Below the pieces are notes generated by a model, which saw nothing but the letters and a program-made list of their open reading frames with translations, did no database searches and was not told where the DNA came from. Positions 1 through 64,000 of a stretch of DNA of 64,000 nt are shown here, one piece after another. The translations under genes were made by a program, and so were the position numbers. The stretch comes from a virus. The first letter of the stretch is position 1. Each line of letters starts with the position of its first letter. The stretch covers positions 124,001-188,000 of IMG/VR virus record IMGVR_UViG_3300046660_000219; one strand, written 5' to 3'.

Positions 1-967
1 TGGGGCCGTGGGTGACACCCGGCTTGTCACGCAATGAATTAGCACTCACCAGCACCACGCCTTTACGACGGAAGCGACCGGCCACTAACGGTAGCATTTC
101 TGCTAGCTTACGCGCCTTCTCCGACATACCTCCGCTGGAACCCAACTCACGCTCGTCAGCAGCGTCAGTGATCAACGCTGGCCACGAGTCCAAAGCCAAG
201 CACAACTGCGGTTTGGTGTCTTCCGTCAAAAAGATAGCGTAGTCACGGTTAGACAACTTGGCGTCGGGCTTCACGCCACCTTTGCTCATGCCTTCAATTA
301 GAGCTAGATGGTTCTTGTTACTCTTATCAAACCGGAGAACGAACGATTGAGCTACATCGTCCCAGATTTTGTCAGGCAACACCCGCATGGTGGCGCGCAG
401 GAAGTTGAAATAGTTCTCCAGGATATTTTGGTCGTGGTAACGCAGACGCGACATGAGGGCGGCGTCGAAATCCTTCCCCATGGATTGCATCATTAGTTCG
501 TGAGCAAGACTGTTCTCCGCGTCGTTGATACCGCTGCGGATGTTCTGCATGAGGGCTTCACCCAACGTGTGAGTGATAGTGGTCGTCTTGCCCGAACCTT
601 CTGGCCCTACCATTTGGCAGATACCCAAAGGAACCCAACCGCCGCCGTGCAGGATGTCGATCATCAACGAGCCTGACGAGATACGGTCGAGAGTATGGAC
701 GCCACCAACCATTTCGTACTTCTTGGCGGCGGTGTCGAATTCGAGATCCAACAAGTAGGCTAGATCATACTCGTTAGCGATGACAATAGAACTACCCTTG
801 CCTGCCTTGGCGCTCACGTCATGCGCAACGACAGCGGGTAGATTACTACCCTTGTTAGCACGTCCGCGTGCGGTCTTGACCGGCGCAGCACGAGCCTTTG
901 TAGGAGCCGGCTTGACCGGCTTAGCGGGTGCGGCCTTTTGGACCGCTTTGGTGGCTCTGCTAACCAT
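1..967 (-). CDS. RecA/UvsX-like recombinase, partial (3' end outside window)
   Basis: ATP-dependent strand-exchange protein that forms filaments on single-stranded DNA in phage recombination and repair. The first 322 residues are visible; the C-terminus lies beyond base 1. Walker A is at residues 121-129 (GPEGSGKTT), a Walker B-like strand at about 255-260 (LCLALD), and SANSLRDKPGV at 308-318 matches the RecA loop with the conserved Arg, Lys and Gly-Val. Residues 1-45 form an extra Lys/Pro/Ala tail (AKPVKPAP) not present in standard RecA. ATG is at 967; the ssDNA-binding protein gene lies just upstream, behind a hairpin. The family call is firm; RecA versus UvsX subtype is unresolved. Confidence 0.9.
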   Translation of the reverse strand, partial: MVSRATKAVQKAAPAKPVKPAPTKARAAPVKTARGRANKGSNLPAVVAHDVSAKAGKGSSIVIANEYDLAYLLDLEFDTAAKKYEMVGGVHTLDRISSGSLMIDILHGGGWVPLGICQMVGPEGSGKTTTITHTLGEALMQNIRSGINDAENSLAHELMMQSMGKDFDAALMSRLRYHDQNILENYFNFLRATMRVLPDKIWDDVAQSFVLRFDKSNKNHLALIEGMSKGGVKPDAKLSNRDYAIFLTEDTKPQLCLALDSWPALITDAADERELGSSGGMSEKARKLAEMLPLVAGRFRRKGVVLVSANSLRDKPGVTHGP

Positions 968-998
968 GCACTATGATCCCCGAAAACAGTAAGAAGTA

Positions 999-1023
999 CC
1001 CGGAGGGCGTTGCGCCCTCCGGG
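999..1023 (-). terminator. Hairpin between SSB-like and RecA-like genes
   Basis: An 11-bp perfect stem (CCCGGAGGGCG with its complement) around a 3-base loop lies just after the SSB-like stop codon. The following T-rich stretch is broken, so this may be a weak terminator or a processing/stability hairpin that sets the ratio of the two proteins. Confidence 0.6.
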
Positions 1024-1040
1024 CGGCGTCACTCACTCAA

Positions 1041-2210
1041 TTAGCGAGGGCGGCGCTTCTTCTGTTCCTCGCGACCAGCCGGACGCGTGATCGGTCGGCG
1101 CTCTTCACGCTCTTCGCGTTCAGGGCGGCGCGCGGGCGGGCGGCGTTCCACACGAGCCGCTACTTTTTCCGGAGGACGCTTGATCGGACGGCGAGCCTCC
1201 TCGCGCACAGGGCGCGTACGACGCGGAATAGTGTCCTCGTCAGTATCGGTATCATTATCGTCATCATCACGACGGCGACGTGCCGTACGCGAAGGGATGG
1301 CGTCGTCATCCGCGTCCGTGTCTTCGTCGTCTTCCGCATCGCGACCACGAATGGAGAACGATTCCTTCTTGGCGCGCTTCGGACGATCGTCGTCTTCGTC
1401 ACTACCTTTACCGAACTTGGCAACGTACGCCTTGTTCTTGGCCAGGGAGTCAGCGTATTCCGACAGGTCCAGATCGTCGAATTCTTTTGCGTTCGGATCG
1501 ATGATCGCGATCAGTTCACGAGCCCGCTTAGCCGCTGCTTTTTCCGAAGGAATAAGGGTAGTCAGCTTCCCTAGATCGTAAGTCAGGAATTGATCTTCAC
1601 CACCCTTGATGCTGAGCTTGCGCCAGAGCTTTTCAGCACGTTGGATAGTCCACATACCAGCAGGAGTACTGGCCTTCGGGTTCTTAGCGACGTCAACTGC
1701 ACGACCAAATACCGGATCGTACAGTTCCTTGATTTCGCCACGTTCGTTCTTGTTACCCTTTGTTAGAGTAGCCAGTGTCTCAGCCGCCATTGGCGGGAAA
1801 GCCCAAACGCGGCACGGCGTCCACGAAGCAGAGGCCATGTCTTTGAAACCGGTGCGTTGTTCTGCACGCGTCATCGGCGGCAGGCGACGCGGTTGCGAGT
1901 TCATCAACTGTTCATCGATGACGTTGCAGTAGAACGTGGCGCGGGCCGTATGGTTGATGTCGCAGAACGGGCAACGAGCCCCCTGGATAAGGGTATTCTC
2001 ATCGTCATACGCACGGCACGGCACTGGGATGTTAGTCTTACCACCCTCTTTACCGATAATCGGAACCCAGTGAGTGCGTTGAGCCTTGATGGTCCCGACC
2101 ATGCGCAGAGTACGCAGGTTAGTATCGGGGAATTCCAGCAAGGCAATCAGGTCGTTGATACGTGGACCGTCGTTACCACGACCAACATTGGCGGTTGCCA
2201 AAGCTACCAT
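1041..2210 (-). CDS. Putative gp32-like single-stranded DNA-binding protein
   Basis: 389 residues. The N-terminal core (residues about 30-240) resembles phage gp32-type SSBs: a basic OB-like start (RMVGTIKAQRTHWVP) followed by a zinc-type CPFC at 80-83 with nearby Cys65 and Cys95. Residues 270-389 are low complexity, first Asp-rich and then Arg/Pro-rich. Classical SSBs have an acidic C-terminal tail; here the acidic part is internal and the very end is strongly basic, which is unusual. The position directly upstream of the recombinase gene supports a recombination/replication role. ATG at 2210 overlaps an AATGGTA motif. The SSB call is from motif and context, not from a full match. Confidence 0.65.
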   Translation of the reverse strand: MVALATANVGRGNDGPRINDLIALLEFPDTNLRTLRMVGTIKAQRTHWVPIIGKEGGKTNIPVPCRAYDDENTLIQGARCPFCDINHTARATFYCNVIDEQLMNSQPRRLPPMTRAEQRTGFKDMASASWTPCRVWAFPPMAAETLATLTKGNKNERGEIKELYDPVFGRAVDVAKNPKASTPAGMWTIQRAEKLWRKLSIKGGEDQFLTYDLGKLTTLIPSEKAAAKRARELIAIIDPNAKEFDDLDLSEYADSLAKNKAYVAKFGKGSDEDDDRPKRAKKESFSIRGRDAEDDEDTDADDDAIPSRTARRRRDDDDNDTDTDEDTIPRRTRPVREEARRPIKRPPEKVAARVERRPPARRPEREEREERRPITRPAGREEQKKRRPR

Positions 2211-2308
2211 TTTACTTCTTCTTTCTTGATGCGCTGCATGTGCTCAATGCGTTCAAGGCGGCGGTTGTAAATCGCGGGCGAGAACAAGGGCGAGCGTGAG
2301 GACGTCAT
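2204..2308 (-). CDS. Possible small basic protein upstream of the SSB-like gene
   Basis: 34 codons from ATG 2308 to a TAG that overlaps the start of the SSB-like gene. The C-terminal half is an Arg/Lys/Glu helix-like segment. No clear ribosome-binding site; it overlaps the next candidate in another frame, so only one of the two may be real. Confidence 0.3.
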   Translation of the reverse strand: MTSSRSPLFSPAIYNRRLERIEHMQRIKKEEVKW

Positions 2309-2405
2309 GTGGGTTAGCGACTTCCACGGACCAAAATAAATTAGCATCCGTGGTAGACGTATACAAACACGCTACAAGCAAAGCTTGAGCATTGACACTT
2401 GACAT
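2253..2405 (-). CDS. Possible 50-residue protein
   Basis: ATG 2405 follows the sigma-like gene stop by 11 bases and the frame stays open for 50 residues of mixed hydrophobic composition. It fills most of an otherwise empty 206-base gap. No strong Shine-Dalgarno sequence and no family recognised. Confidence 0.35.
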   Translation of the reverse strand: MSSVNAQALLVACLYTSTTDANLFWSVEVANPHDVLTLALVLARDLQPPP

Positions 2406-2416
2406 CCAAACAGCAC

Positions 2417-3361
2417 TCAAGTTGACATGCGTACCATTTGTGCACGTTCTGCGTTGCTCATGCTGTAGACCAGCGACGGACCACACAGGATTAGCGCCGG
2501 GCGCAAATGCTTGAGGCGTGACAGGGCTCTTGTATGCAACCCTTTGTCTGGTGACGTGTGTTCTTCACCAGCGATGGTTTCCAGCAAAATGTCATCTAGC
2601 GGCACGGAGCGCGTACCATTTAATGCCAACGCACGATCACGTGAACCGTTGGCGTTGTCGGTCTCGATGTCGAACGCCGCGCCCTCTTGCAAGTTAGCCT
2701 TGTCGAACAGTGCTTGTTTGATCCACATGTCAACGTAGGACGCCAACGCACCACGCGTAGCGCTGTAGCGATCGATAGCCGTCAACACCGCCAGTTTGGC
2801 TTGCGAGAACGCTGTTTCGTACGATGTACCAACCCGAGTAACACTAGCTTCCTTGGCTTTCTTCGATGCTAGCTTGACGTATTGTTCCGCGATCATGGAG
2901 CGCAGCTTGAGAAATTCCTTGAGTGCGTGATCTACAGTTCTTCGTGTAACGAACAACCTCCCGGCGTGCGTAGCAGAAACCGCCATTCCCGTAACAGCCA
3001 ATGACTCTGAGTCACCCAGCAGCGAAAGCTGAGTAGATCTCTCAATGTCCAGAGTCATATCGAGGAAATGCTGACACATGGCAATGGTATGATCGTGGTT
3101 GACCCGGATCGCTAGCAGCGACGCAGAGTCACCAACCAACATGAACCGCACCGCCGCTGAAACGAACCCTTCACGACGTGAAGGTCTGCGCCGCACATCG
3201 TTCGTAGCAGTGACGATCAAGCGACTTACCATTTCTTTAGCAAGCGTGGTGCTCTCATTTATAGCCACTAGCGCTGGAGCGATCAACCGATCGAGAGCTG
3301 TCTCAAGTTTTCCAGAATTAATAGTAGAAACGTTGATGTCACTGAGCAAGACATCCGTCAT
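2417..3361 (-). CDS. Sigma-70 region 2-like transcription factor
   Basis: 314 residues. Residues about 180-222 match sigma-70 regions 2.1-2.3: YETAFSQAKLAVLTAIDRYS, then RGALASYVDMWIKQAL, equivalent to the 'GLLxAIDxYDxxRGxxFSxYAxxWIRQAI' signature that binds core RNA polymerase and melts the -10 element. The following SVPLDDILLETI resembles the linker after region 3. No convincing region 4 is seen in the last 60 residues, and residues 1-150 match nothing I know. ATG 3361 has GGAGG upstream. Likely redirects host RNA polymerase to phage promoters; an anti-host or inactive sigma fragment is the alternative. Confidence 0.7.
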   Translation of the reverse strand: MTDVLLSDINVSTINSGKLETALDRLIAPALVAINESTTLAKEMVSRLIVTATNDVRRRPSRREGFVSAAVRFMLVGDSASLLAIRVNHDHTIAMCQHFLDMTLDIERSTQLSLLGDSESLAVTGMAVSATHAGRLFVTRRTVDHALKEFLKLRSMIAEQYVKLASKKAKEASVTRVGTSYETAFSQAKLAVLTAIDRYSATRGALASYVDMWIKQALFDKANLQEGAAFDIETDNANGSRDRALALNGTRSVPLDDILLETIAGEEHTSPDKGLHTRALSRLKHLRPALILCGPSLVYSMSNAERAQMVRMST

Positions 3362-3378
3362 GACCGTACGCCTCCGCT

Positions 3379-3978
3379 TTAGATCTTGGCGATATTTCGG
3401 TGCGCAGTTAGTACAAAAGCGTGGTTTAGACTTGTACCGTCCGGTATCGGCATTAACGCCAAAGTCTCCGCCGTTTCGCTAACACCGAAGAGGTGCACAG
3501 ATGACTCAGCGAACAGATCCGCAGCGTCTATAAAGCTTGTGTACCATTTTGACGCACGCTCGTCGGCTACCGTAAAGAACACCTCCTTTACACCAGCCGC
3601 AATAAGGCGCGCCGCACAGCTTGCACAAGGCATGCGGGTGATGAACGCTGATAGCGTTTCAGACGGCGAACGCAAGTATTTGTTGTACTCAGTTATTGCT
3701 GCGTGTTCAGCGTGGATAACGTGGTCTTGCTTGTCTTCTAGCGCCACACCATCAGGAATGGTATTCCAACCAATACCCATGGCAGGAGTCACGGCCGGTG
3801 CGCTGTAATACGAGACAGCTTCCTTGTAACCCAAGCCCAGTACACAACCGACTGCACGTTGCGGATCGTTGGAATTGGTAGCAGCTTGTTGCGCTAACAT
3901 CAGCATGTAAGAGGTATAGTGCCACTCTGGAAAGTGGATGATTTTGTCAGCGCGGAGCGGTTGTGTGGTTTTGGTCAT
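3379..3978 (-). CDS. Zinc-dependent deoxycytidylate (dCMP) deaminase-like protein
   Basis: 199 residues with the cytidine/dCMP deaminase zinc site: HAE at 89-91 (His ligand and catalytic Glu) and PCASC at 117-121 (two Cys ligands). This family converts dCMP to dUMP and feeds thymidylate synthesis. Length and motif spacing fit dCMP deaminase better than the short cytidine deaminases. ATG 3978 follows GGAAATAGTAT. With NrdB and the MazG-like proteins near 57-61 kb it makes up a phage nucleotide-supply set. A free-nucleotide or tRNA/RNA-editing deaminase is possible but less likely. Confidence 0.8.
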   Translation of the reverse strand: MTKTTQPLRADKIIHFPEWHYTSYMLMLAQQAATNSNDPQRAVGCVLGLGYKEAVSYYSAPAVTPAMGIGWNTIPDGVALEDKQDHVIHAEHAAITEYNKYLRSPSETLSAFITRMPCASCAARLIAAGVKEVFFTVADERASKWYTSFIDAADLFAESSVHLFGVSETAETLALMPIPDGTSLNHAFVLTAHRNIAKI

Positions 3979-3993
3979 ATACTATTTCCTGTA

Positions 3994-4890
3994 CTAGCGA
4001 ACTCGCTTGGGTGGGCCGATCTTGTCGGAGAAGTCGAGGACACGGCTAACCGCAGCAGGCGGTGTTCCACGCGGCACCCTTCCGGTAGTGCGAACCTCTT
4101 TGGCGATCCGTTTGATGTCATTGGGCGCGTTGACATTTTCAGGTGCTAGACCGCGTGATTCTATCCTTTTCCAGTACAGCGCCATCTTAGCCCAATCGCT
4201 TTCAGGCAGCGCAGCCGGAAGAGCGTTAGCTAATGATAGGCGACGTAGCGCCAACATGGCCAAGATTAGGTGCTTGCACATGCCTGGACGTAGGAAAGGG
4301 TTCGTTTTGTTGGGCGGCGATTGACCAGCACCAAAAGGTTTCGGCGCGTGCCCGTTCTTCCACAGCACGTAGTGGTGGTAGAACTTGAACCGATGACACG
4401 AACAGAAGACTTGAAAAGTCTTTTCACCGTTAACATTAGTAGCGGCAAACGATCGTGAGAGTTGGATGTATTGGACGTACTGACGGGGGAACCTACCAAG
4501 CGGGTCTCGGCCAAATTCAGTTGGGTCCGTAGTGCGCGTACGAAACCGTATACCCCAGGGGGTTTGTGACGGCTTCATTACCTTTAGTGTGGTGTTGTAG
4601 GTCAACCCCTTGTCGCCTTTGAACGGCGCACCGTGCGCGTTAGCACGCGCCCAATCTTCACGTGGGAAGTTGGATCGTGTCCGGTTCAGTAGCTCGTTTA
4701 CAGTGAATTTGCCGGGACGGAGTTCACTGTTAGGCGTTACCTTTTGTCTCAAAACTGGCGGCGAAGCCAGCGGCGGTAGCTGCGTCCTGACAGGTCGCGT
4801 AGGTTTGACCGGGGCGGCTGTTTTTACTGGACGCCCTGGTGGTCGCACAGGACGCGGAGGCGGACGTATAGGCTTCTTGGGAGGGGGCAT
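3994..4890 (-). CDS. SWIM zinc-finger-like protein with Pro/Lys/Arg-rich N-terminus
   Basis: 298 residues. Residues 1-45 are almost purely Pro, Lys, Arg and Val (PVRPPGRPVK). Residues 163-207 hold CSC, a long loop and CKH (Cys163, Cys165, Cys205, His207), the CxC-xn-CxH pattern of SWIM zinc fingers, followed by a hydrophobic helix as in that family. SWIM domains bind DNA or proteins and occur with recombination factors. ATG 4890 has AGAGGAAG upstream. Part of the group of DNA-associated genes with Lys/Pro tails. Exact function unknown. Confidence 0.65.
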   Translation of the reverse strand: MPPPKKPIRPPPRPVRPPGRPVKTAAPVKPTRPVRTQLPPLASPPVLRQKVTPNSELRPGKFTVNELLNRTRSNFPREDWARANAHGAPFKGDKGLTYNTTLKVMKPSQTPWGIRFRTRTTDPTEFGRDPLGRFPRQYVQYIQLSRSFAATNVNGEKTFQVFCSCHRFKFYHHYVLWKNGHAPKPFGAGQSPPNKTNPFLRPGMCKHLILAMLALRRLSLANALPAALPESDWAKMALYWKRIESRGLAPENVNAPNDIKRIAKEVRTTGRVPRGTPPAAVSRVLDFSDKIGPPKRVR

Positions 4891-4905
4891 GATCGAAGAC
4901 TTCCT

Positions 4906-5373
4906 CTAGCACAGAGACTTTGCGCCAGAGATGGCGCAAACACGTCTAATCGTCTTACCGTTATCCATGCGGCGGAACATGAAATGTCCCGTATGCGCAC
5001 GTGGATACGTTGAGTGGAAATCCACCGTCGCCGTAATATCGTTACGTACATAGTGCCCACGTGAAACAGTAAGCGTTTCAGTGTCAGGTAGCAGCAACAC
5101 AACAGAGCGTCGGTGCAACGAGACAACACGGGCAACGAAATAACCACGCGCGTTGACGAGGCGGCGTGGTTGGTTGAGGTCAGGGTATTTGGTTAGGATA
5201 CGCGCAGCGGCTAGATCTAGTGCAGCAGGCTCGCGGATCAACGCGTCAGCCCTCTCTAGCGGCATGTCCTTGCGCACACACTGTAACCATAGACGTTTCG
5301 TCGCTATGGCTAGCGCGTCTACCGGTGCTGCCGGTAGCGGAATACTGTTGGCATGTAGTGTAGGGTTATTCAC
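4906..5373 (-). CDS. Hypothetical protein, 155 residues
   Basis: Starts with GTG at 5373 with little Shine-Dalgarno support. N-terminal half helical, C-terminal half predicted beta-rich. No family recognised. It is the first gene after the terminator at 5392-5427, so it may be read from an internal or upstream promoter not visible here. Confidence 0.65.
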   Translation of the reverse strand: MNNPTLHANSIPLPAAPVDALAIATKRLWLQCVRKDMPLERADALIREPAALDLAAARILTKYPDLNQPRRLVNARGYFVARVVSLHRRSVVLLLPDTETLTVSRGHYVRNDITATVDFHSTYPRAHTGHFMFRRMDNGKTIRRVCAISGAKSLC

Positions 5374-5391
5374 AGCTTGAACACCACAAAG

Positions 5392-5427
5392 AAAAAGGCG
5401 CGGAACGTTGAGGGCTCCGCGCCTTTG
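5392..5427 (-). terminator. Intrinsic terminator after the 283-residue gene
   Basis: Stem AAAGGCGCGGA paired with TCCGCGCCTTT around a 10-base loop, followed on the minus strand by TTTTTCTTTG. Strong stem and U-tract; also T-rich on the other strand, so possibly bidirectional. Confidence 0.85.
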
Positions 5428-5460
5428 TTTCGTCGCTACCTTTAAACTAAAAAACAGAGG

Positions 5461-6312
5461 TTAATCTTCCTCCGCCTCTTCGCTTTCGTCATCCGCACTA
5501 ACCGGTTGTTCGTCCAGCGGAGGATCGCTGTAGACATCCATCTCCGGCGGACGTTCTGCGTTGAGCCGGGTCAGGAAATCCAGATCATCCGGTAACTGCA
5601 CTAGCCATGACGAAACAGTAGGTGCGCCGCTAAGCTCGTTGAGCTGTACCAGAGCCGTTTCAATAGAATTGTAGACTTGAATGGCCGAACGGTTCAGATC
5701 TTCGATCGCGGTTTCAACACGACTGATTTCCGCATTCGAGCCAGCAATCGACGTATCCATACCAGTAGCACTGGTGACGTTGGCACGTTGTTGCAGACCG
5801 CGCAGCCGGATCTTGTCGGAATCGATTTGGGCAGCAAATCGACGGAACCGTGCTACCTTTTTCGTCAGCACTTCACCGTTAGTGGGGATGCTTTCCGGAT
5901 CAACGTTCTTTTGACGCTCTTCTTTGTTTCGCTTGCGCCGTTTGGCGGCCCATTCGCTGAACACGATCGAGTTATCCGGCGATAACGTGTCCGACGTGTT
6001 GCTGTCCGATAGCAAACCAACCGGAGTATCGTGCGCTTTTACGAAACGGTAGTAGTTGGGCAGACTGGCCAGCACATTGTAGCGCAGGGCTTCGTCGAAA
6101 AGTTCTTCCGTCCATTCGATCTGTGCAACTAGCGTACGCGTCGATCGCACGAGTTCGATTTGTCGTGCCCCACTGTTGAACACGAAGCGATCGCTCGAAA
6201 TAGTACGAACAGCCAGAAGCGACGGATCAAAATCCGTAGCGCCGCCAGATGACGTAGGCGGCTCCGCGAACGCCAGTAGCGTCGAGAGGTTAGTATTTTC
6301 TTGTTGGGCCAT
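5461..6312 (-). CDS. Hypothetical protein with coiled-coil and acidic tail
   Basis: 283 residues. A basic KRRKRNKEERQK patch near 125-137 precedes a likely coiled coil at about 150-225; the last 25 residues are mostly Asp/Glu. ATG 6312 has AAAGGTAC upstream. It is a single-gene unit between a leader hairpin and a terminator. No family recognised. Confidence 0.75.
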   Translation of the reverse strand: MAQQENTNLSTLLAFAEPPTSSGGATDFDPSLLAVRTISSDRFVFNSGARQIELVRSTRTLVAQIEWTEELFDEALRYNVLASLPNYYRFVKAHDTPVGLLSDSNTSDTLSPDNSIVFSEWAAKRRKRNKEERQKNVDPESIPTNGEVLTKKVARFRRFAAQIDSDKIRLRGLQQRANVTSATGMDTSIAGSNAEISRVETAIEDLNRSAIQVYNSIETALVQLNELSGAPTVSSWLVQLPDDLDFLTRLNAERPPEMDVYSDPPLDEQPVSADDESEEAEED

Positions 6313-6332
6313 CGTACCTTTATCCCTTGGGA

Positions 6333-6366
6333 AGATGGGCGCGCCTAAAGGAGCAAGGCGCGATCT
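6333..6366 (-). promoter_or_regulatory. Leader hairpin upstream of the 283-residue gene
   Basis: AGATCGCGCCT and AGGCGCGCCCATCT can pair across a 9-base loop, about 20 bases before the start codon. A weak TTGACC-type promoter lies around 6390-6415. Possible attenuator or mRNA-stabilising hairpin. Confidence 0.4.
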
Positions 6367-6468
6367 GTGATGAATGTACCTAAGTAAACTAGCACAAGTG
6401 GTATGCGCTGGTCAAGACTAACGCAAAACCTGCTAAGTTGTTCCGCTGGTGAGCTATAAGCTTGACTG

Positions 6469-7218
6469 TTACGTCGTTGTCGGTGCGCGGCGAGGCCGAC
6501 CGCGTTTGCGCCGTATTGGAACGAGCGGAGTCATGTCATCGATCGGACGAGAAAGGTAAGCTGCGATAGCGCTGTCTAACCATGCAGGACGCTTGTTAGG
6601 ATCGCGCAGTGATTTGACATCCCTACGCGCCCAAGAGTGCGGGTTGGTTGGATCGACAATGCGGTTATTAGCCAGCAAATACCCTTTACGTACTTGCCAC
6701 TGTTCCTGGGTCAGCAACGCACCAACAGAAATGGCAATACGTACCTTTTTGTGTGAAACGTACGCCATACCATCTGGCGTGATCATGACAACTTCACCAA
6801 GGTAGTAGTTGGCGATGAAGTCAGTATCGTGACCCGCTTGACTAGAGCCGTGGTAGCGCACGTTGACGTACACTTTTTGTCCGAAGTGGAAACCAGCGGC
6901 GCGCGTGTCGATCTCGCTAGCCATCAACGCAGCAAGTGGCGCGAGTGCAGCAGGTGGCATGGCGGCTAGCAGCCGTGATACATTACCATTACTAGCGGCT
7001 TCACGTAGGCTAGCGTCGAACGCGTTGATAGCGAAGTCTTTACACGTCTTGGACTTCGCTACGATACCGACGTTGAGGCCGCTGCACGTAGTCGGGTGTC
7101 CTTCCGGGCTCGTGCGGATGGCCAGAGTGTCGAAATGCACGCATGAACCGCAGTACACCGGGACAGCCACAGCCGCCTTGGTGGGCGTCCATGTCTTCTT
7201 TACTGTTTTTGTTGCCAT
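6469..7218 (-). CDS. Hypothetical protein with Cys cluster and AT-hook-like C-terminus
   Basis: 249 residues from ATG 7218 (a TTG at 7233 is also possible). The N-terminus has a Cys pair (CGSC) with two more Cys within 40 residues, a possible zinc knuckle. The C-terminus ends in RRKRGRPRRAP, a good AT-hook (R-GRP core) that would bind the minor groove of AT-rich DNA. The upstream gene's stop is 12 bases before this ATG. Confidence 0.7.
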   Translation of the reverse strand: MATKTVKKTWTPTKAAVAVPVYCGSCVHFDTLAIRTSPEGHPTTCSGLNVGIVAKSKTCKDFAINAFDASLREAASNGNVSRLLAAMPPAALAPLAALMASEIDTRAAGFHFGQKVYVNVRYHGSSQAGHDTDFIANYYLGEVVMITPDGMAYVSHKKVRIAISVGALLTQEQWQVRKGYLLANNRIVDPTNPHSWARRDVKSLRDPNKRPAWLDSAIAAYLSRPIDDMTPLVPIRRKRGRPRRAPTTT

Positions 7219-7229
7219 GGTGTGAGGTC

Positions 7230-7958
7230 TCAATACATGCCAGTTTGTGTCAGGAGTTTGGACAAAACAAATTTTAAGGTAGGTCTATACTTAGGATCAA
7301 CCGGCTCAGTCACCTCTGTGCCGTTTGTTCGCGCAATCACCAGCCTTGGCGGATAGATATATTTGTTATCTTCGCGCTGCACTTGGATCGAGTGCGTAGG
7401 CGTGGGCTCTGACGACAATTGGCCACCGTAGGTAATATTAGTCATCCGACGTTCCCAATCGTCGGCACGTCCAGCGTATACCTCGTCTGTCGTGACGTTG
7501 TAATACACTACCGTTAACGGTAGTGCTGATGTGTTCTCGTGATTGGCGATGTGCATGATACGGTAGAAAGCACCACTCTTGTGTTGCCAAATAGAGTCGA
7601 TCAACCGTGTTGGCACAACTCCGAACATTCTACGTTGTTCGTCTAGGGGCGGCACAACACCTTCTGGTGTGCGCAAAATGTCCATGAGAGGCGACACCGC
7701 CAAATCACTCATGAACAATGCGTCTAGCTTTTCTTGTTCCGGCAAGACGGTGGCTGAAAATGGTATGGTATAATACCGCTCATTATCAGTCAAGTCATTG
7801 GGAGCGCGACGTAGAACCAAGGTTGCTGGGTAGTCTTCACGATCGCCCGCGTTAGCGATGGCGACAAGTTGAAACGTGAAGCCGTCCAATTCAAATGCTG
7901 GCGCGGTTGGATTCGCTGGGTATGGGTTACCATGCCTGTCGGTGCGTACCTGTGACAT
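7230..7958 (-). CDS. DUF1653-domain-like protein
   Basis: 242 residues. Residues about 120-170 (WQHKSGAFYRIMHIANHE, then a valine/tyrosine strand and WERRM) match the DUF1653 pattern of a short beta-rich domain starting 'Y-H-K-G-x-Y-R-V'. Function of the family is unknown. ATG 7958 overlaps an AATAGTA motif. A 20-bp perfect palindrome lies in the coding region at 7506-7525. Confidence 0.65.
   Translation of the reverse strand: MSQVRTDRHGNPYPANPTAPAFELDGFTFQLVAIANAGDREDYPATLVLRRAPNDLTDNERYYTIPFSATVLPEQEKLDALFMSDLAVSPLMDILRTPEGVVPPLDEQRRMFGVVPTRLIDSIWQHKSGAFYRIMHIANHENTSALPLTVVYYNVTTDEVYAGRADDWERRMTNITYGGQLSSEPTPTHSIQVQREDNKYIYPPRLVIARTNGTEVTEPVDPKYRPTLKFVLSKLLTQTGMY
7506..7525. repeat. 20-bp perfect palindrome made of two AANRGTA heptamers
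   Basis: Two copies of the window-wide heptamer meet head to head (TACCGTT then AACGGTA, with matching flanks) inside the DUF1653-like gene. The only such back-to-back pair I saw. Confidence 0.8.
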
Positions 7959-7970
7959 ACTATTTATCCC

Positions 7971-8357
7971 CTATCTGATCAGCCCTAGTTGACGCGCTGC
8001 GTAGCGTATCAACACACTAATAGTAGCGGGACGACCCCGCGTGTTGAATTTGGCAGCTAGTGCATCCAGCAATTGCTCGTCGGCTTCTGACAGTTTAGCG
8101 GTCAATTGCCGCCGGCTGTCTTTCGCTACGGTAAGACCACTTTCAAATGCGCGCTTAGCTTCACGCACGACGGCAACAAATCGTTTCAGGTGCAGCGGCG
8201 GCTCGCGCTGATCCACTTCGTAGTGGTGAATTTCCTTGTGGCAGGTTCCGCATATACGAACCTGCAACCCGTCCTTCTTACCACCATAACATAATGGTAC
8301 GACGTGGTGGCTATCAAGCGTTGCAGCCACACGACCGCACGCTGAGCACGTTTCCAT
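7971..8357 (-). CDS. HNH endonuclease-like protein
   Basis: 128 residues. CSAC at 4-7, SHHVVPL at 16-22 and CGTCHKEIHH at about 36-45 form the zinc-bound HNH (beta-beta-alpha-metal) site. The C-terminal 50 residues look like a ribbon-helix-helix or other small helical DNA-binding unit. ATG 8357 has AAAGGTAGGTTCGT upstream. Could be a free-standing homing enzyme or a packaging/recombination nuclease. Confidence 0.75.
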   Translation of the reverse strand: METCSACGRVAATLDSHHVVPLCYGGKKDGLQVRICGTCHKEIHHYEVDQREPPLHLKRFVAVVREAKRAFESGLTVAKDSRRQLTAKLSEADEQLLDALAAKFNTRGRPATISVLIRYAARQLGLIR

Positions 8358-8384
8358 ACGAACCTACCTTTAAGTAGAGGTTCG

Positions 8385-9641
8385 CTACGGAGCCTCCAGA
8401 GGATCAGACAACAATTTGGTTATGGCTAACGGATCAACGCCATGATTAACAGCGGTGCGCAACTTGTGCCAGCGCGTGATGCTGTAATGCATCCGCTTCA
8501 AAAGGGTACGTTTGGCGTCAACCGTCAAATCCTTACGTGCCGAAATACTAAGCTGCACGAAAGATCGCCCGGTGTTGCGCTCTAGCGCCTGCACCACTTC
8601 GGAAGGCATAGCTTGGCAGGCCTTGGCCAGCGTATCGACGATCTCGCCACGCATAGCCGCTACGATGGTCGCAGCGCGCCCGATAAGGTGGATGTGGCCG
8701 GGGAGTATCTGCGCCGCTGTAGCGCGCTTGGTAGAGGCTTCACGGGCCGCTCTAAGGTTGGCCTTCTGTAGGTCCAATGCGGCGGATGATAGCGCTAGGC
8801 GCATGAGGTTATGGCGACTTTGCTCGGACACCAGATGGCGGTGCGGTGCGAGCGTACGATTAACTTCGGCCTCAACGCGTGAGACTAGTGTTTTGTAACG
8901 GGGTTCGTGTGTCGTCGCCACCGTCAAACCAATCGATCGTACCGCATTGTCGCTCAGCATCAACACTTCCGCGTTAGTCGCAAGCCACGCTACCGTTACA
9001 TCGCGACGGAAACGCTGAGTGATGAAAAACTCGTTGAGCAATAGATTGTGGTCGAGACTGTGGTCGCCCTTCTCCTGGCGACGTGCACGAATGCACAGAA
9101 ACTCATGTGCGCGCTCGCGGCTGAGTTTGCACACCAGCACGGGCTTCTTGCGCATAACGATGAGAGTACCATTAACGACTTCAGCGTTCAACTTACGCAT
9201 AACGGATAATGGTAGAGGGCGTGTCATCTGCAACATGATATCCATGCGGCGGATGGCGGCACGCTGTACAGACAGCGCTTGGGCGTTGTAGATCTGATCA
9301 GCCTTGATCGTATCGACCATGGCTTCCGGGGAGTACTCGTTGGGTGTGTCGCGCTCGGCTAGCTCCTTGTAGTACAGATCGGCGAACACCTTCATCTGTT
9401 CGACGTGGTGTTCCTGTACGATGTACTGTTGTTCGCTGCGCGCGGCTATTGCGATGTTTGCAATAAAGGTAAGAGCCTCGCTGTCGTCGGTGCGCATCAT
9501 CTTGTTGACTACACCTAGCACGGCGTCCGCTTGGGCGTGGTAACCAAGCATGGTGGTCTGTTCTTGCACCTCGTTGAGGTTGCTAGGGGTGATCACCCCG
9601 ACAAAGTACCTGGGGTCGAGCGCTGGGCGTACGCGGGCCAT
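8385..9641 (-). CDS. Hypothetical protein, 418 residues
   Basis: ATG 9641 is chosen because GAGGG lies 7 bases upstream; an ATG at 9677 lies inside a hairpin. Helix-rich throughout, with several Arg-rich stretches. No family recognised. Its place in the replication/topology block suggests a DNA-related role, but nothing in the sequence proves it. Confidence 0.7.
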   Translation of the reverse strand: MARVRPALDPRYFVGVITPSNLNEVQEQTTMLGYHAQADAVLGVVNKMMRTDDSEALTFIANIAIAARSEQQYIVQEHHVEQMKVFADLYYKELAERDTPNEYSPEAMVDTIKADQIYNAQALSVQRAAIRRMDIMLQMTRPLPLSVMRKLNAEVVNGTLIVMRKKPVLVCKLSRERAHEFLCIRARRQEKGDHSLDHNLLLNEFFITQRFRRDVTVAWLATNAEVLMLSDNAVRSIGLTVATTHEPRYKTLVSRVEAEVNRTLAPHRHLVSEQSRHNLMRLALSSAALDLQKANLRAAREASTKRATAAQILPGHIHLIGRAATIVAAMRGEIVDTLAKACQAMPSEVVQALERNTGRSFVQLSISARKDLTVDAKRTLLKRMHYSITRWHKLRTAVNHGVDPLAITKLLSDPLEAP

Positions 9642-9660
9642 GTATCCCTCGGAAACAGAA

Positions 9661-9697
9661 GAAGGTCGGAAGCCCATTGCGGACTCCCGACCTTTCG
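9661..9697 (-). terminator. Hairpin after the 507-residue gene
   Basis: AAGGTCGG pairs with CCGACCTT across a 20-base loop. The T-tract is short and broken, so termination would be weak. Confidence 0.4.
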
Positions 9698-9728
9698 GTG
9701 TTGGTACTAGAAAAGGTAGACAGTTGGT

Positions 9729-11252
9729 TTACTTGGAGGCGGACCGCTTGCGGCTGGCGTCCAAGAGACGCTTACGTTCCGTAGCGCGGTCCGCCGCTTG
9801 CGCCGCCAGCACCTTCGCCCGGTTGTCCACCTTGACCGGCTTGACCGGCTTGGTCAGCGCCTTGATCAGAGCTGCACCTGGCTTCTTCGGCTTGGTGGGC
9901 GCGCTAACCGGCTTTTGCGGCTTGCTGGGAACCTTGGAAGCCGACGCTAGGGCTTGGGCCGCCTGCGTGGCCTTAACGGGCTTGCTGGGGGCTTTGCTGG
10001 GCTTGGCGACGGGCGCGTCATCGTCATCGTCATCGTCGTCACCGGCCGAGACGTTATAGCTGGTCACGCCACCTTTGCCGGCCGTGTATTGCTTACCGGG
10101 CGCTTGCGTACCCTTTCCGGTGGCGATGGGTTCGCCCTTCGGCAGCGGGATCATAGCCGGGTAATGGGTCGGGGTGCTGTCGCCATTCGACACGCCGTGG
10201 TCTTCGGTGACGACGCGAGCCACGCTCAGCGTGGACAAGATATCGATGTGGATCACGCGGCGCGGGAACATGGTGATCTGATTCAGGATCGCGCCCGCTT
10301 GCTCGACGGTGTCGAACGTGACGGCTTCGCGAGGATCTTCCGTCGTGCCGTACGCCCACGAGAGGCGCGGGTCCATACCGGGGCGCAGCTTCAGGTATTG
10401 CGTACCGTTAGTGACGACCACACGCGGCGTAGCGTATGCGGCTTCTTCGCCACGCTCGCGTTCGGCCCGGCACAGCGCTTGATAGTGCGCGTCCTGCGCC
10501 TTCTGGCGAGCTGAAACGGTAGTCAGTTGCTTGCGCAGCGTGACGCACTCCGTCTCCAGCGCTTCGGCGCGGGCGTGCTGGCGCTTGGCTTCCTCCAGCA
10601 GGTTAGAGAAGCGAACCGCCGCCTTCAGCGCAGCAGTCAGCAGGTACTTGGGCGTAATCTCCGGAGCCTGTCCCGGCTCCTCGTCCCCGACGTCCACGAA
10701 ACGCTTGGCCATAACGGTATGACCAGCAGCGTTCTGGACGGGGATCAGTTCGGTAACCCGAACGGTTCCGGCGGCAGCGCACACCAAGCGAACGGCTTCG
10801 GCAAGCATGGCGTTATCCGAACAAGCCTTGGCCACGACAACGTCGAGCTTTTTCGGGTCGGTCGTACGGATGTAGTCAGCGCCGAAAATCTCCATGGCCT
10901 TGCGGGTCATCTCGGCGTGATCCATTTGCGCCGCGATGAGAACCCGCTTCAGATCCGAGTCCGTGCTGATCTCCAAGGCGGCGGCCTCGATCGCTTCAGC
11001 CCGATCGATAATGGTATCGCGCTCGGACGTGTCGGCGCTGAATACCACTTCGTCGAGATGCGTAGCGTAGGCGGCGCTTTTGCTGGCCTTAGCTTCGCGA
11101 TCGGCGGCGGCGCGGGCCAGCGCTTCGGCGAGTTTACCCCGACTCGGTTGCGGGGCCTGGGGGAAGAGGCTAACGGCCTCGAAAGTGTCGTCCCCATTTT
11201 GGGTGTGGTTGGCGGCGTCGGCTGCGACCGAAGCGGCTTGCGGGCTAGTCAT
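9729..11252 (-). CDS. Hypothetical protein with coiled coil, Asp run and Lys/Pro tail
   Basis: 507 residues. Helical and coiled-coil regions at about 30-110 and 215-275, a globular part at about 280-345, then a run of eight Asp at about 408-415 and a long Ala/Lys/Pro tail (KPVKPVKVDN). The tail type matches those on the recombinase, SWIM and topoisomerase proteins nearby. ATG 11252 has AGGGAGCCACCA upstream. The 134-base gap before it carries nested inverted repeats. No family recognised. Confidence 0.75.
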   Translation of the reverse strand: MTSPQAASVAADAANHTQNGDDTFEAVSLFPQAPQPSRGKLAEALARAAADREAKASKSAAYATHLDEVVFSADTSERDTIIDRAEAIEAAALEISTDSDLKRVLIAAQMDHAEMTRKAMEIFGADYIRTTDPKKLDVVVAKACSDNAMLAEAVRLVCAAAGTVRVTELIPVQNAAGHTVMAKRFVDVGDEEPGQAPEITPKYLLTAALKAAVRFSNLLEEAKRQHARAEALETECVTLRKQLTTVSARQKAQDAHYQALCRAERERGEEAAYATPRVVVTNGTQYLKLRPGMDPRLSWAYGTTEDPREAVTFDTVEQAGAILNQITMFPRRVIHIDILSTLSVARVVTEDHGVSNGDSTPTHYPAMIPLPKGEPIATGKGTQAPGKQYTAGKGGVTSYNVSAGDDDDDDDDAPVAKPSKAPSKPVKATQAAQALASASKVPSKPQKPVSAPTKPKKPGAALIKALTKPVKPVKVDNRAKVLAAQAADRATERKRLLDASRKRSASK

Positions 11253-11286
11253 TGGTGGCTCCCTGTGATGGGCCTAGGTGGTGATT

Positions 11287-11382
11287 GTTCAGCAATTTCA
11301 GGGTGATTGACGACTTCCAAATCACCCTACAGGAGAACTGGTGAGTCGTCAATCACATGGTTACTACGAAATTTTGCTGAAC
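11287..11382. promoter_or_regulatory. Nested, mutually exclusive inverted repeats between topoisomerase and 507-residue genes
   Basis: An outer pair (11287-11299 with 11368-11382, 13 of 15 positions paired) encloses two inner pairs: 11300-11308 with 11320-11328 (9 bp) and 11305-11315 with 11344-11354 (11 bp, perfect). The two inner pairs share bases 11305-11308, so they cannot form together. This is the layout of a switchable leader RNA, or of an origin or operator region. Confidence 0.65.
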
Positions 11383-11386
11383 GTCC

Positions 11387-13036
11387 CTAGTCCGCCTCGT
11401 CCTCTGTGGCGTTAACTTTTGAGCGACGCTGTGGTTTAGCGGCACTCGTACCATTCTCGGCATTCTTGTACTGCGGTAGCAATGCACCGTTAGCACTTAC
11501 CTTTTTCAAGGCATCGCTGATACGGGCCGTCGGATCGGCCCTCTGACTCTTGAGCAACTTAGTCTCGGCGGCAAGTGCAGCTAGCTTGCTCTTTAGGTTG
11601 GCGGTGTTCAGTGCGTCCAGTTGTGAAACAGTAAGACGCCAGATGGTCTGGGCGTCTTCGTGGTTCACCTTCAAGGCGCGCTCAATCATCGCGACCTTGT
11701 CACCAGATTTGGCTTTGATAATCACGACCAGCTTGTCGAGGTTGGTCGCTGCCAGAACCATTAGGTTTAGGCGACGTGACTCAGCGATGTTGTCGCGGAC
11801 TAAAGCATCGATCAATCGCTGCTCAAGCGCGACGCGATAATGGTACCATCGCTCCAGCATATCTACAGGAGATGTAGCCAGGAAAGTAACTTTAGCCGTC
11901 TCCGGGTCATCCGGGTTCGGTTCACGCAACGTGGTCATTGCGCGGTAGGTCTCGCTAATCGTCAGCTTCTTGATAGCTTTATCGTGCGCCGCCTCGCTGC
12001 GTGTTTCAATCTCGATCATGATCACCCCTTCTGACGAAAGGTTGTCCACGCGATACACGCCGTCGATGGCCTCAAGATTAGCCTTCCACGTCTCATAGCC
12101 ACCCGCCGTCCCCAACGGCAGCGCGGTTACTGAAATGATAGAACCACCGTTGCGCAGCTCCTTGATTGTGTAAGGTGCTTTCCAGAAGACCTTACCCGCA
12201 CCCGTAGCGTGGTAGGCGTCCAAGTCCTCCTTAGCCACCTGTGGAAGAGCGCCCCACCGGTGCATCAGTTGCAGCTTAGCGGCGGCCTTCTTACCATTAC
12301 CACGTGTACGGAACAGCGTCTCGACACACTCGATTAGGCTTTCCAATCGATATGGCGGCATGTTGCACGACACACCGACCGCCGTACCCTGAGAGCCGTT
12401 GGCAAACAAGAATGGTAGATGTGACGGTAGATAGATCGGCTCCTTGTCTTTGCCGTCGTAGTTGGGGATGTACGGAATGACGCTGTCATCCATATACGGC
12501 TTGGGCACAAGGACTGTATCCGCTAGACGAGTCAGGCGGCATTCGGTGTAGCGCATGGCAGCGGCGCTATCTTCGTAGTCGCCCCAATTGCCTTGGCCAT
12601 CCACGAACGGTGAACAGCAGCCAGCCCCGTTGCTCATGCCTACCATTGCATCGTAGATCGACGAGTCACCGTGAGGGTGGAAGTTACCCATAACCTCACC
12701 GACGACCTTAGCCGCTTTAGTGTGCCCGCTATTGTAATGCAGACCCATGCGGTACAAGCCATAGACGTTGCGCCGGTGCACGGGCTTAAGCCCGTCGTTC
12801 AGACAACTGATAGCCCGCTCTTCCACGGTGTGCTTACCATACGCCAGCATGTTCTCTTCGGCCGTGTCGCCGAGTTTAACAGTAGCGAAAGCTTCGATGC
12901 GCTTCAGGTCATTGGCGGCGGCACGCTTGGTTTTGCGGATGACGCCACGTACCACATTGTCCGTATCACGGATTGGGCCAGTTCGCTTAACTGTAGGCTT
13001 CGTTGGCCTTACAGGTTTCTTTGGCGGTCTTGCCAT
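11387..13036 (-). CDS. Type IIA DNA topoisomerase, A subunit (GyrA/ParC/gp52-like)
   Basis: 549 residues; breaks and rejoins DNA. RAISCLNDGLKPVHRRNVY at about 74-92 is the family signature and AAAMRYTECRLT at 158-169 carries the active-site Tyr163. There is no C-terminal beta-pinwheel, so it resembles T4 gp52 or a decatenase rather than gyrase. Residues 1-20 are a Lys/Pro tail (PPKKPVRPTKPTVKR). ATG 13036 follows GGAAATAGTA. Partner of the B subunit encoded immediately upstream; together they would relieve replication stress on phage DNA. Confidence 0.93.
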   Translation of the reverse strand: MARPPKKPVRPTKPTVKRTGPIRDTDNVVRGVIRKTKRAAANDLKRIEAFATVKLGDTAEENMLAYGKHTVEERAISCLNDGLKPVHRRNVYGLYRMGLHYNSGHTKAAKVVGEVMGNFHPHGDSSIYDAMVGMSNGAGCCSPFVDGQGNWGDYEDSAAAMRYTECRLTRLADTVLVPKPYMDDSVIPYIPNYDGKDKEPIYLPSHLPFLFANGSQGTAVGVSCNMPPYRLESLIECVETLFRTRGNGKKAAAKLQLMHRWGALPQVAKEDLDAYHATGAGKVFWKAPYTIKELRNGGSIISVTALPLGTAGGYETWKANLEAIDGVYRVDNLSSEGVIMIEIETRSEAAHDKAIKKLTISETYRAMTTLREPNPDDPETAKVTFLATSPVDMLERWYHYRVALEQRLIDALVRDNIAESRRLNLMVLAATNLDKLVVIIKAKSGDKVAMIERALKVNHEDAQTIWRLTVSQLDALNTANLKSKLAALAAETKLLKSQRADPTARISDALKKVSANGALLPQYKNAENGTSAAKPQRRSKVNATEDEAD

Positions 13037-13075
13037 TACTATTTCCTTGTGTGCGCTACTCCGAGCGCGTCCCCG

Positions 13076-13104
13076 ATGATACAGCAGTAGGCGGACACAT
13101 ACAA
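13076..13104 (-). promoter_or_regulatory. Sigma-70-type promoter for the topoisomerase A gene
   Basis: -35 TTGTAT (13099-13104), 17-bp spacer, -10 TATCAT (13076-13081). An 8-bp inverted repeat (13087-13116, GTAGGCGG with CCGCCTAC) covers the -35 and spacer, so it may act as an operator as well as a hairpin after the B-subunit gene. Confidence 0.55.
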
Positions 13105-13127
13105 ACGCCCGCCTACGTGAGTGCAGC

Positions 13128-15095
13128 TTACGCGACGCCTAGCAAGCGCTTGCGCGGTGCTACATCGTTACCCATGACCTGAATGAGCCTGTCAGCCCCT
13201 TCTGGTGTGATCTGGATAAGCTTGCGCGTGTCTGGCTTGAACACCAGCGGACGCATGTCCGGCACGTTGATCTCACCCCAGCCCTTGACCCGTGTAACGG
13301 TAGGGTTCTTAGCGCCTAGAAGGTTGATGGCCTCCTGGCGTGTACCCGCGAATACCGTTTTCGCGCCGCTCTTGGCTTGGAAAAGCGCATCACTGACGAC
13401 GTAGACACGCCCCTCACGGATTAGATCTGGAACGATCTTCCACAACAGCACCAGCAGTAGATTAGCGATGTGCTTACCGTCCACGTCGGCGTCCACTAGC
13501 AGTACGACCTTACCCACCCGGCGCTTAGCTAGCGGGCCATTCTTGTTTTTGGGGTCGTAGCCAATAGACCGCAAGATCGCCTGCACCTCGTTGTTGAGCA
13601 GCGTGGTCTCTGGCTTACCTTTAAGGATGTTGGAGACCTTGCCGCGAAGAGGTAGAATCTGCTGAAACTGTACGTCGCTAGCTTGCTTGGCAGAACCGCC
13701 AGCCGAGTCGCCTTCGACAAGGAACAGCTCACACTCTTCTGGCTTGTTGCTGCGTGAGTTGCGTAGCTTGGACGGGAGCCCGTTCGTTCCGCGCTTGGTT
13801 CCTAGCGCCGAAGCGGCCTTGGCACTAAGTTTGTAATCGGCGTACATAGACGCCAGTTCGTTCGCCTTCTTGATGATGGCGCGCGCTAGACTCTTGTTCT
13901 TGTCGAAAAAGGTAGTGATCTCTTTAATCACCGAGTCATAGACCAGCTTTTCCGCTTCAGGGCTGACTAGTTTTTCCTTGGTCTGACTGGAAAACTTCGG
14001 CGATTTGATCTTCACGCTCACCAGCGACAACATCCCAGCGCGGAGGTCTTCCGGCCGGTAGTTCTTGGCGTAGTCGCCCTTGGTCGTGGCGTGTTTGCCG
14101 ATGGCGTCGGAAATCGCCTTCTCTATACCTTTTACGTGCGTGCCGCCGTCAACCGTACGAATACCGCTGACGTAGCTCATGCTGAGTTCTGACCCAGAGT
14201 CCGCCCACTGCAACGCGATGTCAGCACTGGCGGTATTGATGACGAACGGCTTACCAAGCGGTTCGCGATCTTGCAGGTTGTGCGCCAACCAGTCGGCTAG
14301 GCCCTTCTTGTGTTGGATTACCTTTTTGACCTTAAGCGGTGCTATGTCTACGTGGAAGGCCATTCGCGGGTTGATGTAGGCCAGCATCTCCAACCAATCG
14401 AGGGTTGGCTGCCAATCAACGTCACTGGGCTTCACGCCCTTGAAGATTTCCGGATCATAACGGTAAGTGACCTTGGTTCCGGTTTCGCCCTTGGGCACAC
14501 GGCCAACTACCTTCAGGCGCTTGGTCGTTACACCAGCCTTGAACTCGGCGTGATGTAGCTTACCATCGCGCTTGATGTCCAGCATCAAAAGGGTAGACAG
14601 CGCTGTAACAGCCGCCGCACCGATACCGTGGACACCACCCGATGTGTCATAACTAGAACCAGCTGTGGATTTAGCCCCGGCGTGAAGTTGCGTGAATGCG
14701 ATCTCCGCCGCCGACATCTTCGGGTTGCTCGGGTGCGGCGCTACGGGAACACCACGTGCGTTGTCCTCGACGATAACGGTACCGTCCGCCCTGACAGTGA
14801 ACACGAGCTTGTTGCCAAACCCCACGCCCGCTTCGTCCATGACATTAGCGATTAGCTCAGCGGCTAGATGGCGCACGGATGTAGCGTCGTTGCCACCAAT
14901 ATAAAGGGTAGGGTGTGCCCGAAGCTTTTCCCGATCGGTCTTGAGCCACACGATAGAGCTAGCATCATATGCCCTACTCTTCTTAGCGGTCGCGACCGCT
15001 GGCATATCCACTTGCTTGACCGGCTTGCGGGGTGCGGAAGTAGTTACCGTTTTGATTGGTTTACGCGGCGCAGCCTTGACGGCGACTTTAGCCAT
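13128..15095 (-). CDS. Type IIA DNA topoisomerase, B subunit (GyrB/ParE-like)
   Basis: 655 residues. N-terminal GHKL ATPase: ELIANVMDEAG (80-90), DNARGVP (111-117), GGVHGIGA (153-160). C-terminal Toprim metal site: EGDSAGGSAKQ near 463 and DADVDGKHI near 545. Residues 1-40 are a Lys/Pro-rich extension (APRKPIKTV, APRKPVKQV) absent from host GyrB/ParE. A promoter sits at 15123-15151, so the two subunits are probably co-expressed from here. Confidence 0.94.
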   Translation of the reverse strand: MAKVAVKAAPRKPIKTVTTSAPRKPVKQVDMPAVATAKKSRAYDASSIVWLKTDREKLRAHPTLYIGGNDATSVRHLAAELIANVMDEAGVGFGNKLVFTVRADGTVIVEDNARGVPVAPHPSNPKMSAAEIAFTQLHAGAKSTAGSSYDTSGGVHGIGAAAVTALSTLLMLDIKRDGKLHHAEFKAGVTTKRLKVVGRVPKGETGTKVTYRYDPEIFKGVKPSDVDWQPTLDWLEMLAYINPRMAFHVDIAPLKVKKVIQHKKGLADWLAHNLQDREPLGKPFVINTASADIALQWADSGSELSMSYVSGIRTVDGGTHVKGIEKAISDAIGKHATTKGDYAKNYRPEDLRAGMLSLVSVKIKSPKFSSQTKEKLVSPEAEKLVYDSVIKEITTFFDKNKSLARAIIKKANELASMYADYKLSAKAASALGTKRGTNGLPSKLRNSRSNKPEECELFLVEGDSAGGSAKQASDVQFQQILPLRGKVSNILKGKPETTLLNNEVQAILRSIGYDPKNKNGPLAKRRVGKVVLLVDADVDGKHIANLLLVLLWKIVPDLIREGRVYVVSDALFQAKSGAKTVFAGTRQEAINLLGAKNPTVTRVKGWGEINVPDMRPLVFKPDTRKLIQITPEGADRLIQVMGNDVAPRKRLLGVA

Positions 15096-15122
15096 TTAGC
15101 ACCCTATTGCTGATAGGCTGGT

Positions 15123-15151
15123 ATTGTACCATGGGAGGGTTCCCTATACAA
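15123..15151 (-). promoter_or_regulatory. Sigma-70-type promoter for the topoisomerase B gene
   Basis: -35 TTGTAT (15146-15151), exactly 17 bp, -10 TACAAT (15123-15128), about 30 bases before the start codon. Confidence 0.65.
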
Positions 15152-15245
15152 CGACCATTGATTTCTTTGGCCTTTTGCTCACTTGCCGCAAGCACTTGGC
15201 GTATGAGCAAATTAGCAACACGGTTCCGACGCTAAATCGACAAAG

Positions 15246-15272
15246 AAAAACCCGGCTTATTGGGCCGGGTTT
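15246..15272 (-). terminator. Intrinsic terminator
   Basis: AAACCCGGC / GCCGGGTTT stem with a short loop, followed on the minus strand by TTTTTCTTTG. Ends the 15.3-22 kb gene series. Confidence 0.88.
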
Positions 15273-15287
15273 AGTTGGTATACCGTT

Positions 15288-15686
15288 TTATACAAACGAG
15301 TTACGTAACGGCCCTGTGTAGTCCGTTGGCTCTGGAAGACCTAGCGTCGCGAACGCCGCCGTGAGCCTATCGACAATCACGTGTCCCGCGACGTCGAGAC
15401 GTAGAGCTTGCTCATCCCCGGCGAACTCTCCGGCTAATAGTACGGCAGGCTTATCGCGCACGGGTGTGTGCCAAACCTCCCAACCACCCGTGCGCGTACA
15501 GAGCACTTGGACGTTAAACGGTAGGTTGGACAGTGCCGTGCGTGGAAGCTCTGGCGTCGTGATGTACACGTCGTGGTAGGAGAGGGTCAGCTTCTCATGC
15601 GGGACATTACCGCACGAGAATTCTTGCCGCACGAGACACCCGGCCCATACGTTAAACGGTAATAAATCATGAACGATGTTGCGCAT
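15288..15686 (-). CDS. Hypothetical protein, 132 residues
   Basis: Mixed alpha/beta composition with three Cys in the first half. ATG 15686 overlaps the spacing before the neighbouring gene; the terminator follows 15 bases after the stop. No family recognised. Confidence 0.65.
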   Translation of the reverse strand: MRNIVHDLLPFNVWAGCLVRQEFSCGNVPHEKLTLSYHDVYITTPELPRTALSNLPFNVQVLCTRTGGWEVWHTPVRDKPAVLLAGEFAGDEQALRLDVAGHVIVDRLTAAFATLGLPEPTDYTGPLRNSFV

Positions 15687-15698
15687 GGGCTTACCTGT

Positions 15699-15929
15699 CT
15701 ACAGTTTTACGAGGCCGTCGGTGCACGTGCGGATCAACCACAGAGCACCTTGCACTTGCGGGTGCTCACGGAAGGTAGAACCACATACACAAACAGTGTT
15801 TTGATCCGCCCGACGCCAGTACCCGAGCTTAAAAGCTTCAAAGTCGCCCGGCGACATTAACGAAGTATTGTTACCATTTTCATCATAGCCAAGATTGTGC
15901 CGCATAAGATCTGTCATGCCACGGGTCAT
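15699..15929 (-). CDS. Hypothetical small protein, 76 residues
   Basis: Overlaps the upstream SLOG-like gene by ATGA, implying translational coupling. Contains VCVCG and a later Cys. No family recognised. Confidence 0.65.
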   Translation of the reverse strand: MTRGMTDLMRHNLGYDENGNNTSLMSPGDFEAFKLGYWRRADQNTVCVCGSTFREHPQVQGALWLIRTCTDGLVKL

Positions 15930-16387
15930 CGGAAGTTTTCCTTAGTCACCGATCCGTCTGGCCAAAAAATGGTAATGCGTCGACCAAGTCCGCGAGCATA
16001 GCGAATAGTTGACCACGTCCCGCTACGCAGTACTTCACGACCACTCGGCGTCGCCAACAGACCTAGTACACAGTCATCCACGATCTTTCGGTTGCGATGC
16101 AGGTACGGGAGTGGATCATGCGTAATCGCTGCGCCTCGACAGAAGGCGCGCTTGCTGTCGTTATCCGGGATGTGCAGGGCCGTCAACCAATCGTACAGTT
16201 TCGCACCTTCATCCGCGAAAGCGTCTCCACCGACGCAGTCACCGTGATGGAGAACTAGCTCGACACCATGCACTTTGGGTAACTGTAGCTGGTGCGTGCG
16301 CAAGGTGCGCAACAATGCACCGCCCTGCATCGGAGTTGGTCCATCTTGCGATCCGGTGAAGCCATAGTGTCTGTAACTGGTCGTCAT
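15926..16387 (-). CDS. SLOG-superfamily (Rossmann-like) protein
   Basis: 153 residues from ATG 16387, which overlaps the previous stop (ATGA). YGFTGSQDG near the start, LHHGDCVGGD in the middle and AITHDPLPYLHRNRKIVDD then SGTWSTIRYARGLGR follow the SLOG/DprA-like nucleotide-binding fold (YspA-type), which binds nucleotides or their derivatives. Members act in ligand sensing or nucleotide processing. A second SLOG-like protein lies at 54334-54750. Confidence 0.65.
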   Translation of the reverse strand: MTTSYRHYGFTGSQDGPTPMQGGALLRTLRTHQLQLPKVHGVELVLHHGDCVGGDAFADEGAKLYDWLTALHIPDNDSKRAFCRGAAITHDPLPYLHRNRKIVDDCVLGLLATPSGREVLRSGTWSTIRYARGLGRRITIFWPDGSVTKENFR

Positions 16388-16623
16388 GGGTTTACCATGT
16401 CCATAGGGATACACAATGGTATCACACCATCCGGTGTATCTGCAAAGAGTCGACCATCAGGAGCCGCCACCACTTGTGAAACTACGACATAACCCATCGT
16501 CGTAGTGGGATCACCAACCACAAGCTCATGGGTGTCCGTTAGATAAGCCACCTCACCGTGATGAAGCGCTGATTTGGGCGGAGATGATCCACGCTTAACT
16601 AAGAAACGGAGATGATTAGCCAT
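16384..16623 (-). CDS. Small protein resembling the N-terminal module of phage tail-fibre/tropism proteins
   Basis: 79 residues. LVKRGSSPPKSALHHGEVAY followed by LTDTHELVVGD resembles the 'RGTTAxxPxLxxGELxxxTDTxxLxVGDGTT' module found at the N-terminus of phage fibres and major tropism determinants. Here it stands alone, without the receptor-binding remainder. May be a small virion protein; weak call. Confidence 0.5.
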   Translation of the reverse strand: MANHLRFLVKRGSSPPKSALHHGEVAYLTDTHELVVGDPTTTMGYVVVSQVVAAPDGRLFADTPDGVIPLCIPMDMVNP

Positions 16624-16637
16624 GTTAGGAACCTCTA

Positions 16638-16799
16638 TTAGTCTTTCTGTAATCGGCGCTCTAGCGCGCTGTAGTCAGTGCTGATCAGCACGTTACCGTT
16701 CTTACGTAAGAACGCTTCCTTGATCTTGCGGCCCGCTTCTGTACGAATCGGGATGTTCTGTATATGTGGCGTGGCCGGAGTTTCGCGTTTGGTGTTCAT
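16638..16799 (-). CDS. Mini-protein equal to the DNA polymerase I motif-A segment
   Basis: 53 residues. HIQNIPIRTEAGRKIKEAF (12-30) and VLISTDYSALERRL (37-50) match the family A polymerase palm segment 'LQNIPxRTExGRxIRxAF...SADYSQIELRI', including the motif A aspartate (Asp42) that binds catalytic metal. Everything else of a polymerase (fingers, motifs B and C, exonuclease) is missing. It is not an obvious dead relic: it has its own ATG 16799, AAAGGTAAC directly upstream, a stop, and normal spacing to both neighbours. It cannot polymerise alone. Options: a fossil exon, one piece of a split gene, or a domesticated peptide that interferes with host or phage polymerase. Confidence 0.75.
   Translation of the reverse strand: MNTKRETPATPHIQNIPIRTEAGRKIKEAFLRKNGNVLISTDYSALERRLQKD
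16697..16714. repeat. 18-bp perfect palindrome inside the polymerase-fragment gene
   Basis: CGTTCTTAC and its complement meet at a central ACGT. It overlaps an AANRGTA heptamer at 16694-16700. May be chance from the FLRKN codons. Confidence 0.6.
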
Positions 16800-16810
16800 G
16801 TTACCTTTAC

Positions 16811-17281
16811 CTAAGTCAAGAGGCCTTCGTGACGATCCTCTTCCACGATTACAGCAGCTACCAGCGCTTCTAGTTCAGGCGCGATGGCGGCTAACTCCGT
16901 CACTAGGTCGCAGGCTTGCCGATCTTCGGGTGTAGGGCCGGGGCGCACAATCACATTGACCACGTGATCGGTGAATACCATTACGATCTTATCCACGATA
17001 TCCATACGGGTCGTATAGTCCGCGTGAGTACGCGGTGCATCACTACCCGGTATCTTCTCGTGAATTACCATGTTTAGCCGAGTGCGCAAGTCCCGTACCT
17101 CTCGCGCCACTAGGTAGCATTCTCGCTCGCGCGCCGGATCTCTAGGTGAGGCTCTAAAGGCGTGTTGTTGCACTACCGTTATCAGGGAAGCTACCAAGAG
17201 CGGAGCTAAGTCAGAGCGCGGGCTTTTGGCCGGTTTCTCCCAAGGCTGTTTCGCTCTAGGTGTGTACGACGTGTTTCCCAT
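16811..17281 (-). CDS. Hypothetical protein, 156 residues
   Basis: Predicted mostly helical after a basic N-terminus. ATG 17281 follows AAAGGTAACTGAT. No family recognised. Confidence 0.7.
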   Translation of the reverse strand: MGNTSYTPRAKQPWEKPAKSPRSDLAPLLVASLITVVQQHAFRASPRDPARERECYLVAREVRDLRTRLNMVIHEKIPGSDAPRTHADYTTRMDIVDKIVMVFTDHVVNVIVRPGPTPEDRQACDLVTELAAIAPELEALVAAVIVEEDRHEGLLT

Positions 17282-17286
17282 ATCAG

Positions 17287-17472
17287 TTACCTTTGATTTA
17301 TGCGACTAACAGCGTCGTAGCGCACCAAATCCATGATTTGCTTGAGCGTTGCGTTTCCGATGATAGTTTCGCCATGTAATAGTAAACAGTGAAGGTCGAG
17401 GCTGTCTACCTTGGTCAGCAAGGTCTCGTCTTGTTTGGTCAGGAACTCCGTGGTGTTGTTATCTGCGGCCAT
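17287..17472 (-). CDS. Hypothetical small protein, 61 residues
   Basis: Helical, acidic N-terminus. ATG 17472 is preceded by AAATAGTA. Five bases separate it from the next gene. No family recognised. Confidence 0.65.
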   Translation of the reverse strand: MAADNNTTEFLTKQDETLLTKVDSLDLHCLLLHGETIIGNATLKQIMDLVRYDAVSRINQR

Positions 17473-17474
17473 TA

Positions 17475-17780
17475 CTATTTACCTTCGATGGCTTTTGCCA
17501 CGGTATCGATACCGGGATGTGCAATCGGTGCGACGTAAGCCCAACCACCAGTATAAATGGTAGGTGAGCACGATGCTGTGCCGTTGGAGTGATACCAGCA
17601 TTGCGCCGCCGGAGCCCACTCTAGCGCAATCAGACCGGTGTAGCGGCGATCGTGATCGATCATGGCCAACCAGTGCAAACCGCACTGCCGAATGTGCTCG
17701 TTCGGTGGTACAACAGTAACCGTGCGTGGATCTTCACGAACCGGCGCGTGCTGCGTTGGTAGGTGGTTGTACTTGACCAT
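17475..17780 (-). CDS. Hypothetical protein, 101 residues
   Basis: ATG 17780 chosen because GGAAACAGTACA precedes it; a longer frame to 17852 would overlap the upstream gene. Contains Trp/Tyr-rich stretches (WAPAAQCWYH, GGWAYVAP). No family recognised. Confidence 0.65.
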   Translation of the reverse strand: MVKYNHLPTQHAPVREDPRTVTVVPPNEHIRQCGLHWLAMIDHDRRYTGLIALEWAPAAQCWYHSNGTASCSPTIYTGGWAYVAPIAHPGIDTVAKAIEGK

Positions 17781-17793
17781 TGTACTGTTTCCT

Positions 17794-18003
17794 TTACGGG
17801 ATTGCTTTACGTACCGCTGTACGCAACTCTTTAAACTTCTCCATGTTCTCAACCAGCTTGACGACGGTCTCTTGGGAGAAGTCTCCTTGGATGGCTTTCA
17901 GGCCGAACTCCAGATTGGCGTCGCAGTTGTCCAAGACAAATTGCGCCTGCTCACGCGTGAGTTCGACGAAAACGGTAGATTCATCGTTGTGGTTGGCCGT
18001 CAT
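17794..18003 (-). CDS. Hypothetical small acidic protein, 69 residues
   Basis: Two likely helices. Start overlaps the upstream stop by ATGA. No family recognised. Confidence 0.65.
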   Translation of the reverse strand: MTANHNDESTVFVELTREQAQFVLDNCDANLEFGLKAIQGDFSQETVVKLVENMEKFKELRTAVRKAIP

Positions 18004-18341
18004 GGCTTCTCTCGCGACGTATTGTAAGTTATGACTGCCTTCCTGTAATGCGCGTTGGCGTATACTGTTTTCGTGGTCTTGGCTATAAACAGTTGATAAG
18101 ACGGATCGATTACCGGGTCACTATTTGGCGTACGTCCTGTAATAGTACCAGCATAGTGCCAAACTAAACCAGACGGGCTACGTGGATCAAGCCCAGCTTG
18201 CTCGCGACTGACGAATATTCCTGTACCATTACAGCGACGACAACGAACTAAATCGCCGTAAACACTTAATGCGCCATATTTCCGGCTACTAACGTAGCCG
18301 GAGAACCCTGAGCTGTCACAACGTTTGCATTCATAACCCAT
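18000..18341 (-). CDS. Protein with DnaJ-type zinc-finger N-terminus
   Basis: 113 residues from ATG 18341, which has GGAGG 5 bases upstream. CKRCDSSGFSG and, 20 residues on, CRRCNGTG are the paired CxxCxGxG repeats of a DnaJ cysteine-rich domain, binding one zinc. The rest is unrecognised. A similar zinc motif starts the 55199-55897 protein. Confidence 0.6.
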   Translation of the reverse strand: MGYECKRCDSSGFSGYVSSRKYGALSVYGDLVRCRRCNGTGIFVSREQAGLDPRSPSGLVWHYAGTITGRTPNSDPVIDPSYQLFIAKTTKTVYANAHYRKAVITYNTSREKP

Positions 18342-18355
18342 AACGCCTCCATTGC

Positions 18356-18592
18356 TTATACGTAAGCGCGTTCCGCTGTGTCGTGCTCGCGCCAATCGCT
18401 AAACGGTACCACCACGATGATATCATCTTCGTTTTGATCAGTGGCATTTTCTGCTAGCCAACCCTCGATGGCTTTCGCCATGGATGTTGCGGTTACAAAG
18501 GAGTTGTAAATAACACTACGATCATCCAAGCCTTCCGTGCTGCCGCTGCGGTACTTAATAAGGTAAGATCGAACGCAACCATGTTCAGACAT
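18356..18592 (-). CDS. Hypothetical small protein, 78 residues
   Basis: ATG 18592 preceded by GAGAAATAGTA. Mixed alpha/beta, acidic middle. No family recognised. Confidence 0.65.
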   Translation of the reverse strand: MSEHGCVRSYLIKYRSGSTEGLDDRSVIYNSFVTATSMAKAIEGWLAENATDQNEDDIIVVVPFSDWREHDTAERAYV

Positions 18593-18603
18593 TACTATTT
18601 CTC

Positions 18604-18870
18604 CTAATGCAGCGTGCGTGGTGCGTCTTGCTCGTTGTTGTCAGGCTCTCTGCGCCACATCGCTTCCAACGTGATCTTCCATTTCTTGACGTCATCCACG
18701 CTGACTTGATCGACCATGCCGAAGAACATCGTCTGTAGCTTCTTAGCGTTGATCAGTGCGTATTCAAGGTTGGCTAGAGCTTGTTCCTGCTCCGGCGTCA
18801 GATCCTTGGCTTCCTTCAGGAAGAAGTCTAGGAACTCGCGAGCTTGTTCTAGGTCCAGCGATTGTCGCAT
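18604..18870 (-). CDS. Hypothetical helical protein, 88 residues
   Basis: Almost entirely predicted helix, with coiled-coil character at residues 5-60. ATG 18870 follows AAAGGTAAATAGC. No family recognised. Confidence 0.65.
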   Translation of the reverse strand: MRQSLDLEQAREFLDFFLKEAKDLTPEQEQALANLEYALINAKKLQTMFFGMVDQVSVDDVKKWKITLEAMWRREPDNNEQDAPRTLH

Positions 18871-18881
18871 GCTATTTACCT

Positions 18882-19226
18882 TTATGCGTATTGTGGAAGT
18901 ATTACCGGGATCAGTTCGTTCAAACTATACCAGCGGTAATACGGCGGGTTTTGGTCCACAATATTCTGACGCAAGAACGCCACGTCGCGAGCCACGCCTT
19001 CTGGTGTGTTAAGGCCGCGTGTGATCAACGATGCTTCCCAGGTTTCCTGTACGTCTGGATTGTACGGTGTGGGTTTGTAGCCGTACTTACGCGCCAGTTC
19101 TCGAAACACCGGTAAATCTGGAAATGGTATTAAAACTTCGCGGTTGGGTGGATCGTTCGGTTGTCGGAACGGGTTGTTAGGGTTGCTAGCCACCAACACC
19201 TTGAACCAAAAACGGTACACGGTCAT
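18882..19226 (-). CDS. Hypothetical protein, 114 residues
   Basis: ATG 19226 has GGAGG 6 bases upstream and is preferred over a longer frame that would run through the hairpin at 19249-19276. Aromatic and proline rich. No family recognised. Confidence 0.65.
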   Translation of the reverse strand: MTVYRFWFKVLVASNPNNPFRQPNDPPNREVLIPFPDLPVFRELARKYGYKPTPYNPDVQETWEASLITRGLNTPEGVARDVAFLRQNIVDQNPPYYRWYSLNELIPVILPQYA

Positions 19227-19248
19227 GCGAACCTCCAGTGAATAACGA

Positions 19249-19276
19249 AACGCCCCGACCATGAGGCCAGGGCGTT
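19249..19276 (-). terminator. Terminator-like hairpin after the kinase gene
   Basis: AACGCCC with GGGCGTT, extended by five more near-paired bases, then TTTCGTTATT on the minus strand. Confidence 0.6.
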
Positions 19277-19315
19277 GGATTGATGGGGGATTGTAGTCGA
19301 TGGTCGCAGAAGTGT

Positions 19316-19711
19316 CTAGCAGTGCTCCCAACGCTCCTGCATAAGGGCGATTTGCTCTTGCGGCACGCCATGGACGCTCCCCCACGTCCCCGTGGCCGTA
19401 ATGACCCGCAAATCGGCCCCGTAGCGCGAAGCCATGGCGTAGTACACGTGCATCTCCCAGAGTGAACAGAAGGTGTTGGCGACCACGACAGAGCTATCGT
19501 TACGCAGAGCTTCATCAACTTGCGCCGCGCACCAGTCGTGAGCGAGCTTCTGGTCTTCACGTCGATAAGTGTAAACACCATCGACAACAAAGAACTGGTC
19601 CGCCTCAAAATGACGAAGCGCCGGGTCGGTGGCGCACATCTGCTGTGCGAGCGTGGTCTTGCCGCTACCTGGCAAGCCACGAATAAGAGTAATGGTACGA
19701 CGATCGTTCAC
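19316..19711 (-). CDS. P-loop kinase of the polynucleotide kinase / N4BP2L1-like group
   Basis: 131 residues from GTG 19711, with GGGGG 5 bases upstream. LIRGLPGSGKTTLAQ (9-23) is Walker A; FEADQFF is the 'ADDYF' base-binding loop; VVVANTF is Walker B-like; VHGVPQEQIALMQERWE is the C-terminal lid of AAA_33 kinases. This group phosphorylates polynucleotide ends or small molecules. In phages it commonly repairs nicked RNA or DNA with a ligase, but I see no ligase in the window. Confidence 0.75.
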   Translation of the reverse strand: MNDRRTITLIRGLPGSGKTTLAQQMCATDPALRHFEADQFFVVDGVYTYRREDQKLAHDWCAAQVDEALRNDSSVVVANTFCSLWEMHVYYAMASRYGADLRVITATGTWGSVHGVPQEQIALMQERWEHC

Positions 19712-19728
19712 AGTGCCCCCTGATTGGT

Positions 19729-20193
19729 TTAATTGTAAGCCCCGCTGAACGGTTCGATCCACACGTAGGCGTCGGCCTTCTTGTCGGATTTCGCCCACAT
19801 CATATCCGGCTCACGCCAGGAAAAGGAAAGATCCGCGCGAGCATCCGGATAGGTTTCGAACTCCCAGAAGTCGTGCATCATCTTGATGACCTCGAACGAG
19901 GTGAGGCCAAATCTACCCGGATCAAAAACGATAGGCGGTAGACCCGAGACACGATGCGGCACGTCTAGTTGCCATATCGGATCGCTGTCCCGCTCGATCT
20001 TGAATTCGCGCCGCATGCGAGCCACGAAATTGTTGATCTCGCTCGTGGCTACCTTTCCCATGAAGTCACCGGCGCGGCTGTAAACGTCGTGGTATTTATA
20101 CCGGCCGCCTTCTTGCACCGGGTAAGCAACGCCGCACGTGAGCATGATCACCAGCTTGCGCTCGTAGCCTACCAATTTGTCGAACAATCGCAT
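19729..20193 (-). CDS. Hypothetical protein, 154 residues
   Basis: Aromatic-rich alpha/beta protein. Ten bases from the next gene upstream. No family recognised. Confidence 0.65.
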   Translation of the reverse strand: MRLFDKLVGYERKLVIMLTCGVAYPVQEGGRYKYHDVYSRAGDFMGKVATSEINNFVARMRREFKIERDSDPIWQLDVPHRVSGLPPIVFDPGRFGLTSFEVIKMMHDFWEFETYPDARADLSFSWREPDMMWAKSDKKADAYVWIEPFSGAYN

Positions 20194-20203
20194 AACAGGT
20201 CTC

Positions 20204-20608
20204 CTAACAACGATCGTAGAGGCGGCCGTTCAGGAATTCGACGATCTTATCCGCGCCGTCCTTCTTGACCAAGGGTCCACGCACAAGGCGCTCCGAGCGG
20301 ATACCGTCATTGCACGTGGTTGCCCGCATGATATGCGCGAATGCAAACACGTCTTCCGCGCCTCTATCTTCCAAATAGTAGGCCGTGGTTGTGCGCGGCT
20401 CGTCCATTTCCGCACTGTCGAAGAAGAAGAGTAGATTTAGGTTCTGTTGGTTGAGGTCGTTGGCCACGCGAATGAGCATGCTGACGATATCGTCCCGGCT
20501 GATATCGTCGTTCATGAACAGCAACGGACCGTTCGTGGTGATCAAGCTAACCAGCTTGCCCGTATCCAGGGCCTTAAGCGACTTGTTGAATTCGGTCGAG
20601 TTAGGCAT
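20204..20608 (-). CDS. Hypothetical protein, 134 residues
   Basis: Predicted alpha/beta with a hydrophobic LNLLFFFD strand. Acidic. No family recognised. Confidence 0.65.
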   Translation of the reverse strand: MPNSTEFNKSLKALDTGKLVSLITTNGPLLFMNDDISRDDIVSMLIRVANDLNQQNLNLLFFFDSAEMDEPRTTTAYYLEDRGAEDVFAFAHIMRATTCNDGIRSERLVRGPLVKKDGADKIVEFLNGRLYDRC

Positions 20609-20618
20609 GTGTCTATCC

Positions 20619-20813
20619 TTACCTTAAGTTATGCGGTAGTTGTTCAAATCGTTGGCAGCATTGACGCAAACGTTGCACAAAATAAGCACGCTCGCTCGGC
20701 AAACGGTTGCGATGATCAGCGATGTCACGCAACACCAAAACCTGCGTAAGTTTGGCTTTCACTGGTGACAGTAGGACACGCTTACCTTCGCGGATTTCGT
20801 GAGTAGGTTTCAT
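20619..20813 (-). CDS. Hypothetical basic protein, 64 residues
   Basis: Strongly basic, with two Cys near the C-terminus (RQCCQRF). Could bind nucleic acid; no family recognised. Confidence 0.6.
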   Translation of the reverse strand: MKPTHEIREGKRVLLSPVKAKLTQVLVLRDIADHRNRLPSERAYFVQRLRQCCQRFEQLPHNLR

Positions 20814-20825
20814 GTCTCTTTACCT

Positions 20826-21134
20826 TTATTGATGTTGCGCGACGAACGCTCGCATGAAGGCCTTAGCCTCGTACGCCTTGTCGAACTTGCGCGTGTGCGT
20901 GAGAGTCAGCCCGTTAGCCGTCTCGTAGGTGAACGTCCACGGCGCACCGCTTTCCGTGGGAACGACTTTACCGGGGCGCAACGGGCGTTGTTCAGCGAGC
21001 ACGGACACTTGATCAGTGATAATAGCTGCGCGGCGCTCCTCGGCGCGCAAATCAGCCAAGCCACGATCGAGTTCGGCCCATACATCATCCTGCGTTGATC
21101 GCGGAGCATGAAGAAAGAGGCGCTTGAGAGGCAT
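20826..21134 (-). CDS. Hypothetical protein, 102 residues
   Basis: ATG 21134 follows AAAAGGTAAC. Helical N-terminal half, beta-rich C-terminal half. No family recognised. Confidence 0.65.
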   Translation of the reverse strand: MPLKRLFLHAPRSTQDDVWAELDRGLADLRAEERRAAIITDQVSVLAEQRPLRPGKVVPTESGAPWTFTYETANGLTLTHTRKFDKAYEAKAFMRAFVAQHQ

Positions 21135-21147
21135 GTTACCTTTTCCT

Positions 21148-21378
21148 TTAAATCTCGTCCAAGCGACAAAGCAAATTCAATTGGTCGCGTTGCGCCGTGA
21201 AGCTGTAGACAGCCCCGTCGCACTTAAACTCGCCGTCAAAGGCCTGTAGGTCACGCGGGGTAACAGTCACCGCCGCACCTTCGAAAATCAGCCCGTCCGC
21301 GCAAGCATGCGGCCAATCATCGCCATTGATAGCGACGGAGGCTGTAAGGAAAGCAGCCCACTGTGTCTTGTCGATCAT
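21148..21378 (-). CDS. Hypothetical small protein, 76 residues
   Basis: ATG 21378 preceded by GGAAACGGTAAC. Acidic alpha/beta. No family recognised. Confidence 0.65.
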   Translation of the reverse strand: MIDKTQWAAFLTASVAINGDDWPHACADGLIFEGAAVTVTPRDLQAFDGEFKCDGAVYSFTAQRDQLNLLCRLDEI

Positions 21379-21390
21379 GTTACCGTTTCC

Positions 21391-21579
21391 TTATCCCCAA
21401 GCGCCGACAGCTTCGGCGAGCGCTAGATATTGCCTGACAGCAAACCGCTTCGCGCTGTGATACGGCCCCGGCCGATAGAAGTCGTACGCTGCGCTGTGGT
21501 TCGCCAGAGCGTATGAAGAGCCTTCTTCCTTCATCTGGAAACGGGCGTCACGCTTGGTGTCGTTATATTCGCTGCACAT
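21391..21579 (-). CDS. Hypothetical small protein, 62 residues
   Basis: ATG 21579 preceded by GGAAACGGTAAT. Tyr- and Ala-rich. No family recognised. Confidence 0.6.
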   Translation of the reverse strand: MCSEYNDTKRDARFQMKEEGSSYALANHSAAYDFYRPGPYHSAKRFAVRQYLALAEAVGAWG

Positions 21580-21591
21580 ATTACCGTTTCC

Positions 21592-22191
21592 TTACAGGTA
21601 CTTGCCAGCGCAAATCGGGCCGATCCCGCGCGCGATCGATTCGGCGTTAGTCAGCTCCGCACCGCAGCAGCCACAGATACCCGTACGCTTGCCGAAGGCC
21701 ACGAAAGCCGCCTCACGATCCACAGAAAGGGTACGCAGCGCGGTAATCGTGCCTTCCGGCGTCTCATCACGCGGCGTGAACATCCCGTTCAGGTCGATGT
21801 GACCGTAGTACTTCGATTGACCATACGGCCCGCCGTCAGCGACGTGAAAGCCGCCCTTGTTGGCGCGGGTGATCTTCAGCGTGTCACCGTTTTCCGTGGC
21901 AATCCAGAACGCGGAGCGGCCTTCCGGGTTAGTGCGGTCGAACAATTCGGCGATACCATTACCGACGAGAACAGGGCGACGCCCTTTCTTTTCGGGCGCA
22001 GCGTTAGCCGAGTCGGCCATGTCCGCGCGCTTGGTAGCTTCCGCCGTGAGCTTGATCACCCAATCCCATTGGCGCTGCGACAACGCCTTAGTCTCAGCTT
22101 GCGCCAAGAGGCTTTTAGCAAAGCCCTGTTGGCCGGGAGGCAGTTGCGAAACCACGGCGGCCAAGGCGGCAAGTTCAGCTTGCAGGAACAT
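21592..22191 (-). CDS. DUF6011-domain protein
   Basis: 199 residues; ATG 22191 has GAGGGG upstream. The C-terminus, CGCCGAELTNAESIARGIGP followed by a final Cys, is the DUF6011 zinc motif (CxxCxxxLTxxxSxxRGIGPxC). That domain occurs in many phage and plasmid proteins; its function is not established. Residues 1-90 are helical. Likely first gene of the transcript from the promoter at 22224-22252. Confidence 0.75.
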   Translation of the reverse strand: MFLQAELAALAAVVSQLPPGQQGFAKSLLAQAETKALSQRQWDWVIKLTAEATKRADMADSANAAPEKKGRRPVLVGNGIAELFDRTNPEGRSAFWIATENGDTLKITRANKGGFHVADGGPYGQSKYYGHIDLNGMFTPRDETPEGTITALRTLSVDREAAFVAFGKRTGICGCCGAELTNAESIARGIGPICAGKYL

Positions 22192-22223
22192 GGGGTAACC
22201 CCTCAAATCATCAAGTTGCCACC

Positions 22224-22252
22224 CTTGTAAACCCATTAGCTGTCCATGTCAA
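22224..22252 (-). promoter_or_regulatory. Sigma-70 promoter P1 with upstream box
   Basis: -35 TTGACA (22247-22252, consensus), 17-bp spacer, -10 TACAAG (22224-22229). A 16-bp box (22259-22274, TTGGCAATTTTTCCGA on the minus strand) lies exactly 6 bp upstream of the -35. Same layout as P2, P3 and P4. Confidence 0.8.
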
Positions 22253-22282
22253 CCCTAGTCGGAAAAATTGCCAATTAAGGGG

Positions 22283-22687
22283 TCAAGCCGCCAAGGGTTG
22301 GATATTAAGGGTAGACAGCGTAACTCCCTCCCTCGTGCTGACACGCTGGCGCATCTCCTCGATAGCCGCGTTGAGCTTAGCGAAATCTACGCCAATCGGA
22401 TCGAGTTTGTATGCGGCTTCCGAGTAGTTTCGCACCACCTCGCCAAACTTGTCCCACAACCGATGTGCGTCGAACGACACGATGAGACAGATAGGATTAC
22501 CGCTCTCGCTCCACGGAAGACAGATCAACCCCTCACCAAGATTCTTGATCAGGAGGATTGAGGCTACCATTACTTGATTGTAGCCGCATTGCTGCGTGTT
22601 GATAACAGCAACGCCTTTGTTGTCTCCACCGTTCTCCAGTTTTGGAATCAATTTCTCTGCAAGCTCTTCGACTTGTAGTGTTTCCAC
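22283..22687 (-). CDS. Hypothetical protein, 134 residues
   Basis: Alpha/beta protein with a long C-terminal helix. Stop codon lies just before the P1 box. No family recognised. Confidence 0.65.
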   Translation of the reverse strand: METLQVEELAEKLIPKLENGGDNKGVAVINTQQCGYNQVMVASILLIKNLGEGLICLPWSESGNPICLIVSFDAHRLWDKFGEVVRNYSEAAYKLDPIGVDFAKLNAAIEEMRQRVSTREGVTLSTLNIQPLAA

Positions 22688-22698
22688 GTGCGTGACTC

Positions 22699-22899
22699 CT
22701 ATTTTCCGGTTTGCATGATGCGATAAGCAGCCGCTACCTTTGTTTGCATGCGCTTAGCGACATAGCGGTTTTGATAGGTCTTGACCTTCTCCGGGTTGGC
22801 CGCTTGCCACCGGCGTGCCTTAGCGGCAAGACATTTGCCGCAATCGCTAGAACGTAAGACGCCGTGTTCGCATGGTTGACCGTGAGCTTTCTTCTTCAT
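22699..22899 (-). CDS. Small basic zinc-binding protein, 66 residues
   Basis: CEHGVLRSSDCGKC at 10-23 gives Cys, His, Cys, Cys, a compact zinc knuckle, followed by a basic helix (Lys/Arg-rich). Likely nucleic-acid binding. Abuts the upstream gene without a gap. No named family. Confidence 0.6.
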   Translation of the reverse strand: MKKKAHGQPCEHGVLRSSDCGKCLAAKARRWQAANPEKVKTYQNRYVAKRMQTKVAAAYRIMQTGK

Positions 22900-23475
22900 T
22901 TACCGCTCTCTCGCGGAATTACCGTGTTCTTTCTGCTGCACAGGATCGTACGGATCGCGCGCCCACGGCCTGTACTTTACACGAGAGCGATCGCGAAATG
23001 CTGCACGTTGTAGGACATACAGTTTCTTGTGCGTGTTCTCTTCGATGACCACGCGACGTGGTAGCGGTTGCATAATGTCTAGCATGTCTGTTAGGTGCAG
23101 CAGATCACGCGGCGCGAGCAAGGTGCACTCGATGAGAACTTGATAATCCTTGACTATCTGACGAATGAGACCTCCGTAGCTACCAATTTCAATGAATTGG
23201 ATAGCGCCAGGAGCCCAGCAATCGTGCGCATGGATGCATACGGTAACGGGCTTCTTGCTACGCGTGTATTTGTTGAACGTTTTCACAGATAGTGCGATCG
23301 TACCTTTATGCATAGGACAGCCGCAAGCACGACAACCGGTGACGCGTTCAAGCTCCACCGGCTTAGCTGTGTCCTCGCAATCACGCACACGACCATCGCC
23401 GTGCGGTGTAACGATGAGACCACCGGAGCGCATCAACGCGACAAACTCCGGTGGCATGACCTGAACCAGCTTCAT
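22900..23475 (-). CDS. Hypothetical protein with Cys cluster, 191 residues
   Basis: GCRACGCPMHKG at about 47-58 may bind zinc. C-terminus is rich in Arg and Lys. ATG 23475 follows AAAAGGTATAGGCTA. No family recognised. Confidence 0.65.
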   Translation of the reverse strand: MKLVQVMPPEFVALMRSGGLIVTPHGDGRVRDCEDTAKPVELERVTGCRACGCPMHKGTIALSVKTFNKYTRSKKPVTVCIHAHDCWAPGAIQFIEIGSYGGLIRQIVKDYQVLIECTLLAPRDLLHLTDMLDIMQPLPRRVVIEENTHKKLYVLQRAAFRDRSRVKYRPWARDPYDPVQQKEHGNSARER

Positions 23476-23479
23476 TAGC

Positions 23480-24184
23480 CTATACCTTTTCTTCGTGTTC
23501 TAGCGCCTTCATTTGCAGGAAAGCTTTCGGCGGTACATGGTCGTATTTCGCAGCGTCTTCTTTGAGCTTGGTGTGCGCTGCCATTAACAGTCGTGTCGTA
23601 CGCAACCATTTCACGTCCGGAACAGTGCACGGTGGCCACATCTCGATCAAGTGCTGTCGAAATAGGTAGAACTCAGGAACAGGCCGCATTAGAGCACCGC
23701 GCATGTTGTTGCACGGTTGACAGGCCGCCATCAGGTTCTCCATGGCGTCCGTGCCGCCGTTGCAGCGTTCGACCAAATGCTCGATCGTGTATTGCGAATT
23801 GCCGATCGCCTTGACCATCAGTCCATGGCAATAGCAGCACTTACTGTTTTGGGCTTCGCTTAGAACCCGGCCAACCTGTTTACGCCCAAGAAGGATTGTG
23901 CGTGCATTGCGCGCGGCATCCGCTTCTAGAAGTGCGGCCACTACGGGCGCGTCTTCGAAAAACGGTAGCGGTTCAGTAGGATCGAACTTCTGTCGGTTCT
24001 TACACGTCTGCAATACGGCCATCACCTTTCGCAAGGCTGTATCGCGTCGATATGGCCGCTTGCTGCTACGGTAATTGGCGAAGGTACGTAGCGTCGAGTT
24101 GGATAACATGTCCAACTTACCATTTGTCTCAATGGTGATCAGAACGTGTGCAATCTCGTTCTCTGTCAGGTGTTGGATATTCAC
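23480..24184 (-). CDS. HNH endonuclease
   Basis: 234 residues. CCYCHG, then TIEHLVERCNGGTDAMENLM (the His-Asn core of HNH) and ACQPCNNMRG supply the two zinc CxxC pairs and catalytic His around residues 125-172. The N-terminal 110 residues are helical and may bind DNA. Could be a homing or recombination nuclease. Confidence 0.8.
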   Translation of the reverse strand: MNIQHLTENEIAHVLITIETNGKLDMLSNSTLRTFANYRSSKRPYRRDTALRKVMAVLQTCKNRQKFDPTEPLPFFEDAPVVAALLEADAARNARTILLGRKQVGRVLSEAQNSKCCYCHGLMVKAIGNSQYTIEHLVERCNGGTDAMENLMAACQPCNNMRGALMRPVPEFYLFRQHLIEMWPPCTVPDVKWLRTTRLLMAAHTKLKEDAAKYDHVPPKAFLQMKALEHEEKV

Positions 24185-24211
24185 GTGCCTTAACTTCTCT
24201 TTGTCGCCGAA

Positions 24212-24394
24212 CTACGGCGTGATTATGTAGGCGGACAGTATGCCGACTATAGACAGCACGACCCACGTCACAGCACCTAGCTTCGACAACACGAAGCACA
24301 CCTGACGCACACGTGGTGATTGGGCGCTCTCGGAGTAGTAAAAGGTAACTGACGTGAACAACATCGTCAGTACCCACCAAGCGGACAGGTTCAT
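24212..24394 (-). CDS. Small membrane protein, two membrane segments
   Basis: 60 residues with hydrophobic stretches at about 5-22 and 36-57. Overlaps the upstream gene's stop by ATGA. Probably inner-membrane; no family recognised. Confidence 0.6.
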   Translation of the reverse strand: MNLSAWWVLTMLFTSVTFYYSESAQSPRVRQVCFVLSKLGAVTWVVLSIVGILSAYIITP

Positions 24395-24726
24395 GTTCTA
24401 TTCTCCGCGTACGTGTTACCGCCGGACCATACCGTTTTGGCCTTGAGCGCAAAATTGATCTCGTTACCAGTCACATAAGCAATCAACCCGAACCATTCCA
24501 TGGTGGCTCTCTGCGAGGTTACGCCCATACGAACAGCGCGCACGCTCTTTCCAATGCTGGCGGCGATGTCTGAAAGGGTATACGGCGAACCCAGGATCAT
24601 CTTAGCCATCGACCAGCGCATAACCTGAATGATACCGTCAACACCGGGCGGGTAGATGGTTGGAATGATTGGGTACCAACCGAAAGGATAGCGGCTAGTG
24701 GACAGCAGCAACCTGGGTTTTGGCAT
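24391..24726 (-). CDS. Hypothetical protein, 111 residues
   Basis: ATG 24726 (GAGGAATACGAAG upstream) lies inside the end of the upstream gene, a 32-base overlap. The middle SLSDIAASIGKSVRAVRMGV-like segment looks like a helix-turn-helix (residues about 57-78). No family named. Confidence 0.55.
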   Translation of the reverse strand: MPKPRLLLSTSRYPFGWYPIIPTIYPPGVDGIIQVMRWSMAKMILGSPYTLSDIAASIGKSVRAVRMGVTSQRATMEWFGLIAYVTGNEINFALKAKTVWSGGNTYAENRT

Positions 24727-25153
24727 CTTCGTATTCCTCAATAAAGGTACGCCAATCCGGTAGATTGACGCCGGTGTCTGCGCACATTTCCTTGTGCATC
24801 TTGTCGAGACCATGTTCCAGATCCGCCAAGCGGCCCGGTTTACGTAACTCGCCCATGTTATATGCCGTGGTGAACAAGCTTTTAGCGTAGTGGCGATACA
24901 CCGGAATGATGTTGAAGCCGATCACAATTGCGCTGATCTCGCGTGGCCCGTTAGACCACGCCAGGATTTTCGGTTCAATGCGGCTAGCGAAATACGAAGA
25001 CAGCTTGTCGAGGAACACATTGTAGTGTGTAGGGCTACTTACATTTTTCGGCACACCATTCACACCGGGAAACAGAACGGTGAAACCCTCCGTTGATAGC
25101 ATGGCAGCTTCGACACGCGCTGCAAGACGTTTCCATTGGAATTCGAAGAGCAT
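24695..25153 (-). CDS. Hypothetical protein, 152 residues
   Basis: ATG 25153 follows AAAGGTAATACC. Alpha/beta with aromatic-rich N-terminus. No family recognised. Confidence 0.65.
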   Translation of the reverse strand: MLFEFQWKRLAARVEAAMLSTEGFTVLFPGVNGVPKNVSSPTHYNVFLDKLSSYFASRIEPKILAWSNGPREISAIVIGFNIIPVYRHYAKSLFTTAYNMGELRKPGRLADLEHGLDKMHKEMCADTGVNLPDWRTFIEEYEDAKTQVAAVH

Positions 25154-25163
25154 GGTATTACCT

Positions 25164-25559
25164 TTAATGCGCCGAGCGTTGATGGAAGGCTTGCCACCCG
25201 GCATGATTTGCTTGCCAGTCAGAGGCAACGGCCGGGCGATGCTTATCACGGTCTTCCGTGTGGAACATGTGCTCACGGTTGGTTAGTATTTCCATTCCAC
25301 GCTCGATTTTCTCGAACGCATAGCGCAGTTGCTCGATGCGTGGATCGACAGAGACCCACTTACCTTGTTGGTAAGCGTAATACTGCGCCACGGGGCGCAT
25401 AGACATCGGTGCTTGCTCCGCCGTCATGCCTTCAGGTAGGTATGCACGACAGTGAATGACGCGTAACCATACCCTTTGCTGCATGCCCTGTTGTCCAACA
25501 TCAATCCACGCCCAGAGGGTGCGTTGCACACAACGCCAGCGCTGTTTGATCATACCCAT
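25164..25559 (-). CDS. Hypothetical protein, 131 residues
   Basis: Trp-rich N-terminus (WRCVQRTLWAW) and a helical C-terminal half. No family recognised. Confidence 0.6.
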   Translation of the reverse strand: MGMIKQRWRCVQRTLWAWIDVGQQGMQQRVWLRVIHCRAYLPEGMTAEQAPMSMRPVAQYYAYQQGKWVSVDPRIEQLRYAFEKIERGMEILTNREHMFHTEDRDKHRPAVASDWQANHAGWQAFHQRSAH

Positions 25560-25582
25560 CTCCTAAAACGGTAATAACGTAA

Positions 25583-25765
25583 TCACCACCACATAAGTAG
25601 CTTACCAAGCACGCCAAGCGACATGACGCCAAGGATCAACCAATGGGTCCAACCAGGTTTTTCATCGCTGAACCCAAAGGCGTAGGCGGAATAGTCGGAG
25701 AGATTATCAATCTGCCGTTTGAATTCAGGCGTACAGTCTTTAGGGTAGATGCGTTTACTGCGCAT
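25583..25765 (-). CDS. Small protein with C-terminal membrane anchor
   Basis: 60 residues; ATG 25765 overlaps the upstream stop (TAATG). A soluble basic first half and a hydrophobic segment at about 40-60. Likely tail-anchored. Confidence 0.6.
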   Translation of the reverse strand: MRSKRIYPKDCTPEFKRQIDNLSDYSAYAFGFSDEKPGWTHWLILGVMSLGVLGKLLMWW

Positions 25766-26352
25766 TAGGCTGGATCCTTCCACAGTTCGCGCACATCGGG
25801 AACTTCTAGGATACGTTCCAAGTAGCCGTGTCGGTCGTAGAACAACTGAATCAGGCGCTTACCTTTCCAATGAGGTTTGGCGAGGTCGTAGTGACCAGCG
25901 AACGGTCGCACCATGCTACTTGTACCGAGCACGTTACAAACGGAATCATCGGCATTGATCAGCATATCGACAACCATGCCGGCCGCGTTGTGGTTTTCAC
26001 CGTAGTGTTTTGCCAACCAACTGGTCTTGGGATTATGCGTGATGATCCCGCCGGTGTAGCCTTCTACTTTGGGTGTGTCTTCAGTGTCGTTACGCTCGAT
26101 GATCATGAGTTCATCGTCACGGTACCCTTTGATGTACATGCCGCCGTGAATAGGAGTCATGCAGTCATGGTGAGAGAGGTCGTCTAGAACGGTGCCCGGT
26201 GCAACCGTAAGAGCGTAACGCGGTTCGGGCTTATTATCATTTTTCCGCTCATGCGTCATGTCGTAATACCGCTGCATGACGTATAGGCGAACACCCGTCT
26301 CGACGATCTCGACCAACGCCCCGGTCGGAATGCGATGCTTGGCGATTTCCAT
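25765..26352 (-). CDS. Hypothetical protein, 195 residues
   Basis: ATG 26352 with GAGGGACG upstream. Begins with a beta-rich region (HRIPTGALVEIVETGVRLYV). No family recognised. Confidence 0.65.
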   Translation of the reverse strand: MEIAKHRIPTGALVEIVETGVRLYVMQRYYDMTHERKNDNKPEPRYALTVAPGTVLDDLSHHDCMTPIHGGMYIKGYRDDELMIIERNDTEDTPKVEGYTGGIITHNPKTSWLAKHYGENHNAAGMVVDMLINADDSVCNVLGTSSMVRPFAGHYDLAKPHWKGKRLIQLFYDRHGYLERILEVPDVRELWKDPA

Positions 26353-26381
26353 AATTTTCGTCCCTCTTGAAATAGTAGCGA

Positions 26382-26615
26382 TTACAGATCGCTGGTGGTG
26401 TGCGAAAACCGCCAATACTGGCGGATACCCATGCAAACTAGGCAGAACATGCCATAGCCGGTAGTGTAACGGTGTCGATCGCACGGGCACATGGGCGGAC
26501 CGTCTGGGATCGCATAGACGCCTTCGCGTGGAACTACACCCTCACGCACTACGACCTGTCCAGCCGCATTGCGAGTTAGACCAACGACGATTTCTTGTTG
26601 AACCATTTCGGGCAT
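26382..26615 (-). CDS. Small zinc-finger-like protein, 77 residues
   Basis: CPCDRH and, 14 residues on, CLVC suggest a zinc site at about 43-62. ATG 26615 has GAGGGACAAC upstream. No family recognised. Confidence 0.6.
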   Translation of the reverse strand: MPEMVQQEIVVGLTRNAAGQVVVREGVVPREGVYAIPDGPPMCPCDRHRYTTGYGMFCLVCMGIRQYWRFSHTTSDL

Positions 26616-26637
26616 GTTGTCCCTCCAGAACGTAAGA

Positions 26638-26671
26638 AACCCGGAGCGCCAATCAAGGCAGGCTCCGGGTT
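26638..26671 (-). terminator. Intrinsic terminator after the spike-like gene
   Basis: AACCCGGAGC paired with GCTCCGGGTT, then TTTCTTACG on the minus strand. Confidence 0.8.
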
Positions 26672-26695
26672 AGGAAACAATATTGTACGCAGATA

Positions 26696-26947
26696 CTACA
26701 CGAGAACGTCGGACGCACCGTCCACGATCGTGTCGTTGCGGGTGTCCTTGCCGCCTTTATAGGCGACAGGGTGGCTACCACCGTTAAGGATCGTCTTACC
26801 TGTAGTGCGAACCTCTCCACCAGTTACCGTTATCTTGTCGCCGTTTGTAGTGATGCTAGCGCCGCCGGCCGACGTGAACATGAAATCACCAGCGTCAGTA
26901 ATCTTGATCGTCGCACCAGCGTACGACAGCAGCATCTTGTCAGCCAT
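26696..26947 (-). CDS. Beta-repeat protein resembling a phage spike or baseplate tip
   Basis: 83 residues from ATG 26947. Short alternating hydrophobic repeats (IKITDAGDFMFTSAGGASIT, KITVTGGEV) followed by TILNGGSHPVAY resemble the trimeric beta-helix ends of baseplate spike proteins (gpV/gp45-like). It is encoded alone, with its own promoter, long leader and terminator. A structural role is an inference from the repeat pattern only. Confidence 0.5.
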   Translation of the reverse strand: MADKMLLSYAGATIKITDAGDFMFTSAGGASITTNGDKITVTGGEVRTTGKTILNGGSHPVAYKGGKDTRNDTIVDGASDVLV

Positions 26948-26969
26948 AACTGTAAGCCCTTGAGTAGAT

Positions 26970-26999
26970 GAGGGGCGGGTTTCGCAGCACCCGCCCCTC
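26970..26999 (-). promoter_or_regulatory. Strong leader hairpin upstream of the spike-like gene
   Basis: Perfect 11-bp GC-rich stem (GAGGGGCGGGT with ACCCGCCCCTC), 22 bases before the start codon, with no U-tract. It probably acts on mRNA stability or translation rather than termination. Confidence 0.55.
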
Positions 27000-27116
27000 T
27001 GACTGGAAAATGGTAGATTTGAAGTCTCACAGGTTAATCCACCAAACACGCTTTCGGATACCCGCCACCCCTGAAGTCATGTAGCCGGTTCCCGTTGTCG
27101 TGTTTCCAGACGCGCC

Positions 27117-27145
27117 AGTGTATCACAAGTGCGCTCTAGGTGCAA
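27117..27145 (-). promoter_or_regulatory. Sigma-70-type promoter for the spike-like gene
   Basis: -35 TTGCAC (27140-27145), 17 bp, -10 TACACT (27117-27122). Gives a leader of about 165 bases that contains only very short frames and the hairpin at 26970-26999. Confidence 0.6.
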
Positions 27146-27162
27146 ACCCATGCGTAGGCGCT

Positions 27163-27663
27163 TTAGTGCGCCGTAGCCCGTATGGATACCTGATATTCAC
27201 CACGTAGCAGGCGCGGCATGGGTACCGTGCCTTTGTAGCGCTTCACGTGGTGTGACAGCTCGCCAGTGCTAGTCAGCGGGTGGCGCGTACTGTGCACCTC
27301 CAGCTTGCCCAGCAACTTCATCGCAGCTTCGGCGGCGCTCTTGTGATCGTTGCGTGCGATCTTTGTCTCGACCGAGTCCATACCATTTTCTAGAATGGTG
27401 TCCCGCGCGATTTCATGTTCATCCGTCAAGGCTAGCGCGCACGTGAAGCCGAGACAGAACCCGACCCAAAGCTCATGTATTTCTTTGTTGCGATAGCCAT
27501 CCGTCTTTCGCTCGAAATTGATTGGCGTGCGCCGCCCCAGGTGCTCAAACCGCATCGTCAAATTATGTTCGAAAAGGGTATACAGCGCATCACGATCTTC
27601 GGTCATGAGCCGTTCGACCGTGTGCTCTTGGATGTCCGGGGTGAGTTGAGCGAGGTTCAGCAT
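27163..27663 (-). CDS. Hypothetical protein, 166 residues
   Basis: Helix-rich. ATG 27663 preceded by AAAAGAGTAACAGCC. No family recognised. Confidence 0.65.
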   Translation of the reverse strand: MLNLAQLTPDIQEHTVERLMTEDRDALYTLFEHNLTMRFEHLGRRTPINFERKTDGYRNKEIHELWVGFCLGFTCALALTDEHEIARDTILENGMDSVETKIARNDHKSAAEAAMKLLGKLEVHSTRHPLTSTGELSHHVKRYKGTVPMPRLLRGEYQVSIRATAH

Positions 27664-27699
27664 GGCTGTTACTCTTTTCGCGACAGGAAGATGAAACCA

Positions 27700-28101
27700 C
27701 TAGTTAGGGGTATGTTCTAGGTCTCGACCGTAGACGACGTGGAGGATTTCATCGGCCGTGTTCAGGTACACGGCGCGATAGAATGGTAGTTTAGCGTTTG
27801 ATTCGTTAATCGCTACTTCGAGACGCGATGAACGCTCCCCGTGCAGCTCTGTACTGATACGCAAAGCTAACGTATCCGCCGTGTACTTGTTGGGGTCCAA
27901 CTCGTCAGTAGCAAGACGAAATCCAACGATCTGTCCGTGCAGCTTTTCTAGAAACTGGACCGCACCGTCTTTCGGGTATCTGCTGTTATCAGTGTCGTCT
28001 AGAAAAATGACCTCGATAGCGGAAAGCAGCCCCTCTAGAATGGTAGAAACATCGCGCGGATAAACGATGCACGAAGATGGGATCATGGTGAGTTGGTGCA
28101 T
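27700..28101 (-). CDS. Hypothetical protein, 133 residues
   Basis: Alpha/beta; ATG 28101 has GAGGGACACC upstream. No family recognised. Confidence 0.65.
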   Translation of the reverse strand: MHQLTMIPSSCIVYPRDVSTILEGLLSAIEVIFLDDTDNSRYPKDGAVQFLEKLHGQIVGFRLATDELDPNKYTADTLALRISTELHGERSSRLEVAINESNAKLPFYRAVYLNTADEILHVVYGRDLEHTPN

Positions 28102-28114
28102 AAAATGGTGTCCC

Positions 28115-28510
28115 TCAGATCACCGGTAGCATTTGTGGTGGCTGACGCGGTGAATGATTAAAGTGTACGGCCCAATAGGCGATCTGGCGATACGGTTGAC
28201 GCACACCACAGGCCCGCATAGCTATCTTGAACTCAAGATCAGCGCGCGATTTCTCCCACGCCAGTTGCGTAAGGAGCCAATCGTGCAACACGGACGGGGC
28301 CAACAAATGATCCATGGGCATGAGAAACTGTAAAAGCCTAGGAACGCTAGGGCCGTCTGTCAGAAATCCAGCAGGGATGACGACCGGGTGATTTGAACCC
28401 AGGAAGCCGATTTCGTAAACGATAGGCTGCTGAACGTGCAGCATAGGGAAACCACGGATAGACAGCAGATCAGTACGTTGCGTAATCACCGCCGTGGTAA
28501 AGCTGCTCAC
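28115..28510 (-). CDS. DUF1353 family protein
   Basis: 131 residues from GTG 28510, with AAGGA upstream. VIPAGFLTDGPSVPRLLQ, then APSVLHDWLL and a C-terminal 'AD-F--AM---GV---R---AYWAV' pattern match DUF1353, common in tailed phages, with conserved Asp, Ser and His-Asp suggestive of a small hydrolase-like or virion-associated protein. Family function unproven. Confidence 0.8.
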   Translation of the reverse strand: MSSFTTAVITQRTDLLSIRGFPMLHVQQPIVYEIGFLGSNHPVVIPAGFLTDGPSVPRLLQFLMPMDHLLAPSVLHDWLLTQLAWEKSRADLEFKIAMRACGVRQPYRQIAYWAVHFNHSPRQPPQMLPVI

Positions 28511-28576
28511 GGGCTTATCCTTGCTTGGTGCGCTATCAGTTACCTATAAATTAGCTACGCGCACCCAGACACGGAA

Positions 28577-28604
28577 AAGGGCGAACCCGCGAGAGTCCGC
28601 CCTT
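28577..28604 (-). terminator. Intrinsic terminator after the two-segment membrane protein gene
   Basis: AAGGGCGGAC / TTCGCCCTT stem, then TTTTCC on the minus strand. Confidence 0.75.
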
Positions 28605-28630
28605 ACCAAACAACGCTAGACGTCCGGACA

Positions 28631-29131
28631 CTAGACCGGAGCTTGTTGCTCCGTCCGACCACGATCACGTGCGCGATCCATACGGTTTTGCGACGTCGTC
28701 GGCGTAGGTGGCGCGGAATCGATGAAAGCCGTCATGACGTGCTTGCGCAGCATGTCGAGAGCCAGACTCATACCGCCCGTCTCCGCTTCATGCATTTCGA
28801 CAGCATCGGCGGCGATCCTCCACAGGTCTGCGCGGTTCCTATTACGCAGATCCCACATGGCGTCGCTAACGGCGTCGTTACTCTTTCGTAGGACATGGAA
28901 GACCACAGCGCCGTATAGGAGCGCGAGCGTCACGATCATTATGATACCGTTAATCAGAAGGTCGGCCATAGTACTCGGCGACGGCGGCTTGACGACAACC
29001 AAGGTGATCGTAGCCGTCTGCCACAGCAGCATGGCCACGACGACGAAGATATAGATCAGGCTGGAGCGATGCGCCAGACCGATAGCGGCCCAGCGGAAAC
29101 GATCCCACGTAGTGCTTTCGATAGGTTCCAT
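28631..29131 (-). CDS. Membrane protein, two membrane segments
   Basis: 166 residues; hydrophobic segments at about 24-46 and 58-82, then a soluble helical tail of 80 residues. ATG 29131 follows AGGAAATAGTATA. Membrane location is clear; role unknown. Confidence 0.7.
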   Translation of the reverse strand: MEPIESTTWDRFRWAAIGLAHRSSLIYIFVVVAMLLWQTATITLVVVKPPSPSTMADLLINGIIMIVTLALLYGAVVFHVLRKSNDAVSDAMWDLRNRNRADLWRIAADAVEMHEAETGGMSLALDMLRKHVMTAFIDSAPPTPTTSQNRMDRARDRGRTEQQAPV

Positions 29132-29166
29132 TATACTATTTCCTTGTTGAGACGTTGAGAAGTTGA

Positions 29167-29661
29167 CTACTCCAACCAGACGACCGCCATGGTCTCTAGC
29201 TGGTCGTAACGGGTGTACGGTTCAAGCAACGTCGGATCGAGCACTTGCCCGCGTTCGACGTAGACAAAATGGCTCCCGCTCTGACTGCGTTTACGCAGGC
29301 TAGGAACGAGGTGAATGGCGTTGCGGTGGGTGACACGATCGCGCGTCATCGCGCCCATGTATTGCGGCGCTAGCTTTTCTGGGTGGTGGTAGCGCGGATT
29401 ATGACCAAGACGACGCAACAACGTGATCAGTTCTAGAAAGGTAAGCCCATCTTCGTAATACTGAAACGCCATCCCGGCGGCGTACACGTCGTCGTAATCA
29501 TCACCGGTTAGCATCGTCACGCAGCACGCCCAGCAATCAGCCGCCTCGGCTTGAAACTGTAGCGGTGGCAAGTTCAGGTAGCGATCGAAGCTATCGCCCA
29601 TGACGGCGTGGATCGCAGTTACCGGTTCAGGCCACTTGAAATTAGACAGCATGGCGTTCAT
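29167..29661 (-). CDS. Papain-like/C39-like cysteine peptidase-fold protein
   Basis: 164 residues. DCWACCVTMLTG (42-53) with an upstream Gln, GSHFVYV with His131 and VLDP with Asp142 give the Cys-His-Asp order of C39/papain-like peptidases ('Q...C..A...ML', 'HFV', 'V.DP'). It could cleave a peptide bond next to a Gly-Gly, which is the usual C39 site; that is notable because a Gly-Gly-ending ubiquitin-like protein is encoded 1.1 kb away. Not proven to be active. Confidence 0.6.
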   Translation of the reverse strand: MNAMLSNFKWPEPVTAIHAVMGDSFDRYLNLPPLQFQAEAADCWACCVTMLTGDDYDDVYAAGMAFQYYEDGLTFLELITLLRRLGHNPRYHHPEKLAPQYMGAMTRDRVTHRNAIHLVPSLRKRSQSGSHFVYVERGQVLDPTLLEPYTRYDQLETMAVVWLE

Positions 29662-29669
29662 GTACCGAC

Positions 29670-29867
29670 CTACAGTTTTGGTTGTTGTCCGAAAGGGTCA
29701 CGCCAAATGTACGGGTCACTACTGTCTAGCCGGATGGCGGCGATAACAGCAACGGCGGTGTCCACGCACTCGTCACAAATCAGCGCATTGACGGGCGCAG
29801 CCAGCAAGGTCTTAACCTCGTAGTCCGCCTTGCCACAGAAAGAACAGTAGTTTACTTGCCTGTTCAT
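29670..29867 (-). CDS. Stand-alone ClpX-type C4 zinc-binding domain
   Basis: 65 residues. CSFCGKADYEVKTLLAAP followed by ICDECVD (Cys8, Cys11, Cys31, Cys34) is the N-terminal zinc domain of ClpX almost residue for residue, which dimerises and docks adaptors and substrates. The AAA+ motor is absent; the last 25 residues are unrelated. It may bind ClpX adaptors or substrates, or ClpX itself, and so redirect or block host ClpXP. Confidence 0.75.
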   Translation of the reverse strand: MNRQVNYCSFCGKADYEVKTLLAAPVNALICDECVDTAVAVIAAIRLDSSDPYIWRDPFGQQPKL

Positions 29868-30109
29868 GGTTTACCTTTTCTACGACGACGCATCTTGCGG
29901 ATAGCAGCGTGTTCCAGGCGTTGGGCCGCTTTGAGCTTATCGTTATCGACGAGCTTCTGTATAAGCGCGCGTTTTAGCGGGCTAATCTCGATGTACAAAC
30001 GCCTGTCGGTATCTACGTCACGCACCTCTAGGAGGGGAACTTTTCGCACGGGAATACCCGCTGCGCAGAACGGACAATCGCAGCCTACCGTAACGCTATG
30101 CATCACCAT
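29864..30109 (-). CDS. Small basic protein with Cys cluster, 81 residues
   Basis: GCDCPFC near the N-terminus, then a helical region ending in RKMRRRRKGKP. Overlaps the next gene by ATGG. Possible nucleic-acid-binding zinc protein. Confidence 0.6.
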   Translation of the reverse strand: MVMHSVTVGCDCPFCAAGIPVRKVPLLEVRDVDTDRRLYIEISPLKRALIQKLVDNDKLKAAQRLEHAAIRKMRRRRKGKP

Positions 30110-30119
30110 GCTGATACCT

Positions 30120-30437
30120 TTATGCTTCGATAGTCAGCGTCAAAGAGATCCGATCAGCATCGACGCCGATGATTTGCGCAAGCTTCTCGCGCGTCTCATC
30201 GCAAATGGTTTGCATCGTCTTCGGCTCGATCGCCGCGACAAGCTCGACGGCGCGCTCCGTAGGTGTCTTAGTGTTCGGGACGTCAGTGTCGTTCTCAATA
30301 GACATTGAAGCTACCTTTCTTTGCTTATCTTGCGCGATGACGTTGGGGCACTCGCTATAATCATAACCACCGTCACAGCGCAAAAAACATTCGACAAAGC
30401 CACATGAATTCGGCTCGTGTATAAATGGAAGTTGCAT
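30120..30437 (-). CDS. Hypothetical protein, 105 residues (61 if internal start is used)
   Basis: ATG 30437 directly follows the upstream stop (TAAATG). An in-frame ATG at 30305 has AAAGGTAGCTTCA upstream, so a shorter form may be made. The N-terminal part has four Cys. No family recognised. Confidence 0.55.
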   Translation of the reverse strand: MQLPFIHEPNSCGFVECFLRCDGGYDYSECPNVIAQDKQRKVASMSIENDTDVPNTKTPTERAVELVAAIEPKTMQTICDETREKLAQIIGVDADRISLTLTIEA

Positions 30438-30722
30438 TTAGAGCAAGCGCAGTCCGTACACTCCATCTTCTTGATGGAAACAGGGACCGTGTACCCACGC
30501 ATCTACGAGCGTGCCGTCGTACATGTACAGAGCAACAAAACGATAAGGTGAATTCAAACGTTGTTCCGTAGCTAGTGCCACAGTGGCTGTAAAAATCTTG
30601 CGGGCTTCGCTTATAGTCGGATATGAGCTTTCGCCGCTACCATGAGCCATAATCGTTACAACGCGATGCTCGACAGCACCCTCTTCGGGACGTTTAGCCG
30701 GTTGGCCGGGATTGTCACACAT
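30438..30722 (-). CDS. Hypothetical protein, 94 residues
   Basis: ATG 30722 follows AAAAGGTACATGTC. Alpha/beta. First gene below the ubiquitin-like operon terminator. No family recognised. Confidence 0.6.
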   Translation of the reverse strand: MCDNPGQPAKRPEEGAVEHRVVTIMAHGSGESSYPTISEARKIFTATVALATEQRLNSPYRFVALYMYDGTLVDAWVHGPCFHQEDGVYGLRLL

Positions 30723-30746
30723 GACATGTACCTTTTCTACAGAAAA

Positions 30747-30768
30747 GGGCGGGCTGTTAGGCCCGCCC
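30747..30768 (-). terminator. Terminator of the ubiquitin-like operon
   Basis: GGGCGGGC / GCCCGCCC with a 6-base loop, followed by TTTTCTG on the minus strand, 36 bases after the ubiquitin-like gene. Confidence 0.87.
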
Positions 30769-30803
30769 TCCGAGTTCCTGCAACAGGGTGCTTGCGCGCC
30801 CTG

Positions 30804-31334
30804 TTAGCCGCCGCGCGCTTGCGTAACGGTAGTGATGGTCTTGTTCTCGTTGATCACAGCCGTCTGCGTCAGCTTGGTGTTGTTGCTGTCACGCAGCATC
30901 AGGCCGGTCGGCGCGCCGGCCTTCTTGAGGTGATCGCCGAGCGTCTTGCCAGTGGACAGCGTGGACGATCCAGCGAACGAACCCGAGAAGGTCACGGTCA
31001 CGTCTTCCGTGGTAGCGACAGCCGGAACAGCGGCCGGAGCTTCTTCCGTACCGTTTTCCGGCGGTTGGGCTTCACCTTCCGCGACAGCTTCCGTTTCCGC
31101 CGTCTGTTCCGTGACGGGTTCCTCGGCGGCGACCGTTGCGGTTTCAGCGGCCGGAGCTTCTTCCGTGGTGGCTTCTTCCGACGCGGCGGCCACTTCTTCG
31201 GCGACCGGCTCTTCGGCGACGGGTGCGGCCGATTCTTGAGCCGACGTTTCGGCGCTCGTTTCGTTGGTGGCGGCGTTGGTCTCAGCGGTGTTTTCCGCCG
31301 CGCCGTTTTCCGGCGTTTCGTTTTGATCGGTCAT
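30804..31334 (-). CDS. Ubiquitin-like beta-grasp protein with C-terminal Arg-Gly-Gly
   Basis: 176 residues. Residues 1-110 are a disordered Ala/Glu/Thr/Pro tail. Residues 111-176 are a compact domain: strand (VTVTFSGSF), strand, helix (TLGDHLKKAG), then strands (GLMLRDS, TKLTQ, KTITTVTQ), the order of a ubiquitin-like beta-grasp. It ends exactly at QARGG, like ubiquitin's LRGG. The adjacent upstream gene is an E1-like enzyme, the usual partner that adenylates such a Gly-Gly end. Expected role: a protein tag, or a sulfur-carrier; the E2-like genes in the operon favour tagging. Last gene of the operon, 55 bases from the E1 gene. Confidence 0.8.
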   Translation of the reverse strand: MTDQNETPENGAAENTAETNAATNETSAETSAQESAAPVAEEPVAEEVAAASEEATTEEAPAAETATVAAEEPVTEQTAETEAVAEGEAQPPENGTEEAPAAVPAVATTEDVTVTFSGSFAGSSTLSTGKTLGDHLKKAGAPTGLMLRDSNNTKLTQTAVINENKTITTVTQARGG

Positions 31335-31389
31335 GTGTAGTCCCTAGCTAGGTTGTTGTGTTGGTACGCTTACTATTAACGCAGCCGTC

Positions 31390-32109
31390 CTAAGCTGCGC
31401 GCAACACTGACGAAGGATATCGCTTCTTCAGTATCGTCCAGGCGGAGAGGTCAGCAATGACCTCGTTCGCTTGAAGCTTGTTGTTCAGGGCGTCCATGGC
31501 CAGACAAATAGTAGTCTGGCTGGCGATCTGCGCCGTAGCCCCGATCGAAATGGTATTACCGCACGTGCCGATGTCGGCGGACGCTTCGGCGTCGTCGTAC
31601 AGCATTTCATAGTACGCGGCTTGTTCGCTCAAGTCAAACGGCCGGTAGGCGAAGCTCATAGCCGTGCGCCCGCTGGTCCTGGCGTCGTAGCCGACGCGGG
31701 TGTCGAACACCCATTCGACCTTGGGGTTAAGCTGACAGCCCTCTTGCGCGATCTGCTTACGGACCGTCATCGTGTCCACGCACATGAACACGAGATTGGC
31801 ATAGACGCGCCCACCAAGATACCGTTTCTTGTGGCCAGCGATCTCGGTACCTGTGGCCTCATAAACGCGCTGGCGTAACGCATTCACCTTCAAGCGCTCA
31901 ATATCATCAGGGCCATAAGGGTACTGGTTAGACAGGTTATGCGGTTCGACCACGTCGTCATCCCACACCGTGATGTTCTCCAGGCCCAGCTTAGCGAGAC
32001 CCAGGACGATGCTCGACCCAACAGCGCCCGCACCGATCACGAGGATCGACTTGTCGCTGAACTTGTGCGGATCGAATGCACTCAGGTGGCGTATCGTTTC
32101 AAGAGCCAT
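31390..32109 (-). CDS. E1/ThiF-family ubiquitin-like activating enzyme
   Basis: 239 residues. ILVIGAGAVGSSIVLGLAKLG (22-42) is the nucleotide-binding loop; WDDDVVEPHNLSNQ (49-62) holds the ribose-binding Asp and the NLxNQ motif; VDTMTVRK (111-118) is the 'D-N-x-x-x-R' element; Cys183 in GTCGNT is the probable thioester Cys. Adenylates a C-terminal Gly of a ubiquitin-like protein, here almost surely the neighbour encoded downstream. ATG 32109 overlaps the HTH gene's stop (TAATG). A ThiF/MoeB-type sulfur-transfer role is the alternative. Confidence 0.9.
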   Translation of the reverse strand: MALETIRHLSAFDPHKFSDKSILVIGAGAVGSSIVLGLAKLGLENITVWDDDVVEPHNLSNQYPYGPDDIERLKVNALRQRVYEATGTEIAGHKKRYLGGRVYANLVFMCVDTMTVRKQIAQEGCQLNPKVEWVFDTRVGYDARTSGRTAMSFAYRPFDLSEQAAYYEMLYDDAEASADIGTCGNTISIGATAQIASQTTICLAMDALNNKLQANEVIADLSAWTILKKRYPSSVLRAA

Positions 32110-32402
32110 TAGCGGCGGCCTTTCTTTGCGGGGTTACCATTCTTGCGCGGTTCCTCTTTTGCGACGAACCGGCGAGCAAGATTGGCGATGTGGGGATGCG
32201 CCAGGGAATTATCTTCGAACTCCACGGCTAAGTCAAGCGACGCTAAATGCAGCAATTGCTGGACCTTAATCGGCAAGTCTTCGATCCGACTCAACTCGAT
32301 AGGATGATACGAGCGATCGGAAATGCCAAGTTTGTCCGCCATGGCTCGCTGGGTTAAACCCAGCTCACCACGCAGTTCGAAAAGTGTATTGAAGCGATAC
32401 AT
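32109..32402 (-). CDS. Xre-type helix-turn-helix protein
   Basis: 97 residues. LTQRAMADKLGISDRSYHPIE (15-35, Xre-type HTH) followed by a helical region and a basic C-terminus (KKGRR). Translationally coupled to the E1 gene. Probably regulates the operon; the palindrome at 36140-36155 is a candidate target. Confidence 0.7.
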   Translation of the reverse strand: MYRFNTLFELRGELGLTQRAMADKLGISDRSYHPIELSRIEDLPIKVQQLLHLASLDLAVEFEDNSLAHPHIANLARRFVAKEEPRKNGNPAKKGRR

Positions 32403-32439
32403 CGGAAATCTCCTTCGACGATGAAGCTACTGTTACTAA

Positions 32440-34242
32440 TCAATCCTCGTCATCTTCATCGTCGTCAATTTCTCCCTCGTCATCCTCCATATCGTCTTCT
32501 TCATCCGCATCGTCTTCTTCATCCTCTTCAGCGGCGAAGTCACCGTTCTCCCAGGTGCGCGGCGTGCCAGCGTCAGCCACAGCCTCGTCTTGGAAGTTAC
32601 GCAACAGGCTGTCAGGACCATCTTCACCGAAGGTTCCGATAAGATGCTGCCACACACTTATGTGTACCTTTTTCGGAGGTTCTTTGGAGTCCGGTAAGAG
32701 CGACCACTTTCCAATATGATCCGTGTCGAATGTACGGTAGTACTCCATGATCGCCAAGATCAGGTTATAGTAGTCATTGGTGCGGATCGCTGACTCGAAC
32801 AATCGATCGAATGAACCAACGCAACTACCGTGTGGATTACGATAGTCCTTGTTCGGCGACGCGATGTTACGAACGCGTACCGAACCTTCCGTACTGATTT
32901 GGATCTCGAAACGTCCGCAATAGCGCTCCGTCCTATCACGCATCGAAATGCCCAGCATGTTCTTGGTGACGACGATCATGCGAGACGGAGTGAGAGTAAG
33001 TGTGTCGATTTCACCCATACCTTTAAGACGCTCGATAGATTCGCGCATGGCTCTTACGGTGTCGTCAGCCATGAGATTATAAGCACGTTCTGCGCCCTGG
33101 AATTTAGAGACCGCCTCTAGCATTTTCTTACGCAGCTTCTCCAATTCGTTCTGCGATTCCGCGTAGGTTGTTACGACGGATTTCGCGACGACTGCACCCC
33201 ACCTAGCCAGAGACTCTTCCGACACGCCATCATTGGCTTCTAGCCGCTTCTCCAGCGCTAGTAGGAATGCGGCGTGGTTGGGGAACGTCGTGAAAATGAC
33301 GGGCTTATTATTACCCTGCACGGGCACGACAATGTAACCATGACGGAATGGTTCGCCATTAGCCAAGCGCACAGGAGGTGCGGCGTCGCGCGTGACCACG
33401 GCATCGACGCTGGTGTTGCTTAATTTCGGTCGCGAAATAGTACGACGTGGTGTCACACCCTGCGCTTTAGGATCGGGTCGTTCATCTGACGGATCATAGA
33501 CCAACGGACGAAAACGCTCGCTAGCTTCTTGCCGCATGGCCGCGTGAAGATGCGGCGTCATGTGGTTGTCGAAGTGAATGCCTTCGAACACCACACCGTG
33601 AATGTACGTCGGATATGACGTGGAGCCGATGAAATCGGCATTGAACCGGTTTTCCCAGTTGAGAGTTTCACCACGATTAAAGGTATCACGCATCAATACC
33701 GGCATCATGTAGCCGAATACCGTCAGACGCGTGGAATAACTACTCTTACGATCGCTCGTGCCCCAGTAAGAATAGTTGGCAAAAACCGTACCACCAGGGA
33801 GACGATTACGCCACGACGCACGTAACGGGTCCGTGCCGCTGCGGACGTAGGACGAAGTATGCGGTGCTTGGTTGCGCGGCACGTCGTAGCCGTCATTGCC
33901 GTCAAGCGCCAGCACTTCCGTAAGCAAGGGTGACGGATTGATCACCGGGCATTCCGTCCGCTTAACCCAACCGTGAACCTGCGCCAGAGCCGGGATAAGG
34001 TAACGACGCTTCTCTGGCATTTCGTACGCATAGATCGGCAGCGTAGTCGTCGCTTGTAGTTGTTCCATCGTAAGCATGTTGGTAATGCGCGGATGGAACG
34101 GTGTGAAGGCCGGTGCGGGAAGGGTTTTGGCCTTCGTACCCTTCTTCGTGGTTGGATCCGTCTTAAGGTCAGCTTTAGAGAACTTGGCGCTAGCGCCTCC
34201 CACGGAAGGGACAGCTTTCAGGTAGGGGTTTGAACGAGCCAT
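32440..34242 (-). CDS. Large protein with predicted E2 (UBC)-like C-terminal domain, paralogue A
   Basis: 600 residues. Residues 1-380 match nothing I know but share blocks with the next gene (LANGEPFRHGYIVV at 293; EGIHFDN at 220). Residues about 390-510 run helix, strand (TLTLTPSRMIVVTKN), strand (RFEIQIS), strand (GSVRVRNIAS), then YRNPHGSCVGSF, then helix, the E2 order with His-Pro-Asn-like motif and Cys474 as candidate active site. The tail (570-600) is almost all Asp/Glu. ATG 34242 follows GGAAATAGTAAC. The E2 assignment is by topology and context. Confidence 0.6.
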   Translation of the reverse strand: MARSNPYLKAVPSVGGASAKFSKADLKTDPTTKKGTKAKTLPAPAFTPFHPRITNMLTMEQLQATTTLPIYAYEMPEKRRYLIPALAQVHGWVKRTECPVINPSPLLTEVLALDGNDGYDVPRNQAPHTSSYVRSGTDPLRASWRNRLPGGTVFANYSYWGTSDRKSSYSTRLTVFGYMMPVLMRDTFNRGETLNWENRFNADFIGSTSYPTYIHGVVFEGIHFDNHMTPHLHAAMRQEASERFRPLVYDPSDERPDPKAQGVTPRRTISRPKLSNTSVDAVVTRDAAPPVRLANGEPFRHGYIVVPVQGNNKPVIFTTFPNHAAFLLALEKRLEANDGVSEESLARWGAVVAKSVVTTYAESQNELEKLRKKMLEAVSKFQGAERAYNLMADDTVRAMRESIERLKGMGEIDTLTLTPSRMIVVTKNMLGISMRDRTERYCGRFEIQISTEGSVRVRNIASPNKDYRNPHGSCVGSFDRLFESAIRTNDYYNLILAIMEYYRTFDTDHIGKWSLLPDSKEPPKKVHISVWQHLIGTFGEDGPDSLLRNFQDEAVADAGTPRTWENGDFAAEEDEEDDADEEDDMEDDEGEIDDDEDDED

Positions 34243-34272
34243 GTTACTATTTCCTCTAGCTAGATTCTGCGA

Positions 34273-36042
34273 TCAATATTCGTCGTAGGTGTCAGCGCTG
34301 CGACCGCTTTCGTAATCGTCTCGCAGCTTACCTTCGAATGAATACAGCGCCGACGTAAAGGCCGTGGCGATCGAACTACCGCCGCGCTTCTTGCGTGCCT
34401 TACCTTTAAATACGGCGCTATCCGGCCAATCACCGACGAGAACCTGCCAATCCGACTCATAGGTCTTTTCAGGCCGCTCCTTGCTCTTAGGCAGCAGATC
34501 CCACTTGTGCGTGTGGCCCTTGTCAAAGAAACGGTAGTACTCCATGCTGGATATCACGAGCTGATGGTAGTCCGACATGGCCAGCGCGGATTCGAAGATG
34601 CGGGAGAACGAACCGACACAGCCGCCATGCGGATTACGGTAGTCCTTATGGGGTGCAGCGATGTTGCGGACACGCACGGCACTCGACAGATGGATTTGGA
34701 TTTCCATCTGTCCGCAGTACCGTTCGTCACCGCTGTTGTCGTTGTAGCCCAACATGTCTTTGGAGACGATGATAAGGGTATCACCGTCACATGTCACCGA
34801 CTCGATCTCACCAGCGTTGCGAATACGCTCCAGACTGACGTGTAACGTCTTGGCCGTGTCGTCGTTAGCTAGAGACAAGATGCGCTGTGCCGTCGCCCGT
34901 TCACCGGTCAACGTAAGCACCTCCGCCATCTTCTCTTCGATGCGTAGCGTGAGGTGATCGTAGGTGTCCTTAAGCGTGGATGTTACCCTTTGCGCCCAAC
35001 GATCGGCGAAGACGTCCAGTACGTCACCGTCCGCGAGTTGCGGCACGCTAACGATACGATGCGTTCGCTCGTGCGCCGTAACGAAGCTCTCAAGCGACGG
35101 CGCAGTCGTAACGACGATCCGGTTGTCGATGACAATGTATCCGTGGCGAAACGGTACACCATTGGCTAGCGCCGGTGTATCGGCACAGCGCAGGGCGTGC
35201 ACGTTGGAAAGTCGAGCGTGACGGTTGGTGCTATCCGTCAGCATTTCTTGGATAGAGCCTTGCGGCAGCTCAGAGACCGCCGCTTGCACGTCGCTCGCCA
35301 AGAACGACAGGTCCCGAAACACGGCGTTAGCCTGGGCGACTACATGCGGGTTGTCGAGGTTGAAATGAATACCCTCGATGAGAACACCGCAGAAATAGGT
35401 AAGACGTCGATGGCTCGACGTGACGTAGTCGTGATTGCGCGAGTTCTCTAGAGCGATCATACCGTCTCGGCTTTGGAAGCACAGCGCCGGAATGGCCAGC
35501 CCATAGCCAAACAAGTTAAGGTAGCGATCATCTGTGTCCGGCTGGGACCACGGAATGAAGTAGCGCGCTAGAGAGCGCGAGTTTACACGCTCACGACAGA
35601 AGTCTAGCAAACTATCGTTTTCCGGATAGTCAGCATCCAAGGCTAGATTAAAGGTACGCGGCACAAGGAAGCACGGGTTCTCCGGACTGCTGGTCAGGGC
35701 GATGTAATCGCGATCACGCGACACGTCGTCAGGCATGACACTCGTTTGCCACCCGTACGCCTTGGCCAGCAAGCGGAAGTTGGCACGCTCGCTCAGTTTC
35801 ACCTCATGCAGATACACTTTCTTGAAATCCGCGCTGTACGGGCTGCGCTGGTCAACGGGCCGCAAATCAATGTGCGACTTGACCGTACGCGGCGTGCGTA
35901 CCTTTTTAATAGGTGACGGACTGCACGCCGCCGTAGCAGGATAATCCGGCGCGTCTCTAGTGGGGGCGGAGGTCTCTGTCATGGCTTCATTTGCGTAAAT
36001 GCCAGCGAGCTTGAGCTTAGCGGAGGACTTCTGAGCAGCCAT
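34273..36042 (-). CDS. Large protein with predicted E2 (UBC)-like C-terminal domain, paralogue B
   Basis: 589 residues, tandem paralogue of the downstream gene. Best conserved is the C-terminal part: RYCGQMEIQI, VRVRNIAAPHKDYRNPHGGC (Cys475), then VGSFSRIFESA and MEYYRFFD, KWDLLPKSKE. A coiled coil lies at about 355-400. It lacks the acidic tail of paralogue A and ends in a basic then acidic segment. Both Cys sites are retained, so both may work, perhaps on different targets. First gene of the operon, 85 bases from the predicted promoter. Confidence 0.6.
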   Translation of the reverse strand: MAAQKSSAKLKLAGIYANEAMTETSAPTRDAPDYPATAACSPSPIKKVRTPRTVKSHIDLRPVDQRSPYSADFKKVYLHEVKLSERANFRLLAKAYGWQTSVMPDDVSRDRDYIALTSSPENPCFLVPRTFNLALDADYPENDSLLDFCRERVNSRSLARYFIPWSQPDTDDRYLNLFGYGLAIPALCFQSRDGMIALENSRNHDYVTSSHRRLTYFCGVLIEGIHFNLDNPHVVAQANAVFRDLSFLASDVQAAVSELPQGSIQEMLTDSTNRHARLSNVHALRCADTPALANGVPFRHGYIVIDNRIVVTTAPSLESFVTAHERTHRIVSVPQLADGDVLDVFADRWAQRVTSTLKDTYDHLTLRIEEKMAEVLTLTGERATAQRILSLANDDTAKTLHVSLERIRNAGEIESVTCDGDTLIIVSKDMLGYNDNSGDERYCGQMEIQIHLSSAVRVRNIAAPHKDYRNPHGGCVGSFSRIFESALAMSDYHQLVISSMEYYRFFDKGHTHKWDLLPKSKERPEKTYESDWQVLVGDWPDSAVFKGKARKKRGGSSIATAFTSALYSFEGKLRDDYESGRSADTYDEY

Positions 36043-36080
36043 GGCGTTGTGATCCCTTGTGTGGAAATAGCAGATAGCAG

Positions 36081-36111
36081 AACGCCACGTCGTGTGGTTC
36101 GACGTGGCGTT
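36081..36111 (-). promoter_or_regulatory. Leader hairpin of the ubiquitin-like operon
   Basis: Perfect 12-bp stem (AACGCCACGTCG with its complement) with a 7-base loop, between the predicted transcription start and the first start codon. No U-tract. Candidate mRNA-stability or translation control element. Confidence 0.6.
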
Positions 36112-36127
36112 TCAAATGCGAAGACAC

Positions 36128-36155
36128 AGTATACAGGAATCGGCAAATTTGCCAA
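36128..36155 (-). promoter_or_regulatory. Promoter P5 of the ubiquitin-like operon with overlapping operator
   Basis: -35 TTGGCA (36150-36155), 16 bp, -10 TATACT (36128-36133). The 16-bp palindromic box (36140-36155, TTGGCAAATTTGCCGA on the minus strand) covers the -35 and spacer. Same box as at P1-P4, but there it lies upstream. Here a bound protein should block polymerase. Confidence 0.6.
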
Positions 36156-36163
36156 TACCCCCG

Positions 36164-36337
36164 CTACTGGACCAAGAAGCTCCTGTAACCACAGGGTTTT
36201 CTGGTGTGACGCTCCATGCGACCGCTCTGGCCTTGCCGTACGACCCACATGGCGACCTTGTAGGGATCAGCGTTGACGTAAACTTCGCGGATAGGAGACT
36301 TGCGGCGACGGCGAGCACGAATGGTTTTGATACGCAT
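36164..36337 (-). CDS. Small basic protein, 57 residues
   Basis: ATG 36337 follows AAAAGGTAGATTA. N-terminus MRIKTIRARRRRKS is strongly basic; many Arg/Lys throughout. Its stop lies just upstream of promoter P5. Possibly nucleic-acid binding; no family recognised. Confidence 0.65.
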   Translation of the reverse strand: MRIKTIRARRRRKSPIREVYVNADPYKVAMWVVRQGQSGRMERHTRKPCGYRSFLVQ

Positions 36338-36361
36338 TAATCTACCTTTTCTGTGTTGTGC

Positions 36362-36565
36362 TTAAGGCGTGTAGCTAAGACCAGCCGCGTGCAGCACCTC
36401 AACGAACTCGTCCTTGCTCATAGCAGTGAAGCATTGGAAATGATCGTTGTCGCGGTAGACGATGCCGATGGTAACAGTATCGCCGTCGTTCATGATTTCG
36501 ATGGAGTTGGGCTTGCCTTCCATGGGTATGCGCACGGTGCACGTGGTAGTGAACTTGCCCGCCAT
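36362..36565 (-). CDS. Hypothetical small protein, 67 residues
   Basis: Beta-rich N-terminal half, helical C-terminus. Spacing to the upstream gene 5 bases. No family recognised. Confidence 0.65.
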   Translation of the reverse strand: MAGKFTTTCTVRIPMEGKPNSIEIMNDGDTVTIGIVYRDNDHFQCFTAMSKDEFVEVLHAAGLSYTP

Positions 36566-36570
36566 GATGG

Positions 36571-37182
36571 TTACTCTTTCACGTCATCAGTGGATTGCGC
36601 GAAACTCGTTAACGTAGCGCCATTAGCAAGCTTATCCGCACGCCGGCGCAGGTCCGTGATCTGCCTGTTTAGATACTCCGGATCGACGGTGTTGTAATTA
36701 TTAATAATGGTCTGCATGCGATCTAGACGGTCCATACCGTAACGCAGGGCTAGATACCACAGCTTGTAAGACCAACCCATCAAAACCAACCACGCCCAAA
36801 CACGCGACGTGGTGATGACGCCGTTGGTTTTGTGGTGATGTGGATGCACACTGTAGAAGGTCACCAGAGAAAAGGTACGCATCCAATTTCGGTTGACATA
36901 GCCACGTGCCACCTTCACCCGATTAGGATGACCAACATAACCATGTGTGATCGTGAAACTGTCTTCCGCCCAGTGTCGAAAAGTGTAGCTCTCGAACGTG
37001 GCGATGCGTTGGCCAAGAAACACCGCCTGCTGGTCACTGAATGCATAGAAGCCAACAACTTCGTTGTTTTCGGTCTGGACACAGTAGTTAGGGCCGCGTA
37101 GGCGCATCATACAGCGTTGAAACAGGCTTTGCGCCGGGTCCTTGACGATCAGGCGCTTGGGCGCATTGAGATTGAGCGGCAT
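36571..37182 (-). CDS. Hypothetical protein with one membrane segment, 203 residues
   Basis: A hydrophobic, Trp-rich segment at about 133-155 followed by a helical coiled-coil-like tail. ATG 37182 has AGGAGGGCGCT upstream. Probably membrane-attached. Confidence 0.6.
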   Translation of the reverse strand: MPLNLNAPKRLIVKDPAQSLFQRCMMRLRGPNYCVQTENNEVVGFYAFSDQQAVFLGQRIATFESYTFRHWAEDSFTITHGYVGHPNRVKVARGYVNRNWMRTFSLVTFYSVHPHHHKTNGVITTSRVWAWLVLMGWSYKLWYLALRYGMDRLDRMQTIINNYNTVDPEYLNRQITDLRRRADKLANGATLTSFAQSTDDVKE

Positions 37183-37191
37183 AGCGCCCTC

Positions 37192-37470
37192 CTAATCTTT
37201 GGGTGTCATAAAACGGTACGACAAGGCCGTACACCACGAGATGTTGCAGAACCACAGACCGAACGACCAGTGCCAGCCGTCGTAGTACATGTGTTGCGGG
37301 CCGAAGTAGCGCGACTCCTTCGGCAACCAGTTCCACCAATAGAAATAGTAGCTGTAACTGGCCATGCTCGGATACTCGGGAGGGACGAACCATCCCCACT
37401 CGACACCATCCCACATCCAATGGATGCGCGGTTGCTTTTTAGTCTGCGTTTCAATAATACAAGGCTCCAT
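37192..37470 (-). CDS. Trp/Tyr-rich protein, 92 residues
   Basis: About a quarter of residues are Trp or Tyr (SYSYYFYWWNWLP, YYDGWHWSFGLWF). ATG 37470 has AAGGAACCGAGGCA upstream. No family recognised; such composition suggests membrane-interface or carbohydrate contact. Confidence 0.6.
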   Translation of the reverse strand: MEPCIIETQTKKQPRIHWMWDGVEWGWFVPPEYPSMASYSYYFYWWNWLPKESRYFGPQHMYYDGWHWSFGLWFCNISWCTALSYRFMTPKD

Positions 37471-37508
37471 TGCCTCGGTTCCTTCTTCTTGCTCTCTAGG
37501 TTGTCAAC

Positions 37509-37542
37509 ACAGCCCATGGAAACATTAAGCACCATGGGCTGT
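37509..37542 (-). terminator. Terminator-like hairpin
   Basis: ACAGCCCATGG pairs with CCATGGGCTGT across a 12-base loop; only a short T stretch follows. Confidence 0.6.
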
Positions 37543-37563
37543 TAGGATAGCCTAGTCGAAACG

Positions 37564-37812
37564 CTAATGCGAAGCGTCAAATAATGTCAGATAGCGCTCC
37601 ACCGGGGTGTCGAGTTCCGGGGCCTTCTCGTACAGCTCACGCGGCGAATAGGCTTCTAGGCACTGGCCGTCGTTGTTGTACAGGGCAACCAAAAGTGTAG
37701 ATGCACGATCACCACGTGTTTTATACGTATTGAACTGAGCTAGACACGTGATCATCGTGCCTACAGTGATAGCTACGCTATGCGTACCGACGATAACGAG
37801 TTTACAGGCCAT
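37564..37812 (-). CDS. Hypothetical protein, 82 residues
   Basis: ATG 37812 follows AAAGGTAACCAC. Beta-rich start, then helices. No family recognised. Confidence 0.65.
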   Translation of the reverse strand: MACKLVIVGTHSVAITVGTMITCLAQFNTYKTRGDRASTLLVALYNNDGQCLEAYSPRELYEKAPELDTPVERYLTLFDASH

Positions 37813-37816
37813 GTGG

Positions 37817-38029
37817 TTACCTTTCAGGATGTTCGCTGATGATATAGTTTTCGAAACCCTCGCCACCGTGTGCGGTGTCGTTAAGGCGCTCAAGCATGTC
37901 TTCCAGTTCTGTGTCATTCATCGCCACGGCTTGAGCGCGAATAGCGCGGCGGGTTTCCTCTTGACGCAGATCAACATATTTTTCTTCAGCGGCTTGCCGC
38001 GTCAGGTGGCGTGTGGATTTAACGCCCAT
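37817..38029 (-). CDS. Hypothetical helical protein, 70 residues
   Basis: Charged helix throughout. ATG 38029 follows AAAGGGTAACCA. No family recognised. Confidence 0.65.
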   Translation of the reverse strand: MGVKSTRHLTRQAAEEKYVDLRQEETRRAIRAQAVAMNDTELEDMLERLNDTAHGGEGFENYIISEHPER

Positions 38030-38041
38030 TGGTTACCCTTT

Positions 38042-38353
38042 CTACGTCTGCGCGGTTTTTGTTTCGCGATACTCGGACCACGCTTCTTCTCGTATGACAG
38101 CGGCGTACTTTAGCATACGCTTATCGAAGTTGTCCAATTCCAGCACAACCCCGTCAATCTTAAGGGGTTCGTACGGGACGCCAAGGAACGCGGCTAGATC
38201 GATAGCTTCGAACAACGAGCGTTCGGGCTTGTAGTGCATCCACGGCGTTATGGTCTCACCCTTGTCGTTGTGAATGGTAACCCAATACTCGTACTTGGTG
38301 TCGTCGGTGCGCGACGTCGTCATACGACCGATAGATACCTTTGTCGCGGCCAT
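38042..38353 (-). CDS. Hypothetical protein, 103 residues
   Basis: Alpha/beta. Shares one base with the upstream gene's stop. No family recognised. Confidence 0.65.
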   Translation of the reverse strand: MAATKVSIGRMTTSRTDDTKYEYWVTIHNDKGETITPWMHYKPERSLFEAIDLAAFLGVPYEPLKIDGVVLELDNFDKRMLKYAAVIREEAWSEYRETKTAQT

Positions 38354-38538
38354 CAGACGGTCTCCTTGGTTTGAGCGTCTGTGCGTAACTCATCGTACCG
38401 TTTAAGAATCGATGCATCACACGACGGACAGGTGGCGCTAAGCCCCATACGATCCCAATCGACGCAGCGCATACACGTGCCGACGTCTTGTTGTGCTTTG
38501 AGCCATAGCTCGCGACTAGGTTGGAGGAGAAGGGCCAT
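38353..38538 (-). CDS. Small zinc-ribbon-like protein, 61 residues
   Basis: CMRC and CPSC, 12 residues apart, form a C4 zinc ribbon. ATG 38538 follows AAAGGTAAGCTG. No named family. Confidence 0.65.
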   Translation of the reverse strand: MALLLQPSRELWLKAQQDVGTCMRCVDWDRMGLSATCPSCDASILKRYDELRTDAQTKETV

Positions 38539-38542
38539 CAGC

Positions 38543-38749
38543 TTACCTTTTCACCGTGAAGCCGCAACACGGGCAGATGTCGCAGACGTAGATTCGCGTT
38601 TGCAAGTTGGCAATGACGTTAGGGACGTCAAACAGCGACGCCCCGTCGAGTGCAGCTTGTAGCACGCCCTCATCCGTCACCGGGCTGGTGTCGTAGCGCG
38701 CTTCCAAGCGATGGCCGTCGCGTGCGCAGTTGTGTTTGCGGAAGAACAT
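38543..38749 (-). CDS. Small Cys-rich protein, 68 residues
   Basis: CDICPCCG at the C-terminus plus an N-terminal Cys/His pair may bind zinc. ATG 38749 follows AAAGGTAACAACT. No family recognised. Confidence 0.6.
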   Translation of the reverse strand: MFFRKHNCARDGHRLEARYDTSPVTDEGVLQAALDGASLFDVPNVIANLQTRIYVCDICPCCGFTVKR

Positions 38750-38760
38750 AGTTGTTACCT

Positions 38761-38967
38761 TTAAACAGGAGACCAGCGCCAGTCATTGGCTTGTTTGTCG
38801 TCTTCGGTTGGTTTGTAACGGTAGCGTTCGCCGATGTCATAAGACTCGGCGAAGATTTCCCCATCCTGGCCTTTGGTGACTTGCTTGCACAGATCGTCAT
38901 CGATCCAAGCTTGCCGGGTCATCCAGTTGCCTTGACGGGCCTTGATCATGGCTTCTTCGTAAGTCAC
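38761..38967 (-). CDS. DUF2829 / Tad2-like protein
   Basis: 68 residues. MTYEEAMIKARQGNWMTRQA, then W at 21 and YRYKPTEDDKQANDW near the end match DUF2829 ('F-EAL---K-G--V-R--W ... P---D--A-DW'). The studied member, Tad2, blocks the Thoeris defence by sequestering its cyclic nucleotide signal. Family match is good; anti-defence activity here is an inference. Confidence 0.75.
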   Translation of the reverse strand: MTYEEAMIKARQGNWMTRQAWIDDDLCKQVTKGQDGEIFAESYDIGERYRYKPTEDDKQANDWRWSPV

Positions 38968-39055
38968 GGTTGGTTCCTTTCGGAAAATGTAGAGGTTTGG
39001 ATGAACCCGCGCCTAAGCACGGGCTCCGCGAAGCATCTACCCTTTCGTGTGAGGT

Positions 39056-39484
39056 TTATTTGTAGAAGCCAGTCTTGGGTTTGTGTCCTCTGGCACGACG
39101 AAGACGTCCGTCTTCATCCTCGTATTCAATATCCGCGTCATCGGACTTCATAGCGCGGATAGCTGACGACGACACATGGTCGGGGTATTCGTAATCGCTA
39201 CCCTCGTCGTACAGCGGCTCCTCGTGCCGGTTGTGCGGCACGTCCGCCACCGTCGATAGCCATATGGGGCTGTGCTCGTGCACGCACGTAACCGGGGAGA
39301 TACCGATCACGTTAGCCTTGAGCCACGCTAGGGCGCGGTCTGCGTCAGGCGCATTAGTATAGACCGATGTCCAGGCGAAATTGAGGCTTTGCGCCAGCGA
39401 TTGCATAGTGCTGGGATGGCCGGTATCGAAAACAGTAGCACCCTCGACGAAGGTAGCCACCATGCGGCTGTGAGCGAGATTCAT
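39056..39484 (-). CDS. Hypothetical protein with acidic then basic C-terminus, 142 residues
   Basis: Globular N-terminal 90 residues, then Asp/Glu-rich and a final basic segment. ATG 39484 preceded by AAAAGGGTAATATC. No family recognised. Confidence 0.65.
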   Translation of the reverse strand: MNLAHSRMVATFVEGATVFDTGHPSTMQSLAQSLNFAWTSVYTNAPDADRALAWLKANVIGISPVTCVHEHSPIWLSTVADVPHNRHEEPLYDEGSDYEYPDHVSSSAIRAMKSDDADIEYEDEDGRLRRARGHKPKTGFYK

Positions 39485-39516
39485 GATATTACCCTTTTCG
39501 TAGAAGCTTAGCTAGA

Positions 39517-39534
39517 CACGCACCGGAGTGCGTG
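39517..39534 (-). terminator. Short hairpin after the 95-residue gene
   Basis: CACGCAC / GTGCGTG with a 4-base loop, no clear U-tract. Confidence 0.45.
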
Positions 39535-39546
39535 CCCGAGAAGCGC

Positions 39547-39834
39547 CTACAGGTTACCGGCGATGAACTTCGCCATGTCGCCGTACCAGACGGTCCAGAC
39601 AACAAATGGATTTTCTGCGTAGTCGCGGTACGGCAGGTTCGGGAAGTTGGCGACGATGTGCGACAGCGAGTCACCTGTCGCGGCGACCTTAGTAACGCGA
39701 TCGGCAATACCTACTGAACTAAGCCACGCCCGTATGTCGCTGGCTTCTGGTGTCTGGTACGTAATAGTATCCCAACGCTTTTCGTTCGAGTCGGAAGCCA
39801 GAACACCAGGTTCAAAGGTGACGATGATGGTCAT
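39547..39834 (-). CDS. Hypothetical protein, 95 residues
   Basis: ATG 39834 follows AAAGGTAAACACC. Alpha/beta, aromatic C-terminus. No family recognised. Confidence 0.65.
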   Translation of the reverse strand: MTIIVTFEPGVLASDSNEKRWDTITYQTPEASDIRAWLSSVGIADRVTKVAATGDSLSHIVANFPNLPYRDYAENPFVVWTVWYGDMAKFIAGNL

Positions 39835-39848
39835 GGTGTTTACCTTTC

Positions 39849-40238
39849 CTATCCGATGGTGTCGCTGCGCATCGCGTCGATCAAACCCCAGAACGACTCG
39901 TCCTGGCGAATGGCGGTGTCTTGGCCGATAGCCGCGACACAGGCCGGAGTGTGCGGCTTGCGCCAGCATGCACCAGCCACGAACGCCGTGTGTGCCCGGT
40001 TGGCGATGGCGCACATCGCGTACCATTTCTGCAACTGAGCACGATTGAGCTTCAGGTCGGAGGATTTCAGCCCTTGTTCGGTGCACAGCGCGATTTGCGC
40101 TGCGGTTTGATCGGGCCACGTCTCCCCACGCTCAGCGCGCTCGTCAGGGACGTACCCTTGGTAGTTCTGGGCGCTCACCGTGGAGGCGCTGAAGAGCGCC
40201 ACGCAGGACAGAGACACGAAGAGAAGGCGGCGGATCAT
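39849..40238 (-). CDS. Secreted/periplasmic protein with signal peptide
   Basis: 129 residues. Basic MIRR, hydrophobic core and SASTVSA-QN give a clear signal peptidase I site at about residue 23. Four Cys in the mature part could form two disulphides. ATG 40238 follows AAAAGGTAAACACC. Acts outside the cytoplasm, e.g. on the periplasm or cell wall; role unknown. Confidence 0.7.
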   Translation of the reverse strand: MIRRLLFVSLSCVALFSASTVSAQNYQGYVPDERAERGETWPDQTAAQIALCTEQGLKSSDLKLNRAQLQKWYAMCAIANRAHTAFVAGACWRKPHTPACVAAIGQDTAIRQDESFWGLIDAMRSDTIG

Positions 40239-40243
40239 GGTGT

Positions 40244-40366
40244 TTACCTTTTAGAAAAGATGGACTGCCACACGTGCAACACGTCGAGCGGCAGCAATGA
40301 GCGCGCCATAAGGGCGGGTATACCATACCCCGTAGTGGCGACGAAGATGATAGCCGGTATCCACAT
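40244..40366 (-). CDS. Small hydrophobic protein, 40 residues
   Basis: ATG 40366 follows AAAGGTAATCGCT. MWIPAIIFVATTGYGIPALM is a likely membrane segment. Fits between neighbours with normal spacing. Confidence 0.6.
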   Translation of the reverse strand: MWIPAIIFVATTGYGIPALMARSLLPLDVLHVWQSIFSKR

Positions 40367-40377
40367 AGCGATTACCT

Positions 40378-40737
40378 TTATTCGATGTCGTCGTCGGCTT
40401 CAACCAACGTGGCGAGACACCACACGTCATCGTAATAGTAGATAACAAGCAGCGCGATGATGTGCTCGCGGCCGGGCGCGTCCTCATGGCTGACGACGTA
40501 CGCCGTTTTGTTCCCGAGGTACTGATGCAGCAAGACCGTCTGCGGAGCGCCAGTTCGTGCTGCACCGACGTACAGGCTACGAGCTGTGTCGGGAAAAATA
40601 GTAAACATGTTTCCCACAGCCAAAGGCGTACCTTTGACGTCATTAGGTTGATGACCATGCATGTCGCAGACAGCTCGGCCCCAATAAGCCGAACCATCCA
40701 TGGTGGCAGAGTGAAGGTTGATAGTGGCGTAGGCCAT
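40378..40737 (-). CDS. Hypothetical protein, 119 residues
   Basis: ATG 40737 follows AAAAGGTAACAACC. Mostly beta, with an acidic C-terminus (EADDDIE). No family recognised. Confidence 0.65.
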   Translation of the reverse strand: MAYATINLHSATMDGSAYWGRAVCDMHGHQPNDVKGTPLAVGNMFTIFPDTARSLYVGAARTGAPQTVLLHQYLGNKTAYVVSHEDAPGREHIIALLVIYYYDDVWCLATLVEADDDIE

Positions 40738-40811
40738 GGTTGTTACCTTTTCAGGTGAGAGGGCGTTTAGGGCAACCCGTGGCGCGTTGTCACGAGTTGA
40801 GTAGAAACGTC

Positions 40812-41006
40812 CTAGTCGGCCAGGGCGGCGTACCGGGTACGCGTGGCAAAGTCGATCACCTCGCCGTACTGCGCCGGGTCGAAGGCGATCGGCATGGGGT
40901 CTTCGTCGTCGTTGATGTCCTCCCACCGTTGCAGGTCGGCGAGGATCGTATCGACGTCTTCGATTTCGACGTGGACCGGGTTAGCATTGAAGAGAGCGAG
41001 AGCCAT
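40812..41006 (-). CDS. Hypothetical acidic protein, 64 residues
   Basis: ATG 41006 follows AAAAAGGTAACATCA. Asp/Glu-rich, mostly helical. No family recognised. Confidence 0.65.
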   Translation of the reverse strand: MALALFNANPVHVEIEDVDTILADLQRWEDINDDEDPMPIAFDPAQYGEVIDFATRTRYAALAD

Positions 41007-41026
41007 GTTGATGTTACCTTTTTGTG

Positions 41027-41596
41027 CTAAGCGCAACGCTTAGCGTGGTTGCGTTGGAATTCTTCCGACATGGCCTTAGCCGTCTGATAGGCGGCGACCG
41101 GGTCGTTCTCGTAGCCAGCTTGCGCTTCCTGGCGCTTCACAGCGTCGGCGTGCGAGAGCTTGTAGTAGTTCTTGTAAAACTCGACAGAGAACGCAACGCG
41201 AAACTCGTGGGCGGCGCTGTCGTACTTAGCCTTCAGACCAAGCGCGTTAATGGCCGCAATAGCGCCCTTAACGGTAGGCTTAGCTTCAGGCGGCAGTGGC
41301 GTCGCCAGATCGGCACGAATACCCGCGAGTGTACGGCTAGCCAGGGTGACGCCGGCAACGAGGTGTTGCACGCCGTAGAAGCCGCCGAACTCGTTGAAAA
41401 GGTAACGATTCAGCGCGTAGTGACCGCCTTGGCTGATCTGCACGAAGTATTCGCGCGAACGCCCTTGAAAATCGACGAGCTTGACGCTCACGCCCCGGTC
41501 ACTGTCTTGCGTCCAGGGTTGGAACGTGCACGTCGCTTCGGTAATCCCAATATCGGCGAGAAAATTGCGAATGCGTTTGACGAACTGGTTGGACAC
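41027..41596 (-). CDS. Hypothetical protein, 189 residues
   Basis: Alpha/beta; ATG 41596 follows AAAAGGTAATCATC. C-terminus helical and basic. No family recognised. Confidence 0.7.
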   Translation of the reverse strand: MSNQFVKRIRNFLADIGITEATCTFQPWTQDSDRGVSVKLVDFQGRSREYFVQISQGGHYALNRYLFNEFGGFYGVQHLVAGVTLASRTLAGIRADLATPLPPEAKPTVKGAIAAINALGLKAKYDSAAHEFRVAFSVEFYKNYYKLSHADAVKRQEAQAGYENDPVAAYQTAKAMSEEFQRNHAKRCA

Positions 41597-41613
41597 GATG
41601 ATTACCTTTTCAG

Positions 41614-41667
41614 AGTTAACAGTTTGGACAGGTAGCGAGCGGACCCGCTACCCAACGAAACCGTTAT
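41614..41667 (-). repeat. Dispersed gene-end hairpin element, copy 1
   Basis: TTGGACAG, a stem (GGTAGCG with CGCTACC), then CAACGAAACCGTTA. Flanks are shared with copies 2-5 while the stem sequence differs but still pairs. Confidence 0.7.
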
Positions 41668-41984
41668 TATACGTCGGCTACGATAGACCCGTCCTCGGCA
41701 ACTTCAACGATCTTGATATGCGCGCCCAGGATCGTAAGCGCGATATTGACTTTTTCGATATTCATTTTCCGGGTGCACGCTTGCGCAGTGCCCGAAAATT
41801 CTCGCCAACGGGCGTTCACTTTTTGCAGCATTTTGATGCTGATTGTAACGCGGCAATTCCGGCGCGGGTTCGGTACCTGTTCGAAAGCGAGAACGATAGA
41901 CGAAACAGTTTCAGCGAAGACGACAGGGTTCCAAGTATCCAGCGGCTGGCAGGCGATACGCTTAACGGTCTTAGCCGGGGTCAT
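41667..41984 (-). CDS. Hypothetical protein, 105 residues
   Basis: ATG 41984 follows TTAAAGGTAACCGTC. Beta-rich C-terminal half. First gene after promoter P2. No family recognised. Confidence 0.65.
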   Translation of the reverse strand: MTPAKTVKRIACQPLDTWNPVVFAETVSSIVLAFEQVPNPRRNCRVTISIKMLQKVNARWREFSGTAQACTRKMNIEKVNIALTILGAHIKIVEVAEDGSIVADV

Positions 41985-42040
41985 GACGGTTACCTTTAAC
42001 CGGTTGGTGTTGGGCGGCTGGCGAACCAACCTTGGACACC

Positions 42041-42069
42041 CTTGTAAACCCGATTCCTAACTCTGTCAA
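42041..42069 (-). promoter_or_regulatory. Sigma-70 promoter P2 with upstream box
   Basis: -35 TTGACA (42064-42069), 17 bp, -10 TACAAG (42041-42046). Box TCGGCAATTTTTCCGA (minus strand) at 42076-42091, 6 bp upstream of the -35. Confidence 0.8.
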
Positions 42070-42141
42070 CTGCTGTCGGAAAAATTGCCGATTAACACGC
42101 GCAACCCCTTACGGCACAAGGTTTAGCTCAGATACGACAAA

Positions 42142-42162
42142 GCCGCCCCGATTAAGGGCGGC
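42142..42162 (-). terminator. Intrinsic terminator of the paralogue pair
   Basis: GCCGCCC / GGGCGGC with a 7-base loop, then TTTGTCG, just after the 42188 stop codon. Confidence 0.7.
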
Positions 42163-42187
42163 TCGCGCAGTTACCAGCTTAGGGGCG

Positions 42188-42727
42188 TCATCGCTCACGA
42201 ATAGGAGCCGCTTGCTCACGCGCCATACCGACGTGGTGCAGCTTGCGATTAAGTGGAATGCCATTACGGGTAACCACCTTCACCAGATTGAAAAACGCTG
42301 TCTCCGACATTGGTTGCATTAACGGTAGAATGCGCTGGCGTAGAAAATCTGTCAACACCATGTCGCCGGGAACTGCGTCCGAATACGTGTACGCACCGCA
42401 CTGGTTACTATTAAATGACGAGTGTATACGCAACTTGATCCCTTCAACCTCAAACACCTGATCAACCAAGTCCGGTAAATAAACAATAAGAGGAGTAGCG
42501 AGTGCGGTAGGACGTGGAGCAACACCGATGACCTCGGGCTCTATCCCTAGATGACGACGCACATAATCCGCACCGTTACCTTTAGCCGCTGTTATCTTCA
42601 GCTCTAGTGGGTATTCGTATGGGAATACCGGGCCGGGCATATCTGTCTTGAGTATAATGGTATCAGGACCGCCCCGATCGTGCGTGACGACGATAGCTTC
42701 GACGATGTTTAGCGTTATAGCAGGCAT
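42188..42727 (-). CDS. Tandem paralogue, second copy (179 residues)
   Basis: Beta-rich N-terminus (ITLNIVEAIVVTHD, DTIILKTDMPGP) with GNGADYVRRHLG matching GKGADYARLYFS in the neighbour. Divergent tandem duplicate of the upstream gene. Function unknown. Confidence 0.7.
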   Translation of the reverse strand: MPAITLNIVEAIVVTHDRGGPDTIILKTDMPGPVFPYEYPLELKITAAKGNGADYVRRHLGIEPEVIGVAPRPTALATPLIVYLPDLVDQVFEVEGIKLRIHSSFNSNQCGAYTYSDAVPGDMVLTDFLRQRILPLMQPMSETAFFNLVKVVTRNGIPLNRKLHHVGMAREQAAPIRER

Positions 42728-42737
42728 GTTTAACCCC

Positions 42738-43229
42738 CTACGTGATCTTGCGCATGAGTGTTTGTGGCGATTGCGTCATGCCGGTGTAATCACGAAGCGA
42801 TGCATAAGCGTTCTTCGGTAGTAGCGGCTTGATATAGTTGTTGAGGTAATGCCCGATTGTCATATCACGCGGTAGCGGCAACGGAGGTGATTGATAAGGG
42901 TACACACGCGCATCGTACGGATGCACGTATAGCCAAACCTTGTGCTCGGACCAGACGCGATCCATCAACTCAGCAACGGTGGTAGTGGGACCAGTCAACG
43001 CACCATCGTCGGTGACGTACTTAATGACGGTCACTTCATCGCTAAAATATAGCCGCGCGTAGTCAGCACCTTTACCGTAAGGCAAAGTCACCTTCAAACT
43101 AAGCACATCATTTACGGTGCCACCAAATCTAGGCACATCCGTATATAGCGTAATGGTATCTTGTCCGTCGCCGTCCGGTTTACCTATCTCAACTTCCACC
43201 CGGCTGATGTTGATAGTGTTTTTCGTCAT
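42738..43229 (-). CDS. Tandem paralogue, first copy (163 residues)
   Basis: ATG 43229 has AGGAGC 10 bases upstream. Shares 'VE-----D--G-DTI-L-TD-P' and 'GKGADY' with the downstream gene; both end in helical segments. A duplicate pair under one promoter suggests a two-component complex or diversification. No family recognised. Confidence 0.7.
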   Translation of the reverse strand: MTKNTINISRVEVEIGKPDGDGQDTITLYTDVPRFGGTVNDVLSLKVTLPYGKGADYARLYFSDEVTVIKYVTDDGALTGPTTTVAELMDRVWSEHKVWLYVHPYDARVYPYQSPPLPLPRDMTIGHYLNNYIKPLLPKNAYASLRDYTGMTQSPQTLMRKIT

Positions 43230-43260
43230 AGCGCTATAGCTCCTATAATTCCGAGCCGCC

Positions 43261-43289
43261 ACTATACCACGCCGATCCTATAGGCCCAA
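43261..43289 (-). promoter_or_regulatory. Sigma-70-type promoter of the paralogue pair
   Basis: -35 TTGGGC (43284-43289), 17 bp, -10 TATAGT (43261-43266), 32 bases before the start codon. Confidence 0.6.
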
Positions 43290-43314
43290 ATCGGCCGGAC
43301 TCCAGGCACGAAAA

Positions 43315-43343
43315 AGCCCCTAGAGGATCATCCTCTAGGGGCT
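43315..43343 (-). terminator. Strong intrinsic terminator
   Basis: AGCCCCTAGAGGA and its complement around a 3-base loop, then TTTTTCG on the minus strand. Confidence 0.92.
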
Positions 43344-43372
43344 CGGCCGCTACCGTCTAGGGGTAGAGGTGG

Positions 43373-43549
43373 TTAGGCGGCTTCTAGGGCCGCCAGGGTG
43401 GCCTCACAGCCCTCGGCTTGGGCCTCGCGGGCGTCCGCCTCGGCGCGGGTGGCGTAGACCCCCAGGATCAGGCCCGAACGGGGGTCCGTGGCGGTGTGCA
43501 GGGTGGCGGGGGCGGTCGGGTAGGTAAAGATATCGGCTTGGTAGGTCAT
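43373..43549 (-). CDS. Small protein, 58 residues
   Basis: ATG 43549 has GGAGG 8 bases upstream. N-terminal beta region (GLILGVYATRAEAD) then an Ala/Glu helix. More GC-rich in codon choice than its neighbours, which may mark recent acquisition. No family recognised. Confidence 0.65.
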   Translation of the reverse strand: MTYQADIFTYPTAPATLHTATDPRSGLILGVYATRAEADAREAQAEGCEATLAALEAA

Positions 43550-43819
43550 GGCGGGTCCTCCGGGAGGGGGTTTCAGGTAGCGGCCGGTTGGCCTGAGACC
43601 TATATGGCATGATTCCCTACCATATACAACGTGCCTGTAAGGAAAAGGTTGCCTAACCATAGTGTTTCTTAGGTGTGTTGCTACGATACTACACCCACTA
43701 AACGCAAAAACCCCACCGCGCCTAAGCACGATGGGGCTGCGGATACAAGCACGATAGGTCGGGTACGCTCTCCGCTTAGCTATTGCGGGCTCGCCAACGG
43801 CTCTCTTGCATCTAAACGC
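43550..43819. other. 270-base intergenic stretch
   Basis: Holds the terminator at 43711-43736 and AT-rich promoter-like sequence around 43610-43660 that I cannot assign with confidence. Only frames shorter than 12 codons are seen. Confidence 0.5.
43711..43736 (-). terminator. Intrinsic terminator after the lytic transglycosylase gene
   Basis: CCCCATCGTG / CGCGGTGGGG (with G-U pairs) around CTTAGG, then TTTTTGCG. Confidence 0.8.
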
Positions 43820-44647
43820 TTAGCTCACAGGAGCATCCACAGACGAGGCTGTGGTTTGACTAGCTACATGAGAGTTAGCGTCTTGGGTGGCGACCTGGCT
43901 ATCCACGTGCCTATAACGGGCTATGTGGTCAGCTACGCGGGCGCAATAGGTACTGTTTACACGGGAGTTGCCTAGGCCTCGGTTGTACAGCGACACGGCG
44001 CGGCACGGATTACCTTTAGCCAACCTATAGGCTTTCGCCAGATAGGCAGTCCCGTATTGCAGGTTCACGCTGGCGTCGAGTAGGCGCGATCGTGCGCCAG
44101 TAAAGCCAACGGAACGGGCAGTGGACTCCTTGATTTGCATGAGACCTAACGCACTGGTTTGTGCGTGAGGGTTAAAGCCACTCTCTGTAGCGATCACGGC
44201 ATAGATCAACTCAGGTGGCAAATTGTGCGACAATGCTAACTGACGAATGGTAGCGTCATGCGCCGATACGAAGGCGAGAGGCGGACCACGTGTCAACGGT
44301 TTACCCTTTACGGGGTTAGCGGTAATGCTCGGATTGTTGATGTTATATGCGTACTGTTTTTCACTGGACTGGCGCTCCGCTGAGTGTACGCGCTTGGTGA
44401 CAGCGGGCGCTTGCGTGGGCGTCGTCGTAGCCTCGTTAGTGTAGATCACGACTTCACGCGGTTTAGAAAAGGTAGTAGATGGCATAGTTACCGTGGGCGC
44501 GTTGCGCCACAGAATGCCGATGAGCCCGCCGTCATGCATGACGTTCAGGGCTTGTAGGAGAAGGAGAGCTAAGGTCGTCGCGATTACGCCGACCAGACCT
44601 CGCGGAGCTTGTAAGGCTTGTGATTGAACATGCACTAGACTTCTCAT
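43820..44647 (-). CDS. Membrane-anchored lytic transglycosylase (SLT fold)
   Basis: 275 residues. A single hydrophobic segment at about 17-36 anchors it in the inner membrane. The C-terminal domain has LIYAVIATESGFNPHAQTS (catalytic Glu in ATESG), ALGLMQI, NLQYGTAYLAKAY and AVSLYNRG, the four SLT motifs. It cleaves peptidoglycan between MurNAc and GlcNAc, so it may act in lysis or in DNA entry/assembly. ATG 44647 is used because the ATG at 44680 lies inside a 13-bp hairpin. Two tiny reading frames with good ribosome sites precede it. Confidence 0.88.
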   Translation of the reverse strand: MRSLVHVQSQALQAPRGLVGVIATTLALLLLQALNVMHDGGLIGILWRNAPTVTMPSTTFSKPREVVIYTNEATTTPTQAPAVTKRVHSAERQSSEKQYAYNINNPSITANPVKGKPLTRGPPLAFVSAHDATIRQLALSHNLPPELIYAVIATESGFNPHAQTSALGLMQIKESTARSVGFTGARSRLLDASVNLQYGTAYLAKAYRLAKGNPCRAVSLYNRGLGNSRVNSTYCARVADHIARYRHVDSQVATQDANSHVASQTTASSVDAPVS

Positions 44648-44663
44648 TCGATTGTTGATCCAA

Positions 44664-44700
44664 AACACTAGCGGTGGCATTGACGCGCACCGCTAGTGTT
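44664..44700 (-). terminator. Hairpin just upstream of the lytic transglycosylase start
   Basis: Perfect 13-bp stem (AACACTAGCGGTG with its complement), then TTTTGG. Placed before the gene, it can work as a terminator for the short leader frames or as an attenuator of lysis gene expression. Confidence 0.65.
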
Positions 44701-44730
44701 GGCGGCTACAAATAGTAGCAGCACGACGCT

Positions 44731-44763
44731 TTAATAGTCGTCGATGGGCGGATGGTACGTCAT
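44731..44763 (-). CDS. Possible 10-residue leader peptide
   Basis: ATG 44763 has AAGGAAGGACTGCGTC upstream and encodes MTYHPPIDDY then TAA. Too short for statistics; supported only by the ribosome site and its twin at 44822-44851. Confidence 0.35.
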   Translation of the reverse strand: MTYHPPIDDY

Positions 44764-44821
44764 GACGCAGTCCTTCCTTGTTTACGGTTTCAGCAAGTGT
44801 CAGAGAAACGACAGGACGAGG

Positions 44822-44851
44822 TTAGTCGTCCTTGACGGGGAGACGGATCAT
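44822..44851 (-). CDS. Possible 9-residue leader peptide
   Basis: ATG 44851 has AGAGGAGGTTTCGT upstream, a near-perfect Shine-Dalgarno sequence, and encodes MIRLPVKDD then TAA. Confidence 0.4.
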   Translation of the reverse strand: MIRLPVKDD

Positions 44852-44894
44852 ACGAAACCTCCTCTACTGCTACAGAGTGAACTACCCTGTCAAA

Positions 44895-45521
44895 TTAGCG
44901 ACGCCGCGCAATGCGCTCTAGCATGCGCGACAGAAAAGCGCGGATACCGCTTTCGCGCTTAGCCCCATACATGGCGTCGTGGTGCTCTACCAGTGACTGC
45001 ATCATGACTTTGTAAGTCTCTGCCGTGGGGTGCACACAGTCCGAACTAAGCGACGTATAAACATCTACTACCTTAACGTCGTTAGCGGCGCTGTACGGAT
45101 CTACCATTTGTTCGAATGTCGGTGCAGCCGTGTCCATGTAGTGAATACGTGGCCCACGGCGACCCGGCCGATGTAGACGGCTTTGTGCTTGGAAGTTAAG
45201 ATCCGGCTCGAACGTCACTGGCTCCATTTGGAAGTTCGAGATTTTTGAATAGTCTACCTTTACAGGTATGTCACTGTAGAGCTTCCCTTGAATGAGCGCC
45301 AACACATCCTTAGTGGCAGCCGCATTAACCGCTACACGCGCTGTTACAACGTCCAGACGTTGGATATCAAAGTAAGCGTAGGATTTCTTAGCCTTTCTCA
45401 ACATCTCGTCGAGACGACACATTGCCTCTTGTCGCTTGGCTAGTGCGAACGTGGATGTGTTAGCCTGCCACAGCAGCAGCTTTACAAGGCTACGCACGCG
45501 TTGCGGCGCTCGCTTGGTCAT
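44895..45521 (-). CDS. Hypothetical protein, 208 residues
   Basis: Basic helical N-terminus and C-terminus with an alpha/beta middle. TTGACA overlaps its stop codon and may start the transcript for the leader peptides and transglycosylase. No family recognised. Confidence 0.65.
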   Translation of the reverse strand: MTKRAPQRVRSLVKLLLWQANTSTFALAKRQEAMCRLDEMLRKAKKSYAYFDIQRLDVVTARVAVNAAATKDVLALIQGKLYSDIPVKVDYSKISNFQMEPVTFEPDLNFQAQSRLHRPGRRGPRIHYMDTAAPTFEQMVDPYSAANDVKVVDVYTSLSSDCVHPTAETYKVMMQSLVEHHDAMYGAKRESGIRAFLSRMLERIARRR

Positions 45522-45847
45522 GGCAGGTTTCTTTCTTCATCTCGAAAAGTGTACGGAGCATTCTGATACGAATAGTCGTTCCAGAGGACGCCTTGATCAT
45601 TAAGTACGTCCCAGGCGTCCTCGGACATACGCAGCCCGGTAAGACTGGTTACATTTTTGTCTTGCCAATCTCGAATAGTCTCGCCGCAACGTTTACAGCA
45701 GATACGGTGCTGGGTGACGGATTCAGCGACGTAGCAAGAAAAAGTATCACGAGATTTGCGATAACCGCGACGCACGGCAACGTGTGTCTTGTGTCCGATG
45801 CGTTCGCACTTGAGACGTGGCGTACGCAATTCTTTCCACCAACGCAT
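45518..45847 (-). CDS. Protein with C4 zinc motif, 109 residues
   Basis: CERIGHKTH, then ICCKRCGETI suggest a zinc site at residues 14-58. Overlaps the next gene by ATGA. No named family. Confidence 0.6.
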   Translation of the reverse strand: MRWWKELRTPRLKCERIGHKTHVAVRRGYRKSRDTFSCYVAESVTQHRICCKRCGETIRDWQDKNVTSLTGLRMSEDAWDVLNDQGVLWNDYSYQNAPYTFRDEERNLP

Positions 45848-45850
45848 AGG

Positions 45851-46018
45851 TTACCCTTTCTCTTCTGGATCAAACTCCGCACGCAGCGTGTCGAATTCCG
45901 CTTGCTCCTCGTCTGTGAGACCAAACAGTGCGCCATCGTCCCGCAACGCACGAAAACGGCGCTTACGCTTAATCTGCGCAAACGCCACGTCGAAGTCGTC
46001 TTGTGTTTCTTGGGCCAC
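45851..46018 (-). CDS. Hypothetical acidic protein, 55 residues
   Basis: GTG 46018 with GGGAGCTAGCA upstream. Helical, Asp/Glu-rich C-terminus. No family recognised. Confidence 0.55.
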   Translation of the reverse strand: MAQETQDDFDVAFAQIKRKRRFRALRDDGALFGLTDEEQAEFDTLRAEFDPEEKG

Positions 46019-46020
46019 TG

Positions 46021-46221
46021 CTAGCTCCCGTTGTCGGTTTCCATGTAGACGCTGCCAGTGTTGAGAAACACTAACACGGTGTGCGCCTTCTCTTCGTTCC
46101 GCACTCGCACGATACGTTTGGACGCGGTGTTGTACGGCGGCTGCGTTGACGTCCGCACATAACCGATTTTCTCCAAGGCCAATATGGCGTCGTCGATCGT
46201 CTTGTAGTTCATGCGCGGCAT
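46021..46221 (-). CDS. Hypothetical protein, 66 residues
   Basis: Alpha/beta (YKTIDDAILALEKIGYVR). ATG 46221 follows AAAAGGTAGCGATTATG-type spacing. No family recognised. Confidence 0.65.
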   Translation of the reverse strand: MPRMNYKTIDDAILALEKIGYVRTSTQPPYNTASKRIVRVRNEEKAHTVLVFLNTGSVYMETDNGS

Positions 46222-46233
46222 AATCGCTACCTT

Positions 46234-46449
46234 TTAATACGCGTCTGTTATGATAGCAGAACGGCGGACACAGATTTTTGCACTGCCATGCCACGTGACC
46301 CAACCGCGAACAGCAACACCGCCCGCTGCCTCACAGGATAGCCTTTGCCGCATATCGGCGGCGTGAGCCTCTACACAAAAGGGTATGATAACTAGAGCAG
46401 TCACAACACCCGTGATAGCCGCACCAAAAGCCATACGAAATTTTTTCAT
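46234..46449 (-). CDS. Small secreted protein with signal peptide
   Basis: 71 residues. MKKFRMAFGAAITGVVTALV, then AHA-AD, is a typical signal peptide with cleavage near 33. The mature part has two Cys that could form a disulphide. ATG 46449 has AGAGGTAACGACT upstream. Periplasmic or outer-surface role likely. Confidence 0.65.
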   Translation of the reverse strand: MKKFRMAFGAAITGVVTALVIIPFCVEAHAADMRQRLSCEAAGGVAVRGWVTWHGSAKICVRRSAIITDAY

Positions 46450-46454
46450 AGTCG

Positions 46455-46685
46455 TTACCTCTCGTCTATAGAACCTAAATGGTAGGAACCGGGTTGCCAG
46501 CCAAGAACGAAAGCCATAGCAGCACCTTGTACCCAAGCGGCGGTTTCGTCGTCGTGACATTCGGTCTTGCGGACGTGTTCGCCCTCAAGAACTTGCACCT
46601 TCCACTGACCAAAACAGCAGCTCGGGTCACAGCGGCAAGTGACCTTGCCGACTAGGACGCTACGTGCGAAAGCTTTGGCAGACAT
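46455..46685 (-). CDS. Small Cys-containing protein, 76 residues
   Basis: CRCDPSCC near the N-terminus then a helical C-terminus. ATG 46685 follows a hairpin and lacks a Shine-Dalgarno sequence, suggesting translation from a near-leaderless or structured mRNA. No family recognised. Confidence 0.6.
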   Translation of the reverse strand: MSAKAFARSVLVGKVTCRCDPSCCFGQWKVQVLEGEHVRKTECHDDETAAWVQGAAMAFVLGWQPGSYHLGSIDER

Positions 46686-46693
46686 GGAGAAAG

Positions 46694-46731
46694 CCCCTAC
46701 AGCGAGCCGGTCTGACGACGCGTTGTAGGGG
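46694..46731 (-). promoter_or_regulatory. Inverted repeat at the transcription start of the 46455 gene
   Basis: CCCCTACA pairs with TGTAGGGG. The distal arm touches the -10 element, so the pair can be an operator over the start site or a 5' hairpin. Confidence 0.5.
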
Positions 46732-46760
46732 TTATAAGACCCAAAGTGGGTAGGTGTCAA
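46732..46760 (-). promoter_or_regulatory. Sigma-70 promoter of the 46455 gene
   Basis: -35 TTGACA (46755-46760, consensus), 17 bp, -10 TTATAA (46732-46737). Confidence 0.75.
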
Positions 46761-46777
46761 TCGATCGAGCTTGGATT

Positions 46778-46790
46778 CGCCTAGTAGGCG
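46778..46790. repeat. Short palindrome upstream of the promoter
   Basis: CGCCTA and TAGGCG around a single base, 18 bp upstream of TTGACA. Possible operator or the end of the preceding transcript. Confidence 0.4.
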
Positions 46791-46812
46791 AGTAGCGCTC
46801 GTGTAGCTTGTG

Positions 46813-47097
46813 CTACCTTTTCTTGCGAATTTTCGCCATGGCTTCGAAGTAGGTATTCAATTCGTTGAACGCCGCTACAGGCATAGTCTCGTTAGCCAAA
46901 GCTTCGATAGTATCATCGATACCCGGCATATCGCGCGACAAAACAGTAGCCATTGCACCCATACTCGTTAGCGATAAACCTTCATCATCGTAGGTCATCA
47001 GGCCAAGCTCGATCAGGTTAGCGGGCATACCACCAAGCCAGAGCTTAAGAAATAATACTTCATCGCCACTCAAAGCGCGGGAAAGCGGCTGGGTCAT
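46813..47097 (-). CDS. Hypothetical protein, 94 residues
   Basis: ATG 47097 follows AAAAAAAGGTAATATC. Helix-rich. No family recognised. Confidence 0.65.
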   Translation of the reverse strand: MTQPLSRALSGDEVLFLKLWLGGMPANLIELGLMTYDDEGLSLTSMGAMATVLSRDMPGIDDTIEALANETMPVAAFNELNTYFEAMAKIRKKR

Positions 47098-47101
47098 GAT
47101 A

Positions 47102-47434
47102 TTACCTTTTTTTCGTAATGCCATAGGCGTCGCTCACGGTGATATAGGTGTCGTAGATCGGTTGGCAGACGTCGGCGGGGACGGGTTTATCCTTTTCACG
47201 CAGCGGTACGGGTTGCACTTGCGTGCAGGACGCGTACAGCCCGCCAATCGCGCTGACGACCTGTTGGCGGCCCTCTTGGCGCGCCGTCTCCATGTTGTTG
47301 AAATAGATCTGCGAGCCGAAGCCCACGACCATCAGCACGACGCCGAAGATGGCGACCGCGAAGCCTGCGTTGAAGCCACGCGTGGTAGCGCGGTCGTTAT
47401 AGTAGACTTGGCCGTCAATGGATTCGGTAGACAT
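47102..47434 (-). CDS. Membrane protein with one segment, 110 residues
   Basis: Hydrophobic segment at about 23-43 and a soluble C-terminal domain with two Cys, probably periplasmic. ATG 47434 overlaps AAGGGGAATTCAT-type Shine-Dalgarno. No family recognised. Confidence 0.65.
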   Translation of the reverse strand: MSTESIDGQVYYNDRATTRGFNAGFAVAIFGVVLMVVGFGSQIYFNNMETARQEGRQQVVSAIGGLYASCTQVQPVPLREKDKPVPADVCQPIYDTYITVSDAYGITKKR

Positions 47435-47461
47435 ATGAATTCCCCTTGGTTGATAGATCAG

Positions 47462-47513
47462 CTTGGCGCGTCACGCGGCGAACCACGTGACTAACGAAAC
47501 TGGTATACTATTA
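47462..47513 (-). repeat. Dispersed gene-end hairpin element, copy 2
   Basis: CTTGGCGC, stem GTCACG / CGTGAC, then TAACGAAAC. The most divergent copy. Confidence 0.5.
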
Positions 47514-47711
47514 CTGTATGATCACATGCGGTGTGACGCCTTCGTCAACGATCCACGCCGCTGTTTCGTGATCACTTACGTTTGCTAACATTTCGTTAGC
47601 TTCAGCCAAGGTATCATAACGATCATAGACAACCGCCGCTAGCGGGTGCTTATCGTACAGGCTATTTAGGTCAGCCGCCCATAGAGCGTACCGTTTAGCT
47701 GCTTCGCTCAT
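47511..47711 (-). CDS. Hypothetical protein, 66 residues
   Basis: Helical N-terminus, alpha/beta C-terminus. No family recognised. Confidence 0.65.
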   Translation of the reverse strand: MSEAAKRYALWAADLNSLYDKHPLAAVVYDRYDTLAEANEMLANVSDHETAAWIVDEGVTPHVIIQ

Positions 47712-47714
47712 GGT

Positions 47715-48023
47715 TCAAACTCCTTCACGTTGGGCGATGACGCCACTGTTGTAGGCGCAGAGTTGGGCTTGCTGGTTTTCGTCCAGCCAAGGCGAGTAAC
47801 GGATAGGTGGGCGCTTACCGGCCTCGCCGTGCAATTCGTCCTGCCAGCCGGCGTAAAACCAACGACGGTGGGGATTGAACAGGCCACCCCATTGTAGCGC
47901 CGCCTTACGCATACGCTGGCGATCTTGTCGGGAAGCGCTGTTGGTCAAGATGTACCACAGCCGCCAAACCACCAGTGCCACGATTGCGCACGTAACGATG
48001 TTGTCAATGTTGACGTCAGGCAT
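47715..48023 (-). CDS. Membrane protein with one segment, 102 residues
   Basis: ATG 48023 follows TAAGGGTAAGGGTC. Hydrophobic segment at about 9-28, then a basic soluble part. No family recognised. Confidence 0.6.
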   Translation of the reverse strand: MPDVNIDNIVTCAIVALVVWRLWYILTNSASRQDRQRMRKAALQWGGLFNPHRRWFYAGWQDELHGEAGKRPPIRYSPWLDENQQAQLCAYNSGVIAQREGV

Positions 48024-48041
48024 GACCCTTACCCTTATCAG

Positions 48042-48090
48042 TTCAGACAGTCTCTTGGCGAACCAAGAGACCAACAGAGCCGATACTATT
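48042..48090 (-). repeat. Dispersed gene-end hairpin element, copy 3
   Basis: TTCAGACA, perfect 9-bp stem GTCTCTTGG / CCAAGAGAC with a CGAA loop, then CAACAGAGCCG. Confidence 0.65.
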
Positions 48091-48265
48091 AATCATCGTC
48101 TTCGTCGTACTCTTCGGTGTAATCGTGCTCTTCCCAATCATCATCCGTGTCAGCGGTATCGTCGTTGTAGACGACAGGCGGACCCGCCAACCATTTCACG
48201 AGAAGATAGAGTCCGCCAAAGAAGAGAACGGCCAATAGAAAAACCCCTAGAGTGTCCGTGTCCAT
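48089..48265 (-). CDS. Small membrane protein with acidic tail, 58 residues
   Basis: ATG 48265 follows AAAAGGTAGGACG. Hydrophobic segment at about 8-27 and a tail of mostly Asp/Glu (EEHDYTEEYDEDDD). Confidence 0.65.
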   Translation of the reverse strand: MDTDTLGVFLLAVLFFGGLYLLVKWLAGPPVVYNDDTADTDDDWEEHDYTEEYDEDDD

Positions 48266-48269
48266 CGTC

Positions 48270-48533
48270 CTACCTTTTCTTCTTGAGACGCTTACGCACC
48301 TCGCTTTCCAGCGCGGAGACAACAGCGTTGTGAATTTCGAGTATGCGCGGGTTACTATCGCCGAGACGTGCGGTTTGCACTAAGGTTTGGACGAGAACGT
48401 CGTCCGTCATGCTCTTAACTTTAAGGATAGTGCTTTCGGCGTTCGCCTGCGTGTTCGCTAGGCGCTTAGCTTCATTGGCGCGAGATTCTTCGCCTTGGGC
48501 TTGGATGACGTCACTCCAGCTATCGAGACTCAT
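48270..48533 (-). CDS. Hypothetical helical protein, 87 residues
   Basis: ATG 48533 follows AAAAGGGTAAGATA. Charged helix with a Lys/Arg end. No family recognised. Confidence 0.65.
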   Translation of the reverse strand: MSLDSWSDVIQAQGEESRANEAKRLANTQANAESTILKVKSMTDDVLVQTLVQTARLGDSNPRILEIHNAVVSALESEVRKRLKKKR

Positions 48534-48537
48534 TATC

Positions 48538-48660
48538 TTACCCTTTTCTGTAGCGCACCACGGTGCGCGCGTTGTTGAAGTACTTGGCCGCAACTTCCCG
48601 GCAGGAGAGTGCGCCACACAGGCCAAACAGCAGGCCGTAGATGATGGGTCCGAAGTGCAT
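48538..48660 (-). CDS. Small hydrophobic protein, 40 residues
   Basis: ATG 48660 follows GAGGTAACTGAC. IIYGLLFGLCGALSC is a likely membrane segment followed by a basic tail. Confidence 0.6.
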   Translation of the reverse strand: MHFGPIIYGLLFGLCGALSCREVAAKYFNNARTVVRYRKG

Positions 48661-48661
48661 G

Positions 48662-48925
48662 TCAGTTACCTCCCATACGAGCGAGAATGATAGCCTTAGC
48701 CTCGTGGCCGACACGTTCCCAGCCCTTGATTTCCTTGTACGACATAGACGTCTGAACGACGGTCGTTTGCACAGCGATATCGTAGAAGGCCAATAACCGT
48801 TCGTTGCTCACGAGCTTGCGCTTGCTGCGCATCTCAGTAAGCGCGACCTGGAAATCTCGTAGCGACATTTCCGTACGATTGGGCTGTTCACGCGTTTCGT
48901 CGTGAGGGCGCATCATGTGCGGCAT
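48662..48925 (-). CDS. Hypothetical protein, 87 residues
   Basis: Helical; stop lies one base before the next start. No family recognised. Confidence 0.65.
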   Translation of the reverse strand: MPHMMRPHDETREQPNRTEMSLRDFQVALTEMRSKRKLVSNERLLAFYDIAVQTTVVQTSMSYKEIKGWERVGHEAKAIILARMGGN

Positions 48926-48933
48926 AGCGTTTC

Positions 48934-49041
48934 CTAGATCAGGTGCAGGCCGCGAGCCACGACGGCGCAGCCTAGAGTGATAAGGGTAGCGCCACCAAGA
49001 ACGGTGCTGGCAGCGCGAGCGATGTAGGCAACGGCACTCAT
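48934..49041 (-). CDS. Small membrane peptide, 35 residues
   Basis: ATG 49041 overlaps the upstream stop (ATGA). STVLGGATLITLGCAVVARG is a membrane segment. Confidence 0.55.
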   Translation of the reverse strand: MSAVAYIARAASTVLGGATLITLGCAVVARGLHLI

Positions 49042-49553
49042 TGTTCGTTCTCCACCAAAGCAGCGCGCTTCTCAGCTAGCCACACTTGCGCAGCGATTTG
49101 CGCCTTGTTCATCCATTGGACGGCATACGCTACGTCCCACGACTTCGGAGCCGACGCCATCGCCAGCTTGCTAATCAGGGTGTACCCGTAATCGTTAAGG
49201 GTACCGTGCACGAAGCAGACGCCGTTCGGGATCTCCGGGTGCGCGTCAACGAACGCGTTTACTTGCTCCTGCACCACCAGCAGCGACTTGTACGCGCCAT
49301 GCGGGTTGAAGTAGTGGAATTGCGCCCGTTGCTTGACGTTCATACCTTTATCGGTCGTCACGGTCTTGCTGATGTCATCCCACGACAACGCCTTACGATT
49401 GCGCGCCAGCTTGAAGTCGTAGCAGTTGGTGCAGCGCCAGCCCTTGCGCATGTCGTCGTTGAAATCCAGCGTATGGGTAACGCGACCCACTTGCGGATAA
49501 CGATCGTTAGGCGGGCAGCACGCGCGGCACGGCATCTTCTTGCTGGTAGACAT
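49038..49553 (-). CDS. Hypothetical protein with Cys pairs, 171 residues
   Basis: CRACC near residue 9 and CTNC near 41 suggest a zinc site; the rest is helical with Trp-rich parts. First gene of promoter P3. No family recognised. Confidence 0.65.
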   Translation of the reverse strand: MSTSKKMPCRACCPPNDRYPQVGRVTHTLDFNDDMRKGWRCTNCYDFKLARNRKALSWDDISKTVTTDKGMNVKQRAQFHYFNPHGAYKSLLVVQEQVNAFVDAHPEIPNGVCFVHGTLNDYGYTLISKLAMASAPKSWDVAYAVQWMNKAQIAAQVWLAEKRAALVENEQ

Positions 49554-49591
49554 GGCGTTGGCCTCCCGGCCGGTTGATCACCTTGACCACC

Positions 49592-49620
49592 CTTGTATAG
49601 GCGCTAACGAGACCTGTCAA
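49592..49620 (-). promoter_or_regulatory. Sigma-70 promoter P3 with upstream palindrome
   Basis: -35 TTGACA (49615-49620), 17 bp, -10 TACAAG (49592-49597). Box TCGGAAATTTTTCCGA at 49627-49642 lies inside a longer near-perfect palindrome (49621-49648) that also holds the stop codon of the upstream gene. Confidence 0.82.
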
Positions 49621-49642
49621 CCCTAGTCGGAAAAATTTCCGA

Positions 49643-50425
49643 CTAGGGGCGCTTATGCGGCTTAACTGGCTTTAACGGTCTAACGGGACGCACCGGTTTA
49701 ACAGGCGGAGCCGGGTCAGGCTTGCGGACTGACTTAGGCCTAGCGTCAACATTCTTGCCGTACACCGGCCGCTCTTTGGTCACGCGCACGGGAGGTGGGT
49801 TACCAAGCGCAGCCTCGCGGCGTACCTTTAATCGCCACAGCAGTTCGCTCTTGTACGCGTTCTTCTGGCGCTCATACAGTGGAAGGAATGCACCAACACC
49901 CCGGTTGTAACACGTCGTCGCCGCAACAAGGCCCTCGACCAAATCAATGTCTTCTTTCTTAGAAATAGTAGCTTCCACTAACAGTGTCAGATCGGTTACC
50001 TTTTCCAAGCGTTCTTGTTCCGCCTCCAACCTGGATTGTCTTTCGCCGCGCGTTTCGTCCTCCGGTCCTGGGCGATTGCTACCATTGGCGATGATGTCGA
50101 AAAACCGCTGATAGTCACCGTCAGCTTCGCCGCTCTTCCGGCGGGCTTTGCGTTCGGCCTTGTCTTGCCGGCTCCATGTACCCTTGTCAGTGGCGAACGC
50201 CGATCCGCTTAAGCTCCAGTGCGACTTTCCGCTACCATTAACAACAGTGTCGTCACTCGGCGCGGCCGTAGTTTCCCCTAGATCTTCTAACACCTTTCGG
50301 CGCAGGGACGTAGGAACGCCCCGCTTTGGGGGCGGGGCGTGCTTCTTTCCGGCGGACACGTCATGAGCGTGGACCTTAGGTGACGCGAGACTTGGATTGC
50401 CTACCTTTTTCACAGGCTTCTTCAT
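49643..50425 (-). CDS. Protein with Lys/Pro tails at both ends, 260 residues
   Basis: ATG 50425 has TAGGAGC 11 bases upstream. N-terminus MKKPVKKV and C-terminus with PVKPVRPVRPLKPVKPHKRP flank a helical, highly charged middle. The tail is the most extreme of the set on phage DNA proteins. Function unknown; a nucleic-acid or assembly scaffold role is plausible. Confidence 0.7.
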   Translation of the reverse strand: MKKPVKKVGNPSLASPKVHAHDVSAGKKHAPPPKRGVPTSLRRKVLEDLGETTAAPSDDTVVNGSGKSHWSLSGSAFATDKGTWSRQDKAERKARRKSGEADGDYQRFFDIIANGSNRPGPEDETRGERQSRLEAEQERLEKVTDLTLLVEATISKKEDIDLVEGLVAATTCYNRGVGAFLPLYERQKNAYKSELLWRLKVRREAALGNPPPVRVTKERPVYGKNVDARPKSVRKPDPAPPVKPVRPVRPLKPVKPHKRP

Positions 50426-50480
50426 TGGCGCGAATGCTCCTAATCGATAGCCAGACAATACACGCCTTCTCGTGGCGTGT

Positions 50481-50693
50481 CTAATGCCGGGTTTGTGGCA
50501 ACACGTAGTGCCCAATGACAAGTGCACCGCCCCAGGTCATTTGAACGCTGGCGGCAAACGGACTCGCGTTAGTTGCGGCGACCATGGTTTCGTAGAAGCG
50601 AAGGGCGGCCAAACCGTCATCGTAGGCCGCGCAAATCACTTGTACGAGGTCACCGCAACTAGCGCGGGCGGTAACAGTAAACAGCTCTTCCAC
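50481..50693 (-). CDS. Hypothetical small protein, 70 residues
   Basis: Beta/alpha. Similar in pattern to its neighbour (T-TARA, then an Ala-rich helix), possibly a diverged duplicate. Overlaps the neighbour by one base. Confidence 0.6.
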   Translation of the reverse strand: MEELFTVTARASCGDLVQVICAAYDDGLAALRFYETMVAATNASPFAASVQMTWGGALVIGHYVLPQTRH

Positions 50694-50896
50694 TAGACGG
50701 CGACGCCGCTTTTACAGAAGACCGCTAGCACGCGATCTTCACTGTCAGTCAGCCGCACGTCGGTAATAGTAGAACCAGACAGCAGGCCAAGTAGCATGTA
50801 GCTGCCGAAGTGTGTAGCGGCATCGGCCGAGTCGGTGTACGTCTGTGAGGTCGCGCTAGTAGTGGAGCGCGCCTCCAGCGTGTAGGTGAGAGCCAT
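50693..50896 (-). CDS. Hypothetical small protein, 67 residues
   Basis: Thr/Ser-rich N-terminus, hydrophobic strands at the end. See previous gene. No family recognised. Confidence 0.6.
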   Translation of the reverse strand: MALTYTLEARSTTSATSQTYTDSADAATHFGSYMLLGLLSGSTITDVRLTDSEDRVLAVFCKSGVAV

Positions 50897-50911
50897 AAGA
50901 AAAACCTTTCC

Positions 50912-51043
50912 TTAGAAGACAGCGCGGAAGGCCGCGATGATACCGACCCACGAGCCGATCACGGCGGCCAGCACGAAGACGCGCGACCAGTGGATGCGCT
51001 GATGAAGCGGAGCGCGCACGGTCTCGACGATAGTGACGTTCAT
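50912..51043 (-). CDS. Small membrane protein, 43 residues
   Basis: ATG 51043 has AAAGGAGCTACCATT upstream. RVFVLAAVIGSWVGIIAAF is a membrane segment near the C-terminus. Confidence 0.65.
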   Translation of the reverse strand: MNVTIVETVRAPLHQRIHWSRVFVLAAVIGSWVGIIAAFRAVF

Positions 51044-51072
51044 AATGGTAGCTCCTTTGTTTATGTGTTCTA

Positions 51073-51119
51073 ACAGTCTGGACAGCCGGGTGGCGCGCCA
51101 CCCGGCAAACGAGAACGTT
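51073..51119 (-). repeat. Dispersed gene-end hairpin element, copy 4
   Basis: TCTGGACA, perfect stem GCCGGGTGGCG / CGCCACCCGGC, then AAACGAGAACGTTA, where TTA is the (complementary) stop codon of the upstream gene. Confidence 0.75.
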
Positions 51120-51444
51120 AGGCGTAGTGATATTCGCCGCACATATCGGAGTGTTGGCGGCCATTGTCGGGACAACCGCACGGACGGTAATCGTTCTCTT
51201 CGTAGAACGGTTGCGGCTCGTTAAAAGCGCCTTCTCGTTCTAAGGCCGCGTACAGCGCCGACTGATACAGCATGTCGCGTACGCTGGCGTCGTCTTGCGA
51301 AAGGTAGGCTCGCACGTGGTTGTCATGAAAGCCCATGTGGCCCTCGATCACGTCCACGTCCCACGAACGCTTGCGATCGGCTTCCGTGATGACCGGCAGA
51401 AAACCGATCGGTCCCAGAGCTTCAAGTTCGGCGACGGTTTGCAT
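51118..51444 (-). CDS. Hypothetical protein, 108 residues
   Basis: C-terminus has Cys/His (CGCPDNGRQHSDMCGEYHYA), a possible zinc site. Ends EYHYA, like the neighbour's EYRYA. No family recognised. Confidence 0.65.
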   Translation of the reverse strand: MQTVAELEALGPIGFLPVITEADRKRSWDVDVIEGHMGFHDNHVRAYLSQDDASVRDMLYQSALYAALEREGAFNEPQPFYEENDYRPCGCPDNGRQHSDMCGEYHYA

Positions 51445-51471
51445 CGAAGTGTGTCCTTAGAAAAAGATAAC

Positions 51472-51519
51472 AACTTGGACAGTTAGCGGGACGCGTCCCG
51501 CTAACCAACGAAGCCGTTA
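51472..51519 (-). repeat. Dispersed gene-end hairpin element, copy 5
   Basis: CTTGGACA, perfect 12-bp stem GTTAGCGGGACG with its complement and no loop gap, then CAACGAAGCCGTTA ending on the stop codon. Confidence 0.75.
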
Positions 51520-51738
51520 GGCATAGCGGTATTCATCGAATTCGATGGCCCAACCACGCGAGGCTTGCGCACCGCTCATGTAGTGATCGAACTCGTTGCG
51601 AATGTCCGCGATTTGCGGGAGCAAGCCAGTCGAACCCGTTTCCCGAAACTTGCGCAGCATTGCCGCCATCTCTATGCGAGCCATGCGGGCACGATTAAGG
51701 TAGTGAGCTATCCAGCGACGATGCGAGTAGTCAGACAT
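51517..51738 (-). CDS. Hypothetical protein, 73 residues
   Basis: Basic helical N-terminus, acidic C-terminus ending DEYRYA. First gene of promoter P4. No family recognised. Confidence 0.65.
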   Translation of the reverse strand: MSDYSHRRWIAHYLNRARMARIEMAAMLRKFRETGSTGLLPQIADIRNEFDHYMSGAQASRGWAIEFDEYRYA

Positions 51739-51769
51739 GGTGGTGAGTCCGTGTTGCGTTGTTGAAGCC

Positions 51770-51798
51770 TATGTAAACCCGTTAACCGGCACTGTCAA
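51770..51798 (-). promoter_or_regulatory. Sigma-70 promoter P4 with upstream box
   Basis: -35 TTGACA (51793-51798), 17 bp, -10 TACATA (51770-51775). Box TAGGAAAAATTGCCTA (minus strand) at 51805-51820, again 6 bp upstream, in the opposite orientation to P1-P3. Confidence 0.78.
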
Positions 51799-51817
51799 GC
51801 CTAGTAGGCAATTTTTC

Positions 51818-52237
51818 CTATTCAGGCCTTACCGCGTAAAGCTTTCCGTCGTCCCCGATGCTAACGACTGTCCCACGTTCCAAGGGTTCGCCAGCTACGA
51901 CCACCCTTGTTTGCGGGCTAACTGCCCATGTGTATGTATATGGCTGCTTACGGATTGGTGTACGCGGATTACGGGCGTTGTACCGCGCTTCGAAGTCATC
52001 GAGCTTAGCGCTAAGAACCGCTGCCCACGCGGTCGTATCGTCGTACACGTCTATATTCGCATTAAGGCTAAGATTTTTACGCTGCGTTGCATCGAGATAG
52101 TGAATACGATCCCCGCCGACGACAAACCTACGACCACCGACGAAATATGCTCTACCTTCATTTCCAGCAAATATGCGAGCGCTTCTGTCGAGAAAATCTG
52201 ACACTGGATCCCAATTTGATTTATACTGATTGCTCAT
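51818..52237 (-). CDS. Hypothetical beta-rich protein, 139 residues
   Basis: Repeating beta segments (AYFVGGRRFVVGGDRIHYLD; TRVVVAGEPLERGTVVSIGD). No family recognised. Its stop overlaps the P4 box region. Confidence 0.65.
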   Translation of the reverse strand: MSNQYKSNWDPVSDFLDRSARIFAGNEGRAYFVGGRRFVVGGDRIHYLDATQRKNLSLNANIDVYDDTTAWAAVLSAKLDDFEARYNARNPRTPIRKQPYTYTWAVSPQTRVVVAGEPLERGTVVSIGDDGKLYAVRPE

Positions 52238-52271
52238 AGTGTCCTACTATTAATGTTGATCCATACGAGAA

Positions 52272-52301
52272 AACCCCAGGAGCAATTCGGCTCCTGGGGT
52301 T
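52272..52301 (-). terminator. Intrinsic terminator
   Basis: AACCCCAGGAGC / GCTCCTGGGGTT with a 6-base loop, then TTTTCTCG on the minus strand. Confidence 0.9.
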
Positions 52302-52328
52302 ACAGTTTATTGATAGAAGAAGTCCAAC

Positions 52329-52970
52329 TTACAGGTTGTTGCCACCTTCCGTGTAATAGCGCGTCTTGCCTATTGCGTCGCCCAACATAGGCGCTGTGAA
52401 TTTCTCACGTCCGACGATCTCGAAAGCTTCTCGTTGACGGTTGTAAATCACCGATGGGCGCGGGTGATCGATAATGTTTTGAATGGTACGAAGTGCGTGT
52501 TGCATGAGAGCTGACGGTTTCATGTGGCGATAACTATACGTCGATTGACCCACAGCCGTGCAGTACCCACTGTGTAATGGTACATGATTTTCATCATAGT
52601 AGTGGCTTGTAGGTTTAACCGAAGTCCACGCATTCCCGTAACGGCTTGTAGGTGTCACCGAAGTCCACTCATCCATGTGGTCGGCGTAGTAACTACGCTG
52701 TGTTATTGATGGCCGTCGTCGCTGTTTTGCAACGTACGTTTTGTAGTCCACGATATGACCATTCGGAAACACCACGTCCGCATACATTACAGCATCCCCA
52801 ATAGTTGCTACCCCGCGTAGCCATTGATTATACTGTTCTCGCACAGACATACGCTGGCTCTCTGCTATGTCGTAGCGAACCTTAGCCTCGTTGTGTGCTT
52901 TGTCGAACAGTTCAATCACCACCGGGCTGTGGGATAGCGGATCCGTTACCTTTATCAGTATGCTATACAT
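52329..52970 (-). CDS. Hypothetical protein, 213 residues
   Basis: ATG 52970 has GGGAACTAGAC upstream. Contains a short internal repeat (WTSVTPTSRYGNA, WTSVKPTSHYYDE) near residue 105. No family recognised. Confidence 0.65.
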   Translation of the reverse strand: MYSILIKVTDPLSHSPVVIELFDKAHNEAKVRYDIAESQRMSVREQYNQWLRGVATIGDAVMYADVVFPNGHIVDYKTYVAKQRRRPSITQRSYYADHMDEWTSVTPTSRYGNAWTSVKPTSHYYDENHVPLHSGYCTAVGQSTYSYRHMKPSALMQHALRTIQNIIDHPRPSVIYNRQREAFEIVGREKFTAPMLGDAIGKTRYYTEGGNNL

Positions 52971-52997
52971 GTCTAGTTCCCGATGTTTGCAGTGATC

Positions 52998-53026
52998 AGT
53001 ATAGCACACGCCTAATGCAGCACCAA
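52998..53026 (-). promoter_or_regulatory. Sigma-70-type promoter of the 213-residue gene
   Basis: -35 TTGGTG (53021-53026), 17 bp, -10 TATACT (52998-53003). Confidence 0.6.
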
Positions 53027-53030
53027 ATCC

Positions 53031-54317
53031 CTACGCCACCAGTGACAGACGCGGTTCCAATTTACCGCGTGTCAGGTACTTCTCTTCTAATGCTGACGCA
53101 CCTAGCGGTAACAGGGGCACGACATGCTGGTCAAACCACCACTCTTCGCTAGCGTCAGGGAAGTAGGCCTTGTACATGCGTCGCGCTACTGTTTCATCGA
53201 GAGCCTTGACCTCTTCGATCAAGCCAAAGCGGCCGGGACGCAACAGCGCAGGATCTAGTGTTTCCAGACGGTTTGTCGTAATAGCTAGCATACGACCTTC
53301 TCGCGAGGCAATCCCGTCGAAGGCGTTGAGTACACCACCAAGAGTAAGTTCCCCTTCGCGGCGCTCTTTCTTTTTCTCGTCAAGCAGCCCTTTTGTGGAG
53401 ACACTACCCTTACGAGGAAGATCGTCGTCAGCTTTAGCGGCCTTGCGCTTGTGCACGACCTCATGCGTGTCGATGTCCTCAATCACACCAAAACCGTTCG
53501 GGCCGATACCATTCACCGCCGATTGTAAGCCAGCGTCACCGCCAACCTGAGACAGATTGATGATGTAGATGGATCGGTTGATTGCACCAGCGAACGCCGC
53601 AATCAACGTGCTCTTGCCGGTACCGGGTTGGCCAAAGAAACAGTAGCCACGACGATATGGCGTTCCACGCGATCGGTAGACCTCTTTGCTGACGCAGAAC
53701 TCCCGCATGTCGTTGAGAATACGCGCCTTGGTCTCCTCATCCATGAAAATAGTATCTAGCGAGCGCTTGTACTTGTGATCGATCAATATGTAGCCCTTGC
53801 CGTCCCAGTAATGCACCTTCAGCGTATCCGTGCCTTCATGCAGATCTCGGGCGGCTTGAATCAGGTCGCGAATAGGCTGCTGAGAGCGCCCGATAGTGCG
53901 AAGAACGATGTCCCCGCGCCGACGTCCTCCGAACAGTGAACCTAGGCCGCCCTCATCTTTAAAAACGCGGTTGATCAGGATGATGCTACCTTTATGCCAG
54001 ATAACATGCCAGCCCGTACCGATCGTAACGCTCCACGTCCACTGCATTTGGCTGTAGTCGTAGTTTTCGGTCATCATGAGTTCGCGTGAGTTATTGGCCT
54101 TGTTCTCACGTGCCAACCACGCGCTCATCATACCGTAAACGTCGTCTTCACTGTGCAGCGTCATGGTCACGGTGAAGAAATACAAGAACGCCGACCAGAT
54201 TTTGGCGGGAACAGCCTTGAGGCTGTACGTGACCGTACCGGCGATGGTTGCACCAACCAAGCCCACTAGCATTTGGTTGGTCTGAAATTGGTTAGCTACC
54301 CAACTGAAAAGCGACAT
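53031..54317 (-). CDS. BCS1-type membrane AAA+ ATPase
   Basis: 428 residues. Hydrophobic segment at about 17-35, then a BCS1-specific region (70-210) and AAA+ core: RGTPYRRGYCFFGQPGTGKS (217-236, Walker A), VIEDIDT (278-284, Walker B), GGVLNAFDGI then TTNRLETLDPALLRPGRFG (347-365, sensor and arginine finger). BCS1 in mitochondria translocates folded proteins across a membrane. Phages carry few such proteins; possible jobs are remodelling or extracting host membrane proteins. A basic insertion (residues 288-322) is unusual. Confidence 0.88.
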   Translation of the reverse strand: MSLFSWVANQFQTNQMLVGLVGATIAGTVTYSLKAVPAKIWSAFLYFFTVTMTLHSEDDVYGMMSAWLARENKANNSRELMMTENYDYSQMQWTWSVTIGTGWHVIWHKGSIILINRVFKDEGGLGSLFGGRRRGDIVLRTIGRSQQPIRDLIQAARDLHEGTDTLKVHYWDGKGYILIDHKYKRSLDTIFMDEETKARILNDMREFCVSKEVYRSRGTPYRRGYCFFGQPGTGKSTLIAAFAGAINRSIYIINLSQVGGDAGLQSAVNGIGPNGFGVIEDIDTHEVVHKRKAAKADDDLPRKGSVSTKGLLDEKKKERREGELTLGGVLNAFDGIASREGRMLAITTNRLETLDPALLRPGRFGLIEEVKALDETVARRMYKAYFPDASEEWWFDQHVVPLLPLGASALEEKYLTRGKLEPRLSLVA

Positions 54318-54333
54318 CTCTATTTCCTAAATG

Positions 54334-54750
54334 CTAGTGAGGTCTCGTGGGGAACATGTAGATTACGCGGACGTTTTGGTTTTCGGCCCACTCGATTTCC
54401 CTTAGCGTGCTTTCACCCAAATAATTACCAGGATTGACCACGAAGATCATGTCGCTCATGGCGATCTTGTCAAAGTGTAGACTGTCGAGATCGCGCTTGG
54501 CCTGACAGTCGCCACCGTCACTAGTTAGAAACATCGCGCCAGTGGGAGAATCTGCGTGACCAAAACAAAATAAAGGTAGAACAATAGCACCGGACAACGA
54601 CAGATGCATTGGAGCTAATGCGTGCGCTTCAGGAAAGCGTGAAGAGCCACACAGCGTAATTACCATGCGCTTGTGAGTTTGTTCAACCTCTCGCGTATCC
54701 ATAGCGTTCATGGCGGCAGAAATCTCTTTGATAGGAAAACCGGGCGGCAT
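54334..54750 (-). CDS. Nucleoside 2-deoxyribosyltransferase/SLOG-like protein
   Basis: 138 residues; ATG 54750 follows AAAGGTATAAAC. VITLCGSSRFPEAH near the start and KIAMSDMIFVVNPGNYLGES with TLREIEWA match the nucleoside deoxyribosyltransferase-like group, in which the Asp/Glu residues bind the sugar. Could salvage or cleave nucleotides. Confidence 0.7.
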   Translation of the reverse strand: MPPGFPIKEISAAMNAMDTREVEQTHKRMVITLCGSSRFPEAHALAPMHLSLSGAIVLPLFCFGHADSPTGAMFLTSDGGDCQAKRDLDSLHFDKIAMSDMIFVVNPGNYLGESTLREIEWAENQNVRVIYMFPTRPH

Positions 54751-54752
54751 GT

Positions 54753-55202
54753 TTATACCTTTACAGGTGTGACTAGATCGAGTAACCGCGTCCTGACGGC
54801 ATCCCAATCGACCGGCAAGGCGGAACGGTAAAGAATAGTAGCGTAACCACGTAGCGGTCGTAACCCAGGTCTGATGAAAGCGTCTGTGAACATCGGCACG
54901 CCGTTCGCCACTCCGACGATACCGTCAAGAACACCCATGAAACCACCGTCGATTAGGTAGACCTGGGCATTTGTCACGGTAGCCAAGGACATCTGACTTG
55001 CCAGCTTGGGACTGCCTAAGTAGTGTTTGCCGTACGCTTCTGGACTCAACAGGATTGCCGCGACCGTTCCTGTATGCATGAGAGACGACAATGACACCAA
55101 GAAACGATCATGTGTCTCATCAATGGTGTGCGACGGAATCGCCTGCAATACCATTGTTTGCGCCCACTGTATGGCTTCAGGCGCTGGTATGATAGTAGTC
55201 AT
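54753..55202 (-). CDS. Hypothetical protein, 149 residues
   Basis: Alpha/beta with a hydrophobic middle (VYLIDGGFMGVLDGIVGVAN). Overlaps the upstream gene by ATGA-type coupling. No family recognised. Confidence 0.65.
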   Translation of the reverse strand: MTTIIPAPEAIQWAQTMVLQAIPSHTIDETHDRFLVSLSSLMHTGTVAAILLSPEAYGKHYLGSPKLASQMSLATVTNAQVYLIDGGFMGVLDGIVGVANGVPMFTDAFIRPGLRPLRGYATILYRSALPVDWDAVRTRLLDLVTPVKV

Positions 55203-55897
55203 GCCTGTACGTCCTTGCTTATCTTCTCTCTAGCAGCCGCCATTTGCTCAGCTAGGCCCGGCGGGCGTCGTATATCCACAGACACGTTACCATTATCGTG
55301 AACGGTGACGTGCGCATTGGGACCGAAACGTTCGTGCATGTCTTGCTTTAGTGATTGCTTGTGAGCTTCACTTACCAACAAGGCCACGTAGGCGTTGTGA
55401 TGACGCGTTAGCTGTTCGTCCACGGTCAGCGCGTTCATACGCACGAAATCTATGTGTACGTCGTAAGCACGTGCCAGTCGCCCTTCATCAAAATACTGCC
55501 GCCAATGCGCTACTATTTCAGCACCTGTTGCCCCATTGGCTAGCAGTATGCAGCCTTGCCTCTGCATACTGTGTAGGATGCTGTCATTGGCGGACTGATC
55601 GCGACCGTGTTTGTACGCCTCGCTAAGCGTGCGGCCGCCAGTTAGAAAGGTACGAGCACCATGTTGAGTCTTGTCCGCGTACTTAGGGTCGTCGTAATCG
55701 TAGTTAGCTGGGTTGAGCTTGTGTCGTGCGAAGTCAGCGAAAGCCAGATCCGACTCGTAGTCACGATTGCGACGTACAGCCACTTCCGTACCATTACCAC
55801 CACAACGGAAACACGGATCCGGACAAAAATGTGCGTCGGACTCGGGGTCGCAACCAGAGCCAGCACAGCGTGAACAATACTGCTTCCGACCAACCAT
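55199..55897 (-). CDS. Protein with DnaJ-type zinc repeats, 232 residues
   Basis: CSRCAGSG and CFRCGGNG at 8-37 are DnaJ-like CxxCxGxG zinc repeats. The rest is helical. ATG 55897 follows AAAAGGTAATAAAG. May bind unfolded protein or nucleic acid. Confidence 0.65.
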   Translation of the reverse strand: MVGRKQYCSRCAGSGCDPESDAHFCPDPCFRCGGNGTEVAVRRNRDYESDLAFADFARHKLNPANYDYDDPKYADKTQHGARTFLTGGRTLSEAYKHGRDQSANDSILHSMQRQGCILLANGATGAEIVAHWRQYFDEGRLARAYDVHIDFVRMNALTVDEQLTRHHNAYVALLVSEAHKQSLKQDMHERFGPNAHVTVHDNGNVSVDIRRPPGLAEQMAAAREKISKDVQA

Positions 55898-55902
55898 CTT
55901 TA

Positions 55903-56184
55903 TTACCTTTTCTTTGAACGTGACGGTAAATTGGCGCGCGATCGTTCATGTTTACGCTTAAGCCGTGACGTGGCTCGATCTCTGGCTTTACGCACCCTAC
56001 AGTGGGCTTCGGGGCTGAAATAAATACGAGTCAGTGGCGAGTAATCCCAGCCGCTAATCTTGTGTAGAACACGTGCACGATCATCGCTAGACAATTCACC
56101 CAACGCGATCTCAGTAACAACACCACACTGCAATTGTGTTGATATGGGTAAGGAGTTGTACAGGAAGTACATTGTCTCTGACAT
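55903..56184 (-). CDS. Hypothetical basic protein, 93 residues
   Basis: C-terminal 30 residues are Arg/Lys-rich. No family recognised. Confidence 0.6.
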   Translation of the reverse strand: MSETMYFLYNSLPISTQLQCGVVTEIALGELSSDDRARVLHKISGWDYSPLTRIYFSPEAHCRVRKARDRATSRLKRKHERSRANLPSRSKKR

Positions 56185-56194
56185 CTCTAACTAC

Positions 56195-56422
56195 CTATCC
56201 TGGCCCATGGTAGGTGTCCCTCTTGGCGTGATAGGGACATCTGTCATAGGCGGCGCGCTCGGCTTGTAGAGCAGTGATGGCTCGATCTATCAACCGCTGC
56301 GCTTCACTCGAACTCGTACCATTTACGTGGATACGCGTAGACACATTACCACTAAGCGGTACGCGAACGGTTACCGTTAATCCAGGATCATCAGATATCG
56401 TGGAAAGTTCGTTGTGACTCAT
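56195..56422 (-). CDS. Hypothetical protein, 75 residues
   Basis: ATG 56422 with GAGGGAGTTAGTC upstream. Beta-rich then helical. No family recognised. Confidence 0.6.
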   Translation of the reverse strand: MSHNELSTISDDPGLTVTVRVPLSGNVSTRIHVNGTSSSEAQRLIDRAITALQAERAAYDRCPYHAKRDTYHGPG

Positions 56423-56424
56423 GA

Positions 56425-57018
56425 CTAACTCCCTCTGATCTTTATCGGTTTGAACGGCTCCGTGATCCAACCGACTGCGCGTCTAATGTCATCCGTCGTG
56501 TTGCACGGAATAGTAACTACGCGATCAAGCAAGACGTCCGCGCTAGCGACGAGATTTGCCACCTGTGTTTTAGTGGCCTTCAGGAAGCGTTCGGTTTGCA
56601 CCCGTTCTTGTTTGCGCCGTGCTTCTAGCACGCGCGGGTGTGCATAGGTCTTGGCTAACCGCACGCTGTAACCAGCCGCTAGACAGGCGGCTAAGAATTT
56701 ACCATTACCAAGACGCGCACCCTCTACCACGTAGTGCCGGAACACTGTGCTGGCGATGAACGCCAAAGCGTGCGGCTGTACCGCTTGCGAGAGGCGATCT
56801 GTTCCGGGGAATTGTTGGGTCGCGTCTTCGTAGCTTTTTCCGATCACGCAGGTGATCCCATCTCGCATGACGTAGTGTGGAGTCCATTTGACGTCGTGGA
56901 AGGTAGCGTCACGTACCAGCTCACGCACAATGGTAGATTTACCTGTGCATGGCTCCCCTACGATCATCGTCACGGATTTGCGCCGCGTGAACATTGGCCC
57001 GATAGATGTTCTGGTCAT
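56425..57018 (-). CDS. P-loop kinase-like protein
   Basis: 197 residues from ATG 57018 (ATGA overlap with the upstream stop). IVGEPCTGKSTIVREL is Walker A at about 20-35; HYVVEGARL is Walker B-like. A helical Lys/Arg-rich C-terminus follows. Probably a nucleotide or polynucleotide kinase. Confidence 0.65.
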   Translation of the reverse strand: MTRTSIGPMFTRRKSVTMIVGEPCTGKSTIVRELVRDATFHDVKWTPHYVMRDGITCVIGKSYEDATQQFPGTDRLSQAVQPHALAFIASTVFRHYVVEGARLGNGKFLAACLAAGYSVRLAKTYAHPRVLEARRKQERVQTERFLKATKTQVANLVASADVLLDRVVTIPCNTTDDIRRAVGWITEPFKPIKIRGS

Positions 57019-57281
57019 TCCTTGATGCCTCCACAACTACGTACTATTTCAATCAACACGTCCATATGTGATTTTAATGGGTAAATGGAGAAGAACACAG
57101 GATCAATGGGGACAATATGGGTGAGATATGGTCCACCGTCCAGAAACACGCGCTCGCCATCATTGAATACGCACATGTAATTCCAACCCAAAGCGTCAGC
57201 GATTTGCGCAAACAGTTCACGGGTACGTCGATGCGCGTAGTCTAGTATTTCGAAGTGATCTGCGTCTTTAACATACTGCAT
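57015..57281 (-). CDS. Hypothetical protein, 88 residues
   Basis: ATG 57281 has AAAGG 9 bases upstream. Alpha/beta. No family recognised. Confidence 0.6.
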   Translation of the reverse strand: MQYVKDADHFEILDYAHRRTRELFAQIADALGWNYMCVFNDGERVFLDGGPYLTHIVPIDPVFFSIYPLKSHMDVLIEIVRSCGGIKE

Positions 57282-57293
57282 CGAACGCATCCT

Positions 57294-57737
57294 TTACACA
57301 GCTAGGAAGCCTTTGGCATTCTTTTTCGCGTTGCGCTTGGTGAAGTGTTCAATCGGTTTGGACAACACGCGCTCAAGCTCTGTCGCCACAGCGTTGTCGA
57401 AGTCTACACCGGCGGCTTGTGCCAGAACCATAGCCGTCACGCCAATGCCACCTAGCTCTTGAAAAATAGTACCAACTGGACGCCGATCGATTTCGTCCAG
57501 CAGCTTACGCGCCATGACCGGATCACCATCGCAAGCTTGGTAGCCTTCGTAGGCTTCTTCTAGCAGGCGCAGAGCACGTTGCTTGAGGTCAGTTGCTTCC
57601 TTGTACGTGAACGCCGCTATAGCCCACTCAGTGGCCACTGATTGCCGTTCGGGGTGCGCTTCAAAACGCGGCACGCCGTCATTACGGAAGCTGACGAAGG
57701 ACGCGGAAAAAGTAATGGTAACTGGTTGTGTGGTCAT
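57294..57737 (-). CDS. MazG-like all-alpha NTP pyrophosphatase-like protein
   Basis: 147 residues. EEAYEGYQACDGDP and, 30 residues on, ELGGIGVTAMVLAQAAGVDF then KRNAKKNAKGF follow the MazG 'EE..E' and 'E(L)xD/G' pattern and its 'RN...GF' end. Would hydrolyse dNTPs to dNMP and so help remove unwanted nucleotides. Confidence 0.6.
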   Translation of the reverse strand: MTTQPVTITFSASFVSFRNDGVPRFEAHPERQSVATEWAIAAFTYKEATDLKQRALRLLEEAYEGYQACDGDPVMARKLLDEIDRRPVGTIFQELGGIGVTAMVLAQAAGVDFDNAVATELERVLSKPIEHFTKRNAKKNAKGFLAV

Positions 57738-57790
57738 AGTGTGTCCCTTCGTGTGTCTCGTTCTGAATTAGCGCCGAGGTCCAAACGTAG

Positions 57791-57825
57791 AAAACCCCGT
57801 GGCCTTTACGGGACCACGGGGTTTT
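57791..57825 (-). terminator. Strong intrinsic terminator after nrdB
   Basis: AAAACCCCGTGG / CCACGGGGTTTT stem with T-rich ends on both strands; bidirectional. Confidence 0.9.
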
Positions 57826-57829
57826 ACTA

Positions 57830-58888
57830 TTACTCAGCAGCTAATATGCCGGAGGAGCGCCGGGACAGCAATTGCTCGAATTGCGTCCATACACCTTCTG
57901 CGCCATCCCACTTTCCTTGGGTAGCGCCCTTGCTGTATTCGGTGGCACGCGCTTCGAAGAAATTGGCGTGTTCGACACCGCTCAGCATCGATTGCAACCA
58001 ATCGAGCGGGTTAACGCGATTGTCGCCATAAACGGTAGGTAACCGAAGCTGGCGTAACCGCCAGTCGGCGATGAAGCGAATGTAGGCTTTGATGTCGTTA
58101 GGCGTCATGCCTTGGATGTCACCCGCCTCGAACGCAAGATCGATGAACTTGTCCTCAAGACCGACTACCGTCTTGCAGCAATCAATGATGTCATCCTGAA
58201 CCGACTTGGTGACACACCCGGTCTCGGCATTAAAGGTATGGTAGAGCTTGATGATTGCTTCACAGTGCAAGCTCTCGTCGCGGATCGACCACGACACTAC
58301 CTGACCCATACCCTTCATCTTGTTGTGGCGCGGGAAGTTCATCAGCATCGCGAAGCTGGCGAACAACTGTAATCCTTCGGTGAAGCCGCCGAACATCGCC
58401 ATGGTCCGCGCAATGTCTGCATTGGTTTCGACGCCGAACGTCTGCATGTAGTCGTGCTTGTCGCGCATGGCTTGATAGTCCATGAACGCGTTGAATTCGC
58501 TGTCGGGCATACCGATGGTTTCTAGCAACAGCGCATAGGCCGCGATGTGTACTGTTTCCATATTGGCGAACGACGACAGCATCATCTTCACCTCGGTTGG
58601 TTTGAAGACGCGCGCATACCGTTCCATGTAGTTATCATTGACCTCGATATCCGCTTGCGTGAAGAAACGGAAGATTTGGGTCAATAGGTTGCGCTCCTTG
58701 TCGTTGAGCTTAGTCGCCCAATCCTTCAGATCTTCGCCTAGCGGGATCTCTTCGCCAAGCCAGTGAATCTGTTGCTGACGCTTCCACGCTTCGTATGCCC
58801 ATGGGTAGGAAAATGGTTTATAGGCTTTTGACGGTGTTAGGAGCCTAGGAAGTGTACCATCAGAGAGAAGATAAGGGGAGATGGTCAT
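57830..58888 (-). CDS. nrdB: Class I ribonucleotide reductase small subunit (NrdB)
   Basis: 352 residues. Iron ligands and radical Tyr: Asp80, Glu111-x2-His114 and Tyr118 (ETVHIAAY), Glu171, Glu205 and His208 (DESLH). Makes the tyrosyl radical for dNTP synthesis with NrdA, which is not in this window. ATG 58888 overlaps the HNH gene's stop (ATGA), an unusual link between a homing enzyme and its host gene. Residues 4-27 are nearly identical to a second N-terminal copy at 59358-59462. Confidence 0.95.
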   Translation of the reverse strand: MTISPYLLSDGTLPRLLTPSKAYKPFSYPWAYEAWKRQQQIHWLGEEIPLGEDLKDWATKLNDKERNLLTQIFRFFTQADIEVNDNYMERYARVFKPTEVKMMLSSFANMETVHIAAYALLLETIGMPDSEFNAFMDYQAMRDKHDYMQTFGVETNADIARTMAMFGGFTEGLQLFASFAMLMNFPRHNKMKGMGQVVSWSIRDESLHCEAIIKLYHTFNAETGCVTKSVQDDIIDCCKTVVGLEDKFIDLAFEAGDIQGMTPNDIKAYIRFIADWRLRQLRLPTVYGDNRVNPLDWLQSMLSGVEHANFFEARATEYSKGATQGKWDGAEGVWTQFEQLLSRRSSGILAAE

Positions 58889-59352
58889 GCGGATACTCTC
58901 AAAATGGTGGCTTGTTCTTCAGCACGGCGTCGTGCATAAACACGCCCGGCTTCTGCGGCAGTATCGTAGTATCCGAGACTAACTCGTCTACCGTTTACAT
59001 ACATACGGGCTTGATAACGTCCGCTGGTCTTGTGGCAAACAACACCAGGATTTCGCGTACTATTACGTTTAATCTCTTGTGTATTCCAGACATTCATTTG
59101 CGGAGTTGCTCGACGCAAATTCTTTCGTCTGTTATCTACTGTACACCCGTTCTTATGATCACCAAATACACCATCGCGGGGGCGCAAGCCCAACACAAGG
59201 CGATGCATGTATATCATGTTACCTTTCTTATCCGTGGCTACCACATAATGCTTAGCACCAGTCTTGGTGACACGCCACGTGTATTTGGACACCAGTGCGT
59301 GGTCTGCTTTGTCGTACAGTACCATTACACCGGTTTTGGTGATCAGATACAC
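58885..59352 (-). CDS. HNH homing endonuclease with AP2-like DNA-binding domain
   Basis: 155 residues (GTG 59352; ATG 59325 also possible). ALVSKYTWRVTKTGAKHYVV and MHRLVLGL, then DHKNGCTVDNRRKNLR and NVWNTQ match HNH homing enzymes. Their C-terminal AP2-like part follows: GVVCHKTSGRYQARMYVNGR then LGYYDTAAEAGRVY. Stop overlaps nrdB start. It sits between a truncated nrdB start and the complete nrdB. Confidence 0.88.
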   Translation of the reverse strand: MYLITKTGVMVLYDKADHALVSKYTWRVTKTGAKHYVVATDKKGNMIYMHRLVLGLRPRDGVFGDHKNGCTVDNRRKNLRRATPQMNVWNTQEIKRNSTRNPGVVCHKTSGRYQARMYVNGRRVSLGYYDTAAEAGRVYARRRAEEQATILRVSA

Positions 59353-59357
59353 GGCGA

Positions 59358-59462
59358 CTACGCGTACTTGAAAGGTTTGTACGCTTTTGACGGCGTAAGC
59401 AAACCCGGCAGCGTGCCGTCGGCAAGAAGATATGGCGACGAAGCAGACGACAGGAGGGACAT
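59358..59462 (-). pseudogene. nrdB: Truncated N-terminal copy of NrdB
   Basis: ATG 59462 has AAGGATTTTCC upstream, a proper ribosome site. It encodes SPYLLADGTLPGLLTPSKAY then KPFKYA and a stop. The full NrdB begins SPYLLSDGTLPRLLTPSKAY, KPFSY. The DNA is also similar but diverged, so this is the original 5' end left behind when the HNH gene with a replacement 5' segment inserted. Confidence 0.85.
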
Positions 59463-59521
59463 GGAAAATCCTTGAACACAAAAGGGTACGCGGCGGACCA
59501 AAACTGGTCGTACCCGGAAGG

Positions 59522-59557
59522 GTGGGCGGTCCCTAATAAATTACGAGACACGCCCAC
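59522..59557 (-). terminator. Weak hairpin upstream of the nrdB locus
   Basis: GTGGGCG / CGCCCAC across a 22-base loop. Weak; could also be a leader element. Confidence 0.35.
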
Positions 59558-59570
59558 TCCGTTTACTCAT

Positions 59571-59798
59571 TTACAGAGTGCCTAACAAAAGTATTGCTAG
59601 CACACATACTCCCGCTGGTAGCCAGAAGATCGTCCAGAAAAGACACGCAAGAAACGATAGGGTTTTGCTGGACTGGCTCTGGAACGTCATGTTGCTACCA
59701 ACCTGGCTTTGGTAGAACATCGTACCCAGAGCACCGATCAAAAGGTAGAGAAGTATGCAGATGATCAACACAGGTGGGATGACTAAGGAGACCTGCAC
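59571..59798 (-). CDS. Small membrane protein, two membrane segments
   Basis: 75 residues; hydrophobic segments at about 3-27 and 45-73. Inner-membrane location likely. Separated from the next gene by 12 bases. Confidence 0.65.
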   Translation of the reverse strand: MQVSLVIPPVLIICILLYLLIGALGTMFYQSQVGSNMTFQSQSSKTLSFLACLFWTIFWLPAGVCVLAILLLGTL

Positions 59799-59810
59799 GA
59801 TTTGTTACCT

Positions 59811-60743
59811 TTATTTTGATACACTCTTGGCGTATTCGCTGTAGACGATTTCCGAATGAAGCGCGTCGGCTACGTCAACGACATCTTGCGGCGTGACAGG
59901 AACAGTGGGTAACCCACTTCTCTTTGCGGCATCAGCCATCTTGATCATCGCGACTTCGTTTGCGAGTAGAGCCCAATCCACCAAGGCGATCCGCTTGGCG
60001 AGAACCTTGGAGAATTCTTCGCGTACGATGGCGCGCGTGTCGTATGGCGGACGCGTGTTTATCAGTGCACCAACAAACGGTACGAGATTAGCCGGACTGT
60101 AGGTCGGCGGTTTGATGACCTTACCGTATTGATCCTTGTTTGGACGTCCCGTAACCGGATCCATCTTGCTACTATTACTACGATCGACTTCAGCAATCGA
60201 ACTGTCGTAGTCGAATCCAAAGGAGATCGCTGCACCAGTGTTGACCACGTCCATGTCACAGAGACCATCGAGGATCTGAACAGCGTCGCCAGCGAAGAAG
60301 CCATCATGGAAGGTTTCGAACGACTCTTCCAACGTCAAGCGAACACGCAGACGGTAATCTTCAGCGGATGGCCATTGCGGTGTAGCAGGGCGCGGTTGCT
60401 CGTACTTCCCCATCAATGCGTACACGCGCGTGTACGTGGTTGGTTTGCTGGAAAAGGTAAAGTGCGAGCTAGTGACAGACAGAGCATCCGGGCGTATCAG
60501 CATATTGTACGGAATAGCGTCAACATGGACAAGTGAGTCGCCAATTAGCCCAGGCGAAATGACGCAATTCTCACCAGCAGGTAGCACGGCCTTCCCCAAA
60601 TACGTCCACGTAGAGGTATCCTTTTGCGACGACGCTACATCACCTGTACCGCCTTCAAGGAAGGCGCGCGTAGTTTCTGCAACATCAAGCTCCAACTCTT
60701 CGTGAGCTTCGGTGAATTCGGCCGAGCGTGTAGTATCAGACAT
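59811..60743 (-). CDS. Phosphoribosyl-ATP pyrophosphohydrolase/MazG-like protein
   Basis: 310 residues. EDYRLRVRLTLEESFETFHD, then DGLCDMDVVNTGAAISFGFD with RSNSSK and GKVIKPPTYSPANL is the NTP-pyrophosphohydrolase pattern of phage proteins in this superfamily (E..E, D and SN-x-SK). Second all-alpha pyrophosphatase candidate beside 57294. ATG 60743 follows GGAAATAGTAC. Confidence 0.75.
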   Translation of the reverse strand: MSDTTRSAEFTEAHEELELDVAETTRAFLEGGTGDVASSQKDTSTWTYLGKAVLPAGENCVISPGLIGDSLVHVDAIPYNMLIRPDALSVTSSHFTFSSKPTTYTRVYALMGKYEQPRPATPQWPSAEDYRLRVRLTLEESFETFHDGFFAGDAVQILDGLCDMDVVNTGAAISFGFDYDSSIAEVDRSNSSKMDPVTGRPNKDQYGKVIKPPTYSPANLVPFVGALINTRPPYDTRAIVREEFSKVLAKRIALVDWALLANEVAMIKMADAAKRSGLPTVPVTPQDVVDVADALHSEIVYSEYAKSVSK

Positions 60744-60760
60744 GTACTATTTCCTTGTTG

Positions 60761-61702
60761 TTAGGCGGAGTTACCTACGCCAAGAGACTCTTCCGTGCAA
60801 TCCCAATCGATGTCGTATTCCATCAACGTGGCCATACCATTTGCCGCGCGATGGTGATTGATCCGATTCATCACAGCCTTTCGTGACAGGATACCAACGT
60901 CCTGCATATAGAAGTGGCCATCCATCGTCTTGTGTACCTTATCACCCTTCTTTACGAGATAGGCGACGGGGCGCAACAAAGTCCTTTGTGGCGTGCCTAC
61001 GCCCTTATCGACGATGACTGACGACGGCGGTTGCGGCCTAGGCGAAGACGGAACTGGAATTGCCGACGCCGCAGAGGCCGTTTTCCGGCCCGTAGAAGCC
61101 ACGGAAGGCCTCGGTTGGCGTTCGGCTACCGGCTCCGTCGTTTTGATGGTCTGTACGGCACTCCCGCCCGTGGGCGGCTCTGCGTGTTCGCTGGTGGTGG
61201 GCTTGTAACCACCCTGCACCTTTTCTGGGCAGTCTTGTTGCGCAACGCTACCTTTATTTGTCTCGCGACTCTGCGAACGTTCTTTGGAGCGTTCGATTGC
61301 GTCAACTTCCTTAGACCACGTGTCAATCGGCAAGGCGATAACGAAATGGTTGGGTGAAGAGTCCACAAGACAGCAAGGCGTTGACCCGCTCTTATGTAGC
61401 GGAGACCCGCGAAAGGACGGCAGGCTCAGCCGCATACCTCCCTTACCGTTACGCTTCGCACCGAAGTTGCCATTAGGATCGTGCGCAACCATCACTTGCC
61501 CAGCGTGTTCGTCCGTGCCGATGTCAACACGCACCTTGAGAAGCTTGTTGGCTTCACCTTCACCGAAACCCGAGACAAAGGTATCTGCCAGATGTAGATC
61601 GGTGCGGACCTTACCGGTCTTGCTAACACTGGTGGACGTCGCCACCATCGGTGTGCCCTTGATACGCGTGGGCTTACTATTTGAGAGAGTTTCCCAGCCC
61701 AT
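60761..61702 (-). CDS. Hypothetical protein with Pro/Ser/Thr-rich linker, 313 residues
   Basis: N-terminal 120 residues globular, middle (130-230) a Ser/Thr/Pro/Lys linker, C-terminal part globular with a helical end. Two-domain adaptor-like build. No family recognised. Confidence 0.65.
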   Translation of the reverse strand: MGWETLSNSKPTRIKGTPMVATSTSVSKTGKVRTDLHLADTFVSGFGEGEANKLLKVRVDIGTDEHAGQVMVAHDPNGNFGAKRNGKGGMRLSLPSFRGSPLHKSGSTPCCLVDSSPNHFVIALPIDTWSKEVDAIERSKERSQSRETNKGSVAQQDCPEKVQGGYKPTTSEHAEPPTGGSAVQTIKTTEPVAERQPRPSVASTGRKTASAASAIPVPSSPRPQPPSSVIVDKGVGTPQRTLLRPVAYLVKKGDKVHKTMDGHFYMQDVGILSRKAVMNRINHHRAANGMATLMEYDIDWDCTEESLGVGNSA

Positions 61703-61735
61703 TTTGTTACGACCCTTGTTGTGCGTTGTTAGTAT

Positions 61736-62002
61736 TTATTGCGGACGGAAGCGACGCTCCGGAATCCACACGCCGTTGACGCGCACCTGACAGCCGCCGA
61801 CAAACTTGTAGCGGGTCTGTACACCGTCGTACGCCGTGGCGCAGTTAATGCGCTGCGGCACTTGTTCGATCAACTGAACTGCGCCGATAAACAGCAACAG
61901 TGCCGCAACACAGAATGTCATGTAGACCCACGGAAGGTCCCAAAATCTGCGCTTATCATTACGAAAAGCAGAACGTAAACCAGGATGAGGGTTCATGCTC
62001 AT
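61736..62002 (-). CDS. Membrane protein with one segment, 88 residues
   Basis: Hydrophobic segment at about 25-46 with basic residues before it; C-terminal part would be periplasmic with two Cys. ATG 62002 follows AAAGGTAAGAAACA. Confidence 0.65.
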   Translation of the reverse strand: MSMNPHPGLRSAFRNDKRRFWDLPWVYMTFCVAALLLFIGAVQLIEQVPQRINCATAYDGVQTRYKFVGGCQVRVNGVWIPERRFRPQ

Positions 62003-62014
62003 TGTTTCTTACCT

Positions 62015-62389
62015 TTATGATTTTTGGACCAAGAGATCCACGGGAGGGATGTTGAGTTCGTGTTGTGCGTTGGCTACGAGACGCAACGTCTCTAGGTCTT
62101 GCTGCACCTTGTCTGGGGCTGCGGAGTCACGCGCCACTAGGCGCAGCAGATCGGTCACGCGAGCAAAACCCTCTGCGACGTCGTTGGACAGCACGATGAA
62201 TTTGACGTCGCCGTTGACCTGATACGGAGCCTTGTACAAGCTATCGTTCAGATAACGGTAGAATTTTTTGAGTTGGGTTTTATGCAACGCGGGCGTTTCA
62301 CCGATACCGGGCGCTACGACCACGGCTTCATTTTGGCGCAACAGAGCGTTGGCACGGGCCGCTACTTGCGCCCAGGTCTTCTTGACCAT
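62015..62389 (-). CDS. Hypothetical helical protein, 124 residues
   Basis: Mostly helix. No family recognised. Followed by a strong terminator region upstream at 62435-62480. Confidence 0.65.
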   Translation of the reverse strand: MVKKTWAQVAARANALLRQNEAVVVAPGIGETPALHKTQLKKFYRYLNDSLYKAPYQVNGDVKFIVLSNDVAEGFARVTDLLRLVARDSAAPDKVQQDLETLRLVANAQHELNIPPVDLLVQKS

Positions 62390-62434
62390 GTGGTATCCCT
62401 ACTATTTATGTTAATAGGGCTTCAGACACGAAAA

Positions 62435-62480
62435 AGCCCTCGGAAGTCCAGAATGAATTAGCTCCGGAGTACCGAGGGCT
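62435..62480 (-). terminator. Intrinsic terminator
   Basis: AGCCCTCGG / CCGAGGGCT with a 28-base loop, then TTTTTCGTG on the minus strand. Confidence 0.75.
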
Positions 62481-62506
62481 CTTTAAAGAGCGTGTGCTGG
62501 CTTCTG

Positions 62507-62611
62507 TTAGGTGTGGATGATCCCGAGGATCATACTAGCCACGACGAGAAAGATAGCTGCGCCAATGACGATGACGGCCACCTTGCGGCTCTTGCTCAGT
62601 TCTTGCGTCAC
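62507..62611 (-). CDS. Small membrane peptide, 34 residues
   Basis: GTG 62611 with AAGGACGACACAAC upstream. VAVIVIGAAIFLVVASMILG is a membrane segment. Confidence 0.6.
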   Translation of the reverse strand: MTQELSKSRKVAVIVIGAAIFLVVASMILGIIHT

Positions 62612-62654
62612 GTTGTGTCGTCCTTGTGTTAGTGGGAAAAAGGTACGCATATAA

Positions 62655-62682
62655 AGGAGGCTAGGGACGTCCCTAGCCTCCT
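62655..62682 (-). terminator. 28-bp perfect palindrome, terminator
   Basis: AGGAGGCTAGGGAC with its complement; TTTATAT follows on the minus strand, and it overlaps the stop of the next gene. Confidence 0.75.
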
Positions 62683-62945
62683 AAGAAGATGTGATCATCT
62701 TGCGATGCGTCTACCGGCTTTAGAAAGCCTTGGATCGCGCCGTCAACGACGACGGCGGCTAGAAACCATCCATCGCGACTGGCAACCGTACAGTAGACAT
62801 TGCCTTGGTGATACTGCCCATACCACCAGTCCATTGAGGTCATGTAAAGGGTAGCGGCAACACGTGTCTCGTACGGAGTTTCGAACAGGCAGATGGGATC
62901 GATGGCTTGATTGCTCCCTACCGTTACTAACTCATAGAGGGTCAT
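62673..62945 (-). CDS. Hypothetical protein, 90 residues
   Basis: ATG 62945 has GGGGACGACA upstream. Trp/Tyr-rich middle (MDWWYGQYHQ). Ends in the terminator palindrome. No family recognised. Confidence 0.65.
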   Translation of the reverse strand: MTLYELVTVGSNQAIDPICLFETPYETRVAATLYMTSMDWWYGQYHQGNVYCTVASRDGWFLAAVVVDGAIQGFLKPVDASQDDHIFLGG

Positions 62946-63163
62946 TGTCGTCCCCGTCGAATTTCGCGCATGGCGTCGCGCCGTAGGCGCGTGCCGTGTT
63001 GTTTGTCGTACGCCTTGACGACGGTGTCTAGGTTGCCGCCGACCTTGCGACCAAGCGCAAGGTTGAGAGTGGCCGCGCTGCACACCTCACAACGCCTATA
63101 GCGCTTCGGGTCGTACGTATGACCGCAATTGCTGCACGTCGTCTTAACGGGCTTCTGGGCCAT
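62942..63163 (-). CDS. Zinc-ribbon protein, 73 residues
   Basis: CSNCGHTYDPKRYRRCEVC at about 10-28 is a C4 zinc ribbon with a typical loop; the rest is basic and helical. Overlaps the next gene by ATGA. Confidence 0.7.
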   Translation of the reverse strand: MAQKPVKTTCSNCGHTYDPKRYRRCEVCSAATLNLALGRKVGGNLDTVVKAYDKQHGTRLRRDAMREIRRGRQ

Positions 63164-63194
63164 ATTCGGGTTCCTATTGCCGGGGCGGTTAGGG

Positions 63195-63222
63195 CGACGC
63201 ATACCATTTCTGATATGCGTCG
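63195..63222 (-). terminator. Hairpin before the zinc-ribbon gene
   Basis: CGACGCATA / TATGCGTCG, 10-base loop, no U-tract; a weak terminator or a processing site. Confidence 0.45.
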
Positions 63223-63234
63223 AGTAGAACCGTC

Positions 63235-63678
63235 TCAGTCGTACAGCGCCGACATGTCGAACTTGTCGGCCACGCTCCAGGCTTCCAGCTTGGCGACAAA
63301 CACGTCTTGTGCTGCACGTATACGCGCCTGTTTGTCGGCGATGTTGGCGTCACCGGACATGGCGCGACGACAAGACGCCTGCTGATCATTGATGGCTTCG
63401 AACAAAACCAAGATCGACGGCTTGGCGGCAACCTGCGACAGCTCGCCTTCGAACTTTACGCTCCCTCCGCTAGTGAAACTGAAAATAGTAACGATGCAAC
63501 CGTTACCGTCCGCCGCCGCGTGCGACGTGGTCCCCATGTACGCGAATTGGGGGTTAGCCGTCTTCCAGGCTTTAGCCGCCGCTACAGCGACGTCCTTACC
63601 GTCGAAGCGAAACCCACTACCTTTGGTGGCGCTTAGCTCGTAGCTAAACGCAAGATCGGGATGCAGCGCTGTGTCCAT
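63235..63678 (-). CDS. Hypothetical protein, 147 residues
   Basis: Alpha/beta with a Ser/Thr-rich middle. Gap to the next gene is small. No family recognised. Confidence 0.65.
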   Translation of the reverse strand: MDTALHPDLAFSYELSATKGSGFRFDGKDVAVAAAKAWKTANPQFAYMGTTSHAAADGNGCIVTIFSFTSGGSVKFEGELSQVAAKPSILVLFEAINDQQASCRRAMSGDANIADKQARIRAAQDVFVAKLEAWSVADKFDMSALYD

Positions 63679-63681
63679 TGA

Positions 63682-63828
63682 TTATTCCTTCCACCATTTC
63701 TTGCCCCAAGGCTTCCACCACGGGTCATCGTCGTAGCCGTAGCCGGGAGGCGGCGAGCCGTTCCACGTCAGTAGAACGATCAGCAGCAAGACAAGCGCAA
63801 AAGCGCCGAGGCCTATAACGAAGCTCAT
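63682..63828 (-). CDS. Small membrane protein, 48 residues
   Basis: ATG 63828 has AAGGAAAGCGCCT upstream. Hydrophobic segment at about 3-24 and a Pro/Trp/Lys tail (DDDPWWKPWGKKWWKE). Confidence 0.65.
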   Translation of the reverse strand: MSFVIGLGAFALVLLLIVLLTWNGSPPPGYGYDDDPWWKPWGKKWWKE

Positions 63829-64000
63829 AGGCGCTTTCCTTGAAAGGTATCGACGGTGCGGGCGAAGGTGACGCCGATACCGCACGACAGCGCGCCGGAG
63901 AAGAATTGCGCCGCCGTATGCGGGTCGATTTGCGTGTGCGTAAAAAGGTAGACCTTTGTCGCAGCGATCGCAACGACAACCGGAGTTGCCGCCACCGTAC
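63825..64000 (-). CDS. Partial protein, 5' end outside window
   Basis: Open frame to the window edge, ending in FQGKRL at a TGA that overlaps the next ATG. It has a hydrophobic stretch (ATPVVVAIAATKVYLF). Probably membrane-associated. Confidence 0.55.
   Translation of the reverse strand, partial: TVAATPVVVAIAATKVYLFTHTQIDPHTAAQFFSGALSCGIGVTFARTVDTFQGKRL

Follow-up and report, generated by a model that had tools for sequence, protein, structure and literature searches.

The locus considered here raises the question of why a large phage would carry an intact gene of 53 codons that corresponds to only a small segment of DNA polymerase I (Pol I). The window, meaning the whole stretch of DNA that was analysed, is 64,000 nucleotides long and corresponds to positions 124001-188000 of a virus record of 205,908 bases. 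The gene starts with ATG, has zero internal stops and encodes the protein MNTKRETPATPHIQNIPIRTEAGRKIKEAFLRKNGNVLISTDYSALERRLQKD. The gene, its parts and its neighbours are as follows.

16638..16799, minus strand: 53-aa mini-PolA gene (stand-alone Pol I block), including the stop codon (ORF, Pfam, Klenow alignment, codon usage)
16710..16787, minus strand: R-x8-QNIPIRTEAGRKIKEAF block, residues 5-30, equivalent to E. coli Pol I 668-693 (gapless Klenow alignment)
16650..16691, minus strand: motif A VLISTDYSALERRL, residues 37-50, with Asp42 (D705) and Glu47 (E710) (Pfam, alignments)
16800..16808, minus strand: ribosome-binding site AAAGGTAAC, immediately 5' of the ATG (sequence)
16811..17281, minus strand: 156-aa upstream neighbour, without a Pfam match (ORF list, Pfam)
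16384..16623, minus strand: 79-aa downstream neighbour, weak Mtd_N-like match (6e-4, below the cut-off; ORF list, Pfam)

The 53-aa protein has the conserved domain PF00476 (DNA_pol_A; E-value: 1.9e-10, 40.7 bits, above the cut-off of 34.3), with residues 8-50 matching profile positions 123-166 of 381. In a comparison with solved Pol I chains (E-value: 2.8e-8), residues 5-50 align without gaps to the Klenow block ending VSADYSQIELRI. Arg5, Asp42 and Glu47 correspond to R668, D705 and E710 of the E. coli enzyme (Klenow numbering). The E-values rule out a chance ORF at 16638-16799. A previous, sequence-only reading had recognised part of the Pol I palm in an unbroken ORF whose product alone is no enzyme, and the Pfam match and clean frame bear this out. 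The same reading held that the gene contains motif A only. Motif A is indeed present, but the block starts earlier, at Arg668-QNIP (E. coli numbering), such that the protein covers the QNIP block and motif A, including Asp42 and Glu47, and stops three residues past motif A. The complete core of the family, with motifs A, B and C, is absent: compared to bacterial Pol I, only ~45 of the 381 profile positions remain and the fingers, motif B, motif C, thumb and exonuclease are missing. No motif C was seen in the neighbouring ORFs. By itself, this protein is not a polymerase and cannot polymerise.

The gene is probably expressed, judging from its sequence context. The intact ribosome site and normal spacing noted previously were confirmed: AAAGGTAAC lies 5' of the ATG, ~11 nt separate the gene from the upstream ORF (which ends at 16811) and 14 nt separate it from the downstream ATG (16623). 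Similar AAGGTAA-type sites are also found 5' of several neighbouring genes. The codon adaptation of the gene is 0.72 (phage reference genes: 0.65-0.84), a value reached by only 0.15% of random synonymous versions.

The phage also encodes a polymerase of its own. A PF00476 search of the whole 205.9-kb record (E-value of 10 or lower) gave only two matches, the 53-codon gene and a complete PolA of ~1032 aa located ~1.3 kb before the window start. This PolA is ~28-30% related to the polymerases of large phages of Erwinia, Dickeya, Xanthomonas and Pseudomonas. It carries its own QNIP block and motif A (NLQNIPQRGKLAKLVKRQF...KQDFNANEVRG), motif B (KGVIFGTIYG) and an HD-containing motif C. Because all of these motifs are present, PolA is not short of a piece that the 53-mer could supply, nor is the 53-mer a recent copy of it, and the sequence of the PolA block rules out the gene as a duplicate. 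Elsewhere in the window, adjacent genes encode type II topoisomerase subunits (GyrA/ParC-like and GyrB/ParE-like; 11387-13036 and 13128-15095, minus strand), and a 234-aa protein (23480-24184, minus strand) has an HNH-like CxxC...H...CxxC pattern, as judged by eye. Window synteny with annotated phages did not extend beyond one 85-base match, and a close relative of the window gene was not found in the viral contigs and phages searched. Sub-threshold GcrA-like matches outside the window (G000, C1:97517-97621 and C1:19169-19369) may hint at an alphaproteobacterial host.

The sequences nearest to the window protein are bacterial polA genes, mainly alphaproteobacterial (49-63% over ~40-50 residues). 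Among phages, a stand-alone homologue of 78-83 aa was identified by tblastn in 26 records of phiCbK-like Caulobacter phages. This gene is labelled in GenBank as a Pol I DNA polymerase, palm domain (phiCbK D865_gp197 and Karma gp233, "putative Pol I DNA polymerase, palm domain"); neither "palm" nor "gp197" occurs in the text of the phiCbK genome paper. It lies in an operon, 3' of a GcrA-like gene, and a full polymerase is encoded elsewhere in the genome, the main polymerase of phiCbK being T7-like (PMC3556154). The window protein is most similar to the corresponding PHROG, phrog_12116 (81 positions; E-value: 3.2e-9 on 6-51 of 81), and matches the full-polymerase family phrog_17 more weakly (E-value: 4.7e-5). 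Like the Caulobacter proteins, it is the product of a short stand-alone gene, starts ~12-13 residues before QNIP, has the common P..QNIPIRTEAG block and the motif A Asp and Glu, and coexists with a full PolA encoded elsewhere in the genome. Unlike them, it is 53 rather than 78-83 aa in length (~42% identity), has no C-terminal tail carrying an HDEF that resembles motif C, and is not encoded directly 3' of a GcrA-like gene, as its neighbours have no GcrA match. Because the window protein shares more identity with bacterial PolA (up to ~60%) than with the Caulobacter protein, separate captures and a single inherited family are equally likely.

The tail of the Caulobacter version is exemplified by an 81-aa gene (L007:8004-8249) with the C-terminal end VHDEFSYTVRK. 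With a motif-C HMM, the VHDEFxYT tail scored 7.0 in BL57 (above all 2000 shuffles, maximum 5.9), 4.3 in Karma (above the 99% level of 2.8) and 0.5 in Rogue. These scores lend modest support to the tail being motif C. As the tail resembles motif C, the Caulobacter version may have kept the palm and lost the fingers. The AlphaFold models of the window protein (pLDDT 72, pTM 0.38) and the Caulobacter protein (pLDDT 71, pTM 0.33) are of low confidence and show no palm fold, and a fold search gave zero matches; structure therefore weighs neither for nor against mimicry of host Pol I.

Stand-alone blocks of this kind are found in further phages. IMG/VR was scanned in full with the pattern QNIPxRTExG, giving 48 loci. 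Eight of these are short stand-alone genes, which belong to five lineages.

Caulobacter group: 78-83 aa
L057: 59 aa, on a 142-kb contig
L109: 137 aa, on a 183-kb contig that also encodes its own PolA
L027: 45 aa, limited to the QNIP block, with a start codon that overlaps the preceding stop, on a 17-kb fragment
L031/L036: 164 aa, identical over 3.2 kb, on a 145-kb contig with its own complete polA

L031 (2462-2956) and L036 are the same virus. Their ORF encodes a motif-B block, a CxxC segment and then a QNIP block, so that motif B precedes QNIP, the reverse of the order in the enzyme. When L031 was used as a tblastn query, a 55-aa gene containing motif B only was found in 20 records of Saclayvirus, a group of Acinetobacter phages (L420:6001-6168, NC_048080.1 93394-93561, MGYDIHRKAAAIMFGIPESMVTDKQRKVGK..., and 19 more). 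This gene is kept across the genus, in which a separate divergent PolA is also present. The Saclayvirus gene (e.g. Aci05 gp036) resembles the window gene in being a stand-alone, bacterial-type Pol I core block in a phage with its own divergent PolA, but it covers the motif B region (DIHR..VT.KQR.VGK) and has neither the QNIP block nor motif A. Most of the unrelated phages with a mini gene likewise have a complete PolA, as is the case in phiCbK, Karma, G003 and G006. Nothing obvious is common to the mini gene neighbourhoods.

Two further candidates were considered. L006 was rejected as a relative because it is a chance match inside an unrelated 819-aa protein. In an ATG-anchored scan, the QNIP matches were mostly due to chance; a 77-aa ORF (L178:8580-8813) that starts MRRTGPNLQNIPI, has a zinc-ribbon-like tail and lies ~3.4 kb from a complete polA is a doubtful case, either a further QNIP micro-gene or chance.

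The window gene can thus be classified as one of a set of scattered phage micro-genes, each of which encodes one or two blocks of the Pol I active-site core. There is good support for this being a genuine gene type that recurs. The Arg668-QNIP block is common to all relatives that contain the QNIP-motif A region; both this common part and the recurrence in other phages had escaped the sequence-only reading. A control scan for motif C listed at most one short stand-alone ORF among ~115 polymerase matches, compared to five lineages among ~45 for QNIP (Fisher p=0.007 by lineage, among the matches listed), a comparison that is a rough guide because the control used a different pattern and exclusions made by eye.

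The mini genes of the Caulobacter phages and Saclayviruses are under purifying selection. The Caulobacter gene has dN/dS values of ~0.2-0.3 at diverged pairs (Karma versus BL64: 0.164/0.537). Values for its neighbours are higher, mostly 0.43-0.62 for gcrA and mostly 0.57-0.88 for the downstream gene. The Saclayvirus motif-B genes have values of mostly 0.1-0.46. All of these figures are approximate because they derive from pairwise NG86 estimates on short genes.

The residues that are kept and lost in the mini proteins follow a pattern. The mini block is of the bacterial type (RTExGR), unlike the blocks of the phages' own PolA proteins in the three phages compared (G000, QNIPQRGKLAK; G003, QNIPRSDKDK; G006, QNIPKPDSDK). 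QNIP and RTE owe part of their conservation to the method by which relatives were found, except in the window and Caulobacter genes. The motif A Asp and Glu, which no pattern demanded, are kept in every stand-alone version that contains motif A. Asn675, located two residues before the Gln of QNIP and included in none of the search patterns, is replaced by His in the window protein. Across six mini lineages this position reads H, P, A, A, A and N, a loss in five of six. Of the complete PolAs, 106 of 111 from phages retain Asn675 (Fisher p=9e-6 for the loss in the minis), as do 79 of 80 bacterial ones. In Klenow and Taq structures, residues of this block, Asn675 among them, touch the minor groove of the primer-template.

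Because selection maintains comparable micro-genes in large phages of unrelated lineages, the window gene probably encodes a working small protein and is not a sequencing accident. The explanation favoured over debris and over a replisome accessory, although held at a little under an even chance, is that this real small phage gene, derived from a bacterial-type Pol I block, encodes a domesticated peptide that would act in trans, probably by mimicking host Pol I or competing with it. Three features favour this interpretation: the peptide resembles a host-type Pol I and not the phage polymerase, the mini genes coexist with unrelated main polymerases, and a DNA-contact residue is lost while active-site residues are kept. 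The peptide would be made and would imitate the structure of host Pol I in trans. It might then compete for contacts inside Pol I in a dominant-negative manner or, alternatively, occupy a partner that recognises the same Pol I surface. Of the three options raised by the sequence-only reading (decoy, fossil and piece of a split polymerase), a decoy in the sense of such a mimic appears to fit best.

A fossil origin is also quite possible for the window copy. The gene would then be a remnant, either of a bacterial polA that had been captured or of a phage PolA that had been displaced; illegitimate recombination, or co-conversion near a homing element, would have left it behind, and it would be accidentally translated and still awaiting loss. 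End points differ between the relatives, as they would in debris, polymerases are swapped among phages (PMC11348598) and several phage polA genes are interrupted exactly between the QNIP block and motif A. However, this origin is weakened by the adapted codon usage of the window gene, by the kept catalytic Asp and Glu, by the purifying selection on the stand-alone Caulobacter and Saclayvirus versions, and by the scarcity of stand-alone ORFs in the motif-C control. None of the marks of a pseudogene (a broken frame, decayed codon usage or decayed active-site residues) is seen in the window gene.

In L123, L128, L286, L290 and L062 (perhaps also L060), the phage polA frame ends just after QNIP...AFVSER and before motif A. 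In G007, G008, G010 and G011, the remainder of the interrupted polA resumes a few hundred bases on. A single insertion site, occupied by an intron, an intein or a homing element, probably explains the interruption.

It is unlikely that the block serves the phage's own replisome as an accessory that binds DNA ends or helps to load the phage polymerase. Such a role would make use of the DNA-contact residues in the block, and Arg668 is kept in most mini lineages. However, the minor-groove contact Asn675 is lost in most of them, and the main polymerases are very different, T7-like in phiCbK (PMC3556154) and a divergent PolA in the window phage.

Two explanations are very improbable. Split or interrupted phage polA genes exist, some of them broken at the same place, but a split polymerase with its remaining pieces encoded elsewhere is contradicted by the intact full-length PolA and the lack of any further fragment in the 205.9-kb record (which may be incomplete), and by the complete PolA that accompanies the mini gene in other phages. 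A decoy that acts as DNA or RNA, for example one imitating a homing-endonuclease target in polA, would make the protein irrelevant; homing elements appear to sit at the same place in phage polA and an HNH gene adjoins the Saclayvirus motif-B gene in Aci05, but the amino acids stay while synonymous codons vary freely between lineages, and dN/dS is below 1.

The mimic or competitor interpretation can be extended, more doubtfully, to the other micro-genes. Phages may repeatedly have turned single active-site blocks of host Pol I (QNIP alone or together with motif A or C, motif B, or QNIP and motif B in swapped order) into small proteins that act in trans and disturb or divert Pol I or the partners of Pol I; these proteins would then constitute an unrecognised class of polymerase mimics. 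ICP1 Odn, which combines a RepA-like domain with a nuclease (PMC8263062), is similar in idea only, as a borrowed replication-protein segment turned on another replication system; the window protein has no nuclease domain and no homology to Odn.

In the open-access literature, nothing on phage Pol I fragments or split family A polymerases that explains the mini genes was found, nor any paper in which Pol I blocks encoded as separate genes are described as recurring among phages. The single family phrog_12116 is listed in databases as a "DNA polymerase". Public records label such genes "DNA polymerase" or "hypothetical protein" although most of the enzyme is absent, and the mini genes inflate polymerase counts in phage annotation. 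The pairs of phiCbK with Caulobacter and Saclayvirus with Acinetobacter make the mimic idea directly testable. If functional, these proteins would be natural peptide mimics, and perhaps inhibitors, of DNA polymerase I that evolved in several phage lineages.

Follow-up and report, generated by a model that had tools for sequence, protein, structure and literature searches.

The window analyzed here, a 64,000-nucleotide stretch of the IMG/VR virus record IMGVR_UViG_3300046660_000219 (positions 124,001 to 188,000), contains an operon that probably encodes a phage ubiquitin-like conjugation cascade, consisting of a ubiquitin-like protein (Ubl), an E1/ThiF adenylating enzyme, an Xre-type HTH protein, and two E2-like paralogues. 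Ubl conjugation in bacteria is known mainly from host defense and plasmids. If this reading is true, bacterial viruses alter the proteins of their hosts or their own proteins by ubiquitin-like tagging in the course of infection, and the operon represents a small natural E1-E2-Ubl set that is useful for the study of the origins of ubiquitin systems. Direct testing is possible because isolated carrier phages exist. No phage Ubl/E1/E2 cascade is described among the literature matches listed, a set that leaves out bioRxiv and most subscription papers.

Organization of the Operon

The operon occupies positions 36042 to 30804, and all of its genes are on the minus strand. The first gene encodes E2-like paralogue B (E2-B; 34273..36042, 589 aa), whose C-terminal domain contains Cys475, and is followed after 30 nt by the gene for paralogue A (E2-A; 32440..34242, 600 aa), which has an EGIHF motif in its long N-terminal part. 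After a further 37 nt comes the HTH gene (32109..32402, 97 aa), the end of which overlaps the start of the E1 gene (31390..32109, 239 aa) by one base, and the Ubl precursor gene (30804..31334, 176 aa) follows E1 at a distance of 55 nt, the spacings being taken from the coordinates. The ORF list thus contains all five genes exactly where the first-pass annotation had placed them as a single operon.

The Ubiquitin-Like Protein

The Ubl precursor is composed of a 73-residue domain preceded by a 103-residue stretch that lacks Lys and Arg and is rich in Ala and Asp/Glu. It ends in TQARGG, with Gly175-Gly176 at the stop codon. Residues 104-176 adopt a beta-beta-alpha-beta-beta, beta-grasp fold in the AlphaFold2 model (pLDDT 85.5). 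The best Foldseek matches to this model in the PDB are Caldiarchaeum ubiquitin (E 1.1e-3), NEDD8, and SUMO-2, with a probability of 1.00 and no row at E ≤ 0.001. VIA-align ranks a transcobalamin domain first (Z 8.2), and the Ubl chain 8tyz_B, from the bacterial Bil complex of E1, E2, and Ubl, superimposes over 67 residues at 2.2 Å (Z 7.9). A beta-grasp domain with a terminal Arg-Gly-Gly, as proposed from the letters of the sequence, is therefore borne out by the model, its ubiquitin, NEDD8, SUMO, and bacterial Ubl matches, and the ARGG at the stop codon. The corresponding ends are GRGG in locus L005, ASGG in Xanthomonas phage PhiXhv-12, and a single Gly (HG) in L016.

The E1 Enzyme

The E1 matches Pfam ThiF at 8e-19 and contains a GAGAVGS loop, DDD and HNLSNQ motifs, Lys74, Asp112, and Cys183. 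The glycine loop, the Asp, Lys74, Asp112, and Cys183 are invariant in all eight aligned phage E1s, in agreement with the earlier description of an E1/ThiF enzyme with a nucleotide loop, an Asp, an NLxNQ motif, and a conserved Cys183. Profile matches in the PDB include ThiF (9e-16) and UBA1 (5.7e-12), with Cap2 and BubCD weak, and the PADLOC E1-E2 models match at residues 7-146 only. An Arg in the NLxRQ motif is typical of E1/ThiF enzymes. This Arg is kept by Salmonella ThiF and by all four PRTRC rows that match the motif (two of the six PRTRC rows do not match it) and is present in none of the 15 motif-matching phage E1s (two of 17 have no motif match). A phylogenetic tree, which leaves out L015 and the E1s of Bil, Bub, and CBASS, places the phage E1s apart from PRTRC and ThiF with support 98/97. 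Within the clade of the window E1, a Ubl and an E2-like gene adjoin the E1 gene in six of six rows.

The E2-Like Paralogues

E2-A and E2-B are 35-36% identical, and each carries a motif around a single Cys, YRNPHGSCVGSF with Cys474 in E2-A and YRNPHGGCVGSF with Cys475 in E2-B. This is the only invariant Cys of the window-type E2-like proteins, just as had been noted for two paralogues of about 600 residues. Both were also said to have acidic tails, which holds for E2-A (28 D/E in the last 45 residues) and fails for E2-B (7).

The long N-terminal part of E2-A is followed by a long helix (about 342-391), a UBC-like domain (about 393-530) with Cys474, and the acidic C-terminal tail. The structure prediction covers paralogue A only, and the AlphaFold2 model is confident only at about 361-540, that is, about 180 of the 600 residues. 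When residues 393-530 of the model were compared by VIA-align, about 37 of the 50 rows were UBC E2s by title, the best of these aligning over 113 residues at 3.4 Å (Z 6.4); all Z values are below 8, a range in which the tool warns of a possibly mere common arrangement. The two top rows are Knl1, an RWD protein, and RWD is a UBC-like fold. Foldseek returned nothing at E ≤ 0.001 for the E2 model (best 0.4). In a PDB profile search, the conserved Cys aligns with the catalytic position of E2s and 13 of the 15 rows are E2s, of which the best (0.63) is non-significant alone; the top row (0.47) is a non-E2. These comparisons provide moderate support for a C-terminal UBC-like domain in E2-A with its Cys placed as in E2s. 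The check first suggested with HHpred was made here by AlphaFold2, Foldseek, and VIA-align, and its outcome favors the original proposal: both a beta-grasp and a UBC match were found, the E2 match being the moderate one.

An E2 match is found neither for the window E2s in Pfam, PHROGs, NCBIfam, or PADLOC nor for the L005 and PhiXhv-12 E2s in the family profiles scanned, and the best Pfam row for E2-A is a sub-threshold DNA_pol_phi over the acidic tail. The UQ_con profile has no match in eight phage records, including that of the window. A tblastn search with E2-A against phage and plasmid collections and an IMG/VR scan with E2-B alone gave no match. Our E2 profile matches E2-B at 3.1e-84, with E2-B itself among the source rows of the profile.

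Distribution Among Phages

The Ubl/E2/E1 trio of this large phage is also found in three other phage lineages, which include Xanthomonas phage PhiXhv-12 and Erwinia phage Ep032; Xanthomonas phages PhiXhv-15 and PhiXhv-16 are further isolated carriers. A search of the phage and plasmid collections with the PhiXhv-12 E2 recovers the query and three near-copies. When the PhiXhv-12 Ubl was left out of a Ubl profile, the profile still detected it (E 1e-6) next to the E2 and E1 genes. A chance arrangement can be dismissed because the trio is conserved at the protein level in distant phages and the PhiXhv-12 locus was recovered independently by the Ubl profile.

A second group of eight phage loci (L006, L007, L009, L010, L013, L015, L020, and L022) combines a Ubl, an E2-like protein, and an E1 with a JAB protein. 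These JAB-type loci resemble the window in their homologous E2, similar Ubl, and E1 of the same phage branch (L015 being outside the tree). The JAB-less and JAB-type E2s align in hhalign with a probability of 89.5, Cys with Cys (control against E1s, 0.1), and HMMER links the two groups through the PhiXhv-12 E2 (2.9e-4) and that of L009 (3e-4). The motif before the Cys is NPHG in the window E2s and HPH, HPC, or HPY in the JAB-type E2s. One of five JAB-type E2s scanned, that of L013, reaches Pfam UQ_con at 6.4e-4 in its HPC..CLG region, under the cut-off. The two groups differ in the JAB itself and in the Ubl end. Phage JAB profile A18, which scores 9.8e-33 in the L007 contig, has no match at E ≤ 1 in the four window-type records G000, G001, G007, and PhiXhv-12, which are possibly incomplete. 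The Ubl is Gly-ended in all four JAB-less loci, the window included, whereas it is not in seven of the eight JAB-type loci (Fisher 0.010, kinship ignored), and L015 has two Ubl-like ORFs that end in TS and KGA.

In crAss-like and Flavobacterium phages, a JAB and an E1 are accompanied at best by an E2 candidate recognized from its motif. These candidates (L003, L012, L030, L031, L048, and L049) were chosen by eye or pattern from their position and an HSH...CxG-type motif, which was not seen in L024 or L034; they are left uncounted because the E2 profiles miss them. A genome scan with the E1 alignment yielded four weak loci, whose best segments cover part of the query at 28-47% identity, and in one of these, an Anaerolineae MAG contig (L038), a weak Ubl, a weak E2-like protein, and a JAB match are consecutive. 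The suggestion that a phage could possess such a conjugation set is thus extended by the other trio lineages and the JAB-type loci to a wider range than earlier thought. We tentatively consider, as a possibility somewhat short of even, that tailed phages have a branch of Ubl conjugation to themselves, extending from large Xanthomonas and Erwinia phages to environmental and perhaps crAss-like phages, in which the window sub-branch lost or never had a JAB, so that its tagging would be one-way, and its giant E2s would recognize targets themselves and thereby merge the E2 and E3 roles.

Proposed Mechanism

From these components we infer the chemical steps, targets, regulation, and biological purpose of the cascade as follows. 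The E1 would bind ATP, adenylate the C-terminal Gly176 of the Ubl, and take the Ubl as a thioester, probably on Cys183, before passing it to the conserved Cys of either E2-like protein (Cys474 or Cys475). Trimming would be unnecessary because the Ubl already ends at Gly-Gly. The long N-terminal parts of the E2-like proteins may choose the targets, so that no separate E3 would be needed, and the two paralogues could serve two targets or steps. The tag may persist for long, given that the search for a JAB deconjugase found none. Control of the operon is probably exerted by the HTH protein, acting at the palindromes upstream of E2-B. The most likely purpose is to modify proteins of the host or of the phage while infection proceeds.

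Known Systems and Alternative Functions

Bil, Bub, and type II CBASS (Cap2) share with the window the logic of a dedicated bacterial Ubl, E1, and E2. The window differs from them in that it is phage-borne, its E1 and E2 are unfused, no deconjugase was found, and its E2s lack a PADLOC match. The deconjugase of Bil is the JAB-type protein BilB, and the absence of such a protein by profile A18 in the four records (possibly incomplete) places the window outside Bil. Cap2 of type II CBASS is an E2-E1 fusion in one chain; the window E1 and E2 are separate ORFs, which excludes membership in that system as well. The Ubl and E2 could nevertheless be mimics that jam or divert the Bil, Bub, or CBASS cascades of the host, and this anti-defense function would suit the large, fold-unassigned N-terminal parts of the E2-like proteins. 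CBASS conjugation is reported to enhance anti-phage defense (PMC10097602). A decoy has no need of a full trio with conserved catalytic-type residues, and we regard such a role as unlikely. The separation of the phage E1 branch from PRTRC ThiF also speaks against it, weakly because Bil, Bub, and CBASS E1s are outside the tree.

A sulfur-carrier function, in which the E1 adenylates the Ubl for a thiocarboxylate only, as with ThiS, MoaD, or Urm1, in the service of tRNA, cofactor, or nucleic-acid thiolation, and the E2-like proteins are other partners, is a quite unlikely alternative to conjugation. ThiF is the profile nearest to the E1, and the molybdopterin-synthase subunit 6jc0_A is among the structural matches of the Ubl (VIA-align, Z 7.7). 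Zn-binding CxxC pairs in the E1 are a feature of ThiS/ThiF sulfur transfer, however, and the window E1 has none, whereas Salmonella ThiF has two (a single CxxC occurs in one of 17 phage E1s). Rhodanese is found in none of four records at E ≤ 1 (13 of 14 controls positive), and the linkage with an E2-like protein bearing one invariant Cys also favors a conjugation cascade.

Lambda gpI/gpK likewise include a phage Ubl. A Ubl and JAB pair is present in lambda-type phage tails (PMC1779556; PMC12908700), where the set has a tail-assembly role and is described without an E1 or E2. A comparable function in virion assembly, with a Ubl domain cut from a tail protein, is highly improbable for the window, in which the Ubl is a separate protein with its own Gly-Gly end and E1 and E2 genes alongside, and no tail family matches any of nine neighboring ORFs scanned.

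PRTRC systems of plasmids resemble the window in that genes for a Ubl, an E1, and an E2-like protein lie together on a mobile element, and the CxG motif is common to PRTRC-B and the window E2s. The window E2s are more than twice as long and have no hhalign-detectable homology to PRTRC-B (0.2), and the Pfam/NCBIfam profile of PRTRC-B (Prok-E2_D) has no match to window-type E2s (positive control, PRTRC locus L014, 8.6e-13); the JAB-type phage E2s do align with PRTRC-B at the CxG motif, with a probability of 2.4 only. A phage-carried version of this Ubl/E2/JAB/ThiF set is extremely unlikely, since the PRTRC_ThiF match of the E1 (1.4e-11) scores 44.2 bits where the cut-off is 144.75, the E1 is on a different branch, and the window has neither a B-type E2, a PRTRC-clade ThiF, a detected A-type JAB, nor the GTKG Ubl end.

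Upstream DNA and Neighboring Genes

The HTH protein matches Pfam HTH_19 at 2.6e-6 (27.7 bits), below the cut-off of 30.2. About 40 nt upstream of E2-B is a perfect inverted repeat (36081..36111) with 12-bp arms and a 7-nt spacer, a candidate operator or hairpin, whose 11-bp-arm pattern (≤3 mismatches) occurs once in the window and in none of 100 shuffles. An imperfect 24-bp palindrome centered on AAATTT (36136..36159), a candidate operator for the HTH protein, has a pattern with a single match in the window that was reached by one of 100 shuffles. It overlaps a promoter-like site, TTGGCA-16-TATACT (36155-36128, minus strand); such sites are no commoner in the region than by chance (four observed, mean 3.6).

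The assignment of the record to a phage is based on its IMG/VR class and on PHROGs matches among ten scanned proteins, which include a topoisomerase II, a sigma factor, SSB, RNR, and MazG. Capsid family PF07068 is found in none of four records and in none of 14 controls, and terminase PF03237 in one of the four, weakly, in the L016 record. Over-cut-off matches among neighboring ORFs are limited to a ClpX-type zinc finger and DUF1353. A C39-like gene (29167-29661; Pfam 0.042, under the cut-off) has no match in the phage collection and offers, at most, a lead to a replacement deconjugase. It is present in two of eight records, which are the two source records of its profile, and each of these has a second, weaker copy elsewhere.

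Organization of the Operon

On the minus strand of the window, which spans bases 124001-188000 of a 205,908-base IMG/VR virus record, five ORFs follow one another in the order of transcription: E2-like B (E2-B, 36042-34273), E2-like A (E2-A, 34242-32440), an Xre-type HTH protein (32402-32109), an E1/ThiF enzyme (32109-31390), and a ubiquitin-like protein, Ubl (31334-30804). The coordinates, lengths, and motifs that the first-pass annotation had given for this five-gene run are correct by the ORFs of the window, and the gene spacing suggests a single operon. The gap upstream of E2-B contains one promoter-like site and two palindromes; around the operon, promoter-like sites are no more frequent than expected by chance.

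The E1 Enzyme

The window E1 matches Pfam ThiF at 8e-19, and a profile search against solved structures gives ThiF (9e-16) and UBA1 (5.7e-12) first, followed by weaker matches that include MccB, Cap2, and BubCD. Cys183, previously noted as conserved, is invariant in all eight aligned phage E1s. Seventeen phage E1s were examined for the NLxRQ motif, two of which (from L016 and L027) do not fit the pattern, and the Arg is replaced in the 15 of 15 that do; no CxxC pair is present in the window E1. In a 24-row tree of phage E1s, PRTRC ThiF, and Salmonella ThiF, built without the E1s of Bil, Bub, and CBASS, the 17 phage E1s are split at 98/97 from the other seven rows, six of PRTRC ThiF and one of Salmonella ThiF. 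The E1s of the window, the related loci L005 and L016, and the Xanthomonas phage PhiXhv-12 are grouped with those of L006 and L007, two sets that also carry the deconjugase-type gene JAB (96/99), and the inner placements are unsure because of long end branches, including that of L016.

The Ubl Protein

Ubl has no match over the cut-off in the family libraries Pfam, PHROGs, NCBIfam, and PADLOC. Residues 104-176, modeled together with nine phage relatives (pLDDT 85.5), follow the order beta-beta-alpha-beta-beta, and the C-terminus is exactly Gly-Gly, as originally claimed. In Foldseek, the leading rows, at a probability of 1.00, are archaeal ubiquitin (Caldiarchaeum, E 1.1e-3), NEDD8, and SUMO-2, and no row reaches E ≤ 0.001. 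The best row of a structural aligner is a transcobalamin domain (Z 8.2); the Ubl of a bacterial E1-E2-Ubl complex reaches Z 7.9 (2.2 Å, 67 residues) and a molybdopterin-synthase subunit Z 7.7. A profile made without the Ubls of PhiXhv-12 and L007 recovers them at 1e-6 and 4e-11, respectively, and both have E1 and E2-like genes as neighbours. The 103-residue N-terminal tail of Ubl (30804-31334) contains 27 Asp/Glu, 28 Ala, and 0 Lys/Arg, and a low-complexity tail also precedes Ubl in L005, L016, and PhiXhv-12.

The E2-Like Proteins

In Pfam, PHROGs, NCBIfam, and PADLOC, the window E2s have no match to an E2-like family. In the AlphaFold2 model of E2-A, overall quality is low (pLDDT 52.6), and the confident stretch, at about 361-540, consists, in order, of a long helix, a helix, six strands, the Cys474 loop, and two helices. 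Foldseek returned no significant match for this model, and the best structural-aligner rows are Knl1 (Z 6.7 and 6.4); UBC E2s, counted by title, make up about 37 of the 50 rows, mostly over 393-530, with Z up to 6.4, all below the value of 8 under which the aligner itself does not regard Z as proof. The single conserved cysteine claimed for each paralogue holds, Cys474/475 being the sole invariant cysteine in the family. The N-terminal part, about 340 residues, has an EGIHF-type motif in common and no confident model.

The E2 reading is further supported by JAB-type phage sets, whose E2-like proteins carry an HPH/HPC/HPY...CxG motif; one of the five scanned matches Pfam UQ_con, under the cut-off (6.4e-4). 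Profile comparison links the window-type E2s to the JAB-type ones at a probability of 89.5 (control 0.1), in agreement with HMMER searches across the two groups, which give 2.9e-4 for PhiXhv-12, 3e-4 for L009, 4.4e-3 for L013, and only 0.091 for L016. When a joint profile of both groups is compared with the PDB, 13 of the 15 rows are E2s whose alignment places the Cys in register; the highest-ranked of these scores only 0.63, behind a first row (0.47) for a protein that is not an E2. In the 892-residue E2-like protein of PhiXhv-12 (L002 5316-7994), cysteines cluster densely at either end, resembling zinc modules that might bind targets.

Distribution of Related Gene Sets

Ubl/E2/E1 sets in which no JAB was found are present, in varying gene order, in the window, L005 (E1 57% identical to that of the window), L016, and PhiXhv-12. 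The E1 and E2 of PhiXhv-15, PhiXhv-16, and the Erwinia phage Ep032 are near-identical to those of PhiXhv-12, the Ubl gene being verified in PhiXhv-12 and Ep032. A JAB profile, which matched the L007 contig at 9.8e-33, found none in the four window-type records searched (G000, G001, G007, and PhiXhv-12), which are perhaps incomplete.

Ubl, E2-like protein, JAB, and E1 occur together in L006, L007, L009, L010 (whose match recurs in a second contig, L011), L013, L015, L020, and L022, and L008 has JAB and E1, with no E2 or Ubl seen. JAB precedes E1 in Kehishuvirus tikkala (Crassvirales), Flavobacterium phage FpV4, and contigs of like gene order (L003, L012, L024, L030, L031, and L034). In six of eight members of this crAss-like/Flavobacterium group, a motif alone marks the gene before JAB as an E2-like candidate, which the E2 profiles do not detect; in L012 and FpV4, a protein with Gly-Gly at an internal position may be a Ubl precursor, one that the Ubl profile misses. 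Within the group (L003, L012, L024, L030, L031, L034, L048, and L049), an annotated primase lies near JAB/E1 in L003, L048, and L049, and a uracil-DNA glycosylase in L003 and L048.

PRTRC-type sets (GTKG-ended Ubl, Prok-E2_D protein, and ThiF) were seen in two contigs classed as viral, L014:2113-4887 and L032:4840-7729, and the gene table, maybe incomplete, of a Parabacteroides plasmid PRTRC set (L044:1066-3978) is without protein A (JAB). An Anaerolineae MAG contig (L038:2006-4305) has consecutive matches to Ubl and E2-like protein (both weak), JAB, and E1, and is possibly a prophage or a cellular relative.

Comparison with Described Systems

Bacterial E1/E2/JAB/Ubl operons and a lambda-type Ubl-JAB tail pair were described by Iyer et al. 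in 2006 (PMC1779556), whose consulted passages contain no phage E1-E2-Ubl set, and the parts consulted of PMC13373217 treat the Bub and Bil operons as bacterial pathways. By word search, a survey of 224 jumbo phages (PMC7824862) lacks Ubl, E1-like, JAB, and ThiF and uses "ubiquitin" twice for other matters, and a 2026 jumbo review (PMC13282480) lacks "ubiquitin". Among the matches listed in a literature search whose scope excluded preprints, no title or abstract opening describes such a phage set. In GenBank, the E1 of bajarodcaudo virus 1 is already labelled "E1 enzyme family protein", and that of several other phages "thiamine biosynthesis protein". From this literature comparison and these labels, the system is of a known kind, and the phage variant is new and distinct.

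Proposed Mechanism

The system most likely works by transfer from E1 to E2-like protein to target protein. E1 would adenylate Ubl at Gly176, carry it as a thioester, and hand it to Cys474/475 of the E2-like proteins, which would choose targets through their own N-terminal parts and attach Ubl to a protein. Ubl ends at Gly in four of four JAB-less sets versus one of eight JAB-type sets, a count that ignores kinship. The tag may persist, given that Ubl requires no trimming and that the searches detected no JAB. We infer a role for the Ubl cascade during infection.

Genes Downstream of Ubl

A small C39-like (papain-type) protein is encoded on the minus strand at 29167-29661, 1.1 kb downstream of the operon. 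Its counterpart at L005:3900-4433, likewise close to the operon, is 37% identical, with Gln, Cys, His, and Asp conserved; among eight records searched, the gene is found in those of the window and L005 only, each of which has a second, weaker copy elsewhere. C39 peptidases cleave after Gly-Gly, and the protein is a weak candidate for a deconjugase. Also on the minus strand, 0.9 kb downstream of Ubl, a standalone 65-residue protein (29670-29867) is a C4 zinc finger of the ClpX type (Pfam 2.5e-13) and could, speculatively, act on the host ClpXP system.
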